From an uncultured Gallionellaceae bacterium (GTDB taxonomy: Bacteria; Pseudomonadota; Gammaproteobacteria; Burkholderiales; Gallionellaceae), in the NCBI GenBank assembly GCA_903847155.1, contig CAINCU010000068.1, positions 1 to 50,282 of the forward strand: DNA of 50,282 nucleotides, read 5' to 3'. Of the stretch, positions 1-50,282 are shown one piece after another (the first letter of the stretch is position 1; the number at the start of each line of letters is the position of its first letter). Under the pieces are notes generated by a model. The model worked only from the letters and a program-made list of their open reading frames with translations. It was not told where the DNA came from and did not search any database. Both the position numbers and the translations under genes were made by a program.

Positions 1-4
1 ACAA

Positions 5-157
5 ATGGACTACACACACATCACCCGAGAAGAACGATACCAGATTTACGCCTTGAAGAAGGCGGGACACAAGCAGAACGAGATAGCTGAAGTATTGGAG
101 CGAAGCGGATCAACCATCAGCCGAGAGCTGTCACGGAACTGTGGGCGACGGGGCTAG
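5..157 (+). pseudogene. IS30-family transposase, N-terminal fragment
   Basis: An ATG at 5 opens a 50-codon frame whose product starts MDYTHITREERYQIYALKKA and continues with a helix-turn-helix ending in STISRELSRN. This is the N-terminal DNA-binding region of IS30-family transposases, which are normally about 300-350 residues. The frame stops at TAG 155-157, where the IS30-like sequence abruptly meets an unrelated fragment in the opposite direction. No DDE catalytic region follows, so this is a broken remnant. The window starts only four bases before the ATG, so the left end of the element cannot be seen. Confidence 0.8.
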
Positions 158-218
158 CTTCATCAACGATGCGCTTGGCGAGTTGGTTCATATCTAGTCT
201 GCTTGAGCGTTTAGGCAT
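154..218 (-). pseudogene. Truncated start of a small MPKRS-type (KGG-like) protein gene
   Basis: Reading the minus strand from an ATG at 218 gives MPKRSSRLDMNQLAKRIVDEAS before the sequence crosses into the IS30 fragment and stops at 117. The N-terminus resembles a widespread family of small basic proteins that start MPKRS, continue with an A..IV.EAT segment and end in a GRLGGLKGG motif. The rest of that protein is missing. The family assignment comes from memory of the motif and is moderate. The truncation at the junction near the GCTAGC at 153-158 is directly visible. Confidence 0.45.
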
Positions 219-230
219 AGTGGCTGAATT

Positions 231-250
231 GTACACGCCATGACGTGTAC
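231..250. promoter_or_regulatory. Perfect inverted repeat upstream of the truncated MPKRS gene
   Basis: GTACACG (231-237) and CGTGTAC (244-250) form a perfect 7-bp inverted repeat with a 6-nt spacer, 12 bases upstream of the minus-strand ATG at 218. It could be an operator for a dimeric regulator or a leader hairpin of the truncated gene. Nothing in the sequence decides between these. Confidence 0.3.
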
Positions 251-297
251 CATCTATATCAGCAAATTTCAAACTGAGACACTACCCAATTAAGCGA

Positions 298-840
298 TTG
301 ACACATCCAAGAAAATTACCTGAATCGCGTAATGTGGAGAAAATTCGGTCGTTCTTAGAAAGCGTAGAGAATGGTGAGATTATCAATCTGACTACTTTGC
401 GAAGTGTTGCAAACCGCCTCAATATAAATGTACGCGAACTAAGGCGAATTGCTCATGTTGAAACAGCGCGGCTATCCAAAATTCTTGCTGAGCGAAGAAA
501 ATTATTGCAGAAGCGAAAACGAGATGACCGGAGCAGATTGCTACAAGACGAAATACCAATGGTGGTATGCAAAATGTTTGATGAAGGTTCGGTAATTACT
601 AAACGATCCCTTCACGTATGTCTTACGAAAGTTGGAATTGCGGTAAGACGAAACGAGGCACCATTGGTTAATGAGATTGTTGGAAATTTCCTTACTTTAA
701 GAAATATGCAAAAAATTTCCGGCATTAATTGCCGGAATGCACAATACTCAAGTTACATGACCACAAGTCTGAATTGGTGCGCTCGGCGGGAGTCGAACCC
801 ACGACCCTCGGCTTCGGAAACCGATACTCTATCCAGCTGA
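298..840 (+). CDS. Hypothetical accessory protein, frame runs into tRNA-Arg
   Basis: This is an AT-rich frame unlike its neighbours, of about 180 codons from a TTG at 298. The frame is open upstream to 244, so the true 5' end may lie further left or be truncated. The product is basic and mostly helical, with a segment starting at RDDRSRLLQDEIPMVV followed by an IT..SL...L...G pattern. That recalls the small repeated DNA-binding domains at the C-terminus of TnsD/TniQ-type transposition proteins, but this is only a weak resemblance. The last 30 or so codons cross a tRNA terminator and read antisense through tRNA-Arg (SNPRPSASETDTLSS), so the native C-terminus is absent or fused. I do not assign a function. 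Confidence 0.4.
   Translation: MTHPRKLPESRNVEKIRSFLESVENGEIINLTTLRSVANRLNINVRELRRIAHVETARLSKILAERRKLLQKRKRDDRSRLLQDEIPMVVCKMFDEGSVITKRSLHVCLTKVGIAVRRNEAPLVNEIVGNFLTLRNMQKISGINCRNAQYSSYMTTSLNWCARRESNPRPSASETDTLSS
710..737 (-). terminator. Intrinsic terminator of tRNA-Arg
   Basis: TTCCGGCA (717-724) and TGCCGGAA (730-737) form an 8-bp perfect stem with a 5-nt loop. On the minus strand it is followed by ATTTTTT. It lies 38 bases beyond the tRNA-Arg 3' end, as expected for that transcript. Confidence 0.75.
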
Positions 841-851
841 GCTACGAGCGC
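775..851 (-). tRNA. tRNA-Arg(CCG)
   Basis: The minus strand folds as a full cloverleaf. The acceptor arms are GCGCTCG/CGAGCGC, the D-stem is GCTC/GAGT, the anticodon loop is TTCCGAA with anticodon CCG, and the T-arm is GTGGG-TTCGACT-CCCGC. Discriminator A and an encoded CCA end the gene at 775-778. The 3' end faces the mobile-type DNA at 1-770, which is the usual orientation when an integrative element uses a tRNA 3' end as its attachment site. Confidence 0.95.
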
Positions 852-868
852 ATTTTGAAGAGGTGCGG

Positions 869-898
869 AGGATAGCGGCTTTTGTCCGCGCAGTCCAA
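869..898 (-). promoter_or_regulatory. Sigma70-type promoter of tRNA-Arg
   Basis: On the minus strand TTGGAC (893-898) and TATCCT (869-874) are separated by 18 bases and lie 18 bases upstream of the tRNA 5' end at 851. Confidence 0.5.
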
Positions 899-986
899 CG
901 GAGGCCAGTCTGGAGAGCACTTCTGATCCGTCAAGAATGTGTGTTGAAATTATCTGCCGAATTGAAAACTATCATTGACTGTTAAG

Positions 987-2222
987 TCAGGAAAGATTGG
1001 CAAGTGCCATTTCATCTGCAAGGTTAACAGTTTGATCGCCTGTTAAAAGTGGTGATTTTGTTTCGGCAGTCTCATTACAACCTACCCATCGGTCTTTGCC
1101 ATTGCTTTTGGCCTGATACATGCGTTTATCTGCAATCTCAATCAGACGCTGGCCGTTGTCCGGACAATCGAGTGTTCTCTCCGCGATGCCGTAGCTCGCT
1201 GTCATGCGGTGGCCGTCGGGACGCTGCCCAAGACCTTTGCTGCGCATCCGTTCCAACATGGCAATGGCGGAAGAGCTGTTGGTATTGGGCAGCACCAGCA
1301 GGAATTCTTCTCCACCCAAGCGCACCAGTGCATCGCCGCCGCGCAACGTGTTGCGTATCGCATCAACGGTGTTCAGCAATACACGGTCGCCTGCATGATG
1401 GCCGAAGTTGTCGTTAACCGATTTGAAATTATCCAGGTCGATAAAAATGACTGTCAGCGGGTTGCCGTTGCGTTCGGCAATGCTAAATTGCAGATTGAAT
1501 AATTCTTCACCGCTGGAACGATTGAAGCATTGTGTCAATGGATCGTGATTGGCTTGACGTATCAGTGCGGCCATTAGCGCTAATTGGCTCATGCCGGCCA
1601 ACGTGGCGGTGGAGGCAATTAGTAGTAGCAGCCAGAAAGCGCCAAGGTGCGTGCTCCAATCTATTTGGTCGGCCTGCATAAAGGCTACGAGTGCTGAGGC
1701 ACATAATACCGGCATGGAAAAAAGCACACCTTCTATCGCAGTTAACGGAAACACGCTCAAACCTGCCACCAGAATGAACGGTAGAAAAGCATAGCCGGCG
1801 GCAATAATTGCGGCGCTCCCCCGATTGTCATAGTTGGAAAGCATCATGTGGGAATAGATGAAAAATAATGTCGGAATCATGAACATGATACCCAGCGAAC
1901 GATAGGCATCTTTCATGTGCGGAGAGCCGCTATAAGCCAGTGCCAGCAAGGCAAAGGCCAGCGTGGTAATAAGTCGGCCTATACCCAGCATTAGCGACAG
2001 CGGAAAGGCAAACACAAGATAATCTATGATGATCCAAAGCGGGGTAAGGAAAGCAAATAATATTGAAACCAGCCGCACCCGCGAGATAATCATCTCGGCA
2101 CGGTATCTTGACAATAACGGGGGGTGCGTCGAGGCGCGTACAAGACACGAGATGTCAGTGGGTGATGCACCTCCCATCAATCGTACTGCCAGCGAATTCA
2201 GATTATTGTAATAGCGATGCAT
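987..2222 (-). CDS. Membrane-bound diguanylate cyclase (GGDEF)
   Basis: A 411-residue protein that should make cyclic di-GMP from two GTP. The N-terminal half (about residues 40-220) has roughly six hydrophobic segments forming a membrane sensor of no named family. The C-terminal half is a complete GGDEF domain with the FIDLDNFKSVND metal/substrate motif and a GGEEF active-site loop. An RGGD lies five residues before GGEEF, which fits the product-binding inhibitory I-site. I chose the ATG at 2222 because GAGAGG sits six bases upstream. An ATG five codons earlier has no such site. It starts 42 bases after trhP/yegQ stops, so it may be the last gene of the metK-ahcY-metF cluster. The input signal cannot be read from sequence. 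Confidence 0.9.
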   Translation of the reverse strand: MHRYYNNLNSLAVRLMGGASPTDISCLVRASTHPPLLSRYRAEMIISRVRLVSILFAFLTPLWIIIDYLVFAFPLSLMLGIGRLITTLAFALLALAYSGSPHMKDAYRSLGIMFMIPTLFFIYSHMMLSNYDNRGSAAIIAAGYAFLPFILVAGLSVFPLTAIEGVLFSMPVLCASALVAFMQADQIDWSTHLGAFWLLLLIASTATLAGMSQLALMAALIRQANHDPLTQCFNRSSGEELFNLQFSIAERNGNPLTVIFIDLDNFKSVNDNFGHHAGDRVLLNTVDAIRNTLRGGDALVRLGGEEFLLVLPNTNSSSAIAMLERMRSKGLGQRPDGHRMTASYGIAERTLDCPDNGQRLIEIADKRMYQAKSNGKDRWVGCNETAETKSPLLTGDQTVNLADEMALANLS

Positions 2223-2264
2223 GTCACCTCTCGACAATGTTTTTCCACATGGAACTATAGAGCG

Positions 2265-3605
2265 CTAAAGGAATCTTGCCACCATACCCTTGGCACACTC
2301 GCCTTGCAAAGGGATTTGGACGCGATGTCCGCTACCCGGTGCGGTGGTGAGCGCTTTACCTTCGAGGTTTTTCATCTCTTTTAGTTCGACAATATAATTG
2401 CCAGCAGGGTGGATGATTTCCAGCTTGTCGCCTACCTGAAATTTATTCTTTACATCGATTTCGGACATACCGTTGGCGCACGCCACGATGTCGCCGACAT
2501 ATTGCTGGCGGAAACTCTCGGAGTGTCCGCGCATATAGTTTTGCTGTTCGTGAGTGTGGTGGCGTTCGTAGAAGCCGTCGGTGTAGCCGCGATTCGCCAG
2601 TGCATCCAGTGCGCCCAGCAGTTTTAGATTGAAGGGGCGACCTTTGACGGCATCGTCGATAGCCTGCCGATACACCTGTGCAGTGCGCGCCACGTAGTAG
2701 ATGGATTTGGTACGTCCTTCGACTTTGAGCGAATCCACGCCGATCTGCACCAGTCGTTCGACATGCTCCACCGCGCGCAGGTCTTTGGAGTTCATGATGT
2801 AGGTGCCGTGCTCATCTTCCAGCACTGGCATCAGTTCGTTGGGATGATCCTTGCGCGAGATGACATAGACCTTGTCCGCCAGCGGATGGCGCGGCTGCGA
2901 ACCGCACTCGGAGAGTTCGGATTCACTTAATGCTTTATCAAAATCGAAGTCGATCTTCTGGATTTCGCCAGTGTCGTTTTCCTCGGCGTTATCGACTTTG
3001 TAATCCCAGCGGCAGGAGTTGGTACAGGTGCCCTGATTTGCATCGCGGTGATTGAAGTAGCCGGACAGCAGACAGCGTCCGGAATAGGCGATGCACAGAG
3101 CGCCGTGGATGAACACTTCAAGTTCGATGTCCGGGCATTGCTGGCGAATCTCTTCGATCTCGTCCAGCGATATTTCGCGCGACAAAATCACGCGCGACAG
3201 ACCCAGCGACTTCCAGAATTTCACGGCTGCGAAATTGACGGTGTTGGCTTGCACCGAAAGATGGATCGGCATCTCCGGCCAGCGCTCGCGCACCATGGCG
3301 ATCAGACCAGGGTCGGCCATGATGAGTGCGTCCGGTTGCATCGCTATTACCGGCTGCATGTCCGCCATGTAAGTCTTTACCTTGGCGTTGTGTGGCATCA
3401 GGTTGCTGGCGACGAACAGTTTTTTGCCCAGCGCGTGCGCTTCCTGAATACCGATGCCCAACTCTTCCAGCTTGAATTCGTTGTTGCGCGCACGCAGTGA
3501 ATAGCGCGGCTGTCCGGCATACACCGCGTCCGCACCGTAGGCATAGGCGGTGCGCATTTTGTCTAGCGTGCCAGCGGGAAGCAGCAATTCTGGCGTGCGC
3601 AACAT
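2265..3605 (-). CDS. trhP: U32 family peptidase-like tRNA hydroxylase TrhP (YegQ)
   Basis: A 446-residue U32-family protein starting MLRTPELLLPAGTLDKMRTA, with the U32 signature around ELEVFIHGALCIAYSGRCLL and nearby cysteines (GTCTNSC) of the type thought to hold an Fe-S cluster. In E. coli the YegQ/TrhP protein takes part in prephenate-dependent hydroxylation of wobble uridine (ho5U) in tRNA, and peptidase activity is doubtful for this subgroup. The start at 3605 is preferred because its ATG lies two bases after the metF TAA, suggesting translational coupling. A longer frame to 3710 overlaps metF and lacks the conserved start. Prephenate and SAM chemistry fits the SAM-cycle neighbours. Confidence 0.88.
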   Translation of the reverse strand: MLRTPELLLPAGTLDKMRTAYAYGADAVYAGQPRYSLRARNNEFKLEELGIGIQEAHALGKKLFVASNLMPHNAKVKTYMADMQPVIAMQPDALIMADPGLIAMVRERWPEMPIHLSVQANTVNFAAVKFWKSLGLSRVILSREISLDEIEEIRQQCPDIELEVFIHGALCIAYSGRCLLSGYFNHRDANQGTCTNSCRWDYKVDNAEENDTGEIQKIDFDFDKALSESELSECGSQPRHPLADKVYVISRKDHPNELMPVLEDEHGTYIMNSKDLRAVEHVERLVQIGVDSLKVEGRTKSIYYVARTAQVYRQAIDDAVKGRPFNLKLLGALDALANRGYTDGFYERHHTHEQQNYMRGHSESFRQQYVGDIVACANGMSEIDVKNKFQVGDKLEIIHPAGNYIVELKEMKNLEGKALTTAPGSGHRVQIPLQGECAKGMVARFL

Positions 3606-3607
3606 GC

Positions 3608-4447
3608 TTAGCGGTAGCCCAGACGTTTCAGGATTTCCAGCGAGGCGTTGGCCTGATTCAACGTGTAAAAATGCAGTCCCGGCGCACCGCCGGCGATCAG
3701 CTTCTCGCACAGTTGTGTAACCACATCCAGGCCGAAATTGTGGATGGCATCGACATCGTCGCCGTAACCTTCCATGGTTTTGCGCAACCAGCGCGGAATC
3801 TCCGCGCCGCAGTTGTCGGAAAAGCGGGCAAGTTGCGAGTAACGCAGGATGGGCATGATGCCCGGCACAATGGGCGCGGTGACACCCAGTCTGTGGGATT
3901 CTTCGACGAAGCGAAAATAGGCATCTGCGTTGTAAAAAAATTGCGTGATGGCCGAGTTGGCACCCGCATTCATCTTGCGTTTGAAATTGAGCATGTCGTC
4001 GCGCGCGGATTTTGCCTGCGGATGAAACTCGGGATAGGCGGCGACTTCAATGTGGAAATGTTCTCCGGTCTGTGAACGGATGAACGACACTAGTTCGTTG
4101 GCATATTGAAACTCGCCGATGCTGCCCATGCCCGATGGCAAATCGCCACGCAAAGCGACGATGCGCTTGATGCCCATTTCTTTGTAGGTGAACAACAAAG
4201 AACGGATGTTGTCGCGTGTCGAACCGACACAGGACAGATGCGGCGTGGCGTTATAACCTTCGGCGTGTATCTGGCGAATCGTCTCCAGTGTGCGATCTTG
4301 CGTAGAGCCGCCCGCGCCGAACGTGACGGAAAAGAAATCCGGTTTTGCTGTTGCCAGACGCTGACGCGCGGCAGTCAGTTTATCGACACCTTCAATCGTG
4401 TGCGGCGGATAGAACTCAAAACTGATTGGTATTAGTGTGTTACTCAT
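3608..4447 (-). CDS. metF: 5,10-methylenetetrahydrofolate reductase
   Basis: A 279-residue TIM-barrel flavoprotein, full length for bacterial MetF. It reduces methylene-THF to methyl-THF for methionine synthesis. Recognisable parts are the N-terminal SFEFYPPHT segment with the catalytic glutamate, VTFGAGGSTQDRT, the FAD-contacting HLSCVG and ALRGDLP, and FFYNADAYFRFVE. It overlaps the preceding small membrane protein gene by 8 bp and is followed two bases later by trhP, so these are one transcription unit. With metK and ahcY upstream it completes three steps of the methyl cycle. Methionine synthase itself is not in the window. Confidence 0.95.
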   Translation of the reverse strand: MSNTLIPISFEFYPPHTIEGVDKLTAARQRLATAKPDFFSVTFGAGGSTQDRTLETIRQIHAEGYNATPHLSCVGSTRDNIRSLLFTYKEMGIKRIVALRGDLPSGMGSIGEFQYANELVSFIRSQTGEHFHIEVAAYPEFHPQAKSARDDMLNFKRKMNAGANSAITQFFYNADAYFRFVEESHRLGVTAPIVPGIMPILRYSQLARFSDNCGAEIPRWLRKTMEGYGDDVDAIHNFGLDVVTQLCEKLIAGGAPGLHFYTLNQANASLEILKRLGYR

Positions 4448-4805
4448 GTTTTCTCACAAGCAGTTGTGCGGCGGCTGAACTCAGCGCCCAGGAAAAAATA
4501 CTGTACAGCACTGCGCCCAACACGCCGTGCCAGAAACTATCGACCACAAATCCGCGCAAGATGGAACCCGCGAACCAGAACATCAAGCCGTTGATGACGA
4601 AGATGAACAAGCCTAACGAAAGCACGGTGACAGGCAGCGTCAGCACCAGAAAAATCGGACGGATGAGTGTGTTGACAAGACCGAGCACAAAGGCCGCGAT
4701 GAAGGCCGCCATGAATCCGTCCACATGAATGCCCGGCACAAAGTTCGCAACCGCCACCAGGGCGAGGGCGTTGAGTGTCCAGATGAGTAAAAGTCGTGGC
4801 AGCAT
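4440..4805 (-). CDS. Phage holin family 4 / YvlD-like membrane protein
   Basis: A 121-residue protein that is almost entirely hydrophobic, with four predicted membrane segments and the pattern GLVNTLIRPIFLVLTLPVTV typical of the Phage_holin_4_2 (YvlD) family. The molecular role of these chromosomal proteins is not established, and the holin name reflects family membership, not evidence of lysis. It sits between ahcY and metF and overlaps the metF start by 8 bp. This placement beside ahcY and metF is common in betaproteobacteria as far as I recall. Confidence 0.8.
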   Translation of the reverse strand: MLPRLLLIWTLNALALVAVANFVPGIHVDGFMAAFIAAFVLGLVNTLIRPIFLVLTLPVTVLSLGLFIFVINGLMFWFAGSILRGFVVDSFWHGVLGAVLYSIFSWALSSAAAQLLVRKHE

Positions 4806-4824
4806 TTATTCTTTATCAAGTTAA

Positions 4825-4851
4825 GAGGGGCGAACCCCGTATTCGCCCCTC
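4825..4851 (-). terminator. Strong hairpin between ahcY and the YvlD-like gene
   Basis: GAGGGGCGAA (4825-4834) and TTCGCCCCTC (4842-4851) make a perfect 10-bp stem with a 7-nt loop in the 70-bp gap after ahcY. On the minus strand it is followed by TTAACTT, a poor U-tract. It may be a partial terminator or an mRNA-stabilising hairpin separating highly expressed ahcY from the downstream genes. Confidence 0.5.
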
Positions 4852-4875
4852 GCCATCATACCCGCAACAAGCCGC

Positions 4876-6285
4876 TTAGTAGCGGTAGTGGTCTGCCTTG
4901 TACGGACCTTCCTTGGGTACGCCGATGTAGGTAGCTTGCTGGTCGGTCAAGGTGCTTAGTTGTGCGTTCAGCGTAGTCAGTTGCAAACGTGCGACTTTCT
5001 CATCCAAGTGCTTGGGCAAAGTATAAACGCCGACCGGATATTCCTTGGTGCGGGTGAACAGTTCGATCTGCGCGAGGGTCTGGTTGGCGAACGACGATGA
5101 CATCACGTAAGACGGATGGCCGGTGGCGCATCCCAGATTCACCAGACGACCTTCGGCCAGCAACAGGATGCGTTTGCCGTCGGGGAATATGACGTGATCA
5201 ACTTGCGGCTTGATATTTTCCCACTTGTATTGCTTGAGTGAGGCAACGTCGATCTCGTTGTCAAAGTGGCCGATGTTGCACACGATAGCCTGGTTTTTCA
5301 TCTTCTTCATGTGGTCATGGGTGATGACGTGGAAGTTGCCGGTGGTGGTAACGAAGATTTCGCCGAATTCGGCGGCGTATTCCATGGTCACCACGCGGTA
5401 GCCTTCCATCGCGGCTTGCAGTGCACAGATGGGGTCGATCTCGGTCACCCAGACTTGCGCGGACAGCGCACGCATGGCCTGTGAGCAACCTTTGCCCACA
5501 TCGCCGTAACCGACGATGACCGCGACCTTGCCGGCGATCATCACGTCGGTGGCGCGCTTGATGCCATCTACCAGCGACTCACGGCAGCCATACAGGTTGT
5601 CGAACTTGGACTTGGTCACGGAATCGTTGACGTTGATGGCGGGGAACTTCAATTCGCCGCGTTCATGCATTTGATATAAACGATGCACACCGGTGGTGGT
5701 TTCTTCGGTCACGCCTTTCACCGCAGCGAGACGCTTGGAGTACCAGGTCTTGTCGGTGGCCAGCTTGGCTTTGATGGAGACGAACAGGCAAGTCTCTTCT
5801 TCCGAAGTCGGTTTGCTGATCAGCGCAGCGTCTTTTTCCGCGCGTGCGCCCAGATGCAGCAACAGCGTGGCATCGCCGCCGTCGTCCAGGATCATGTTGG
5901 AGAAACCGCCGTCCGCCCATTCAAAGATGCGGTGCGTGTAGTCCCAGTAATCGGTCAGCGACTCGCCTTTAACCGCGAACACCGGAATGCCGTCGGCGGC
6001 AATCGCAGCGGCAGCATGATCTTGGGTGGAGTAGATATTGCAGGATGCCCAGCGCACTTCCGCGCCCAGAGCAGTCAGTGTTTCGATCAGCACGCCAGTC
6101 TGGATGGTCATGTGCAGCGAACCGGTAATGCGCGCGCCCTTGAGCGGTTTGGTTGCTGCGAATTCCTTGCGGATGGCCATCAGGCCGGGCATTTCGATTT
6201 CGGCGATAGCTAGTTCTTTGCGTCCCCAGGCCGCGAGGGACATGTCGGCGACGATATAGTCGGTGAAACCTTTAGCAGCGTTCAT
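4876..6285 (-). CDS. ahcY: S-adenosylhomocysteine hydrolase
   Basis: A 469-residue SAH hydrolase that splits SAH into adenosine and homocysteine, using a bound NAD. Family features include the N-terminal [32 protein letters not shown] for substrate binding, the NAD Rossmann loop [30 protein letters not shown], and the C-terminal [10 protein letters not shown] with the conserved lysine and tyrosine that reach the neighbouring subunit. The start MNAAKGF at 6285 has GGAG eight bases upstream. A start four codons earlier would bury that site. It lies directly downstream of an SAH riboswitch, so expression should rise when SAH accumulates. Confidence 0.97.
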
Positions 6286-6311
6286 GTTGCACTCCATTCA
6301 TTTAGAAAGTT

Positions 6312-6390
6312 AATGAATGGGCGCCGTTGAATCTTTGACCACACTCCCGAGCCTGGCCGACTGAGTCGGTCGCAGCGCCCCTCGGGAGGG
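6312..6390 (-). promoter_or_regulatory. SAH riboswitch upstream of ahcY
   Basis: The minus-strand leader reads CCGAGGGGCGCTGCGACC, a short stem-loop, CCAGGCTCGG and then CAACGGCGCCC. It matches the SAH riboswitch core in order: CCGAG pairs with CTCGG, GGGGCGCTGCGACC is the binding core, and CAACGGCGCCC closes the pseudoknot by pairing with the GGGGCGC segment. Known members are ON switches placed in front of ahcY, metH or metF. It ends about 27 bases before the ahcY start, so it may control ribosome access. The call rests on sequence and pairing seen by eye. Confidence 0.92.
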
Positions 6391-6406
6391 GTGAATCTTG
6401 TTGCTG

Positions 6407-6432
6407 TTTGGCGCGAGCTTGCTCGCTCCAAA
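6407..6432 (-). terminator. Hairpin after metK
   Basis: TTTGG-GCGAGC (6407-6417) and GCTCGC-CCAAA (6421-6432) form a near-perfect stem with one internal mismatch, just after the metK stop. There is no U-tract on either strand, so it could be a weak terminator or part of the leader before the SAH riboswitch. Confidence 0.4.
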
Positions 6433-6441
6433 CGAACTTTC

Positions 6442-7605
6442 TTACAATCCTGCGTCTGCTTTCAGTGCGGCAGCCTTGTCGGTTGCCTCCCATTTAAACT
6501 CCGGTTCTTCACGGCCAAAGTGACCATAAGCTGCGGTCTTCTGGTAAATCGGACGCAGCAGGTCGAGCATTTGCACAATGCCTTTCGGACGCAGGTCGAA
6601 ATGTTTCTGCACCAGTTCCGCAATCTTCTCATCGGAAATCTTGCCGGTGCCGTAGGTCGTAACCATCACGCTGGTGGGGCGTGCCACACCAATAGCGTAA
6701 GAGATCTGGATCAGACATTTTTCGGCCAGACCGGCAGCGACGATATTTTTCGCCACATAACGCCCGGCGTAAGCCGCAGAGCGGTCAACTTTGGACGGAT
6801 CCTTGCCGGAGAATGCGCCGCCGCCGTGCGGGGCTGCGCCGCCGTAGGTGTCGACGATGATCTTGCGTCCGGTCAAACCGCAATCGCCTTGCGGGCCGCC
6901 AACCACGAAACGTCCGGTCGGGTTCACCAGATATTTGATGTTGCCCTTGATGAGTTCCTTGGGCAATACCGGCTTAATGATGTCTTCGATGACGGCTTCG
7001 CGGATGGTTTCCAGTGTTATGTCGGGCGCATGCTGGGTAGAGAGCACCACGGTGTCGATGCTATGCGGAACGCCATCGACATATTTGATGGTGACTTGCG
7101 ATTTTGCATCCGGACGCAGCCAGGGCAAACGCCCGTCGTGGCGCAATTGCGCCTGACGTTCGACCAAGCGGTGCGACAGATAGATAGGCAGCGGCATCAG
7201 CACATCGGTTTCAGTGCAGGCGTAACCGAACATCAGTCCCTGGTCGCCCGCGCCTTGATCAAGGCCGTCGTCGTAGGCTCTATTCACGCCTTGCGCGATG
7301 TCCGGGCTTTGTTTGTCATAAGCCACCAGCACTGCGCAACCCTTGTAGTCGATGCCATATTCGGTGTTGTCATAGCCGATGCGCTTGATGGTGTCGCGCG
7401 CGACCTGAATATAATCGACGTTGGCGGTGGTGGTGATCTCACCCGCCAAAACGACCAGTCCGGTGTTGCACAGTGTCTCGGCTGCGATGCGTGAATGCTT
7501 GTCCTGCGCTAGAATCGCGTCAACGATAGCGTCGGAAATCTGGTCGGCGACCTTGTCAGGATGGCCCTCTGACACGGATTCGGATGTAAAAAAGTATTCG
7601 CTCAT
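6442..7605 (-). CDS. metK: S-adenosylmethionine synthetase
   Basis: A full-length 387-residue MetK that makes SAM from methionine and ATP in the cytosol. The N-terminus carries [20 protein letters not shown] with the ATP-binding His and Lys. The signatures [13 protein letters not shown] and [19 protein letters not shown] (P-loop-like) are intact. GGAG lies six bases before the ATG, and a clear promoter lies at 7645-7672. It is the first gene of the minus-strand methyl-cycle cluster, with ahcY following after the riboswitch leader. I looked for a SAM-sensing leader upstream of metK, but only about 40 bases separate promoter and start. Confidence 0.98.
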
Positions 7606-7644
7606 GGCTCTCCGATTGTTACTTCAGTAGTTAAATGGGCGCGC

Positions 7645-7672
7645 AGTATAACAAAATCCCCTCCCTTGTCGA
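7645..7672 (-). promoter_or_regulatory. Sigma70 promoter of metK
   Basis: On the minus strand TCGACA (7667-7672), a 16-bp spacer and TATACT (7645-7650) with an upstream TGT give a good sigma70-type promoter about 40 bases before the metK ATG. It lies in the 97-bp gap shared with the divergent acyltransferase gene. Confidence 0.6.
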
Positions 7673-7702
7673 TTTAACGGATTTTTCATAAGGTGAACTT
7701 GC

Positions 7703-8566
7703 ATGGTTGTATTGTTTGATTGGTTAGCGCGCTTGCCGTTGTCGGTGTTGCACCGGATCGGGTCGTTGCTCGGCTGGGTGATCTATCTATCCTCGGGGCG
7801 TTATGCCGCGCGTTTGCGTGAGAATCTGCAACATGCCGGGTTGCAATGTTCGGCAGCCGAATTGCGCAAATTGCAGCATGCCAATATTGGCGAAGCGGGC
7901 AAAGGCGTGCTGGAGTTGCCCTGGGTGTGGCGGCGACCGTTGGTGCAAGTGATGGCCGGCGTCAAACAATGCCACGGCTGGGAACACTTTGCAGCGGCGC
8001 AGGCGCAGGGCAAAGGCGTGATCGCGCTGACGCCGCATCTCGGTTGCTTCGAGGTCATCAGCCTGTTTATCGCATCGCGTTTGCCGATCACCATTATGTA
8101 TCGTCCGCCGCGCTGGAAGTTTCTGGATACGCTGATGCATGAAGGACGCGAGCGCGCCCAAACGAAACTGGTAGCGACCGATATGGGCGGTGTGCGCCAG
8201 TTGCTCAAAGCGCTCAAGCGCAAAGAAATCATCGGCGTGCTGCCGGATCAGGTGCCGGGTAATGGCGAGGGCGAGTGGGCGCCGTTTTTCGGGCGACCTG
8301 CTTACACCATGACGCTGATCGGGCGTTTGATCGAGTCCAGCGGCGCGACAGTGGTGATGTGTCACTGCGAGCGCCTGCCGCGCGGAGAAGGCTATGCGCT
8401 GCACTTTTCGCCGCTATCTTTCGATATGGCAGCATCCCTGCCGCGCCAGATAAATGCGGCACTGGAAACAGTGATACGCCAACATCCCGAGCAATACCTG
8501 TGGAGTTACAACCGTTACAAAGTCCCGCGTGGCACATTGCCGCCGGACGCAGTCAAGGAGCCGTAA
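7703..8566 (+). CDS. LpxL/HtrB-family lauroyl acyltransferase (first copy)
   Basis: A 287-residue inner-membrane acyltransferase of the lysophospholipid/lipid A late acyltransferase family, which transfers an acyl chain from acyl-ACP onto lipid A precursors. An N-terminal hydrophobic anchor (LLGWVIYLSSGRYAARLREN) is followed by the catalytic box HLGCFE, an HX4E version of the usual HX4D/E motif, then GVLPDQVPGNGEGEWAPFFG. AAGGTG precedes the ATG. Its TAA overlaps the ATG of the second family member. Which acyl position it uses, or whether it acts on another lipid (ornithine lipid, phospholipid), cannot be told from sequence. Confidence 0.88.
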   Translation: MVVLFDWLARLPLSVLHRIGSLLGWVIYLSSGRYAARLRENLQHAGLQCSAAELRKLQHANIGEAGKGVLELPWVWRRPLVQVMAGVKQCHGWEHFAAAQAQGKGVIALTPHLGCFEVISLFIASRLPITIMYRPPRWKFLDTLMHEGRERAQTKLVATDMGGVRQLLKALKRKEIIGVLPDQVPGNGEGEWAPFFGRPAYTMTLIGRLIESSGATVVMCHCERLPRGEGYALHFSPLSFDMAASLPRQINAALETVIRQHPEQYLWSYNRYKVPRGTLPPDAVKEP

Positions 8567-9435
8567 TGTTGGTACGTTTCGGCGTTTTTATTTTGTGGTT
8601 GATTCATTTCCTGCCGTTTCGCGTCATCGTGGCTATAGGCAACGGACTGGGCATGCTGCTGTTTCTGCTGGCGGCGGAACGGCGCAAGGTAGGCAATATC
8701 AATTTGAAACTGTGCTTTCCCGAGATGAGCGATGCAGCGCGCAAGCAATTGCTGCGTGAGAATTTCAAGATGTTCACGCGCAGCCTGGTCGAGCGCAGCG
8801 TTCTGTGGTGGGCTAGTGCCGAACGTATCAACCGCCTGATTCGCGTCGAGGGTGTGGAACATTTTGCAGCGATCAAAGGCAAGCCCGCCATTTTGCTCAC
8901 GCCGCATTTCGTCGGCATGGATGCGGGCGGACAGTGGGTGGCGCAACACACCGACACGGTATGCATGTATGCCAACCAGAAGAATATGTATTTGACCGAG
9001 CTGCTGTTGAAGAAGCGTGCGCGCTTCCGCCACCAGCATCTGTATTCGCGCCAGCAAGGTCTGCGCCCCATCCTCAAGGGCATGCGCGCGAACATGCCGT
9101 TCGTTTATCCGCCGGATCAGGATCAGGGCGTGAAGGACGGCGCGTTCATTCCCTTCTTCGGCGTGCCTGCAGCGACCATGACTTCGGTGCCGCGCATCGC
9201 GCAGATGACCGGCGCGCAAGTCGTGCCGAGCATCACGCGCGTGTTGCCCGGCGGCGCGGGCTATGTGCTGACGTTTTATCCGGCATGGGAAAACTTTCCG
9301 AGCGGTGACGACATCGCCGATACGCGCCGTGTGAATGCGTTCATCGAAGACCGTGCGCGCGAAATGCCGGAACAATATTTCTGGCTGCATAAACGGTTCA
9401 AGACGCGCCCCGAAGGTGAAGCGAAGTTTTATTAA
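8566..9435 (+). CDS. LpxL/LpxM-family acyltransferase (second copy)
   Basis: A 289-residue relative of the upstream protein with an N-terminal anchor (FGVFILWLIHFLPFRVIVAIG), RRKVGNINLKLCFPEMS typical of LpxL/HtrB, the catalytic box HFVGMD (HX4D) and YPPDQDQGVKDGAFIPFFGVPA. Its ATG at 8566-8568 shares bases with the upstream TAA, so translation is coupled. The pair probably adds the two secondary acyl chains of lipid A, one each. That division of labour is inferred from pairing, not shown. The longer frame opening at 8275 lies inside the upstream gene and is rejected. Confidence 0.88.
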   Translation: MLVRFGVFILWLIHFLPFRVIVAIGNGLGMLLFLLAAERRKVGNINLKLCFPEMSDAARKQLLRENFKMFTRSLVERSVLWWASAERINRLIRVEGVEHFAAIKGKPAILLTPHFVGMDAGGQWVAQHTDTVCMYANQKNMYLTELLLKKRARFRHQHLYSRQQGLRPILKGMRANMPFVYPPDQDQGVKDGAFIPFFGVPAATMTSVPRIAQMTGAQVVPSITRVLPGGAGYVLTFYPAWENFPSGDDIADTRRVNAFIEDRAREMPEQYFWLHKRFKTRPEGEAKFY

Positions 9436-9445
9436 TACGTACCTT

Positions 9446-9512
9446 GTTCGCAAGCCAATAGGGACGGGAATCTCCGTGATATGCATAGTGCAGATCGCCT
9501 ATTGACGCGGCT
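9446..9512. repeat. Dispersed palindromic repeat, copy A
   Basis: Left arm GCCAATAGGGACGGGAATCT (9454-9473, degenerate) and right arm AGATCGCCTATTGACGCGGC (9492-9511) flank a short centre in the acyltransferase-ubiD gap. Its layout (CGCAAGCCAATA... then TATTGACG) matches copy E at 27061-27135. Confidence 0.75.
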
Positions 9513-9564
9513 TCCCGCGAAGATGTGTTTTGAAAATGATATTTTCGGCAAAGGAAAAATCAAA

Positions 9565-11028
9565 ATGAAATATCACGACCTGCGCGATTTCATCGCACAA
9601 CTGGAAAAAATCGGCGAACTCAAACGCGTCACCGCGCCGGTCTCCACGCATCTGGAAATGACCGAGATTTGCGATCGCGTGCTGCGCGCACAAGGTCCGG
9701 CGCTGTTGTTCGAAAATGTGGTCGGACACAATATGCCGGTGCTGGCCAACCTGTTCGGTACGCCACGCCGCGTGGCACTGGGCATGGGCGAGGAGAATGT
9801 CAGCGCGTTGCGCGAAGTGGGCAAATTGCTGGCCTACCTGAAAGAACCGGAGCCGCCCAAAGGACTGAAAGATGCGTGGGACAAATGGCCGATTTTGAAG
9901 CAGGTGCTCACCATGTCGCCCAAGGTGTTGTCGAGTGCGCCGTGTCAGGAGATTGTGTGGGAAGGCAACGATGTTGATCTGAGCAAACTGCCGATCCAGC
10001 ATTGCTGGCCGAGCGATGTCGCGCCGCTGATCACCTGGGGTTTGGTGGTGACGCGCGGGCCGAACAAGACGCGGCAGAACCTCGGCATCTATCGCCAGCA
10101 AGTGATTGCGCCGAACAAAGTCATCATGCGCTGGCTGGCGCATCGAGGCGGTGCGCTGGATTTTCGCGATCACTGCGAAAAAAATCCGAGGCAACCGTTT
10201 CCAATCGCAGTGGTGATAGGTGCCGATCCGGCGACGATATTGGCTGCGGTCACACCCGTGCCGGATAGTTTGAGTGAATACCAATTCGCCGGATTATTGC
10301 GCGGTAGTAAGACCGAATTGGTTAAGTGCATCGGCAGTGACTTGCAAGTTCCTGCGTCAAGCGAGATCGTGCTGGAAGGCGTGATCCATCCCGGCGAGAC
10401 CGCGCTGGAAGGGCCGTATGGCGACCATACCGGCTACTACAACGAGCAGGACAAATTTCCGGTGTTCACCATCCAGCGCATCACCATGCGCCGTGATCCG
10501 ATCTACCATTCCACTTACACCGGCAAGCCGCCCGATGAACCGGCTATGTTGGGCGTAGCGCTGAACGAAGTGTTCGTGCCGCTGCTGCAAAAACAATTCC
10601 CCGAAATCGCCGATTTTTATCTGCCGCCGGAAGGTTGCTCGTATCGCATGGCAGTGGTGAGCATCAAGAAGCAATATGCCGGACACGCCAAGCGCGTGAT
10701 GTTCGGCATCTGGAGTTTCCTGCGCCAGTTCATGTACACCAAATTTATCATCGTGGTGGATGACGACATCAACGTGCGCGATTGGAAAGAAGTGATGTGG
10801 GCGATCACCACACGCATGGACCCGGTGCGCGACACGCTGCTGGTTCCGAACACGCCGATCGATTACCTCGACTTCGCCAGTCCGGTGTCAGGCTTGGGCG
10901 GCAAGATGGGCTTGGATGCCACCAACAAATGGCCGGGTGAAACACAACGCGAATGGGGTACGCCGATAGTGATGGATGCTGCGGTGAAAGCGAAGGTGGA
11001 TGCGATGTGGGGCGAGTTGGGGTTGTGA
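9565..11028 (+). CDS. ubiD: 4-hydroxy-3-polyprenylbenzoate decarboxylase
   Basis: A 487-residue UbiD-family decarboxylase. It removes the ring carboxyl of the polyprenyl-hydroxybenzoate intermediate of ubiquinone synthesis, using prenylated FMN made by UbiX. Recognisable stretches are [20 protein letters not shown] at the N-terminus, [18 protein letters not shown]-like substrate region ([12 protein letters not shown]), the ExxxR/E-rich catalytic part [16 protein letters not shown], and the C-terminal [12 protein letters not shown]. The start at 9565 has AAGGA seven bases upstream. A frame extending to 9481 begins inside a dispersed repeat and is not used. No ubiX is nearby. Confidence 0.95.
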
Positions 11029-11043
11029 GTTCGAACCCGTATT

Positions 11044-11115
11044 GTTTCGCAAGCCCCGTCAATAGGCAATCTGCATAAACCATCGCGTGAAGAATGCCTA
11101 TTGACGGGCATCTTC
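11044..11115. repeat. Dispersed palindromic repeat, copy B
   Basis: CCCGTCAATAGGCAATCTGC (from 11055) and GAATGCCTATTGACGGGCAT (from 11092) form a near-perfect long inverted repeat between the convergent ubiD and dacB genes. In RNA from either strand it would form a long hairpin, so it could serve as a shared terminator or block. Confidence 0.85.
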
Positions 11116-11149
11116 AGATAGGTCGTGTTTAAAAAATACGCTACCTAAC

Positions 11150-12592
11150 CTAGCGCTTCTGCACCCACTCAAGCAGCGCATCCTGCGCATCCTGTCCGCG
11201 CTTGGCATAAGGATGGTTGATAAAAAACACGACGACCCATTCTTTGCCGCTCTTTGAGCGCACATAACCCGCGAGCGTCTTCACGCCTTCCAGCGTGCCG
11301 GTCTTGAGGTGGGCGTGACCGGCGGCGGGGCTTTCCTTGAGGCGTTTTTTCACCGAGCCGTCCACGCCGAGGATGGGTAGTGAGGCTTGCAATTCGGCGT
11401 AATACGGGTGGTCGTAGGCTTGTTGTAGTAGCTGCGCCATATGGGCGGCGCTGATGCGTTCCTTGCGCGAGAGTCCGGCGCCATTTTCCAATACCACTTC
11501 TTTGAAATCCAGATGATTGCGCGCCAGCCACATCTGCATGGCCAATATGCTGCGTTCGATGGTGAGCGGCAGTATGTTGACAATTGTTTTTGCGGTTGCT
11601 TCTGCCGAAGCTTCGTTCAGCGCCGGAACTGTTCCGCCCAGAGTCAGGAATACTTGGCGCGCCATGACGTTGTTGCTGAATTTATTGATGTCACGAATGA
11701 CGATGCTCAAAGGTTCGGAGCGGTGGGTGGAAAAAAGTATTGCATTGGCGCTTACCAATCCATCGCGCTCTTTGCCTTGCAGTGTGCCGCCGAGTTCTTT
11801 CCATATTGCACCGAATATTGCGCCGACATAGCGGGTGTGCGGCATCACGCTGAGGTTTTGTTCGCGTTCGCCGCATCCCATGGGATAGTCGCCTTGCAGC
11901 ACGACGCTGTCTCCGTGTGGTTCTACGGAAAAAAGATCATTCCAGTCGTCGCAGTTAACTTTCTGGTCGCTGGGGATAAGTTGGTTGTCCACCGTGATGC
12001 CGTCGAGCGCCGGTTCGCTCACGATTTTCAGGTGGTCACCGTCAGGCATGTAGCGCAGGCGTAAGGTGTTGAAGTTAATCAGCAGCGCATCGGGGCCGAC
12101 ATTGTAAGCACGTGTCGGGTCCTCGTCGAATGCGGCCGGGTCTTGCGCGGGCAGGTCAAAGTAGCTGCGATCCAGTATCAGGTCGCCGTGAATCTCGCGC
12201 AGTCCGCGCGCGCGCAGTTCGCTTAACCATAACCAGAATTGTTCGATGGTGAATTTCGGATCGCCGTAACCTTTGAGAATCAGGTTGCCGTTCAGCACGC
12301 CGTCTTTCAGTTCGCCGTCGATCCAGGCTTCGGTTTTCCAGGTGTAGGCGGGGCCGAGCAGGTCGAGCGCGGCGTAGGTGGTGAGCAGCTTCATGGTGGA
12401 AGCCGGATTCATCGCGCGCTGGGCGTTGATGCTGATGAGCGAGGTGCGCTTGCCCACTTCGCGCACTTCGACAGCGATGGCGGATTGCGGGATGTTGGCC
12501 GTGTTCAGCTCTTGCTTGACGGTGGCGGGCAGCGATGCGGCGTGCGCGCCGGCAAAGAGAAAAAGGGCGAGTAGGGCGGCTATTAATTTCAT
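11150..12592 (-). CDS. dacB: D-alanyl-D-alanine carboxypeptidase/endopeptidase (PBP4)
   Basis: A 480-residue class C penicillin-binding protein that trims and cleaves peptidoglycan cross-links in the periplasm. A signal peptide (MKLIAALLALFLFAGAHAA) is followed by the three active-site motifs in order: STMK with nucleophile Ser65 and Lys68, SNN in DINKFSNNVMAR, and KTG in AHLKTGTLEG. The large insert between SxxK and SxN is typical of the PBP4/DacB class. Its ATG overlaps the bioA stop by 4 bp (ATGA), so it is translated from the bioA transcript. It converges with ubiD across repeat copy B. Confidence 0.95.
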   Translation of the reverse strand: MKLIAALLALFLFAGAHAASLPATVKQELNTANIPQSAIAVEVREVGKRTSLISINAQRAMNPASTMKLLTTYAALDLLGPAYTWKTEAWIDGELKDGVLNGNLILKGYGDPKFTIEQFWLWLSELRARGLREIHGDLILDRSYFDLPAQDPAAFDEDPTRAYNVGPDALLINFNTLRLRYMPDGDHLKIVSEPALDGITVDNQLIPSDQKVNCDDWNDLFSVEPHGDSVVLQGDYPMGCGEREQNLSVMPHTRYVGAIFGAIWKELGGTLQGKERDGLVSANAILFSTHRSEPLSIVIRDINKFSNNVMARQVFLTLGGTVPALNEASAEATAKTIVNILPLTIERSILAMQMWLARNHLDFKEVVLENGAGLSRKERISAAHMAQLLQQAYDHPYYAELQASLPILGVDGSVKKRLKESPAAGHAHLKTGTLEGVKTLAGYVRSKSGKEWVVVFFINHPYAKRGQDAQDALLEWVQKR

Positions 12593-13902
12593 GACAACAT
12601 TTTGATGATGGTCAACGTACGTGTAACCAGCATCTGTATTTCCTCTTCGGTGATGATGTAAGGCGGCATGAAATATACCGTGTTACCCATCGGGCGCAAT
12701 AACAATTCATGTTGCAGGCCGAGGCTGAAACAGCGCTGTGCAAAATCCGCATGCGGTGTATCTACTTCAAATGCCCAGACCATGCCAGTGCTGCGGAAGT
12801 TCCTTACCTTGGGATGTTCGCGCAACGGTTGCGCGATGCGATTGAAGAAAGTCGCCTTGTCGCGGTTGGCATGCAGCACATCGTCTTGCGCGAAGATGTC
12901 CAGCGTGGCGAGCGCAGCGCGGCAGGCCAGCGGATTGCCGGTGTAGGAATGCGAATGCAGAAAGCCGCGCGCGGTGTCGTCGGCGTAAAAGGCTTGGTAG
13001 ATATGGTCTGTGGTCATCACGATGGATAACGGCAAGTAACCGCCGGTGATGCCTTTGGACAGCAGCAGGAAGTCGGGCGAAATGTTCGCTTGCTCGCAGG
13101 CAAACAGCGTTCCCGTCCTGCCCATGCCGACCGCGATCTCATCGGCAATTAGATGCACGCCATATTGCGAACACAACTCGCGCGCGCGGTTCAAATATAT
13201 CGGGTGATACATCGCCATGCCTGCCGCGCCCTGCACCAGCGGCTCGACGATGAAGGCGGCCAAGTGTTGGTGATGTTGTTGCAGATGCTGTTCCAGCGCG
13301 GCGGCGCAGCGCAGCGCGAAATCCTCCGGACTTTCTCCTGCTGCCGCTTCGCGCCAATCCGGGCAAGGTACAGTGGCATTCTGTTTAATCAGCGCGCCAT
13401 AAGCGTCGCGGAACAGCGCCACATCGGTGACCGACAGCGCGCCCAAGGTCTCGCCGTGATAGCTATTTTGCAGGCTGATAAATTGCGTCTTGAGCGGCTT
13501 GCCGTTGTTGCGCCAGTAGTGCGCGCTCATCTTCAAGGCGATCTCGGTGGCGGATGCGCCGTCCGAACCGTAGAAGCAATGCCCCAATCCGGCGGGGGCC
13601 AGTTCGCTCAATTTTTCTGACAGCAGTACCACCGGCTCGTGGGTGAAGCCCGCCAGCATGACGTGTTCCAGCTTGCCGAGCTGGTCAATGAGGGCGGCGT
13701 TGATGCGCGGATTGCAATGCCCGAACAGATTTACCCACCATGAACTCACCGAGTCCAGATAGCGATTGCCGTCGAAGTCGTACAGCCAAACGCCCTGTCC
13801 ACGGGCGATAGCGACCAGCGGCAAGGTCTCGTGCCGCTTCATCTGTGTACAGGGATGCCATACGGCGGACAGGCTGCGATTCAGTAAATTTTCATTCATC
13901 AC
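12589..13902 (-). CDS. bioA: Adenosylmethionine-8-amino-7-oxononanoate aminotransferase
   Basis: A 437-residue class III PLP aminotransferase of biotin synthesis. It makes 7,8-diaminopelargonate using SAM as amino donor. BioA features are WHPCTQMKRHETLPLVAIARG at the N-terminus, SSWWVNLFGHCNPRIN, YHGETLGALSV, and the PLP lysine in LLLLSKGITGGYLPLS. The frame opens at GTG 13902, with an ATG at 13899. No strong ribosome site distinguishes them. The rest of the biotin pathway is not in the window, and the gene is paired with dacB. Its start lies 29 bases from the CIRCE operator of the divergent groES, so HrcA binding could affect both directions. Confidence 0.95.
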   Translation of the reverse strand: MMNENLLNRSLSAVWHPCTQMKRHETLPLVAIARGQGVWLYDFDGNRYLDSVSSWWVNLFGHCNPRINAALIDQLGKLEHVMLAGFTHEPVVLLSEKLSELAPAGLGHCFYGSDGASATEIALKMSAHYWRNNGKPLKTQFISLQNSYHGETLGALSVTDVALFRDAYGALIKQNATVPCPDWREAAAGESPEDFALRCAAALEQHLQQHHQHLAAFIVEPLVQGAAGMAMYHPIYLNRARELCSQYGVHLIADEIAVGMGRTGTLFACEQANISPDFLLLSKGITGGYLPLSIVMTTDHIYQAFYADDTARGFLHSHSYTGNPLACRAALATLDIFAQDDVLHANRDKATFFNRIAQPLREHPKVRNFRSTGMVWAFEVDTPHADFAQRCFSLGLQHELLLRPMGNTVYFMPPYIITEEEIQMLVTRTLTIIKMLS

Positions 13903-13930
13903 TTGAAAGTCGAGGGGTGCGCCCTTATTA

Positions 13931-13957
13931 TTAGCACTCGCTGGCCGAGAGTGCTAA
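13931..13957 (+). promoter_or_regulatory. CIRCE operator (HrcA site)
   Basis: TTAGCACTC (13931-13939), a 9-bp spacer and GAGTGCTAA (13949-13957) form the perfect CIRCE inverted repeat. HrcA binds this to repress chaperone genes until heat stress. It lies 45 bases upstream of groES. hrcA is not in the window. Confidence 0.97.
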
Positions 13958-14002
13958 TGGCCGCGCAATTTTAGTTAACCATCTGTTTTAGGAGAGCAAA
14001 GC

Positions 14003-14293
14003 ATGAAGATACGTCCCTTGCATGACCGCGTCATTGTCAAGCGCATGGAAGAAGAACGCAAGACCGCATCCGGTATTGTGATTCCCGATGCAGCGACTGA
14101 GAAGCCCGATCAAGGCGAAATCGTTGCTGTGGGCAATGGCAAGATTGGTGACGACGGCAAGCTGCGTCCGATGAACGTGAAGGTCGGCGACCGTGTGTTG
14201 TTCGGCAAATATTCCGGTCAGTCTTTCAAGATCGATGGTCAGGAACTGATGACCATGCGCGAAGATGACATCATCGGCATCGTTGAAGCCTAA
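14003..14293 (+). CDS. groES: Co-chaperonin GroES
   Basis: A 96-residue, full-length 10-kDa chaperonin that forms the heptameric lid of GroEL. It begins [20 protein letters not shown] and contains the mobile loop ([20 protein letters not shown]) and the C-terminal [14 protein letters not shown] lies before the ATG. It is the first gene of the CIRCE-controlled groESL operon, 27 bases upstream of groEL. Confidence 0.98.
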
Positions 14294-15967
<1,674 letters not shown>

Positions 15968-16016
15968 TTGAACTTGCCGCGAAAAGTATCTCGCAAAAGT
16001 TCTTTGTTGAAGTAAA

Positions 16017-16047
16017 CGAACCCCGCCTAGTGCGGGGTTCGTTTTTT
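16017..16047 (+). terminator. Intrinsic terminator of groESL
   Basis: CGAACCCCGC and GCGGGGTTCG form a 10-bp GC-rich stem with a 4-nt loop, directly followed by TTTTTT. Confidence 0.95.
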
Positions 16048-16123
16048 ATATTGCCCGTAGTGCGGCTTGCCGCTACAATGCGCGCCTTCGTTTTACCCAC
16101 CCCGTCCGGGATGGGCGCAAAAC

Positions 16124-16199
16124 GGCCTGGTAGCTCAGTCGGTAGAGCAGAGGATTGAAAATCCTTGTGTCGGTGGTTCGATTCCGCCCCGGGCCACCA
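16124..16199 (+). tRNA. tRNA-Phe(GAA)
   Basis: The cloverleaf has acceptor GGCCTGG/CCGGGCC, D-stem GCTC/GAGC, anticodon loop TTGAAAA with GAA, T-arm GGTGG-TTCGATT-CCGCC, discriminator A and encoded CCA at 16197-16199. It stands alone between groEL and the cyclase gene. Confidence 0.97.
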
Positions 16200-16206
16200 A
16201 ATTGAC

Positions 16207-16233
16207 AAAGGCCAGCTAATTTAGTTGGCCTTT
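16207..16233 (+). terminator. Hairpin after tRNA-Phe
   Basis: AAAGGCCAGCTAA (16207-16219) pairs with TTAGTTGGCCTTT (16221-16233) with one G-T pair. The A- and T-flanks make it a possible bidirectional terminator eight bases past the tRNA CCA. Confidence 0.5.
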
Positions 16234-16332
16234 GACATTTCTGCGCTGCACACATCCGCTTGCTGTGGCATTATTGGACGTGAGGGAGCCAATCTCCTGC
16301 TTGCGAATAAATAATTTGGGAGTGTATCGAAC

Positions 16333-18375
16333 ATGGTTTCTTCATCGTTCCTGCCTGGATGGGCCACCCGCATTAACAGCACGTTCCTCTCAATCCTATT
16401 GGCGGTTGCGTCAATTTTCGCCGTGCTGTTTCTTTATTACTCGCAGAATCCCTTCTTGGAGGCTTTTGAGGCCAAAACCTATGACTTGCGCTTTCGTGAT
16501 ATGCGCGGTGCGATTCCACTTGAACCTAGTATTGGCATCATCGCAATAGACGATAAAAGCATCGCAGAATTGGGGCGCTACCCTTGGAATCGTATCCAGT
16601 ACGCCCGTTTGCTGGATAAGCTGAAAGCTGCTCAAGTTAAAGCTGTTTTGTTCGATGCATTTTTTCCTGAACATGAAGATAAAGCGAATGACCAAGCATT
16701 TGCGTCTGCAACTAAGAGGGCGGGTAACGTAGTGCTGGCAGCTCTTTTTGATTATGGTAAAGATGGGCAAGTAAAAGGAGTGATGCGTTCATTGCCGGAG
16801 CTCGAGGGAGCTGCGGCCGGGGTGGGAAATATCAACTTTCTGCCGGATGATGACGGTGTAAATCGTCGTAGTCCACTATTGATTGAGTTCGATGGAAAGT
16901 TGACACCATCCTTGGGCATGAAAGCAGCGATGCTGGCACTGGGCGAACAAGAATATGCCATTAAGCCATATGAGGTGATTCTGGGTGGGCGACACATTCC
17001 CGTGGGTGTGAATTATTCCATGTGGGTTAACTTTACCGGACCTCCTGGAGGCTATCCGCGCTATTCCTTTACGGATGTTGTGAATGGACGTATTCCAGCA
17101 GAGCAATTAAAGGGCAAAATATTGTTCCTCGGTGCTACAGCTCCGGGAATCTATGACATGCGCGTTACACCCTTCCATGGCAATACTCCTGGGGTGGAAG
17201 TTCACGCTACCGTCGCCGATAACATCATCAGCGGGCGCTTCATCCGTCAAGGCGGAATGGAAGCGCTGCTGGATATGGTCTCCATCGTTCTGCTTGGCGC
17301 TATGGCATATATTATGACCACCCGCTTGCGTCTTTATGGCGCAATTCCGGCGACGGCAGTTTTGTTGTCTGGATACATCTGGTTCGCTGACTATATGTTC
17401 AAGGACGGACACTGGATCAACATTATCTATCCGACACTATCTGCAATTTTGGCATTACTTGTAGGAGGCGGCTTTCGTTATATGGTTCTGGAAAAGAGCG
17501 CTAGAGAGATGCGTTCAATGTTTTCAAGTTATTTGTCGCCCAAATTGGTTGCGCGTTTGGAAAAAGACCCGGAAGCGGCCAAGATCGGCGGAGATAACAA
17601 GGAAGTGACCGTATTGTTTACTGACATTAAGAGCTTCACTACGTTTAGCGAATCACATCCGCCGCAGGAAGTAGTGTCTCGGCTGAATGAGTATTTGGGA
17701 GCGATGGTGCAGGTGATTGAACAGCATGACGGAACGATAGACAAGTTTATTGGCGACGGCATCATGGCCTATTGGGGTGCGCCGCTGGCTCAGCCAGATC
17801 ATGCTAAATTGGCATTAGAGTGCATCGCGTCGATGGCTGTACGGATGCATGAATTGCGTCTTAAATGGGAAAAAGAAGGGCAAGAGGCATTTTCCATTCG
17901 AGGAGGACTCCAGTCTGGGGATGTGGTGGCGGGAAATGTGGGCTTCGCCGGAAAGAAAATGGAATATACCGTCATTGGTGACACGGTGAATCAAGCAGCG
18001 CGCCTCGAAGGAACAGCAAAATATTATGGAATAACTTATCTGGTTGGAGAGAATACCTATAAGTTAACTGCAAAAAGCTGTCGATACAGAGAGTTGGATA
18101 AGATTCGGGTGGTAGGTAAGCATTTACCCGTTACAATCTATGAACCTCAGGTGGGGCCAAACGCGCTGTCTGATTCGCAAATAGCACGTTTTGAGTCAGC
18201 ACTTGCATTGTACCGTACCCGCAAATGGACTGAAGCGCAGGCTGGGTTCACAGAATTGCTTAGCGAATTGCCAAACGATAAGCCATGCAAAATTTATATT
18301 GAACGTTGTTTTCATTTTGTAGAAAATGCACCTCCCTTGGACTGGGATGGAGTGTTTAATCGGGCAGAAAAATAA
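16333..18375 (+). CDS. CHASE2-domain class III adenylate cyclase
   Basis: A 680-residue membrane protein predicted to make cAMP in response to an extracytoplasmic signal. An N-terminal membrane segment is followed by a CHASE2 sensor domain (about residues 40-300, with IGIIAIDDKSIAELGRYPW and FLGATAPGIYDMRVTPF). Three more membrane segments (about 310-390) and a cyclase domain (about 425-600) come next. The two metal-binding aspartates are present (D431 in LFTDIKSF, D475 in FIGDGIMAYWG), as are the lysine in IDKFIGDG expected for ATP use and the NQAARLE arginine. The C-terminal 70 residues look TPR-like. It stands 60 bases before the large secreted protein, so the two are probably co-transcribed. 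Confidence 0.92.
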   Translation: MVSSSFLPGWATRINSTFLSILLAVASIFAVLFLYYSQNPFLEAFEAKTYDLRFRDMRGAIPLEPSIGIIAIDDKSIAELGRYPWNRIQYARLLDKLKAAQVKAVLFDAFFPEHEDKANDQAFASATKRAGNVVLAALFDYGKDGQVKGVMRSLPELEGAAAGVGNINFLPDDDGVNRRSPLLIEFDGKLTPSLGMKAAMLALGEQEYAIKPYEVILGGRHIPVGVNYSMWVNFTGPPGGYPRYSFTDVVNGRIPAEQLKGKILFLGATAPGIYDMRVTPFHGNTPGVEVHATVADNIISGRFIRQGGMEALLDMVSIVLLGAMAYIMTTRLRLYGAIPATAVLLSGYIWFADYMFKDGHWINIIYPTLSAILALLVGGGFRYMVLEKSAREMRSMFSSYLSPKLVARLEKDPEAAKIGGDNKEVTVLFTDIKSFTTFSESHPPQEVVSRLNEYLGAMVQVIEQHDGTIDKFIGDGIMAYWGAPLAQPDHAKLALECIASMAVRMHELRLKWEKEGQEAFSIRGGLQSGDVVAGNVGFAGKKMEYTVIGDTVNQAARLEGTAKYYGITYLVGENTYKLTAKSCRYRELDKIRVVGKHLPVTIYEPQVGPNALSDSQIARFESALALYRTRKWTEAQAGFTELLSELPNDKPCKIYIERCFHFVENAPPLDWDGVFNRAEK

Positions 18376-18435
18376 AAATTTCGGCTCCCTGATTTGTCAA
18401 AGCTATATTGTTAATGTGAAATAAATAGGTGGCAT

Positions 18436-21400
18436 ATGCGAAAAATTCTGATTGCGTTTCTAGCGTCATTCTTCTCAATTGGTGCTGTTTTCGCCGAAAC
18501 AACCGGCGGGATGACCGGCAGTTTCGTCAAGGCAGACTTTAAGAAAGAAATTAACTCACCCAAGTTGCACAAGCTATTGGGAGTGGGCGGCGGCTACCTA
18601 TTTCTGGCTAAACAAGACGGATCGTTAGATGAGGTAAATGAAGATGGGAAGACCATACTGACCTTGGCTGCCAAAGAAGGAGATCACGTTCTGCTAAAAC
18701 AGCCGGAGTCTGTGGCCGTTGAAGGTGACACAATTTACGTTGTGGATAGCGAAACCAATCAGGTGGTGATGTACACGCTTTCAACCGGAAAGTATCAGGG
18801 GCAGTTCGGCGCAAAAACAGGTGGTTTTTTTGGCGGTGACGGCAATGAACTGAAATCGCCACGCGGTATCGCTGTACATGATGGCGTGGTGTATGTTGCA
18901 GATACGGGCAATAATCGAATTCAGCTATTCGGTGTGAATGGTGTCTTCCTGCATACATTGGCACTGAGTGCTGCATCCTCATCTGAGGGGACTCAAGAAA
19001 TACCGTACCGGCTAAAAGGGAATACAGGTGTCGCGCTGGATAGTGATGGAAAAATTTACGTATTGAACACTGGCGACAATCAGGTCAAATATTATTCTCC
19101 GAATGGGCGCTATATTGCGTCCCTACCCGATGTGGGCAATCCTGCATCGTTGAGTGTTGCTGAAGACGGTGTTTACATTGCGGATAACACTGCTTCCACT
19201 ATTTCAAAATACGATTTCGATGGCAAACTGGCTTATACCTTTGGCTCGAAAGGTGAAGGAAAATCGCAGTTTAGACAAATAGCCGGAATTGCAGTGGACA
19301 AGGGGCAGCTAGTCTATATCGGGGATAACGAAAAATCGCTGGTTAACGAATTCTTGACTGTTGCCGGCACAAAATTGGAGACGATTCCTAAGCCTGCAGG
19401 CAGAGTGTCAATGAAATGGCTCGGCAGTATGTCGGCTGAAGTAACGCGCATGGCCGGAAATGGTAAAGGAGCCATTTATGCGGTCAGTAAAGACGGCAAG
19501 AGCTTGATGAAATTTCAGGATGGTGTAGCGGCGGGCGAAATCAAACCAGCGGACATGGAGATCACAGCGGTTACCGTGGATTCTAAAGGCGCAATCTGGG
19601 TACTGGATAATAATAAAAAGCAGGGTGACAAGATTGATGAAACAGGGAAAGTGCTTGTCAGCTTTGGCAGTGCTGGAAGTGGTGCGGGACAATTTAATAG
19701 CCTTACAGCAATAGCTGTTGCGTTGTCCGGCTACGTTTATGTTGCCGATTCAGGCAATCGAACAATTCAAGTGTTCCGGGGGGATGGAGTAATTGCGGGT
19801 AATTTGAGCAGCAATACTGCGAATATTTCCAACCCGATTGCCATGGCGTTCGACACTCGGGACAATTTGTACGTATTGGATTCAGGTCGCGGCAGCGTCA
19901 GTGTTTACTCGGCGGCGAATGGGAATTTTATTCAGGAGTTTGGCAAGCTGAAAGAGGGCAGTATCTTTAGCAAGCCGCTTGATTTGGCCGTTTCCGCTGA
20001 TGAGGTGGTGGTATTGGATGGCAATCAGGTCAAGACGCTAACTCAGAAAGGTGAGTTATTACCTTTGTTTGGCGCAAAAGAAACGGGAGTCGGGACTCTG
20101 CATGACCCCGTAGCACTTGCCACTTCTGGGGGTAGTACGTTACTTGTTGCTGATCGGTCAGAGAAGCGTGTGGAATCTTTTGCAGTTTTATACAAACCAA
20201 TGCAACTGGAACATGTTGCAGCAAAAGGAAATGTGCACGCAATTGAGCTGAATTGGTCTCAACCGTCGCTGCCCTATATAAAAACTTTCCGCGTCTATCG
20301 TTCAAAAACAGAAAATGGCGGTTTTGTCCAGATTGCGACAACCACTACCAATTCTTATGCCGATTCGGGATTGGATGCGGGAGCACACTATTACTATCGC
20401 ATTGCGGCGGTATCAGATTTTGCTTACGAAGGTGCGACCAGTATCGCAGTGAACGCTACTTCCGAGAAATATGTTCCACATCCGCTGTCTGCGATAAAAG
20501 TGGAAACGACTCCTTGGCAGGTCAAGTTGAGTTGGAATCCAGTCCCCGCGCAATACTTTGCCGCATATCGTGTTTATCAAAAAGAAAAAGACGCGTTTGT
20601 AAAAGTGGGTGAGGTAACGCAGCCGGAATTCATCAAGGATGCACTTACTCCAGAAACAAAATATACCTATTACGTAAGCGTGCTAAGCAGCGATGGAACA
20701 GAGTCGGAAAAATTGCCGGCGGACGCAACGACATTGGTATTTAATCGCCCGCCGCTGGATATAGAAGTAGTTAAGCTGCAAAACATCTTTTCCAATTCCT
20801 ACAAGATTTACGAACGTGACGGGGTTGGTGTAATCAAGTTGACCAACAACACCGACAAGCCGATGGACAAGATCAAGGTCAGCTTTGTGTTGAAGAATTT
20901 CATGGATTACTCAACAGAAGGCAAGATAGATAGGCTGATGCCCGGTGAGAGTCAGGAAATGGTTCTAAAAGCGGTATTCAACAATAGCATCTTGAATATA
21001 ACCGAAGACAGTTCGGTGCAGGCGATGATCGAAGCCAGTTATTTCGACAGCGGGAAACGAGTGACTTACAGCAAGAACCCTACAGTAACTGTGTATGACA
21101 AACATCGACTATCTTGGAACGAGCATGAACGCTATGCCGTGTTCGTTACCCCTAAAGACCCGCCCATCATGAACTTGGCGCGCGCCGTAGCTGAAAATTT
21201 CAAAGAAACCAAGGATGAAACTCAGTTGGCCGCCGCTGTGTTTGATGCAATCGGAGTATATGGGGTAACTTACATCCCAAACCCAAGCAATCCCTATCAG
21301 GAAAGTTCAGGCAAGGTGGAAACGGTTGATTACGTCCAGTTCCCGCGCGAAACAATGGATCGAAAAACTGGCGATTGCGTTGACATGGTGGCGCTCTACT

Positions 21401-22188
21401 CGTCGTCATTAGAAAGTATGGGCATCAATACGCTTGCATTGGAAGTCCCAGGGCATCTGCTCATGATGTTCTCTACTGGCATTGCGGCGGACGAAGATGG
21501 TTACACCATGGATAATATGTATGTGATTTACAAAGGTGTACTATGGATACCAGTGGAGACGACTTTGCTTGGTAATTCTTTCATCAAGGCTTGGGAGAAT
21601 GGCAGTGCCACTTACTACAAGTACAAAGATAACGGGCTAACTGTCCTAGATGTGCGTAGCGCGTGGGAAACATACAAGCCTGCCAGTCTGCCGGATTCAA
21701 ACTGGACAATGAGCGGCTTGACGCGTGCAGATATTGAGAAAAAGTTTCCTAGCGATCACTTGTCTGTTTTGAAAATTAGTTCGCAGACAAAAACACGGCG
21801 CTATTTGGCTGCGATCCAAAAGGATCCATCAGATGTGAATGCCCATCTGCAAATGGGCATCATTCTTGCCAAGCTCGGTGATCGCACAGAAGCGATGAAA
21901 TATTTTGACAAGGTACTCAGTCTGGATGCCAAGAATGCAGCAGCAATGAATAATCGTGGCAATCTGTTGATGATCGAAGATAAATATCAGGATGCACTGA
22001 AGGCGTATCTTGCCGCAAGCAAAGCCAGTCCCAAAGATGCCCAAATTTGGGTTAATCTGGCGCGCGCCTACAAACGTATTGGTGAAACTAAAAAAGGCAA
22101 GGCAGCTTTTATTAAAGCACAAGGATTGGATAGCAAAGTCAAAGAGCAATACCGGGCGCTGGCTCTGGAATTGCTGAATTCGATTTAA
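18436..22188 (+). CDS. Secreted NHL-propeller/FN3/transglutaminase-like/TPR protein
   Basis: A 1250-residue exported protein (signal peptide MRKILIAFLASFFSIGAVFA). Domains in order are NHL/six-bladed propeller repeats (about 60-590; for example RGIAVHDGVVYVADTGNNRI and GYVYVADSGNRTIQVF), two fibronectin type III-like domains (about 595-775), a beta-rich linker (about 780-900), a transglutaminase-like domain (about 900-1070), and TPR repeats (about 1130-1245). The transglutaminase-like triad can be read as Cys981 (RKTGDCVDMVA), His1007 (EVPGHLLMMF) and Glu1041 (WIPVETTLLG), the last replacing the usual Asp. Its substrate is unknown, and an envelope or surface scaffold role is inferred. It lies between the CHASE2 cyclase and a small secreted protein in one apparent operon. 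Confidence 0.85.
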   Translation: MRKILIAFLASFFSIGAVFAETTGGMTGSFVKADFKKEINSPKLHKLLGVGGGYLFLAKQDGSLDEVNEDGKTILTLAAKEGDHVLLKQPESVAVEGDTIYVVDSETNQVVMYTLSTGKYQGQFGAKTGGFFGGDGNELKSPRGIAVHDGVVYVADTGNNRIQLFGVNGVFLHTLALSAASSSEGTQEIPYRLKGNTGVALDSDGKIYVLNTGDNQVKYYSPNGRYIASLPDVGNPASLSVAEDGVYIADNTASTISKYDFDGKLAYTFGSKGEGKSQFRQIAGIAVDKGQLVYIGDNEKSLVNEFLTVAGTKLETIPKPAGRVSMKWLGSMSAEVTRMAGNGKGAIYAVSKDGKSLMKFQDGVAAGEIKPADMEITAVTVDSKGAIWVLDNNKKQGDKIDETGKVLVSFGSAGSGAGQFNSLTAIAVALSGYVYVADSGNRTIQVFRGDGVIAGNLSSNTANISNPIAMAFDTRDNLYVLDSGRGSVSVYSAANGNFIQEFGKLKEGSIFSKPLDLAVSADEVVVLDGNQVKTLTQKGELLPLFGAKETGVGTLHDPVALATSGGSTLLVADRSEKRVESFAVLYKPMQLEHVAAKGNVHAIELNWSQPSLPYIKTFRVYRSKTENGGFVQIATTTTNSYADSGLDAGAHYYYRIAAVSDFAYEGATSIAVNATSEKYVPHPLSAIKVETTPWQVKLSWNPVPAQYFAAYRVYQKEKDAFVKVGEVTQPEFIKDALTPETKYTYYVSVLSSDGTESEKLPADATTLVFNRPPLDIEVVKLQNIFSNSYKIYERDGVGVIKLTNNTDKPMDKIKVSFVLKNFMDYSTEGKIDRLMPGESQEMVLKAVFNNSILNITEDSSVQAMIEASYFDSGKRVTYSKNPTVTVYDKHRLSWNEHERYAVFVTPKDPPIMNLARAVAENFKETKDETQLAAAVFDAIGVYGVTYIPNPSNPYQESSGKVETVDYVQFPRETMDRKTGDCVDMVALYSSSLESMGINTLALEVPGHLLMMFSTGIAADEDGYTMDNMYVIYKGVLWIPVETTLLGNSFIKAWENGSATYYKYKDNGLTVLDVRSAWETYKPASLPDSNWTMSGLTRADIEKKFPSDHLSVLKISSQTKTRRYLAAIQKDPSDVNAHLQMGIILAKLGDRTEAMKYFDKVLSLDAKNAAAMNNRGNLLMIEDKYQDALKAYLAASKASPKDAQIWVNLARAYKRIGETKKGKAAFIKAQGLDSKVKEQYRALALELLNSI

Positions 22189-22230
22189 ATTGTCGAGCCG
22201 GTCAGGTAATACTAACCAAGGAGAAATACC

Positions 22231-22626
22231 ATGAAAAAATTGATTGCATTATTCGTGCTGTTAGGCGTGATACTGGCTACCCCCAGCTACGCAGCAGGAA
22301 GTACCGATGGTACGTCGCTGTGGGAGAGACTCCGCAAAAAAATCGAAACGATGACTCCGCAAAAGAAATTGAGCACCACTACTGCAGCAGGGGGAGTGCG
22401 AGGTTCATTGGCTGATGCGGACGACATCTATTGGAAGGGAGAGACCAAGGTTCAAGTAATCGATTCGGATGAATTAGCCGCGTTTAAAAAAGCTATAGCT
22501 TTGGTTGATGCAGGAAATGCCACAGGAGCGAAAGCTGCGTTCACCGATTTTATCCAGCAGAACCCCGACAGTGCCCTGCGCGGTGATGCTGAGGCCGCAC
22601 TTGCTCAGTTGAAAGAGATAAAATAG
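22231..22626 (+). CDS. Small secreted protein of unknown function
   Basis: A 131-residue protein with a signal peptide (MKKLIALFVLLGVILATPSYA) and a C-terminal helical repeat resembling one TPR/outer-membrane-assembly unit (KKAIALVDAGNATGAKAAF and DAEAALAQLKEIK). AAGGAG lies seven bases before the ATG. It follows the 1250-residue secreted protein by 42 bases and probably shares its transcript, so it may be a periplasmic partner of that protein. I do not recognise a named family. Confidence 0.7.
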   Translation: MKKLIALFVLLGVILATPSYAAGSTDGTSLWERLRKKIETMTPQKKLSTTTAAGGVRGSLADADDIYWKGETKVQVIDSDELAAFKKAIALVDAGNATGAKAAFTDFIQQNPDSALRGDAEAALAQLKEIK

Positions 22627-22640
22627 CGCTAACTTGGTTC

Positions 22641-22665
22641 GGAGCGGCTGGTAGAAAGCCGCTCC
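22641..22665 (+). terminator. Hairpin before hemA
   Basis: GGAGCGGCT (22641-22649) and AGCCGCTCC (22657-22665) form a perfect 9-bp stem with a 7-nt loop, just before a TATAAT (22672-22677) that may be the hemA -10 element. No U-tract follows, so termination would be inefficient or factor-assisted. Confidence 0.4.
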
Positions 22666-22711
22666 AGCCTCTATAATCCCGCCCCCGAAACATCAGGATA
22701 GCGGGCATCAT

Positions 22712-23965
22712 ATGCAGTTATTCACCTTTGGCATAAACCATCAAACTGCGCCGCTAGACGTGCGCGAGCAGATTGCGTTCAATGCCGAGACAATGGATGT
22801 TGCGCTACGCGACTTGGTCGGTAATGGTGCGGCCAAAGAAGCGACCATCCTTTCTACTTGCAACCGCACCGAAGTGTATTGCTGCACAGGTGCGCCCGCG
22901 CAAGCCGTGGATTGGCTGGCCTCCTATCATCACTTGAATAGCAATGTAATCGAACCGTATATCTACCGCCTGCCGCAAGAGCAAGCCGTGAAACATGCTT
23001 TCCGTGTGGCCAGCGGACTGGACTCGATGGTGTTGGGCGAACCGCAGATTCTCGGGCAGATGAAACAAGCGGTGCGTCAGGCCGAACAAGCAGGCACACT
23101 GGGTTTCATGCTGCACAAACTGTTCCAACGTACCTTCTCTGTTGCTAAAGACGTGCGCACGCAGACCGAGATCGGAGCCAATCTGGTATCCATGGCCGCT
23201 GCGGCGGTCAAGCTGGCAGAACGCATCTACCCCAGTATCGCTGAGCAACGCATTCTGTTCATTGGTGCGGGCGAAATGATTGAACTTAACGCAGTGCATT
23301 TTGCGGCACGCAAACCAAAGCAGATCACGGTGGCGAATCGCACACTCGAACGCGCCCAGACTCTGGCGCGCCGCATCGATGGACATGCCATCACACTAAA
23401 CGAACTTCCCGAGCAAATCGCCCAGCACGACATCATCGTTACCTGTACCGCAAGTCCCTTGCCGATTCTGGGAAAAGGTATGGTCGAACGTGCTCTCAAA
23501 CAGCGCAAGCACCGCCCGTTGTTCATCGTTGATCTGGCCGTGCCGCGCGATGTGGAACCCGAAGTGGCGGATATGAATGACGTGTTTCTGTACACGGTGG
23601 ATGACCTGTCGGAAGTGGTGCGGGATGGACTGGATGCGCGCCAAGGTGCGGTGAAAGAAGCTGAAGTCATCATCGATTCCAGCGTCAATGAATTCATTCA
23701 CTGGATGGAATCGCGCGGCGTGGTACCCACCATACGTGCCTTGCGTGACCATGCCGAACGCCAACGTCGTGGTGAGATGGAAAAAGCCTTGCGCGCACTA
23801 GCCAAAGGCGACACACCGGAAAAAGTACTGGAAAGTCTGAGTAGTTCATTGACCAACAAGTTCCTGCATGCCCCCACACAAACGCTTAACCAGGCACAAA
23901 CTGGTGATCGCGAAGCGCTGCTGGATGCAATACATCGCATCTACCACCTGCACGATACCGAATGA
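22712..23965 (+). CDS. hemA: Glutamyl-tRNA reductase
   Basis: A 417-residue enzyme of the C5 pathway that reduces glutamyl-tRNA(Glu) to glutamate-1-semialdehyde, the first step of tetrapyrrole synthesis. The catalytic cysteine is in [27 protein letters not shown], the Rossmann motif [16 protein letters not shown] and the C-terminal dimerisation helices are all present. It overlaps prfA by 4 bp (ATGA), the usual hemA-prfA arrangement. A TATAAT at 22672 may be its promoter -10. Confidence 0.97.
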
Positions 23966-25044
23966 ATTCCAGCATTTCAGCCAAACTCGCCCAACTCAGT
24001 GAACGGTTGGACGAGGTCACCAGCTTATTGAGCAGCGAAGAAGCCACGCGCAACATGGAAAGCTTTCGCAAACTCAACCGCGAACGTGCTGACATCGAGC
24101 CTGTGGTAGGGCTTTACCATGCTTACCAATCGTGCGAAGCCGACATCGCCACCGCTCAGGAAATGGCAGGCGATCCCGACATGCGCGAATTCGCCGAGGC
24201 CGAGATCAAGGCCGGACGCGAAAAGCTGGAACAACTCGAAGTCGAATTGCAGAAGCAATTGCTGCCGAAAGATCCTAACGACGAACGCAACGTGTTCCTT
24301 GAAGTGCGCGCCGGAACCGGCGGCGATGAAGCTGCCATCTTCGCGGGTGACATCTTTCGCATGTACCTGCGCTTTGCCGAACGCCGCCGTTGGCAAGTTG
24401 AGATCATCTCGGAAAGCTTGGGTGAAATGGGCGGCTACAAAGAAGTCATCGCGCGCATCATCGGCCAGGGCGCTTACTCGGTAATGAAATTTGAATCCGG
24501 TGCACACCGTGTGCAGCGCGTGCCTGCCACCGAAACACAAGGCCGCATCCACACCTCCGCCTGTACCGTCGCCATCCTGCCCGAAGCCGACGAAGTGGGC
24601 GAAGTCGAACTCAACCCCGCCGAACTGCGTATCGACACCTTCCGCGCATCCGGTGCGGGCGGGCAACACATTAACAAAACCGACTCTGCCGTGCGCATCA
24701 CCCACCTGCCTACCGGCACTGTGGTCGAATGCCAGGACGGACGCTCGCAACATCAGAACAAAGCGCAAGCTTTGCGCGTGCTGGCGGCACGCATCAAAGA
24801 CAAACAGGAACAAGCCGCGCACAGCAAAGTTGCCGCCGAACGCAAATCGCTGGTGGGCAGCGGCGACCGCTCCGAACGCATCCGCACCTACAACTTCCCC
24901 CAAGGCCGCGTCACCGACCACCGCATCAACCTCACCCTATACAAGATGGATCACATCATGGACGGCGACATCAGCGAACTCACCAATGCGCTGATGGCAG
25001 AGCATCAGGCAGAACAGCTCGCGGCGCTGGCGGGTGAAGGCTGA
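23962..25044 (+). CDS. prfA: Peptide chain release factor 1
   Basis: A 360-residue, full-length RF1 that reads UAG and UAA stop codons and triggers peptide release. The GGQ loop is in [18 protein letters not shown], and the segment [15 protein letters not shown] of domain 2 leads to the stop-codon recognition region. It is coupled to hemA. Its glutamine in GGQ is the substrate of PrmC, which in most relatives follows immediately. Here 830 bases of repeat-bearing sequence and a small gene intervene. Confidence 0.97.
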
Positions 25045-25192
25045 AATCGTTCGCGGGAATATATAGCGCTTGGCATATTGACCCTGTATCTCTGGCGGGT
25101 TAGGGTTCGGGTATGAATCGGCTCGATCACTCCATTCTTTTGAAATTCAGTTTCACATCCCCGCTTGTGAATAAATATTTCAGCAAGCTCGT

Positions 25193-25217
25193 AAAACAAT
25201 TCGAACCCGACCCCTTT
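25193..25217. repeat. Left copy of a 25-bp imperfect inverted repeat
   Basis: The reverse complement starts AAAGGGGTCGGGTTCGAATT and matches the copy at 25790-25814 at 23 of 25 positions. The two copies bracket the segment inserted between prfA and prmC. Confidence 0.75.
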
Positions 25218-25237
25218 CGACCGTTCAAGCTGTCGTT

Positions 25238-25267
25238 ATGCAGATCGCCTATTGACGGGCGTGTGCG
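25238..25267. repeat. Dispersed palindromic repeat, copy C (single arm)
   Basis: ATGCAGATCGCCTATTGACG and the following GGCGTGTGCG match the right arm of copy E. No left arm is seen, so this is a half element within the prfA-prmC insert. Confidence 0.7.
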
Positions 25268-25307
25268 TGGTTGTTGCCGACTTGCCTCGAAGAGGCTCTT
25301 GCACCCT

Positions 25308-25478
25308 ATGGGTGTCGGCTTTACAACCATGGCCTACCCCTTGCGGGTGTTCGGTTACGTCAGACGTGGCGTGTTGGTTGTGGCGGCGTTGCTTGGTGGG
25401 AATGATGTGATGAATGGTTTGTTTGGGCGAAGCAAATTCGATGCGGCGAACAATACTGAAGAAAGGTTGGCGGCATGA
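25308..25478 (+). CDS. Doubtful small ORF ahead of the secreted-protein gene
   Basis: A frame whose later ATGs (25308 and 25329) give 50-56 residues with a hydrophobic middle (GVLVVAALLGGNDVMNG). It ends in ATGA overlapping the next gene's start at 25475, which hints at coupling. The frame extends upstream through repeat copy C, so any true N-terminus is lost or recent. No family is recognised. Confidence 0.25.
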   Translation: MGVGFTTMAYPLRVFGYVRRGVLVVAALLGGNDVMNGLFGRSKFDAANNTEERLAA

Positions 25479-25873
25479 AGACGATGATGAAAGGATTGAT
25501 TGCGGTACTGCTCTTGATTGCGAGTGGGTCGGTTGTGTTGGCAGGCGTTGCAGCAATACCGGATGAACCGTTGCCGCCGGTGGTGCAGACGCTGATCGGG
25601 ATGAAAATTCCGCCGAAAGTCGTGGGAAAAAGTGGAGCTCCTATTCCTAATTTCATCGAGATTGGTGGCGGGATGCTGAATAGGAAAATAGGTAGCGAGG
25701 CGCCTAAAGCAGAACTAGGATATGACGAGGGAATAATTGATGAGAAATGGCCGGTGTTTATAGTGAGTGCTGTACACGCCGATAGAATCAAAGGGGTCAG
25801 GCTCGAATTGTTTTTCGACCTTCTTCTCCATTCAAAGCGTCAAGACTTTCCGACTCGCAGCTTAAGCCGCTGA
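25475..25873 (+). CDS. Hypothetical secreted protein, C-terminus altered by a repeat
   Basis: A 132-residue product with a signal peptide (about residues 5-23, ending in SVVLAGVAA) and no recognised domain. The middle is rich in Pro, Gly and Ile (PPKVVGKSGAPIPNFIEIGG). Codons from about residue 106 (KGVRLELFF) are read from the right 25-bp inverted repeat at 25790-25814, so the present C-terminus is probably not the original one. AAAGG precedes the ATG by nine bases. It sits inside the otherwise compact hemA-prfA-prmC unit and ends 4 bases before prmC. Confidence 0.5.
   Translation: MKTMMKGLIAVLLLIASGSVVLAGVAAIPDEPLPPVVQTLIGMKIPPKVVGKSGAPIPNFIEIGGGMLNRKIGSEAPKAELGYDEGIIDEKWPVFIVSAVHADRIKGVRLELFFDLLLHSKRQDFPTRSLSR
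25790..25814. repeat. Right copy of a 25-bp imperfect inverted repeat
   Basis: Starts AAAGGGGTCAGGCTCGAATT, the inverted partner of 25193-25217 with two mismatches. It resembles GGGGTC-type intergenic repeats that I associate with Y1 (RAYT) transposases in proteobacteria. That link is from memory and unproven here. Confidence 0.7.
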
Positions 25874-25877
25874 GGCC

Positions 25878-26837
25878 ATGACTGTAAGCATGCAACGCGA
25901 CATCTCATCTCTCCTGATGCAAGACAGAGCTACGCTGGAAGCCGCGTTAGGCTTGGATTTCAGCACGGCGCGCATCGAGGTGCAGTCTTTGTTGCAGCAT
26001 GTTCTGCACGTGCCGCGCGCTTATCTGTTGGCGCATCCAGAGCAGGCGCTGAGTGAAACTCAACAAGACGCTTATAAAGTTCTGCTGCAACGCCGCATAC
26101 GCGGTGAGCCGATTGCGCATTTGCTGGAGGAGCGCGAGTTCTTCGGGTTGAGTTTCAAGGTTACGGTGGATACCTTGATTCCGCGACCGGAGACGGAGTT
26201 GCTGGTGGAATTGGCGTTGCAACGCATTCCCTCACTCCAACCCTCTGATGGAACAACTAGCCATTCGACTAGGCTGTCCAAAAACGCCAGCCAAGTCGCT
26301 GGTTATCCCAAAGGGAGAGTGGGCAAGTTCCGTGTTCTCGATCTCGGCACAGGTACTGGTGCAATCGCTTTATCCATCGCGCATACGAGGATGGATGTGG
26401 AGGTGCTGGCGGTGGATGCATCGGCAACGGCTTTGCAGGTGGCGCGCGAAAATGCGCAGCGCTTGGGTGCGTGCAACGTGAGCTTCTTGCACAGCGACTG
26501 GTTTTCCGCCCTCGAAGCCCAACGCTTCGATCTCATCGTTTCCAATCCGCCGTATATCGCGACAGACGATGTGCATCTCTCGCAGGGTGATGTGCGCTTT
26601 GAACCTTTGTCTGCCTTGGTTTCCGGTGTGGATGGGTTGGATGATATTCGGCGCATTATTCAGGCTGCGCCGCATTATCTATCTGCAAACGGTTGGTTGC
26701 TGCTGGAGCACGGTTACGACCAAGCGCAGCTGGTGCGAGATTTGTTGGAGCAAAACGGATTCAGTGAAGTTTTTTCAGAAAAAGATATAGCGGGTATAGA
26801 ACGGGTGAGCGGCGGGTGTTTGCATCCAGGCCAATAA
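25878..26837 (+). CDS. prmC: Release-factor glutamine methyltransferase, with insertion
   Basis: A 319-residue SAM-dependent N5-glutamine methyltransferase that modifies the GGQ glutamine of RF1 and RF2. The N-terminal helical domain is followed by IPRPETELLVE, the SAM loop VLDLGTGTGAIALSIA and the catalytic NPPY (IVSNPPYIA). The protein is about 35-40 residues longer than usual because about 32 residues (about 117-149) separate RIP from FRVLDLGTG, where relatives have only a few. That stretch is encoded by a palindromic repeat. The stop TAA (26835-26837) lies in the left arm of repeat copy D, so the last residues may also be altered. All catalytic motifs are intact, so activity is plausible. 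Confidence 0.93.
   Translation: MTVSMQRDISSLLMQDRATLEAALGLDFSTARIEVQSLLQHVLHVPRAYLLAHPEQALSETQQDAYKVLLQRRIRGEPIAHLLEEREFFGLSFKVTVDTLIPRPETELLVELALQRIPSLQPSDGTTSHSTRLSKNASQVAGYPKGRVGKFRVLDLGTGTGAIALSIAHTRMDVEVLAVDASATALQVARENAQRLGACNVSFLHSDWFSALEAQRFDLIVSNPPYIATDDVHLSQGDVRFEPLSALVSGVDGLDDIRRIIQAAPHYLSANGWLLLEHGYDQAQLVRDLLEQNGFSEVFSEKDIAGIERVSGGCLHPGQ
26227..26324 (+). repeat. In-frame palindromic element inside prmC
   Basis: The segment begins TCCCTCACTCCAACCCTCT (26228-26246) and ends CCCAAAGGGAGAGTGGGC (26307-26324), imperfectly complementary ends of the CCCTC.../...GAGGG type seen in many intergenic repeats. Inner hairpins include CTAGCC/GGCTGT-like (26258-26277) and CCAGC-CAAGTC-GCTGG (26287-26302). 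It keeps the reading frame and encodes about 32 residues rich in Ser, Thr, Gly and Lys. Confidence 0.7.
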
Positions 26838-26919
26838 AAACGGGCATCTAGCGCCGTTGGGTATAGAGTGCGACAGTAAAGATATAGGCCGATATATAGG
26901 CCAAACGGCATATAGGCAA
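26829..26919. repeat. Dispersed palindromic repeat, copy D
   Basis: The left arm GGCCAATAAAAACGGGCATC (26829-26848) overlaps the prmC stop codon. It is followed by a divergent right part with three TATAGGC units (GATATAGGCC, ATATATAGGCC, CATATAGGCA) up to 26919. A similar GATATAGGCCGAT stretch occurs at copy H. Confidence 0.65.
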
Positions 26920-26988
26920 AGCAAAATGAGCTTCATACAATTCGCCCCGAGTTGTGAGCTTTGAGTTGTAGCCAACTCGATCTTTCAT
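26848..26988 (-). CDS. Possible 46-residue small protein with strong ribosome site
   Basis: On the minus strand AGGAGGAGAG lies two bases before an ATG at 26988, the strongest Shine-Dalgarno match in this part of the window. The frame starts MKDRVGYNSKLTTRGELYEA and runs to TAG at 26848. Its second half (ICRLAYISAYIFTVALY) is read from repeat copy D, so the original gene is probably truncated. The N-terminus resembles short leader-like hypothetical peptides, and no function is recognised. Confidence 0.3.
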   Translation of the reverse strand: MKDRVGYNSKLTTRGELYEAHFALPICRLAYISAYIFTVALYTQRR

Positions 26989-27004
26989 ACTCTCCTCCTA
27001 TTCT

Positions 27005-27033
27005 GGGCCATCGCAAGGTGGCCCGTTTTTTTT
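27005..27033 (+). terminator. Intrinsic terminator after prmC
   Basis: GGGCCA and TGGCCC pair around an 8-nt loop and are followed by G and eight Ts. It would end the hemA-prfA-prmC transcript before the convergent argH. Confidence 0.9.
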
Positions 27034-27060
27034 GCCCGGAAGAATATCTAAAAGATGGCC

Positions 27061-27135
27061 TTGCCCGCAAGCCAATAAATACGGGCATCTCCACGATGCG
27101 CCAAGTATAGATCGCCTATTGACGGGCGTGTGCGG
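27061..27135. repeat. Dispersed palindromic repeat, copy E
   Basis: CGCAAGCCAATAAATACGGG leads into CATCTCC, then AGATCGCCTATTGACGGGCG and TGTGCGG. It lies between the convergent prmC and argH and has the same layout as copy A. Confidence 0.8.
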
Positions 27136-27152
27136 GGCAGGGGGTTAAAAAA

Positions 27153-28544
27153 TCAGCCAGCGAGCAGTTTGCGCGCGCGGGCGATGGCGGCTTCCACTTG
27201 TTGCGGCGCAGTGCCGCCAGTGTGGTTGCGCGCGGCGAGCGAACCTTCCAGCGTGAGCACGGCGTAGATGTCGTCGCTGATGAGGTTGGAGAATTCTTGC
27301 AACTCTTCCAGTTTGAGTTCAGCCAGGTCGCAATTTTTTTGTTCGGCGTAGCGCACCGCCAAAGCCACCGCTTCGTGCGCATCGCGGAACGGCAATCCCT
27401 TCTTCACCAGATAATCAGCCAAGTCGGTCGCCGTGGCATAGCCCTGCAATGCGGCGCGGCGCATGGCTTCCGGTTTGACGGTAATGCCGGTCATCATGTC
27501 GGCGTAGATGCGCAGAGTCTGGGTGAGCGTATCCACGGTGTCGAACAGCGGTTCTTTGTCTTCCTGGTTGTCCTTGTTGTAGGCCAGCGGCTGGCCTTTC
27601 ATCAAGGTGAGCAGCGCCACCAGATTGCCGTTGACGCGCCCGGTCTTGCCGCGCACCAACTCAGGCACATCGGGATTTTTCTTTTGCGGCATGATGGATG
27701 AGCCGGTGCAGAAGCGGTCGGCGATGTCGATGAAGCCGAAGCGCGGATTCATCCACAGGATCAACTCTTCCGACAGGCGCGACAGATGGGTCATCACCAG
27801 CGCTGCGCAAGCGGTGAATTCGATGGCGAAGTCGCGGTCGGACACGGCATCCAGCGAGTTCTGACACACTGCTTCGAAGCCTAGCAGTTCAGCCACAAAT
27901 TCGCGCTTGATCGGATAGCTGGTTCCCGCCAAGGCGGCAGCGCCCAGCGGCAGGCGATTTACGCGGTGACGCGCATCGCTGAAACGTTCCACATCGCGCT
28001 GGCACATCTCGAAATACGCCATCAGGTGATGCGCAAAGCTCACTGGCTGCGCCACTTGCAAATGGGTGAAGCCGGGCATGATGGTGTGCGTGTGATGCTG
28101 CGCCAGATTGAGCAACGAAGTTTGCATTGCTTTCAGCAACAGGATGATGTCGTCGATGGAACTGCGCAGATACAAGCGAATGTCGGTTGCCACCTGGTCG
28201 TTGCGCGAACGCCCGGTGTGCAGGCGCTTGCCCGCATCGCCGACCAAGGTGGTCAGACGCTTCTCGATATTCAGATGCACATCTTCCAGATCGAGTAGCC
28301 AGACGAAATCACCGTTAATGATCTCATTTTCGATTTGCGCCAAGCCGCGCTGGATGTCTTGCAGGTCCTGCGCGCTGATGATGTTGCAGTGTGCGAGCAT
28401 CTGCGCATGCGCCAGCGAGCCTTGAATATCGAACAGCGCCAGGCGCTTGTCGAAATCCACAGAAGCGGTATAACGTTTTACTAACTCTGCCACGGGTTCG
28501 TTGAAACGTCCCGACCAGGTTTGATTGTCTTGCATCGTTGCCAT
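27153..28544 (-). CDS. argH: Argininosuccinate lyase
   Basis: A 463-residue fumarase/aspartase-superfamily enzyme that splits argininosuccinate into arginine and fumarate. Key motifs are [13 protein letters not shown] near the N-terminus, [20 protein letters not shown], the TH-containing [11 protein letters not shown], and the catalytic signature [20 protein letters not shown]. The ATG at 28544 has GGA eight bases upstream. A further ATG three codons on is also possible, and the longer frame to 28607 overlaps the divergent algZ. It is divergent from algZ with 36 bases between starts, as in pseudomonads. Confidence 0.97.
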
Positions 28545-28580
28545 GACTTGTCCAGAATGTGCGGCACTTGAAAGGAAGCT

Positions 28581-29621
28581 ATGCCGAAGGCGCGCAGTAT
28601 AAATCAAAACATTCCAGCCAAGCTGTTGCCTGACTTCCGCAACATGGGCACGGTGTTGCGCATTGTGCTGCTGGTAAATGGCATTGCGTTACTGGTCGCG
28701 CTGTCGCAAGCATTCTCTTTCGCCGATATGCAGAGTGGTTTTTTGCAAAGTTCAGCGCTGATGCAACCAGTTTTGTTATGTGGCTTATTGCTGTTGTACG
28801 GGCTTAATCCGCTATTGGAGCGAGCAGTCTATTGGCAAAGTGCACTGGCAGTAGTGGTCGCGGTTGCATCGATTACGGTACTGATAGATGCCTTGGGCGG
28901 TGAATTGTTTTCCGCCTCGGGCGACTATGGCATGTTCCGTTATGTGCGGCATGCGCTGGTAGGTATTGCGGTTACGCTGATGATACTGGCGTATTTCCGT
29001 TTACGTGTGCAGGCACTTTCCCCGGCAAAGGAAGCTGCACGGTTGCAAGCTTTACAAGCCCGCATCCGTCCACACTTTCTGTTCAATACCATCAACGCCG
29101 TGCTGAGTATTGTGCGCTCTGATCCCAAGCGCGCCGAGGCTGCGTTGGAAGATATGGCTGACTTGTTCCGCATGGCGATGGTGGAGCCGCATGAATTGGT
29201 TGCACTGAGTAAAGAAGTGGCACTTGCGCGGCAGTACTTGAATCTTGAAGAGTTGCGCATGGGCGAGCGTTTGACGGTGAATTGGGATACAACATACATG
29301 CCGCCTGATGCACTCATTCCGCCGCTGATATTGCAGCCGTTGTTGGAGAATGCGGTCTATCACGGCATTGAGCCGCTGGCTGAAGGCGGAACAATCGAAG
29401 TTAAATTGTACCGGCATGATGATGAGCTTCATCTTGAAGTGGGCAACCCAGCGCAGACACAGCCTGTGTCGCGAGTGGCAGGCAATAAAATTGCGCTCTC
29501 CAATATCCGCGAACGGCTCTCCCTGCTGTTCGATGTAGAAGCGCAATATCAAGTAGAAAGCAATGTGAACCGATACACAGTTCACATCCGAATTCCATAT
29601 GTGAAAGAAACGGAAACATGA
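28581..29621 (+). CDS. algZ: LytS/AlgZ-family sensor histidine kinase
   Basis: A 346-residue membrane kinase of the His_kinase (PF06580) type. About four hydrophobic segments (residues 25-140) are followed by the phospho-acceptor box [16 protein letters not shown], in which the His lies within PHFLFN, and a C-terminal ATPase domain ([12 protein letters not shown] as N-box, [11 protein letters not shown]). AAGGAAG precedes the ATG. It overlaps algR by 4 bp. In pseudomonads the pair (FimS/AlgZ-AlgR) next to argH controls type IV pili and exopolysaccharide. A comparable role here is inference from position and family. Confidence 0.88.
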
Positions 29622-30382
29622 GCGACACGATTACCCTGCCGCTCACTGTATTCATCGTTGATGACGAAGAGCCAGCGCGCAATCGCCTCAAGGAATTGCT
29701 TGCCGACTGTGCCGCACAATTTCCTTTGCAACTGGTAGGCGAAGCGGGTAACGGACAAGAGGCATTGAATAAGCTGGAGAAAATATCCGCTGAAGTTGTG
29801 TTGCTGGATATCCGCATGCCGCAGATGGACGGAATCGAACTCGCGCGCCACCTGAATAAATTGACTCATCCGCCCGTCATTATTTTCACCACAGCATATG
29901 ATGCCTATGCGATTCAGGCATTCGAGCAACGCGCCATCGATTACTTGCTCAAACCCATAAGACTGGGGCGACTATTCAAGGCACTTTCCCGCGCGCGTGA
30001 TTCCGTCCCATTACGTACCGAAATTTTGCAAGAACTCACACCGGAGCCGCGCCGCAATCTTTCCGTGCATGAGCGCGGGAAAGTGCTGCTGATACCGATT
30101 GAGAAGGTACTTTACCTGCGCGCCGAATTGAAATACATAACCGTGCGCACAACAGAACGGGAATATCTTCTCGAAGAATCACTGAACGCCTTGGAAAAAG
30201 AATTCGCCGCGCGCTTTGTGCGCATTCATCGCAACTGTCTCGTGGCAAGGAATGCAATCGCGGGGTTTGAAAAAGGCGGCGACGAAGGGGAGAGCGGCTG
30301 GCTATTGAAGCTGACAGGTCTGGAAGAACGGTTGGCTATCAGCCGTAGGCAAATGTCCATCGTAAAAGAAATTGGCAGGTAA
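29618..30382 (+). CDS. algR: LytTR-type response regulator
   Basis: A 254-residue regulator. The receiver domain (residues 8-125) has the acidic pair in FIVDDEEPAR, the phospho-acceptor Asp in VVLLDIRMPQMDG and the Lys in DYLLKPIRL. A LytTR DNA-binding domain (about 150-250) has VLYLRAELKYITVRTTERE and FVRIHRNCLVAR. It is co-translated with algZ. In many relatives algR is followed by hemC. Here an unrelated two-component pair starts 4 bases later. Confidence 0.88.
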   Translation: MSDTITLPLTVFIVDDEEPARNRLKELLADCAAQFPLQLVGEAGNGQEALNKLEKISAEVVLLDIRMPQMDGIELARHLNKLTHPPVIIFTTAYDAYAIQAFEQRAIDYLLKPIRLGRLFKALSRARDSVPLRTEILQELTPEPRRNLSVHERGKVLLIPIEKVLYLRAELKYITVRTTEREYLLEESLNALEKEFAARFVRIHRNCLVARNAIAGFEKGGDEGESGWLLKLTGLEERLAISRRQMSIVKEIGR

Positions 30383-30385
30383 ATT

Positions 30386-31075
30386 ATGCGCATACTCATC
30401 ATTGAAGATAATCGTGATCTTGCTTCCAACATGTGTGACTTCCTGGAAGCAAAAGGACATGCTGTGGATGCGGCGGGTGACGGCATTACCGGCATGCATC
30501 TGGCGCTGGTAAACCAATACGATGCGATCGTGCTGGACTTGATGCTTCCTGGAATAGATGGACTAACGTTTTGCCGCAAGCTGCGTGGTGAGGGCGGCAA
30601 GGACACGCCTATACTTATGATTACAGCGCGAGATTCGCTGGAGGATAAGATCGCCGGGCTGGAAGCGGGAGCGGACGATTATCTAGTCAAGCCAGCCGAA
30701 CTAAGCGAAGTTGAATTGCGTTTGCGCGTGCTGCTTCGCCGCAGAGATCCAACACGCAGACAAAAGAAAATGGCTATAGAAGACCTTAGCCTTGACACCT
30801 TTACTTGCTCGGTGCGTCGCGGAGACAAACCCATCGAATTGCCGCCGATTCCTTACAAGATATTGGAAGCGTTAATGTCACGTTCTCCTCAGGTTGTGAA
30901 TCGCGATGAAATCGAACAGGCGGTGTGGGGAGAAGTGCGCCCGGATAGCGATTCGTTGCGCGCGCATATGCATTTGCTAAGAGAGCTTATCGATAAACCT
31001 TTTGAACGAAAGTTGTTGCGTACCTTGCGAGGATTTGGTTATCAATTGGTCAGTCCCGATGTTTCAGACAAATAG
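30386..31075 (+). CDS. OmpR/PhoB-family response regulator
   Basis: A 229-residue regulator of the QseB/PmrA-like subgroup. The receiver has RILIIEDNRDLAS, the phospho-acceptor in DAIVLDLMLPGIDG and the Lys in DDYLVKPAELSE. The winged-helix domain carries LPPIPYKILEALMSRSP and ends FERKLLRTLRGFGYQLV. It follows algR by 4 bases and overlaps its kinase by 17 bp. A TTAAC-N6-TTAAC direct repeat at 32426-32441, upstream of the Cyc2-like gene, has the form bound by such regulators. Confidence 0.9.
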   Translation: MRILIIEDNRDLASNMCDFLEAKGHAVDAAGDGITGMHLALVNQYDAIVLDLMLPGIDGLTFCRKLRGEGGKDTPILMITARDSLEDKIAGLEAGADDYLVKPAELSEVELRLRVLLRRRDPTRRQKKMAIEDLSLDTFTCSVRRGDKPIELPPIPYKILEALMSRSPQVVNRDEIEQAVWGEVRPDSDSLRAHMHLLRELIDKPFERKLLRTLRGFGYQLVSPDVSDK

Positions 31076-32315
31076 CCTGCGTTTCCGCGTCGCCATTTTT
31101 TATGCGCTGTTCGGCGCAGTAGTCAGCATTACGCTTTCCATAAGCGCCTATTTCACCGTGCAGGCTATCGGTCACCGGCTCATGGACGATACCTTGCGTG
31201 AAGAGTTAAGGGAGCACTCCGACGAACCGAAGTTCGATCCGCCGAAAACGGTATCTATCAAGGGTTATGCACTTTCGATGGGCGAGTCTGGCGCAATTAT
31301 TCCTTCCGAGCTTAAACAACTGTCGCCAGGAAGCTATAACCTGAACATTGCCAATAACGACTATCGTGTTTTGGTTTTGGACAAGAATGGCACGCGCTAT
31401 TTCATGACGTTTGATACCAAGCAGCAACATATACGGGAAGCGATGTTTCTGCGTTATGTGGTGATTTTTGCCATATTCATGACCCTCGGTTCAGCAGCGG
31501 GTGGATTGTGGCTGGCGGTGCGCATTACCGCACCCATTAGCCGTCTGGCAAAACAAGTAGCACAGGCTAAACCGGGAGCGGCGGATTTATCACTACCCAA
31601 CCTGAAAGGTAACGACGAGGTGGGAGAATTGGCGCGCGCATTTGACCGCTACCTGCGGCGACTGCATGAATTCATTGATCGGGAGAATTGTTTTACCTCA
31701 GACGTAAGTCATGAGTTGCGTACGCCGCTCGCTATCATCCTCGGGTCAATCGAAGTGCTGGAGTTGGACAACACTCTTCCGCAAAAACAAAAAGAGCGAA
31801 TCGCGCGTATACACCGCGCCGCACAAGATATGAACAAGCTGACGGGTGCATTACTGTTGATGGCGCGTGAACAACAGCAAGCAGCAGATGAATTGCCATG
31901 TCGCGTAACTGATGTGTTGCATTCTTGTGTGGAAAACCACCAGTACCTGATCGCGGAACGTCCGATACGTATGGAAGTAGAACTGATTGCCGAGCCGGAT
32001 TTGCATATCGAACGCCCCTTGCTTGAGATCGTGGTCGGCAATCTTATTCGAAATGCCTTGTACCACACTAAATCCGGGTTTGTATTGCTACGGCTCGAAG
32101 CGGAACGGCTTACGATACAGGACACTGGAGTCGGGATGCGTCCCGAGGACTTGGCGCGTGCCATGGATCGATACTACAAAGGAGCAATGAGTGCCGGATC
32201 AGGAGTAGGGCTGTCATTAGTAAAGAGAATTTGCGACAGATACAGCTGGCGCATAACCCTCAACAGTCAGGAGGGGTTAGGTACGACCGCAGTGATTGCA
32301 TTCTTTACCGGATAA
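31059..32315 (+). CDS. Two-component sensor histidine kinase
   Basis: A 418-residue membrane kinase. A first membrane segment (about 10-35), a periplasmic region of about 110 residues, a second membrane segment (about 140-165) and a HAMP linker (ITAPISRLAKQVAQ) precede the H-box DVSHELRTPLAIILG. The ATPase domain has NLIRNALYH, DTGVGM and GSGVGLSLVKRIC. The ATG at 31059 lies inside the end of the regulator gene, and the in-frame start at 31002 is rejected because it would add residues from that gene. The signal sensed is unknown. Confidence 0.9.
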   Translation: MFQTNSLRFRVAIFYALFGAVVSITLSISAYFTVQAIGHRLMDDTLREELREHSDEPKFDPPKTVSIKGYALSMGESGAIIPSELKQLSPGSYNLNIANNDYRVLVLDKNGTRYFMTFDTKQQHIREAMFLRYVVIFAIFMTLGSAAGGLWLAVRITAPISRLAKQVAQAKPGAADLSLPNLKGNDEVGELARAFDRYLRRLHEFIDRENCFTSDVSHELRTPLAIILGSIEVLELDNTLPQKQKERIARIHRAAQDMNKLTGALLLMAREQQQAADELPCRVTDVLHSCVENHQYLIAERPIRMEVELIAEPDLHIERPLLEIVVGNLIRNALYHTKSGFVLLRLEAERLTIQDTGVGMRPEDLARAMDRYYKGAMSAGSGVGLSLVKRICDRYSWRITLNSQEGLGTTAVIAFFTG

Positions 32316-32425
32316 TTTATATGGATTGCATAATAATTTATTCTTTGTGATTATTAAAAGATGTTCAGTGAAGCAAATGATTAGCTGAGTAATATCAGTA
32401 ATCTTCCAACTCTTGCTGCGAGAAA

Positions 32426-32441
32426 TTAACGTTTATTTAAC
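32426..32441 (+). promoter_or_regulatory. Candidate OmpR-type regulator box upstream of the Cyc2-like gene
   Basis: TTAAC (32426-32430) is repeated at 32437-32441 with an 11-bp period, the spacing used by PmrA/QseB-type dimers. An extended -10 (TGCTAGTAT, about 32471-32479) lies downstream. It sits in the gap between the adjacent two-component system and the cytochrome-barrel gene. Regulation of one by the other is inferred. Confidence 0.4.
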
Positions 32442-32588
32442 ATTCGATTGACGTGCGCTTCACAGAACCATTGCTAGTATTAAACCCAGCTTGCGCAGGG
32501 TGATTTATTGGCCTATCGTGCGAAGAAAAATTGGCTAGGTAAATTGGAATTCGGACACAAACCAGCAACTCTATGGAGGAGTAACGCA

Positions 32589-33908
32589 ATGAAGAAAATC
32601 CTACTGTCTTTAGTGACTGTCTTGGCAATAATCGCATTTGTACCTGAAGCTTCCGCTTTGCCGCTGTTTGCTCGTCAAACCGGCATGGCATGTAATGCCT
32701 GTCACTATCAACATTTTCCGCTGCTGAATCCGTTTGGACGTGCCTTCAAAGCTTCCGCTTTTACCTTAGTGGGCGCGCAAGGCAAAATTGAAGGTGACAA
32801 TCTTTCGATCCCCGATACCGTGAACATGGGCGTGTTTGTGACGTCATTTTTCCAAACGCAGTCTGCCGGGCAGACTGGTGGCGTTGATAATGCAGTGGAT
32901 CCAAATGTTCCCAAATGGGGAGTTCCCGGTACGGGTGGTGAATTGTCCATATTCTTCGGGGGGCGCATTTCGGATTTCGCTGGGTTCTTGTCTGAAGCGG
33001 GCTTGAGTGGTTCACCAGTAGCTGCCAACGGAAAATTAGTCTTACTGTTTCCGGTGGATGATGCGCGCGTGGGTACCGTGATGTTCTCCAGCAACGACCA
33101 AGGTGCGGCTTATGGCTTCGAATTTCTCAATACAGGTGCAGTAGGTGTTCACAAGATGATGGGTAACTCGGGACCAACCGACCAGCACATCAGGGCAGCG
33201 TATGCCGCTCAATATCTCGGTACCAGCACAGCTGCAACGGGTATTGCACTGGTGGCGAATAACGGCATGGGTTTTGTTAACCTTAGCGCATACGAGATGG
33301 CGGGCAATGAGGTTGTCGGTGGTGGCAACAATCTGGATCTGACGTACATGCGCTTAGTGTTTACCACTGATATTGGCAACTGGGACGCAGCTTTTGGCAT
33401 CCAGAACTTCGGCGGCAAGAGTACCAGTACTTGCGCCGATAATGTGGTTATGGGTACAGCGCCAGATTGCGTATCGAGTGTTACAGCCAATGCGCCGAAG
33501 GCAACCATTATTGATGCGCAGTTGCAAGGCGATGTGGGCACCATGCCAGCGGGTTTATATGTCTCATATGGAACAGCAGCAGCTGGCTCCGCGACCGAAA
33601 TCAACGTGTTCAATCCGAAGGGATCAACCGTTGGCACAACGGCAACATCATTTAACGTAGCGGGCGAATTGGGCGTTATTCCGCATACCACCGTCCAAGT
33701 GGCCGTGCGCTTGGCGAAGAATGGCGCCTCCAGCGACAGCACTGATAATGCCTTGATGTTGGGCGTAACCTACCAAATGGCGCAAAATATGTACCTGAGT
33801 TTCCATCACACCCAACAATCGGGCAGCGCATGGACTGGATCAAGCGTCGCAGGCAATGAGCCCGCTGGCAAAACAGGTAACACACTGTTGCTGCAAACAT
33901 CGTTCTAA
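32589..33908 (+). CDS. Cyc2-like monoheme cytochrome / outer-membrane barrel fusion
   Basis: A 439-residue exported protein. The signal peptide (MKKILLSLVTVLAIIAFVPE, then ASA) is followed by LPLFARQTGMACNACHYQHF with one CXXCH heme c site and FGRAFKASAF. The remaining 380 or so residues are Gly/Thr/Val-rich alternating strands typical of a porin barrel and end in Phe (TLLLQTSF). This is the layout of Cyc2, the outer-membrane iron oxidase of neutrophilic and acidophilic iron oxidisers. Identity with true Cyc2 is not proven, and related c-type porins of unknown role share the N-terminal motif. GGAGG lies before the ATG at 32589. The upstream in-frame TTG at 32508 would mask the signal peptide. 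Confidence 0.7.
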   Translation: MKKILLSLVTVLAIIAFVPEASALPLFARQTGMACNACHYQHFPLLNPFGRAFKASAFTLVGAQGKIEGDNLSIPDTVNMGVFVTSFFQTQSAGQTGGVDNAVDPNVPKWGVPGTGGELSIFFGGRISDFAGFLSEAGLSGSPVAANGKLVLLFPVDDARVGTVMFSSNDQGAAYGFEFLNTGAVGVHKMMGNSGPTDQHIRAAYAAQYLGTSTAATGIALVANNGMGFVNLSAYEMAGNEVVGGGNNLDLTYMRLVFTTDIGNWDAAFGIQNFGGKSTSTCADNVVMGTAPDCVSSVTANAPKATIIDAQLQGDVGTMPAGLYVSYGTAAAGSATEINVFNPKGSTVGTTATSFNVAGELGVIPHTTVQVAVRLAKNGASSDSTDNALMLGVTYQMAQNMYLSFHHTQQSGSAWTGSSVAGNEPAGKTGNTLLLQTSF

Positions 33909-34045
33909 TATTAATACTACTAGGCTATGCGTGCGAGTCACAGCTGGTTAGCGCAATCTGGTGTAGCGTTGTAGAAGATCGCATATAAAAGCGCCATAGC
34001 TGAGACTCAATACATCAACAAAGGCGAGTAGTGGAATCAAAAATT
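33909..34045. other. Spacer after the Cyc2-like gene, no gene seen
   Basis: 137 bases with no credible ORF, promoter or repeat. The terminator that follows lies 137 bases after the stop, so the transcript has a long 3' untranslated region that could in principle yield a small RNA. No direct sign of that is visible. Confidence 0.4.
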
Positions 34046-34072
34046 GTGGAGACTTCGGTCTCCACTTTTTTT
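34046..34072 (+). terminator. Intrinsic terminator after the Cyc2-like gene
   Basis: GTGGAGA and TCTCCAC form a 7-bp stem with a CTTCGG loop region, followed by seven Ts. It separates the cytochrome gene from the convergent DUF3820 gene. Confidence 0.95.
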
Positions 34073-34129
34073 GATCTAAATTTGGGAAGCGCGCAAGTAG
34101 TCGTCAGTTGAAGTGCACCAATTTTTACA

Positions 34130-34345
34130 TCAACGCTTTCTGAGTGGATCCAACAAAGAGGTAAGGCCGTTATGATCAAGTTCTTGCATCAACGCCAATA
34201 ACTGGCCGATCTCGCCCTGCGGAAAGCCTTTGCGCGCAAACCAGTTAAGGTAATTGCCAGGTAGATCGGCAAGTAAGCGTCCTTTGTATTTGCCATAAGG
34301 CATGACGCGGGTGACCAACAGTTGCAAGTGCTCAGAACTCATCAT
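34130..34345 (-). CDS. DUF3820 family protein
   Basis: A 71-residue protein matching the DUF3820 pattern VMPYGKYKGRLLADLPGNYLNWFARKGFP, which is conserved across many proteobacteria and structurally similar to exonuclease-associated small domains. Its function is not established. Two adjacent ATGs (34345 and 34342) are equally plausible. It converges with the Cyc2-like gene and lies 31 bases after the next minus-strand gene. Confidence 0.85.
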   Translation of the reverse strand: MMSSEHLQLLVTRVMPYGKYKGRLLADLPGNYLNWFARKGFPQGEIGQLLALMQELDHNGLTSLLDPLRKR

Positions 34346-34376
34346 GAGAATATTTCAAACCCGTCGTGCAACGGGA

Positions 34377-34685
34377 TCACTTTTGAAACTGCCCCAGCAC
34401 TTTAAGCAGTTGTGTCGCATCATCCGGTGCCTGCGCAGTGGCTTGCGGCCCCTCGATTTTCTCCTGAATCCAGTCCACTACATCGCCCGAACCCCACGAC
34501 ACGACAGACGCAAGTACGAACACCAGAAAGCCGCGCGCCATACCCTTCGGAATTCCCTGCTCTTCCAGATAGCGGTGGAAATACCAGGCGGCGATAAAAA
34601 ATACGATGGTGGAGATCACCAGATTCCACATGGATGGCAGTGCGAACATGGATGCGCTTTCGGTAGGTTGGAATCTGCGCATCAT
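34377..34685 (-). CDS. Small membrane protein of unknown function
   Basis: A 102-residue protein with two predicted membrane segments (MWNLVISTIVFFIAAWYF and ARGFLVFVLASVVSWG), a cytosolic-type charged loop between them (HRYLEEQGIPKG), and a polar tail ending in a helix (TQLLKVLGQFQK). The double ATG at 34685/34682 leaves the start uncertain. The flanking genes are on the same strand. No family recognised. Confidence 0.7.
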   Translation of the reverse strand: MMRRFQPTESASMFALPSMWNLVISTIVFFIAAWYFHRYLEEQGIPKGMARGFLVFVLASVVSWGSGDVVDWIQEKIEGPQATAQAPDDATQLLKVLGQFQK

Positions 34686-34755
34686 AATGCATGCGCGTGG
34701 CAGATTGATTGCCCACGTATCGCGGCTTAGCCAGTGGATAGGTCGGACAGCAAAA

Positions 34756-35130
34756 TCAGTCGGATTTCTTGTTTAACATCGCTTTTAAATCAGCAAATGG
34801 ATTATGTGTAGCCACTGCCTGTTCGCCAGTTTTCCTGTCGCGCACCACCTCATCCATCACGCGCGAGTGTTCATTGTCGTGGCAATACAAACACAGCAAC
34901 TCCCAATTGCTGCCATCCAGTGGATTATTATCATGATTGTGGTCCTTGTGATGCACCGTAAGTTCCCGCAGCCGCGCCCCGGAAAATTCGCGTCCGCAGC
35001 GTCCGCAAATCCAGGGATATAATTTGAGTGCTCGTTCACGGTAACCCGCCTCACGCAATTCGCGTTGTTTGCGTGCATCGGCGACGACGCGGTCAAGTCG
35101 GGAGTGGTCGGGAGTGGTGTGTTTGGTCAT
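34756..35130 (-). CDS. yajD: YajD-like HNH nuclease domain protein
   Basis: A 124-residue protein with the order LDRVVADARKQRELREAGYR, a zinc-type CGRCGREF, then LTVHHKDHNHDNNPLDGSNW and LLCLYCHDNEHSR, which is the HNH fold with four cysteines and the catalytic histidine pair. The E. coli relative is YajD, annotated as a putative HNH nuclease of unknown biological role. Length and motif spacing agree with that family. Confidence 0.9.
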   Translation of the reverse strand: MTKHTTPDHSRLDRVVADARKQRELREAGYRERALKLYPWICGRCGREFSGARLRELTVHHKDHNHDNNPLDGSNWELLCLYCHDNEHSRVMDEVVRDRKTGEQAVATHNPFADLKAMLNKKSD

Positions 35131-35419
35131 GGTGGGTGGTGAGATGAAATAGTTGGAGCGAATATATCAGGACATGCCTACTATGTCCCTATTCGGCAAG
35201 CAGCACAACGCACACGCCCGAAGCTGCGCTGCAACTGGCGTAACTCGAACTTACTGGTTGTTCCGTTCGTATCTTCGGTAAGCTGGCGCAGTTGGAGGCG
35301 GTGCGTAAATTTGGTTCTCGTGGAAATATACCGCCCCATCACCGCCGACCCAGCTGCCGTACCGCGTCATCGCAGGCGAAGATGATGACGATTAACTTTG
35401 ATACTGAACAAGGAACAAG
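35131..35419. other. Gap between yajD and the antiporter gene
   Basis: 289 bases between divergent genes with no convincing ORF. GGACAT (35170-35175) and ATGTCC (35183-35188) form a small hairpin. The adjoining CCTATTCGGCAAGC, read on the minus strand, resembles the GCAAGCCAATAGGGAC end of repeat copy A and may be a decayed copy. AAGGAAC precedes the antiporter ATG. Confidence 0.35.
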
Positions 35420-36658
35420 ATGGAATCCTCTGCCTCTCTGGAACTCGCAAAACACACTCTCCTGATATTCGGCATCATCCTCGGCATCGGAACCTTTTCC
35501 GGCTTGCTCGCGCGCATGGTAAAAGTGCCTGATGTCGTGGTATTCCTGCTGATCGGCATGCTGATCGGCCCCGGTGTATTGGGTTTGGTTAACATTTCGG
35601 CAGATTCGACCGTAAACCAATTAATCCTGATTTTCGGTTCCAGCTACATCCTGTTCGACGGTGGCGCATCGATCAAGCTCAAAGTGTTGAAAGAAGTGTG
35701 GATCACACTGCTGGTGATCGCCACCATCGGCGTGCTGATTACCGCCGCCATCACCGGTGCGGCTGCATACTATTTCCTTGGCGTGCCTGTCATCGTGGCG
35801 CTGTTGCTGGGCGCAACATTAGCTTCCACCGACCCGGCGACACTGGTTCCGGTATTCAAACAAGTCAAAATCAAAGAGCGTGTGGCGCAGACCGTGATGA
35901 GCGAATCTGCGTTCAATGACGCGATGGGCGCCATCGTCACCTTCACCATCCTTGGGGTAGCAATGGGTTCGGGAGAGTTCTCGGCGAGCGCCGCAGTTGC
36001 GGGATTGCTCAAACAAGCCGTGATCGGAATCGTCATCGGCGGCGCGCTTGGTTATCTGGCTGCGGTGTTGATCGCGCATGAGAAATATAGTTTCCTGCAT
36101 GAGTTCGCCCCGGTGGTCACGCTGATGGCGGTAATCGGCGCCTACATGAGCGCGGACGGATTACAATCCAGCGGCTTCATGGCCGTGTTCGTGTTCGGCA
36201 TTATGCTGGGCAACGTCGAATCACTCGGTTTCAAGCGCACCGAAAACGAAAACCATCAGTTGGAAGAATATGTAATGACCACCGCATTCATCATGCGCAT
36301 GTTCATCTTCATCCTGCTCGGCACGCAAGTGAACTTCACCCTGATGAACCAATACCTGTGGTCGGGCATTGGCATCGTGGTCGTGTTCATGCTGGTCGCG
36401 CGTCCCGTCACCGTGTTCCTGTGTGCACTGCCGGACCGCCGCGCCAAATGGAGTTTGAAGGAAATGCTGTTCATGTGCTGGACGCGCGAAACCGGCGTCA
36501 TCCCCGGCGCACTGGCCGGCATGCTGGTCGGCATGAAAGCGCCGGGCGCACAGATCATCGCCTCGGTTACCTTCATCGCGATTCTGATGACCATCCTGAT
36601 TCAGGCCACCACTACCAAGTGGCTGGCGAAGAAGCTGGATTTGCTGGTAGAGGAATAA
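35420..36658 (+). CDS. CPA1-type cation:proton antiporter
   Basis: A 412-residue inner-membrane protein with about 12 hydrophobic segments. It is predicted to exchange Na+ or K+ for protons. Family features are VVVFLLIGMLIGPGVLGLV near the N-terminus, FGSSYILFDGGASIK, the unwound-helix motif LASTDPATLVPVF and the ion-binding SESAFNDAMGAIVTF (ND pair). No regulatory RCK domain is attached. Which cation it carries cannot be read from sequence. It is transcribed alone and converges with modA across repeat copy G. Confidence 0.9.
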   Translation: MESSASLELAKHTLLIFGIILGIGTFSGLLARMVKVPDVVVFLLIGMLIGPGVLGLVNISADSTVNQLILIFGSSYILFDGGASIKLKVLKEVWITLLVIATIGVLITAAITGAAAYYFLGVPVIVALLLGATLASTDPATLVPVFKQVKIKERVAQTVMSESAFNDAMGAIVTFTILGVAMGSGEFSASAAVAGLLKQAVIGIVIGGALGYLAAVLIAHEKYSFLHEFAPVVTLMAVIGAYMSADGLQSSGFMAVFVFGIMLGNVESLGFKRTENENHQLEEYVMTTAFIMRMFIFILLGTQVNFTLMNQYLWSGIGIVVVFMLVARPVTVFLCALPDRRAKWSLKEMLFMCWTRETGVIPGALAGMLVGMKAPGAQIIASVTFIAILMTILIQATTTKWLAKKLDLLVEE

Positions 36659-36726
36659 GTTCAAGAGCGCCCGGATTTTGCAGTATGTCTCCGGGCATGT
36701 CTCTCTCCTATTTGAACTGGCCGGGA

Positions 36727-36837
36727 ACGCCCGTCAATAGGCAATCTGCATGCATGGTCTATGGAGATGGCCGTCAATAGGCATTCCACAAGGCATGCGC
36801 GTGGGCCATTGGACTATGGATTGCCTGCGACGGGCTT
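36727..36837. repeat. Dispersed palindromic repeat, copy G (compound)
   Basis: Two left arms in tandem, GCCCGTCAATAGGCAATCTG (from 36729) and GATGGCCGTCAATAGGCATT (from 36766), are followed by an altered right arm ATTGCCTGCGACGGGC (36820-36835). It fills the gap between the convergent antiporter and modA genes. Confidence 0.8.
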
Positions 36838-36887
36838 AACGCGAATTTGATGCAAAGTCCTATTCACATAGGTGAAGCAAGGGAATC

Positions 36888-37658
36888 TCACTGCACCTCG
36901 TACCCGAACCCGCGCATCACCGCCCTTGCATTCTCACTTTTCAAAAACTCCAAAAACTCTTTCGCCGCCAATTTGTCTTTCGCACCGCTCAACAGCACCG
37001 CGCTCTGCCGGATCGGCTTATGCATCTCGGGCGGAGCTATCCACCATGAACCAGAAGTCACCTTGCCGTCGCGCATCACCTGTGACAGCGCGATGAACGC
37101 CAGATCGGCCTTTTCGCTCGCCGCCAGTTGGTAGGTCTCGGTGACGCTCTCGCCTTTGCTCAGTTTTTCCTGAATCGAATTCCACATCGTCAACTTGGTC
37201 AGCGTCTCTTTCGCCGCCACGCCGTATGGCGAGTAGCGCGGATTGGCGATGGCCAGCGTGCTGAAATTGCCCTTGTTCAGCACTGACGCTTTTTCATCCA
37301 CCACGCAAGGTTGGTCGCTCCACAACACCAGCCGCCCGGTGGCATACACAAAGCGCGAACCGCCGACCGCAAAACCATCCAGCATCAACTGCTTCGGCAT
37401 CTCTTCGTCCGAAGCCAGGAACACGTCGAATGCCGCACCTTTCCTGATCTGCGCATACAACTTGCCACTGGCACCCGGCGTGACCTTCAGCGTGTGCCCG
37501 CTCTCCTTCTGGAACAGCGGCGCAATGCGCTCCATTGGCGTCGCGAAATCCGCCGCCACCGCCACACTCACCTCGCCCGCCCACACCGGCGAACTCAGCA
37601 GTCCGTAACTCAGCAAGACAGCAGCGACAAAACCGCGCAATGAATTATGCATTTTCAA
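36888..37658 (-). CDS. modA: Molybdate ABC transporter substrate-binding protein
   Basis: A 256-residue periplasmic binding protein with a signal peptide ending in SSPVWA|G. The ModA pattern runs from EVSVAVAADFATPMERIAPL through TPGASGKLYAQIRKGAAFDV and FLASDEEMPKQL to LAIANPRYSPYG. It should capture molybdate (or tungstate). modB and modC, which normally follow, are absent, and the downstream sequence is repeat copy G and the convergent antiporter. It either works with a permease encoded elsewhere or is a specialised relative. Start at 37658 or the ATG two codons on. Confidence 0.9.
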   Translation of the reverse strand: MKMHNSLRGFVAAVLLSYGLLSSPVWAGEVSVAVAADFATPMERIAPLFQKESGHTLKVTPGASGKLYAQIRKGAAFDVFLASDEEMPKQLMLDGFAVGGSRFVYATGRLVLWSDQPCVVDEKASVLNKGNFSTLAIANPRYSPYGVAAKETLTKLTMWNSIQEKLSKGESVTETYQLAASEKADLAFIALSQVMRDGKVTSGSWWIAPPEMHKPIRQSAVLLSGAKDKLAAKEFLEFLKSENARAVMRGFGYEVQ

Positions 37659-37710
37659 CTCCCAACCAGAATGGGTGCAATGATAACAAGGTAGATGGGG
37701 GACGGCGAAA

Positions 37711-37807
37711 AGGATATAGGCCGATTGGCATAATGCTGGTTCGTGAAGATGCCCGTCAATAGGTGCTCTAAATTGCTATATTATTGGAGATGGCCGTATT
37801 CAGGGCG
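37711..37807. repeat. Dispersed palindromic repeat, copy H
   Basis: GGATATAGGCCGATTGGCAT (37712-37731), then GAAGATGCCCGTCAATAGGT (37745-37764), and a second partial arm GGAGATGGCCGTATTCAGGG (37786-37805). It lies upstream of modA, so it could carry or disturb the modA promoter. Confidence 0.7.
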
Positions 37808-37854
37808 TTTACATGCAGGTGCATTTTGAGTTCAGCAAAACAGGGGGTGGCCGT

Positions 37855-38076
37855 TCATTCCCCCATGCCATCCGACATATCGATCAGGCAGAGTTGTTGC
37901 ATCAGTTGCAGGACGACCAAGCCCTGTTCCGGGTCTAGCGTGTTGCCCAATTCCGTCAGCATTTGGTTGGCATAGCCCATGTCTGCTTCCATGCGCTGCA
38001 GGTCGACTTCAACATTGCGCTTCTTCGCCATTGTTTTCAATTTTTCGAGCAATTTCACTGTTACCGGATCGAGCAT
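37855..38076 (-). CDS. Small hypothetical protein
   Basis: A 73-residue, mostly helical cytosolic protein starting MLDPVTVKLLEKLKTMAKKR and ending IDMSDGMGE. The frame is open to 38169, but AAGG about 11 bases upstream and the simpler N-terminus favour 38076. No family is recognised. Divergent from the metalloprotease lipoprotein gene. Confidence 0.55.
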   Translation of the reverse strand: MLDPVTVKLLEKLKTMAKKRNVEVDLQRMEADMGYANQMLTELGNTLDPEQGLVVLQLMQQLCLIDMSDGMGE

Positions 38077-38217
38077 TTGCAAAACCTTTTTCTGAATTAA
38101 AGTGCATGGCATGTTGCCATGGTTAAGAAATAAATTCAAAGTTGTCGGGCATGCATTCGGTTTGCTCATGCATGATGGCGGGCATATACTTATTTCTCAT
38201 GTTTTCAGGGGAATGCC

Positions 38218-39285
38218 TTGACACTCAAATACTTGTGCATCGGAATGGTTGTGTTGCTGGTCGGTTGCAAGGGTGGCGGTAGCGAGTGGCAACAGGCCTC
38301 TGTTCCCATCGTCCAGCCCGGCACCACGGTACAGATTCGCGTGCTGCACGCCACCAATCCGCGCCTGGCGCAGATGTCGCCGGAGCAGATGCGCATCATG
38401 CTGGCTTCAGCGCAAGCGACGGTAAAGAAGAATTTCGGCGTCAATGTTGAATTCACGCAGGTTGACGAAATGGGCATTGATCAGTTGTTTGCGCAGATTC
38501 CGCCGCGTGTGCTGGCGCAGCGTAAACAATATATTTACGACTTCAAATCAGGTACTGGTGACAAGCAGAAACTGACCAACGGCATCAACGCGACGCTTAC
38601 GCAACGCGGCACGAAATTGGAGGACGGGTTTGCGTTTGCCAGGCCGTATCTGCCGGATACGCCGCCACCAAAAAGCCTGATGGAATTTTCCGGGCTGTTG
38701 TCGGATGTGATGCTGGAGCGCTTGCAGCAATGGCGCAATGTCAAAGCTGCCGATGGCGCGCCGGTACTAAATGCCTCGCCCTACAACGAATGGATTTATT
38801 GGGACACCTTGGGTTACAGCAGGCTGCCGTACGATTTGGTGATTACCAATCAACTTGTGGCGAGTGCCGAATATGTTGATGTCGATATCCATTCAGCCAT
38901 TCGCGGCGGCGTATCGGTGGGCACCACGACATTCAGCCGCAACGGTAAATTTGGCGCGTATATTTTCTGGAGCACATTTCCATTTTTGGACAATTCGGAA
39001 AACACCATGCGCTTGCGCGGCGGCGAAACGTATTCTGCGAAAGAAACCGCCGAGCTGTCCGGTGCATATCTGGCGCACGAGATTGGCCATCTGCTGTTTC
39101 AATTCGGCCATCCGTTCGGCCAAAAATCCTGTGTGATGAATCCCACCAGTATGTTGCGCTTCCGCGAGTGGTATCAGCAGGTCGACAATGCGGCATGCCC
39201 GATAGGCTGCCGCCCGGAGATGAGCGTGGGCGCTGTGTTGCCAACTTTCAATACGAACTGGCTGCGCATGGCGAGTGAGCCGTAA
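38218..39285 (+). CDS. Lipoprotein with archaemetzincin-like zinc site
   Basis: A 355-residue putative lipoprotein. A short signal ends in the lipobox LLVGC (Cys at residue 17). The zinc site is HEIGHLLFQFGH (His287, Glu288, His291, His298), followed by a CVMN Cys and a CPIGC pair about 30 residues on. This order is the archaemetzincin pattern, except that six rather than five residues separate the second and third histidines. The N-terminal 250 residues are unrecognised. TTG at 38218 is preferred because AGGGG lies six bases before it and it gives a complete signal. ATG at 38242 would leave a very short one. Substrate unknown. Confidence 0.65.
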   Translation: MTLKYLCIGMVVLLVGCKGGGSEWQQASVPIVQPGTTVQIRVLHATNPRLAQMSPEQMRIMLASAQATVKKNFGVNVEFTQVDEMGIDQLFAQIPPRVLAQRKQYIYDFKSGTGDKQKLTNGINATLTQRGTKLEDGFAFARPYLPDTPPPKSLMEFSGLLSDVMLERLQQWRNVKAADGAPVLNASPYNEWIYWDTLGYSRLPYDLVITNQLVASAEYVDVDIHSAIRGGVSVGTTTFSRNGKFGAYIFWSTFPFLDNSENTMRLRGGETYSAKETAELSGAYLAHEIGHLLFQFGHPFGQKSCVMNPTSMLRFREWYQQVDNAACPIGCRPEMSVGAVLPTFNTNWLRMASEP

Positions 39286-39380
39286 GACGGCAGTTTTTTC
39301 CCGATTCACCAACACCGAAGTATTGTCGGTGGTCTATATGTTCGCAGGCTCGCGTAGTCACTAAAATTACACATCATGAA

Positions 39381-39442
39381 GATGCCCGTCAATAGGCGAT
39401 CTTCATGCATAATATAATGCAGATCGCCTATTGACGGGCATC
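39381..39442. repeat. Dispersed palindromic repeat, copy I (perfect)
   Basis: The two 22-bp arms (39381-39402 and 39421-39442) are exact reverse complements. The left one starts GATGCCCGTCAATAGGCGAT and the right one ends CTATTGACGGGCATC. They are separated by 18 bases with an inner GCAT/ATGC. This is the best-preserved copy and defines the element. Confidence 0.95.
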
Positions 39443-39543
39443 TACAGCATGTTGGTTTTTTCGGATGGTGCATCTTCGCCTGCGCCCAATTTGCCCGCGC
39501 AGGTGTCTATAATCCCGCGTCCGCAATCATTTGAGAGCTGCGC

Positions 39544-40845
39544 ATGAAATTTATTTTTCTGATGGCGATGTCGTTGTTTTGTGTCAGCGCGCTGGCGCAG
39601 CCTATGGCTGATTCGGTGGAGTTGCCTGCGCCTTCTTCGGCCGCGCAGCGGCTGTATGCTTCGGCAAAGCCGGATCTGTTGCAGATGCGTGTGCTGTTGA
39701 AGAGCGGGCGCACACAGTCATCGGTGGGGTCGGGTTTTATGGTCGGCGACACGAATCTGGTGGTGACCAATTATCACGTGATGTCTCAAGTGGCGCTGGA
39801 ACCGGAGACTTATGTCGGCGAATACCGGGACACCAATGGCCGGCGCGGTGCGGTGGAGTTGCTGGCGGTGGATGTGCAGCATGATCTGGCGGTGGTGCGC
39901 ATTGATCACAATGGCAGCGGGTTTTTCAAGGTACCGCAAATGTTGCCGCAGTTGAAGCAGGGGCAATATCTGTATTCGCTGGGTAATCCGCTCGATCTGG
40001 GCTTCGCCATTTCGGAAGGGTCATATAACGGCATCATCAGCCGCAGTTTTTACGAGCAACTGATGTTCACCGGACCGATCAATGCGGGCATGAGCGGCGG
40101 GCCGACGGTGACGGTGTCCGGGCGCGTGGCGGGGGTGAATGTTTCGCGGCGGCTGGACGGCGAGTTGGTGAGTTTTCTGGTGCCGGTGCGCTATGTGCGC
40201 GATTTGCTGAAGAAGGTTGCCGCACAGCACCAGGCTCCGAAGAATTTCAAATTGGTGGTCGGCCAACAGTTGCTGGCGCATCAGGCGAAGATGGTGGACA
40301 GGCTGGCCAAAACGCTGCTCACTTTCAAAGAGTTGAGTCCTTACCGCACGCCGGTGTGGGAGTCGGAACAGGTGCGCTGCTGGGGTTGGTCCAATGCCAA
40401 GCAGGACAAGCCTTACGCGGTGGATGAAGTGAGTTGCGCCATGGAGTCGGCCATTTTCGTGTCGAAGCAATTGGAAACCGGACATGTTTCCATCCAGCAC
40501 AAACGCATTCAAAGCAGCGAGATGGGAACGTGGCGCTTTGCCGCGCTGGCGAGCAGTCAGTTCAAGAACCAGAACCTCGGCGGACACAAGGATTTGCGCT
40601 TTACGCCGCCGCAGTGCGTTGAACAATTTGTGAGTAACGGCAAGTTGCCGATGCGCGCCGTGCTATGCATGCACGCCTATCGCAAATTCCCCGAGTTGTA
40701 CGATTTCACTTTGCTCACTGCCAGCACCGATGCCAGCCAGATGACCTTACAAAGCCGAGTGGATGCGAGTGGCGTGTCGTATCAGAACGGACTGCGCATC
40801 GCGCGCATCTTCCTTGAGGCGATGAGCCGGGAGGCGCAGCCATGA
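39544..40845 (+). CDS. Secreted trypsin-like serine protease
   Basis: A 433-residue protein with a signal peptide (MKFIFLMAMSLFCVSALA). The chymotrypsin-fold domain (about 35-215) has the triad His78 (VTNYHVM), Asp114 (DVQHDLAVVRI) and Ser184 (NAGMSGGP), as in S1C/DegP-type proteases, but there is no PDZ domain. The C-terminal 200 residues are unrecognised and contain four or five cysteines (CWGW, SCAME, PPQCVE, LCMHAY) that could form disulfides in the periplasm. It ends in ATGA overlapping the FHA gene, so the two are co-translated. Confidence 0.85.
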   Translation: MKFIFLMAMSLFCVSALAQPMADSVELPAPSSAAQRLYASAKPDLLQMRVLLKSGRTQSSVGSGFMVGDTNLVVTNYHVMSQVALEPETYVGEYRDTNGRRGAVELLAVDVQHDLAVVRIDHNGSGFFKVPQMLPQLKQGQYLYSLGNPLDLGFAISEGSYNGIISRSFYEQLMFTGPINAGMSGGPTVTVSGRVAGVNVSRRLDGELVSFLVPVRYVRDLLKKVAAQHQAPKNFKLVVGQQLLAHQAKMVDRLAKTLLTFKELSPYRTPVWESEQVRCWGWSNAKQDKPYAVDEVSCAMESAIFVSKQLETGHVSIQHKRIQSSEMGTWRFAALASSQFKNQNLGGHKDLRFTPPQCVEQFVSNGKLPMRAVLCMHAYRKFPELYDFTLLTASTDASQMTLQSRVDASGVSYQNGLRIARIFLEAMSREAQP

Positions 40846-41816
40846 CCGCTCCATTCTATGTTGAGGTGTTGGCACGCAACGGTGAGGTGCGTCAGCGCCA
40901 GCGAGTGGAGATGCTGCCTATTCGTATCGGTCGCGGCTATGACAACGATATTATTCTGGACGACCAGCACGCTTCGACGCATCACGCAGTGGTCGAGGCC
41001 AGCGCGGACGGCGGCTTGCAAGCGCGCGATCTCGGCAGCAGGAATGGCGTGATCCACCAAGGAAAACATCAAAATCAATTGCCTCTCAGCGGCAACACCA
41101 TTTTTCGCCTCGGGCATAGCAGACTGCGCGTGCGCTCCATTGATTTTCCCGTGGCCGATGCCATGCGCGACACCACACTGCATGCCTGGGAAGGCTGGCC
41201 GCCCGCGCTGATCGGCTTGGCGATGATGGTGCTGCTATCGCTGGAAAGCGTGTGGAGTGCGGACATCGAAAAATCCGAGCCGATCCGCTATGTCACTTCG
41301 CTGGTGAGTTTGTTGGGACTGGCGTTGGTGTGGTGCGGCGGCTGGACCTTGGCCAACCGACTGTTCGCCGGACAAACGCGCTTCGGTCGCCATCTGTTCA
41401 TCGCGGCCTGCGGGCTGCTAGTGATCGAGGCGACCTCACTGCTGTTTTCTGTCACGGCATATGCAATGTCGCTGGAAATGCTGACACATTACGGCAGTCA
41501 ATTCGTAATCGCCATCGTTGCCGGCATGGTGTATTTTCACCTGCACACCATCAACACCGCGCACACAAGGCGTGCCGCACTGGTTTGCATTCTCGTCGCG
41601 TTGCTGGGATCGGGCGTAATGCTGATGCTGAATTACCAAAAGAATGGACATCTTGCCGATGAGTTGTACATGAGCGACCTGTATTCCCCGACGCTGCGCC
41701 TGAGCAGCAACAAATCGGTCACTCAATTTCTTGACCAGGCAGCGCGACTGCAACCAAAAATTGATGCCGAGCGCAGCAAGGTGGTGAGCGGTGAGAGTGC
41801 TGAAGTAAGTGATTAG
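40842..41816 (+). CDS. FHA-domain membrane protein
   Basis: A 324-residue protein. The N-terminal FHA domain (about 20-95) has the phospho-threonine binding pattern IRIGRGYDNDIILDDQHAS and DLGSRNGVIH. About five membrane segments follow (about 125-265; VGLAMMVLLSLESV-like to LVCILVALLGSGVMLML), then a polar tail. It overlaps the protease by 4 bp and is followed by the DUF1566 gene 16 bases later. FHA-membrane proteins often tether signalling or secretion assemblies. No kinase or phosphatase is in this cluster. Confidence 0.82.
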   Translation: MTAPFYVEVLARNGEVRQRQRVEMLPIRIGRGYDNDIILDDQHASTHHAVVEASADGGLQARDLGSRNGVIHQGKHQNQLPLSGNTIFRLGHSRLRVRSIDFPVADAMRDTTLHAWEGWPPALIGLAMMVLLSLESVWSADIEKSEPIRYVTSLVSLLGLALVWCGGWTLANRLFAGQTRFGRHLFIAACGLLVIEATSLLFSVTAYAMSLEMLTHYGSQFVIAIVAGMVYFHLHTINTAHTRRAALVCILVALLGSGVMLMLNYQKNGHLADELYMSDLYSPTLRLSSNKSVTQFLDQAARLQPKIDAERSKVVSGESAEVSD

Positions 41817-41832
41817 GATTTGAGTGCAAGCC

Positions 41833-42843
41833 ATGACTTCACACCATTATCTGCATACCGGCCAACGCACTTGCCATACCGATGATGGGCACGAAATTCC
41901 GTGCGCGGGTTCCGGTCAGGACGCTTCGTTTTCCGTTGGCATTTCCTGTCCGGAACCGAGGTTCGACTTGCGCGGCGACGAGGTCGTGGACGGCCTGACA
42001 GGTTTGATCTGGTGTCGTAATGCCAACCTCGCGGAATTCCCGCTCACTTGGCAGGAAGCACTGGATTTCGTCGCCACCATGAACCTTGAACAACGTTTCG
42101 GCCAGCGTGATTGGCGTATGCCAAATCGTCGTGAATTGCGCAGCTTGCTCAGTCTGCAAACCAAGTTACCCGCTTTGCCCGAGCGACATCCATTCATCAA
42201 TGTGTTCAACGGCTGGTACTGGACCTCAACGACGGCGGCCATCGGTCCGGCGCACGCCTGGTATGTGGCGCTCGATGGCGCGCGCATGTTTTACGGCGGC
42301 AAGGACCAATCCTTCATGCTCTGGCCGGTACGCGACAAAGGACTTAACGTGATCCCGCGCACGGGCCAAAGCCTGTGTTACGACGCAGCAGGGAAAGTCA
42401 TGGCATGCGCAGGATCAGGTCAGGACGGTGAATTCCGTTACGGCGCCCCGTGGCCGGAGCCGCGTTTTGAAATCCTTCATGGCGGTGTACTGGACCGTCT
42501 CACCCGCTTGCTGTGGCGCCGCAGCGCGAACCTCACGCCACAACCGGTGATCTGGCGCGAGGCATTGGCAGCGGTGGCAGCGCTTAACCGCGAAGGCGCA
42601 GCCAGCACTTGGCGGCTGCCCACTATCAACGAATTGGAGTCGTTGGTGGATTGCGCCACCCACAGCCCGGCCTTGCCGTCCGGCCATTCTTTCGTCAATG
42701 TGCAGGAAATTTACTGGTCGTCTTCCACCAGCCTGTTCGAACCCGATTGGGCATGGGCGCTGTATTTGCAAAAAGGCGCGACGGGCGTCGGACAAAAAAG
42801 GTCCGCACAATTTTCGGTTTGGGCCGTGACAACGGTCGATTAA
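41833..42843 (+). CDS. DUF1566 (Lcl C-terminal) tandem-domain protein
   Basis: A 336-residue protein with two repeats of the Lcl_C/DUF1566 fold: the first with VVDGLTGLIWCRNANLAEFP, DWRMPNRRELRSLLS and WYWTSTT, the second with LDRLTRLLWRRSANLTPQP, TWRLPTINELESLVD and YWSSST. The Trp-rich motifs match the family in both. No signal peptide is seen. The Lcl name comes from a Legionella collagen-like protein whose C-terminus binds glycosaminoglycans, and the role here is unknown. Start MTSHHYL at 41833 is preferred to the GTG at 41824. Confidence 0.82.
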   Translation: MTSHHYLHTGQRTCHTDDGHEIPCAGSGQDASFSVGISCPEPRFDLRGDEVVDGLTGLIWCRNANLAEFPLTWQEALDFVATMNLEQRFGQRDWRMPNRRELRSLLSLQTKLPALPERHPFINVFNGWYWTSTTAAIGPAHAWYVALDGARMFYGGKDQSFMLWPVRDKGLNVIPRTGQSLCYDAAGKVMACAGSGQDGEFRYGAPWPEPRFEILHGGVLDRLTRLLWRRSANLTPQPVIWREALAAVAALNREGAASTWRLPTINELESLVDCATHSPALPSGHSFVNVQEIYWSSSTSLFEPDWAWALYLQKGATGVGQKRSAQFSVWAVTTVD

Positions 42844-43044
42844 TTCAAGGTCTTCGATTTGTCTGTGCTGGACAGTTCCGCCATCCAGTGGTGGAAGGCT
42901 TATGTGCTATTATCAAATGAGGCGTTGAGGGGCGGTTATTGTAAGTAGTTGATGCCATAATTCAGCGCTGGAATTGTCCGGTTTCGGAGTTTCTCCGATA
43001 AATTCTTCAGCCGCCGCTGAGCGGTTTTCTGTGGAGCAAGGCGT

Positions 43045-43266
43045 ATGGGTCGCTTGATATTTATATTGGCCGTTATCGCGGTCGTCTATTTGTTGCTCAG
43101 GTCGTACTCTAGGCAACAGTCGCCCAAGCAGGATGCTCCTGCGCAAAGCGAAGAAATGGTGCGCTGTGTGCACTGCGGGGTGCATTTTCCGCGAAGCGAG
43201 GGCATTCTGGCAGGCGGCAATTTCTATTGCTGTGACGAGCATCGTCGCGAGCACGAAGCAAAATAA
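43045..43266 (+). CDS. PP0621-like small membrane-anchored zinc-motif protein
   Basis: A 73-residue protein with one N-terminal membrane segment (LIFILAVIAVVYLLLRSY) and a cytosolic CVHCGVHFPRSEG...YCCDEHRREH zinc-binding-type knuckle. It matches the PP0621 family, commonly located directly before a PilS-type kinase. GGAGC precedes the ATG. The kinase gene starts 5 bases after its stop. Confidence 0.8.
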   Translation: MGRLIFILAVIAVVYLLLRSYSRQQSPKQDAPAQSEEMVRCVHCGVHFPRSEGILAGGNFYCCDEHRREHEAK

Positions 43267-43271
43267 TTCCA

Positions 43272-44918
43272 ATGCGGGATAAGTCATCCCTTTTCTACCG
43301 GTTATTTCCCACCATGCCGACGGCAGAGCCGCTGTCACAAGAAAGTCTTTGGCGTTCTCTCAGTTTTTATAATCTGTATCGACTGATTCTCGGCGGGCTG
43401 CTGATGTTTTTGGCCGCGCTGTTTGCCGTTGCACTTTCATTAGACAACAGCGAGCAGGCGGCTTTCTTCTGGACCAGTGCCGGCTACTCGGTGCTGGTTT
43501 TGGTTTCGGTGCTGGCAATCATGTTTCGCCAGCCGCGTCCGGCGTGGCAGCTGGCCTTTCAGGAGCTTGTCGATATTGCGTGTATTACGCTGCTGATTTA
43601 TTTCAGCGGTGGCATTCAAAATAATCTGGGGATGTTGCTGCTGATATCGCTGACATTTGCCGGACTGATCAGTCGTGGCCGCATAACTTTGTTATATGCG
43701 GCTTTGGCCAGTATCGCTATCTTGCTGGAACACAGCTATTCGGTGTTGGTGCGGGATGCAAATATAACGCTGTTTCTTCAGGCCGGCATCCTGAGTACCT
43801 CATATTTTGCCGTGGCATGGCTGGCGCATACATTGTCCAAATATGCAGTGGCCAGTGAGAAGCTGGCTTTTTTGCGTGGTGTGGATTTATTGAATATGGC
43901 CGAAGCAAACCGGCTGATGATTCAGGATATGCCGGATGGTGTGCTGGTGGTGGATGAGCGCGGGGTAGTGCGCCAATCCAATCCGGGAGCAGAGCGCTTG
44001 CTTGACTTTGCTTTTCCGAAATCTGCGCAGGTGAACTTGCTGGACTGTTCGCCCTTGTTAGAGTCGATGTACGCCGCGTGGCGGTTGAATAAGGCATTGG
44101 GGCATGAGGTGTTGCGCCTGCCGGCGACCAATCAGTTGGTGCGCGTGCGGTTTTTGCCGGTCGAGCGCGAAGGATTCTGGGGGGCGGTAGTGGTGTTGGA
44201 AGATATGCAGCGGGCGCAGGAACAGGCGCGACAGGTCAAACTCGCGGCTTTAGGGCGGCTCACGGCGAATATTGCGCATGAAGTGCGCAATCCGCTGTCG
44301 TCTATCAGCTATGCCACCGAGTTGCTGAAGGAGGTTGCACAGGATCCGGCGAAACAACGTTTGTTGCAGATCATTCTGGACAATACTTCGCGCTTGAATC
44401 GCATCGTGCAGGATGTGATGCAGATCAACCGGCGCGACCGCGTGCAGAGGGAGCCTATTGATCTGGCGATTCGCTTGCCTGAGTTTATTGAAACGCTGTG
44501 TCAGGTTGATAATATTCCGCGCGATGTTTTTGAACTGGATGTCGCGTGGCCTTGTGTCGTGAATTTTGATCGCGGACATTTCGAGCAGGTGTTGTGGAAT
44601 CTGTGTCGCAACGGATTGCGATACAGCCAAAAAAAATCCGGTAGTGTGCGCCTGCGCGTCATTCTTGCCGACAACGGCCTCGCCTCGCTTGAAGTATCAG
44701 ATGACGGCCCTGGCGTAGCATCCGATGCGGTACAGAAGTTGTTTGAGCCTTTTTATACCACGGATGCCAGAGGAACCGGACTGGGGCTGTATATTGCACG
44801 TGAACTGTGCGATGCCAATGGTGCGCGGATAGACTATTGTCTGCTTGAACGGGCGGGTGCGTGTTTTTGCATCACATTTGCTGAGAAGCAGAATCTTGAA
44901 CATGGAGAATTGCAGTGA
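43272..44918 (+). CDS. pilS: PilS-like sensor histidine kinase
   Basis: A 548-residue kinase with six membrane segments (about 30-205), a PAS-type domain (about 215-300, MPDGVLVVDERGVVRQSNPG), the H-box NIAHEVRNPLSSISYATELL, N-box LWNLCRNGLRYS and G-box DDGPGVASDAVQKLFEPFYT, GTGLGLYIARE. PilS senses pilin in the membrane in pseudomonads and controls pilA transcription through PilR. It overlaps the regulator by 4 bp. Confidence 0.88.
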   Translation: MRDKSSLFYRLFPTMPTAEPLSQESLWRSLSFYNLYRLILGGLLMFLAALFAVALSLDNSEQAAFFWTSAGYSVLVLVSVLAIMFRQPRPAWQLAFQELVDIACITLLIYFSGGIQNNLGMLLLISLTFAGLISRGRITLLYAALASIAILLEHSYSVLVRDANITLFLQAGILSTSYFAVAWLAHTLSKYAVASEKLAFLRGVDLLNMAEANRLMIQDMPDGVLVVDERGVVRQSNPGAERLLDFAFPKSAQVNLLDCSPLLESMYAAWRLNKALGHEVLRLPATNQLVRVRFLPVEREGFWGAVVVLEDMQRAQEQARQVKLAALGRLTANIAHEVRNPLSSISYATELLKEVAQDPAKQRLLQIILDNTSRLNRIVQDVMQINRRDRVQREPIDLAIRLPEFIETLCQVDNIPRDVFELDVAWPCVVNFDRGHFEQVLWNLCRNGLRYSQKKSGSVRLRVILADNGLASLEVSDDGPGVASDAVQKLFEPFYTTDARGTGLGLYIARELCDANGARIDYCLLERAGACFCITFAEKQNLEHGELQ

Positions 44919-46267
44919 GAGCAGCTATACCGCGTGTGCTGATCGTGGACGACGAGCCGGATATTCTGGAGTTGCTGGAACTGGCGCTGGCGCGCATGGG
45001 CTTGGAGGTGGAGCGCGCCAACGGAGTTAAACAGGCGATCCAGCATCTGAATGTACAGAAATTCGACTTGTGTCTGACTGATATGCGTATGCCGGATGGT
45101 GAGGGGCTGGATGTGGTGCGCCATATTGCAGAACTAGGACTCGATGTGCCGGTGGCGGTGATTACCGCGCATGGCAATCTGGAAAATGCGGTGGCGGTGC
45201 TTAAGGCTGGCGCATTTGATTACCTGTCCAAGCCGGTGGCGCTGGAACAGTTGCGCGCGCTGGTTAACTCTGCCTTGCGCTTGCCCGGAAAACAGGACAA
45301 GCAAGGTAATGGCGTGTCATCGCTGCTCGGAAATTCGCCGGCGATGCAGCAAGTGCGCGATCTGGTGGAGCGTGTTGCGCGCAGTCAAGCACCTGTGCAT
45401 ATCAGCGGCGAATCGGGTAGCGGCAAAGAATTGGCGGCGCGGCTGATCGTGGAAAAAAGCGCGCGACACGAGCATCCTTTCATTGCAGTGAACTGTGGGG
45501 CGATTCCGGAAAATTTGATGGAAAGCGAGTTTTTTGGTTATCGCAAAGGGGCCTTTACCGGAGCCGACAAGGATAAGGAAGGTTTTTTTCAAGCGGCTAA
45601 TCAGGGTACTTTATTGTTGGATGAGGTGGCCGATCTGCCACTGGCAATGCAAGTGAAATTGTTGCGCGCGATTCAGGAGAAAAAAGTTCGCCGCGTTGGG
45701 GACACTGTAGAAGAGGCGGTGGATGTGCGCATTCTGAGCGCAACCCATCATGATCTAACCGGATTGGTGCTGGAGGGCAAGTTCCGTCAGGATTTGTATT
45801 ACCGCTTGAATGTGATTGCACTCCATATGCCGTCATTGCGCGAGATGCGCGAAGATGTGCCGGAAATTGCCGGCAAAATCATGGAGCGGTTGCGCGGTGA
45901 TTCGACAGCACAATTTTCGGGAGCAGCATTAAAAGCGCTGCTTGGCTACGACTTTCCGGGCAATGTACGCGAACTGGAAAATATTATTGAGCGGGCGGTG
46001 GCTTTATGTGTTGACGGAGTTATCACGCCCGATGACTTGCAGCTTGCACCAATCAGGCCGGCCGCAATGGCCGACAAATCAGAGAATGCGAGCAAATATC
46101 CACTTACGGATTATCTCGACCGGATCGAACGCGAGGCAATTCTGGAAGCATTGCGACAGACGCATTTTAATCGTACCGCTGCATCCAAGATACTCGGCGT
46201 AACTTTTCGGGCGTTACGCTACCGCATGGATAGGCTGTCCATCACTGAGCAGGACATGCAGGAATGA
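44915..46267 (+). CDS. pilR: Sigma54-dependent response regulator, PilR-like
   Basis: A 450-residue NtrC-class activator. The receiver carries VLIVDDEPDILELL, the phospho-acceptor Asp in LCLTDMRMPDGEG and DYLSKPV. The AAA+ domain has the Walker A GESGSGKELAARL, the sigma54-contacting GAFTGADKDKEG, and the arginine finger region FRQDLYYRLNVIAL. A Fis-type helix-turn-helix (FNRTAASKILGVTFRALRYR) ends it. It is coupled to the kinase and to ampD by 4-bp overlaps. No pilin gene is in the window. Confidence 0.9.
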   Translation: MRAAIPRVLIVDDEPDILELLELALARMGLEVERANGVKQAIQHLNVQKFDLCLTDMRMPDGEGLDVVRHIAELGLDVPVAVITAHGNLENAVAVLKAGAFDYLSKPVALEQLRALVNSALRLPGKQDKQGNGVSSLLGNSPAMQQVRDLVERVARSQAPVHISGESGSGKELAARLIVEKSARHEHPFIAVNCGAIPENLMESEFFGYRKGAFTGADKDKEGFFQAANQGTLLLDEVADLPLAMQVKLLRAIQEKKVRRVGDTVEEAVDVRILSATHHDLTGLVLEGKFRQDLYYRLNVIALHMPSLREMREDVPEIAGKIMERLRGDSTAQFSGAALKALLGYDFPGNVRELENIIERAVALCVDGVITPDDLQLAPIRPAAMADKSENASKYPLTDYLDRIEREAILEALRQTHFNRTAASKILGVTFRALRYRMDRLSITEQDMQE

Positions 46268-46800
46268 AGCTTGGTGCGCAGGGCTGGTTGAGCGGTGTGC
46301 GGCGCATTGTTTCCCCGAATCATGATGCGCGACCAGCGCACACACCCATCAATTTACTGGTCATACACAATATCAGTCTGCCGCCGAACGAATTTGGCGG
46401 CTCGGCCATTGTGCGATTTTTCACCAACACGCTGGATTGCACTGCGCATGCTTACTATGCGCAGCTGCAGGGAGTGAAAGTCTCGTCCCATTTTCTGGTG
46501 CGGCGCGACGGCGGCATTGTCCAGTTCGTGCCGTGCCATCGCCGTGCCTGGCATGCAGGCGTATCGGAGTGGCAGGGGCGCAGTCGCTGCAACGATTTTT
46601 CAATCGGTATCGAACTGGAAGGGAGTGACTTCGTTCCATTTGAGTCGCTTCAGTATCAAGCTTTGTCCAGATTGACGCGTTACCTCAAACGGCATTACCC
46701 CATCCGCGACATCGTCGGACATTCCGATATAGCACCGAACCGCAAGACCGATCCCGGGCCGTTTTTTGACTGGGAGCTATACCTCAAGCAAGTCAAATGA
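46264..46800 (+). CDS. ampD: 1,6-anhydro-N-acetylmuramyl-L-alanine amidase
   Basis: A 178-residue cytosolic zinc amidase that removes the peptide from recycled anhydro-muropeptides. The zinc ligands are in LLVIHNISLPP (His), the late DIVGHSDIAPNRKTDPGPFFDWE (His and Asp), and the family pattern AHYFVRRDG-like SHFLVRRDGGIVQFVPCHRRAWHAG is intact. It is translationally coupled to pilR, a neighbour pairing shared with other betaproteobacteria. 27 bases separate it from the convergent cyaY. Confidence 0.95.
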   Translation: MKLGAQGWLSGVRRIVSPNHDARPAHTPINLLVIHNISLPPNEFGGSAIVRFFTNTLDCTAHAYYAQLQGVKVSSHFLVRRDGGIVQFVPCHRRAWHAGVSEWQGRSRCNDFSIGIELEGSDFVPFESLQYQALSRLTRYLKRHYPIRDIVGHSDIAPNRKTDPGPFFDWELYLKQVK

Positions 46801-46827
46801 ACCGCTGCGTACCAAAGACTCGGAACA

Positions 46828-47139
46828 TCAAAATTCCAGTTCCCCTCCCCCTCCGATCTGTACCAACTCACCCAGCTTGGCAAACAGTTCGCTGCCATCG
46901 CGCTGGCTTAACCAGTTGCCATCTTGCATGGCGTAATGAAAGCCGCCGGACTTGGCGGCGAGCCATATTTCCTGGTTCGGCTGATGGCGATTGATGATGA
47001 CTTTACTGCCATCGGCGAATTCCATTTCAAGCACAGTGCCGTTGCTGTCGTAATCAATATCGGCATCACTGTTGTCCAGTGCCTGTTCGATGCGTTGGAA
47101 CACGGAATCGGCCACTTGTTTGAATTCGCTTTCTGTCAT
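46828..47139 (-). CDS. cyaY: Iron-sulfur assembly protein CyaY (frataxin)
   Basis: A 103-residue bacterial frataxin that regulates Fe-S cluster assembly on IscU/IscS. The acidic first helix and strand (DNSDADIDYDSNGTVLEMEF) supplies the iron-binding ridge, and QEIWLAAKSGGFHYAMQDG is the signature sheet. It is full length. The next minus-strand gene upstream, 12 bases away, begins with a frataxin-like domain of the same pattern. Confidence 0.96.
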   Translation of the reverse strand: MTESEFKQVADSVFQRIEQALDNSDADIDYDSNGTVLEMEFADGSKVIINRHQPNQEIWLAAKSGGFHYAMQDGNWLSQRDGSELFAKLGELVQIGGGGELEF

Positions 47140-47151
47140 TATTTCTCCTGA

Positions 47152-48465
47152 TTAACGTAGTCCGATCAGCATGCTACTGTCGTTCTGGCTTATTTGAAAG
47201 TTGCGCAGCACGTTGGCGCCGAGCAGATTGAAGTCCATGTTGGGCATCACCGCGACTGTGATGTTTTGCAGCACAAAGTTGCCCAGCATCATGCGCGGGA
47301 CGAAGGCGATACAGCCGGCCGTCACGCCGTTGGCGGTTTGAAACTCCATCTCCTTGCAGTTGCGAATGCCAACCTGACGCGCAGTCGTGTTGGAGATGGA
47401 GGTGACTGTAGCGCCGGTATCCACCATGAAGGTGACCGGTACGTTATCGATGGAGCCCGGCAGATAGAAGTGGCCGTTGGCTGAACGCTTTACTTCCATG
47501 CTGCCGTCACCGGAAAACGTCGGCGCAGGCGGCGGCACATCCGGTGTGTCGGTGTGGATGAACAATTGGAAGTCGTCGATGCCCGCACCGGAAGATTGCA
47601 GAGCGAGCTGCAACGGTTTATCCATCTGCACGTTCAATGCTTGGTCAAACTTGACCAGATGCCCGTCGGAAAAACCTTTGCGCGGATTGCACCAGATGTT
47701 GCCGCTGCTAAGCATCATGTCGTACTGGCCGACGGGCAAATGCAGCGTGGTGCGCTGCCGTGCGAGAACCAACACCGACAACACAGGGATCACGGTGCGG
47801 GGTGTGCTGAGTATCAACAGCAGCGGGTAGGCGTGATCGTTCTTGAGGGTGATCGGTGGGTCGTTTGAGTTGTCGGCGCGCAGGCCGCTATCGGGGAACA
47901 CAGTTGTTCTGCCATTGACGGGCAAAGTGGCTTCGCAGCTGCGGCTTGAGTCCAGTTCGCTGAGCGCGAATGTTTGTATCTGCTTATCTACAGTACTGCT
48001 TGTGCGTGACTGACCCATATGCAACGCAGCCCAAAAACCTATACCACCAGCCAGCAGCAGAATGAGCAGGTTGCGTAGCAGATGAACCTGCTTTTTATCG
48101 TGGTAGATGACTGCCTTGGGACGAGCGGCATGTTGAATCTGTGTGCCGGACGTGCGGGCATTGAGCGGACTGCTGATGATGGTCTGTTCGACGATCGCGC
48201 GCAGTTTGGTGAAGAAATCGCTTTGGTCATGTGCGCGCCATTTCCCATTGCAATGCGCGAACTCGATGCCGCCGGAGCGTGATGCCAACCACACCTCTTG
48301 CGTCTGCGCATTAAAGTTAACGAGGATTAGCTGTCCATCGGCGAACTCCAGCCGAAGCGAATTTCCGCTCAAGTGCTGGCGAACCTCGACGCCGCGTTCG
48401 CTCACCATATACTGGATGTGAGCGAACAGCGCTTGGCCAAGTTCGTTGCCTGGACTTTCCGTCAT
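47152..48465 (-). CDS. Frataxin-like domain fused to membrane-anchored aspartic protease
   Basis: A 437-residue protein. Residues about 5-95 match CyaY (LRLEFADGQLI, QEVWLASRSGGIEFAHCNGK, FFTKLRAIVEQ), but the acidic ridge of the first helix is lost. A membrane segment (about 132-149, LLILLLAGGIGFWAALHMG) follows. A periplasmic-side linker of about 180 residues leads to a retropepsin-like domain (about 330-437) with the catalytic VTFMVDTGATVTS (Asp349) and the matching FNLLGANVLRN, as in the TIGR02281-type clan AA proteases. The start is the ATG at 48465, aligned with CyaY. An extended frame to 48609 overlaps lptM. It sits between cyaY and divergent lptM, so the N-terminus probably arose by cyaY duplication. 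Confidence 0.8.
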   Translation of the reverse strand: MTESPGNELGQALFAHIQYMVSERGVEVRQHLSGNSLRLEFADGQLILVNFNAQTQEVWLASRSGGIEFAHCNGKWRAHDQSDFFTKLRAIVEQTIISSPLNARTSGTQIQHAARPKAVIYHDKKQVHLLRNLLILLLAGGIGFWAALHMGQSRTSSTVDKQIQTFALSELDSSRSCEATLPVNGRTTVFPDSGLRADNSNDPPITLKNDHAYPLLLILSTPRTVIPVLSVLVLARQRTTLHLPVGQYDMMLSSGNIWCNPRKGFSDGHLVKFDQALNVQMDKPLQLALQSSGAGIDDFQLFIHTDTPDVPPPAPTFSGDGSMEVKRSANGHFYLPGSIDNVPVTFMVDTGATVTSISNTTARQVGIRNCKEMEFQTANGVTAGCIAFVPRMMLGNFVLQNITVAVMPNMDFNLLGANVLRNFQISQNDSSMLIGLR

Positions 48466-48505
48466 ATAATCCCGCCCGTTTCGATTTTCAAGAAAGAATG
48501 AAGCT

Positions 48506-48640
48506 ATGCGCACCCTCGGCATTATGTTGCTGTTACTTGTGAGCTTGCAAGGATGCGGGCGCAAAGGCCCTCTATTATTGCCGAAGCAGTCACCGGCCAG
48601 TTTACCCACTGCTCCCGCTCAATCAGGACAAAACAAATAA
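48506..48640 (+). CDS. lptM: LptM (YifL) lipoprotein
   Basis: A 44-residue lipoprotein: MRTLGIMLLLLVSLQGCGRK, then GPLLLP, with a lipobox LQGC at residue 17 and the conserved CGxKGPLxLP. In E. coli LptM assists maturation of the LptD/E lipopolysaccharide export complex. It is too short for most gene callers, but its stop precedes lysA by one base, the usual pairing. Confidence 0.92.
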   Translation: MRTLGIMLLLLVSLQGCGRKGPLLLPKQSPASLPTAPAQSGQNK

Positions 48641-48641
48641 T

Positions 48642-49889
48642 ATGAACGAATATTTCCACTATCAGCAGGAACAGCTATGCATCGAGAACGTCGTCTTGAG
48701 CGACATCGCGCACCGCTTCGGTACCCCCTGTTATGTCTATTCGCGCGCCGCGCTGACTAACGGCTACCGCCAATTTTCCGAGGCGTTCAAGGCACGTGAG
48801 CATCTTATCTGTTATGCGGTAAAGGCCAACTCCAATCTCGCCATTCTTAATGTGTTCGCACGCTTGGGCGCGGGCTTCGACATTGTTTCCGGCGGCGAAC
48901 TGCAACGCGTGCTGGCGGCGGGCGGTGCAGCCAACAAGGTGGTGTTCTCCGGCGTGGGCAAGAGCGAGGCAGAGATGCGCCAGGCGCTGGAAGCCGGGAT
49001 TCTCTGCTTCAACGTCGAGTCTGCACCTGAGCTGGAAAGGTTGAACGCGGTGGCGGGCAGTATGGGTAAGGTCGCGCCGATCAGTTTGCGCGTGAATCCC
49101 GATGTGGATGCCAAGACCCATCCTTACATATCCACCGGACTCAAGCAGAGTAAATTCGGCGTGGCTTACACCGAAGCGCTGGTGCTGTATCGCAGGGCGG
49201 CGGCCATGCCGCACCTGCGCATCACTGGCATGGATTGCCACATCGGCTCGCAACTCACCGAGACCAGTCCGTTCATCGCCGCTGCGGAAAAAGTGCTGGC
49301 GTTGGCGGAGCAACTGGCCGCATCCGGCATTAAGCTGGAACATCTCGATCTGGGCGGCGGCCTGGGGATTCGCTATGACGACGAAACGCCGCCGTCCATC
49401 GCCGAGTATGCGCAAGCGCTATTGAACGCGCTGCAAGGACGTGCCGAAAAGATCATTGTCGAGCCGGGGCGGGTGCTGGTCGGCAATGCCGGGGTGCTGC
49501 TCACGCGCATCGAATACTTAAAGCACGGGGAAGAGAAAAATTTCGCCATCGTCGATGCGGCGATGAACGATCTGATGCGTCCGGCGCTTTACGATGCATG
49601 GCACGCGATCTTGCCGCTGCAAAAAAGAGATGCCGCTAGGCAGCAATACGAAGTGGTTGGGCCGATTTGCGAGACCGGCGATTTTATCGGCCATGCCCGC
49701 GAGATGGCCGTGGATCAAGGCGATACGCTGGCCGTGATGTCGGCGGGTGCATACGGAATGAGCATGAGTTCCAACTACAACACGCGTCCGCGCGCTGCCG
49801 AGGTGATGGTGGATGGTGCGCAGATACACGTCGTTCGTGAACGCGAAAAGGTGGAGCAGTTGTATGCCGCCGAAAAAATCATTTGTTGA
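48642..49889 (+). CDS. lysA: Diaminopimelate decarboxylase
   Basis: A 415-residue PLP enzyme, the last step of lysine synthesis. The PLP lysine is in LICYAVKANSNLAIL, HIGSQLTE, LDLGGGLGIRYDDE and the catalytic Cys with E (GPICETGDFIG) are all present, and VEPGRVLVGNAGVLL and SAGAYGMSMSSNYNTRPR complete the signature. It is co-transcribed with lptM. A promoter for the next gene lies in the following gap. Confidence 0.97.
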   Translation: MNEYFHYQQEQLCIENVVLSDIAHRFGTPCYVYSRAALTNGYRQFSEAFKAREHLICYAVKANSNLAILNVFARLGAGFDIVSGGELQRVLAAGGAANKVVFSGVGKSEAEMRQALEAGILCFNVESAPELERLNAVAGSMGKVAPISLRVNPDVDAKTHPYISTGLKQSKFGVAYTEALVLYRRAAAMPHLRITGMDCHIGSQLTETSPFIAAAEKVLALAEQLAASGIKLEHLDLGGGLGIRYDDETPPSIAEYAQALLNALQGRAEKIIVEPGRVLVGNAGVLLTRIEYLKHGEEKNFAIVDAAMNDLMRPALYDAWHAILPLQKRDAARQQYEVVGPICETGDFIGHAREMAVDQGDTLAVMSAGAYGMSMSSNYNTRPRAAEVMVDGAQIHVVREREKVEQLYAAEKIIC

Positions 49890-49916
49890 TTTTTCACATC
49901 AACCTGCATAAATCTA

Positions 49917-49946
49917 TTGCGCAAAAAAAATAATCGCGCATAGAAT
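49917..49946 (+). promoter_or_regulatory. Sigma70-type promoter before the histone-like gene
   Basis: TTGCGC (49917-49922) and TAGAAT (49941-49946) are 18 bases apart, leaving a leader of about 110 bases before the ATG at 50064. A small GTGCA/TGCAC hairpin (49998-50012) lies in the leader. Confidence 0.5.
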
Positions 49947-50063
49947 GCGGCCACCGTGCGTGTAGAGAGATTTCAAGCGCTAGAAAGACGCACCGGGAGT
50001 GCAGTGGTTGCACGAAAAAAAGTAGTACTTGGTTAGTCCATCAAACTTTTATAAGGAATAAAA

Positions 50064-50282
50064 ATGGCAACTGCCGATACCAAAAAAACCGCTGTGAAAA
50101 AAGCAACCGCTAAGCCTGCCACAAAGAAAGTAGCTGCCAAAAAACCGGCCGCGAAAAAAGTAATGGCAGCCAAAAAGCCAGTTGCGAAAAAATCCGCAGC
50201 TAAGCCTGCCGCAAAGAAAGTAGCTGCCAAAAAACCGGCCGCGAAAAAAGTAGTAGCAGCCAAAAAGCCAGTTGCGAAAAAA
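50064..50282 (+). CDS. Histone H1-like Lys/Ala/Pro-rich protein, partial
   Basis: The ATG at 50064 follows AAGGAATAAAA. The product starts MATADTKKTAVKKATAKPAT and continues as KKVAAKKPAAKK-type repeats, as in the histone H1-like DNA-binding proteins of betaproteobacteria. The window ends inside the gene at 50282, so length and C-terminus are unknown. Confidence 0.85.
   Translation, partial: MATADTKKTAVKKATAKPATKKVAAKKPAAKKVMAAKKPVAKKSAAKPAAKKVAAKKPAAKKVVAAKKPVAKK
50111..50282 (+). repeat. 90-bp tandem duplication in the histone-like gene
   Basis: TAAGCCTGCC begins at 50111 and again at 50201, and the sequence between is repeated with few changes (ACAAAGAAAG becomes GCAAAGAAAG; TAATGGCAGC becomes TAGTAGCAGC). 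The period is 90 bp, or 30 codons. The second unit is cut by the window end. Confidence 0.85.

Follow-up and report, generated by a model that had tools for sequence, protein, structure and literature searches.

A REPIN-like family of dispersed, mostly intergenic repeats abundant in one clade of Sideroxydans

Results

Repeat copies in the window

The window – the whole stretch of 50,282 nucleotides analysed here, contig 68 of a 3.08-Mb genome of the genus Sideroxydans – contains at 36884-39283 a gene for a solute-binding protein and a neighbouring gene, flanked by two copies of a repeat at 36710-36845 and 39363-39461. The latter, copy I (39363..39461, no strand assigned), is a full element with both halves of the same type, designated A (an AA dimer), and was recognised from a list of inverted repeats, from a sequence profile and from its predicted fold. 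Its arms at 39381-39402 and 39421-39442 are exact reverse complements separated by 18 bases, as a preliminary description of the locus had stated; with one outward base added the perfect arms in fact measure 23 bp (39380-39402 and 39421-39443). The window has 14 listed inverted repeats with a spacing of 200 or less, and copy I is the longest of them (36-nt arms, 89%); folded as single-stranded DNA it lies far below its shuffles (z = -10.6).

The motif GTCAATAGGC, with at most one mismatch, occurs 12 times in the window, a number reached by none of 100 shuffles; two of the matches (25073 and 44453, one mismatch each) lie outside any element found by the profile, which was built from copies of the repeat and applied at a cut-off of E <= 0.01. 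The profile places six elements in addition to copy I. The first, a full element on the forward strand at 9430..9536 with a left half of a second type (B) and a right half of type A (an AB dimer), stands between a lipid A acyltransferase-like gene, the last 6 bases of which it covers, stop codon included, and a ubiD-like gene. A further AA element is found at 11032..11134 (no strand assigned), and the orthologous site in the sister species G021 is also occupied. On the forward strand follow a single A half fused to a different repeated extension (GTGTGCGTGGTTGTTGCCGACTTG...) at 25233..25269 and an AB element at 27047..27150, while the copy at 36710..36845 (no strand assigned) is a compound whose two A cores, at 36733 and 36773, point the same way; a diverged AB element occupies the reverse strand at 37732..37829. 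The whole, half and compound forms of the preliminary description are thus all present, its list of related sites is correct to within a few tens of bases for the six other copies, and its statement that copies are intergenic save one on a stop codon holds for all seven elements. The exception is the site at 26829, which the profile does not report at E <= 0.01 and which by eye resembles the other half type. Predicted folds of whole copies range from moderately better than shuffles (11037, z -4.2; 9430, z -3.9) to no better (27047, z -0.78; 37732, z +1.30).

A second repeat (GTGTGCGTGGTTGTTGCCGACTTGTCGGCTTTACAACCACGGCCTACCCCTTGCGGGT, approximate) is fused to the A end in several copies, in the window at 25247-25350 and elsewhere in L001 and L186:14430-14560. 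As to the solute-binding-protein gene and its neighbour, the same pair in G021, G027, G011 and G024 lies kilobases from the genes that flank it in the window. The two window copies coincide with gene-order breakpoints, which may be chance because copies are frequent.

Copy number and distribution

The 14-base core GCCCGTCAATAGGC is present 131 times exactly in the genome, and 218 times with at most one mismatch against a single match for the reversed pattern. Together with the excess in the window (12 against 2.59 expected) these counts rule out chance or a local artefact, and dispose of the possibility, raised at the outset, that the genome holds only a few copies. Sampling of 630,282 bases gave 57 elements, or about 90 per Mb, which extrapolates to some 280 for the genome.

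Among 199 genomes searched, the exact core is abundant in only three: the window's genome (131), G017 (108) and G021 (209). The other 31 members of the genus yielded none in 29 cases and one each in G024 and G028, and outside the genus four genomes carry between 1 and 5. Bulk carriage is thus confined to three of 34 genus genomes, and in an argH tree covering 27 of the 34 these carriers form one clade with support of 100/99. A search of 84,980 GTDB species genomes (a set from which the window's own genome may be absent) with the 22-base arm returned 83 stretches, and all 80 of those listed come from the Sideroxydans assemblies STB_48 and DeMMO3_12. Under strict filters, the profile of the whole element finds matches at E <= 1e-4 in 14 of 120 relatives; 33 candidates were scored per genome, so that the carriers' counts are at least 33, while the non-carriers within the genus show between 0 and 12 matches each, all diverged. 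The simplest history is one large expansion in the ancestor of the three species over an older low-copy background. A well-matching AA copy also occurs in G058, from another genus of the same family, near a contig end (contig 24, 129-230; L356); transfer, an old copy or contamination are the alternatives.

An origin from a plasmid, phage or virus was considered and rejected: copy I gave no match to plasmids or phages at E <= 0.01 and no exact 19-mer match in IMG/VR. A known RNA family was rejected likewise. An Rfam scan of the whole window left them without a match at the gathering score, and the weak matches to animal microRNAs at 36500-39700 are implausible and reflect the hairpin alone. The same scan recovered an SAH riboswitch on the reverse strand at 6312-6389 (RF01057, 72.4 bits). 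Within the searches made, we found no literature joining Sideroxydans with repetitive extragenic palindromic or miniature inverted-repeat elements, only general papers on REPs; 10-mers of the repeat led, among the matches listed, to texts unrelated by title.

Anatomy of the element

Full copies are about 105 bp long (the profile has length 108), and 56 of 126 elements are full, spanning 108-109 columns with ends extrapolated. Each consists of two inverted halves around a variable spacer and bears a degenerate GTAG-like tag; half copies occur in addition. The consensus of 31 copies, with the better-conserved half placed on the right, reads TnnnAAAnnnnACCTTGnCnGCAAGCCAGTAAATACGGCnATCTCCATnAnnnnCATnnTGTAGATCGCCTATTGACGGGCnTTTnCnnGnGGTnGnnTTTTnn. 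The right unit is A, which with its GYAG-like tag can be written GYAG-AT-C-GCC-TATTGACG-GGC-AT; on the left stands a second A in inverted orientation, as in copy I, or the unlike B. Left units are mostly GGAG-tagged or inverted A units. Contiguous stretches of two genomes, 1,301,894 bases in all, contain 23 AA dimers, 61 AB dimers and 28 single A units. The palindromic form is therefore in the minority (23 of 112 core loci with alike arms), and the initial definition of the family by a perfect 22-bp inverted repeat has to be given up: most copies have two unlike halves, and RNAalifold finds no common pair in the 31 copies, AA and AB mixed.

The tag of the A unit is variable. Of 84 dimers in the contiguous stretches, 35 have GTAG and 20 have GCAG (together 55); of 28 singles, 14 have the former and 6 the latter (together 20). 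The left tag, counted with AA copies entered from both strands, is GGAG in 95 and GTAG in 48 of 213 cases. In the consensus a fold of seven pairs is predicted at -3.1 kcal/mol, AGAT-C-GCC with GGC-ATCT and one bulged C, and the final two tag bases are among those paired; the A unit can thus be predicted to form a small bulged-C hairpin in single-stranded DNA or RNA that begins within the tag. The pairs of this stem are kept in 80-99% of cases, G-T changes among them, and where the outer pairs vary, the usual changes on the strand shown are from G-C to G-T and from T-A to T-G (both with AA copies entered from both strands). The loop TATTGAC is conserved equally to the stem, in copies that were chosen by that very motif. 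Compensatory change in the central pairing is nowhere clear: one of 12 pairs (-16/-5, in AB copies) lies weakly above shuffles, with 76 of 2000 as high. For AA copies there is no more than a hint of a preference for an unpaired tag (10 and 100 of 2000 shuffles for the separated strands, 95 of 2000 in the unbiased stretches).

Single copies lack a partner half. Among 55 of them – many on loci fetched by way of the core itself – conservation declines ahead of the tag, although some still show remnants of a partner. A CT dinucleotide, at which the studied TnpA-REP enzymes cleave, directly precedes the tag in 9 of the 55 singles and 7 of 218 dimers, counts that are not decisive. An apparent excess of conservation in singlets over doublets was seen in the set partly fetched by the core and vanished in the unbiased one: in the contiguous stretches conservation is 0.871 for 84 doublets and 0.867 for 28 singlets, and 429 of 500 permutations give as large a difference. 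At the outside, imperfect inverted ends extend to weak T/A runs at both ends of the element. Direct repeats indicative of a target duplication did not rise above shuffles at any offset in the 56 full copies, which may be too old to show them.

Placement relative to genes

In the window and a further 400 kb (450,282 bases together), 38 of 44 elements are intergenic, three lie across gene ends and three – two of them half copies – have their midpoint in a called gene, where genes were called by a simple script based on codon usage (81-85% coding). Across two genomes, a copy lies within 250 bp of the 3' end of 124 of 1130 called genes and within 250 bp of the 5' end of 61. Forty settings comprise 26 between codirectional, 11 between convergent and 3 between divergent genes, against 112, 26 and 32 for gaps of at least 100 bp; these are plain counts.

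The junction between the lipid A acyltransferase-like and ubiD-like genes (window 9435-9565; L323-L351) is a hot spot for repeats across the genus. It is empty, with 3 to 15 bases between the genes, in 11 of 29 genomes; unrelated repeats fill others, and G024 and G029 have there a diverged compound relative of the repeat. On contig 17 of G021, at about 111,200-113,200 (L231:11200-13200), a MazE-like/PIN-type gene pair is tandemly doubled, with a copy beside each unit at alike spacing.

Orthologous sites

We took advantage of the sister species G021 to compare gene gaps with the same neighbours. Of 148 such gaps, an element is present in both genomes in 6, in the window's genome only in 2 and in G021 only in none; the sister is thus filled at 6 and empty at 2 of the 8 occupied gaps. 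The empty sites correspond to window 9430, where in G021 the stop and start codons overlap, and to C28:85772, and both are too diverged for the exact junctions to be read. By alignment of flanks, nine distinct sites in the window's genome are all filled in a sister species, two of them by another arm, and in the reverse direction one of eight sister sites is empty in the window's genome.

Across nine orthologous copies, 23 of 189 bases differ in the A unit and 54 of 108 in the spacer. Because best match served to place the A unit and no gaps were allowed in the spacer, this contrast is an upper bound, but it is also visible in most of the alignments. These nine were drawn from 11 sites after omission of window 37732 and L013, at which the sister arm differs, with the comparison row for G017 left out; at one of the nine the sister has a half copy only. 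The contrast would fit repeated conversion or selection acting on the unit. At orthologous places, replacement by recent copies is a less likely source of the conservation.

Search for a mobilising enzyme

A search of the 34 genus genomes for Y1 transposases gave 22 matches in the three carriers, corresponding to 21 genes, the surroundings of 20 of which were examined (a short fragment in G021 was left out). A copy of the repeat lies within 250 bp of 5 of the 20, compared with 178 of 1130 genes generally (P ~0.2), and hence there is no enrichment. The expectation that a transposase gene would be found flanked by the same arms was not borne out: just one of the 20, a gene of 250 amino acids in G017, has copies on both sides (at 219 and 164 bp), and these lie in a repeat-rich stretch and beyond the gene's own, unrelated GGGGACAGACC ends. 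In the other two carriers this gene has no copy within 1 kb. Common as it is to all carriers, it was considered as the transposase of the family and rejected on account of those ends. The 250-aa gene with its GGGGACAGACCACGGTTTT inverted ends is located at L162:2736-3485, L163:3965-4714 and L164:1777-2526, and in two of the three carriers its position agrees, ahead of a gene that by eye resembles one for a ribosomal protein.

In G021 and G017 we noted by eye four other families of GTAG-type repeats, each surrounding a short RAYT-type gene of its own (L166, L171-L174). Several Y1 genes by eye lie between other GTAG repeats, just as cognate RAYTs should, and such pairs do exist in the carriers. 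None of the 20 Y1 genes examined is clearly paired with the present family, which for this reason we call an apparent orphan, without a recognised RAYT of its own. Possible movers are a distant enzyme that falls below the search threshold or an enzyme that acts on several repeats.

Genes enclosed by neighbouring copies were a second place to look. Within the 1.3 Mb there are 43 such genes (42 scanned with Pfam, one assessed by eye), and the only transposase-like entries are the two called frames into which one IS110-type gene is split, on contig 17 of G021 (L229:6969-8057), 35 bp from a whole AA copy. Three of the five IS110-type matches in the carriers lie within 250 bp of a copy (35, 132 and 206 bp; L229, L374 and L377), which at the general rate of 15.8% has P ~0.03 in a small sample chosen post hoc. 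The adjacent copies are whole and lie on differing sides. ISPpu9 belongs to the IS110 family. Insertion sequences that enter REPs are known, ISPpu9 being one in the accessible part of the report on it (PMC8450116). By analogy, IS110 elements may be drawn to REPs, rather than being the mover of the Sideroxydans repeat.

Discussion

The repeat observed here, with its copy number, its dimeric anatomy, its intergenic placement, its restriction to one clade, its shared and empty sites and its conserved A unit, is in our opinion an element of the REPIN/BIME type that a RAYT probably spread by way of single-stranded DNA; we hold this reading to be the probable one with no great assurance. A RAYT/TnpA-REP transposase would have acted in trans and copied the element in single-stranded form. 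In the ancestor shared by the three Sideroxydans species its numbers would have grown to a few hundred, mostly between genes and more often near gene 3' ends. Today the repeat would be mainly inherited vertically, its mobilising enzyme having been lost, having escaped recognition or being shared with another repeat. Single-strand mobility, the involvement of a RAYT and any effect on transcripts are what we infer. Several observations count against this reading: no clearly paired RAYT was found among the Y1 genes examined, the tag is degenerate and partly paired, the loop is conserved, no clear covariation is seen and singlets equal doublets in conservation. The IS110-type genes, together with the partly paired, degenerate tag, have lowered our confidence in it.

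A critical issue is how the family compares with those already described. GTAG REPs and BIMEs, in the sections of Di Nocera et al. (2013, PMC3733652) available to us, likewise consist of short units whose tag is GTAG or a degenerate form of it (GYAG, GYRG), arranged as inverted dimers with the tags inside (the TT type of those authors), as dimers of unlike halves and as single units; they too reach high copy number, lie at gene 3' ends, touch stop codons and show degeneration of the tag. There are differences. According to the same sections most published families keep GTAG in more than 90%, whereas exact GTAG is found in fewer than half of our dimers, and their tags are unpaired, whereas the last two tag bases of the Sideroxydans repeat pair in the predicted fold. 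Set against what is described there, our repeat is also distinguished by a conserved 8-base loop, a weak bulged stem and the lack of a recognisably flanked RAYT. Many REPs have variable loops; the TATTGAC loop of the present one is conserved. A bulged stem behind GTAG, as far as the available text of PMC8266576 goes, is used by one group of TnpA-REP enzymes. The family therefore agrees with GTAG REPs in copy number, placement and arrangement and in part in tag and stem, with no cognate transposase recognised among the 20 Y1 genes examined in the carriers. It is apparently a new family of the known REP/REPIN kind, as judged against the descriptions of the 24 GTAG families in the portions of PMC3733652 at hand. 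REPINs of Pseudomonas fluorescens, as presented in the accessible part of Bertels and Rainey (2011, PMC3116915), are likewise inverted doublets of similar size (spacing classes of 71 and 110 bp), intergenic, with REPs that are better conserved than the spacers between them. In that species conservation is higher in doublets than in singlets, and every group has a RAYT of its own; neither was found for the Sideroxydans repeat.

The label of REP/MITE-like element given in the preliminary description stands on its REP side – the family is dispersed, mostly intergenic and present in high copy – and finds less support on its MITE side. A MITE would be what internal deletion has left of a DNA transposon, with imperfect inverted repeats of about 45 bases at its termini; a transposase other than a RAYT, of the DDE or IS110 type, would move it in trans. 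The near-constant length, the imperfect ends reaching the T/A runs and the long compound copies in relatives speak for such an element, as do the split IS110-type gene of G021, which lies between two neighbouring copies, and the three of five IS110-type matches close to a copy. Yet the 56 full copies show no direct repeat above shuffles at their ends and half copies start at the internal tag rather than at the outer end, two features that favour a REP over a MITE; moreover, a single IS110 gene in two frames is the only transposase-like gene among the 43 between neighbouring copies, and the copies beside IS110-type genes are whole and on differing sides, so that the genes do not sit between copy ends as in a transposon. 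We regard a MITE as unlikely.

An explanation of another sort is that of host-selected sites: the A unit, at 14-21 bases, could bind a host protein – a nucleoid protein, a gyrase-like factor or a regulator – and copies could be kept by selection for that role. Conservation of the orthologous A units, loop included, alongside spacers that are not conserved, and the persistence of copies at sites common to sister species are in line with this. The other genus members can nonetheless do without such sites, having 0 to 12 diverged matches and no more than one exact core; placement by best match in both species biases the A unit towards low divergence; and the origin of the sites by copying still requires a mechanism of mobility. 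Host-selected sites as the whole explanation therefore seem to us improbable, to much the same degree as a MITE. More improbable by far is that the copies are RNA elements, hairpins of the terminator or stabiliser type at mRNA 3' ends. The two-fold surplus at gene 3' ends, the 26 codirectional and 11 convergent settings against 3 divergent ones (as plain counts) and the strong fold of copy I would suit that role; most copies, however, are dimers of unlike halves, two of the five copies of the window that were folded as whole elements do no better than shuffles, the 31 copies share no fold, and avoidance of promoters would equally yield placement at 3' ends.

Returning to the REPIN-type reading, a bolder version of it has the family as an orphan REP population of several hundred copies, kept for long without a transposase because the host uses the A unit, stem and loop together; we think this doubtful. 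Were it true, a mobile element would in one clade have become a set of sites under selection, in the chromosome or at transcript ends. REPINs are copied, according to the available portion of PMC8049555, by a RAYT that is inherited vertically over long times. A large family of which most tested sites are shared by sister species, and for which no RAYT is recognisable, is thus a natural test of REPIN persistence: the activity of another enzyme (a different Y1 transposase, or the IS110-type genes near some copies), selection on sites and slow decay are the options. The copies described here also provide a catalogue of repeats for iron-oxidising bacteria of the Gallionellaceae type, which can serve in gene calling, strain typing and assembly.

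Two further kinds of element deserve mention. TIRYT genes, in the accessible sections of PMC3733652, have GGGGWSAS inverted ends, and the 250-aa Y1 gene of all three carriers is of such a kind; its ends are unrelated to the Sideroxydans repeat, and by eye similar N-termini occur in non-carriers. The same sections report REPs with a CGTC tag for 'S. lithotrophicus' (presumably Sideroxydans), characterised by that tag, a complementary AT at the start of the stem and a CCA tail. Like our family these are, as described there, intergenic and palindromic, and no dedicated transposase was found for them; they differ in sequence (CGTCATTCCGGC...GCCGGAATCCAG) and are separately present in the carrier genomes. 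Identity with them was considered and rejected: the core of the present repeat does contain CGTC, but AATAGGC comes next, and neither that stem nor that tail is present. At L186:11125-11252 there is a 127-bp dimer of the CGTC-tagged REP (CGTCATTCCGGCGCAGGCCGGAATCCAG), with many matches in G017 and G021.
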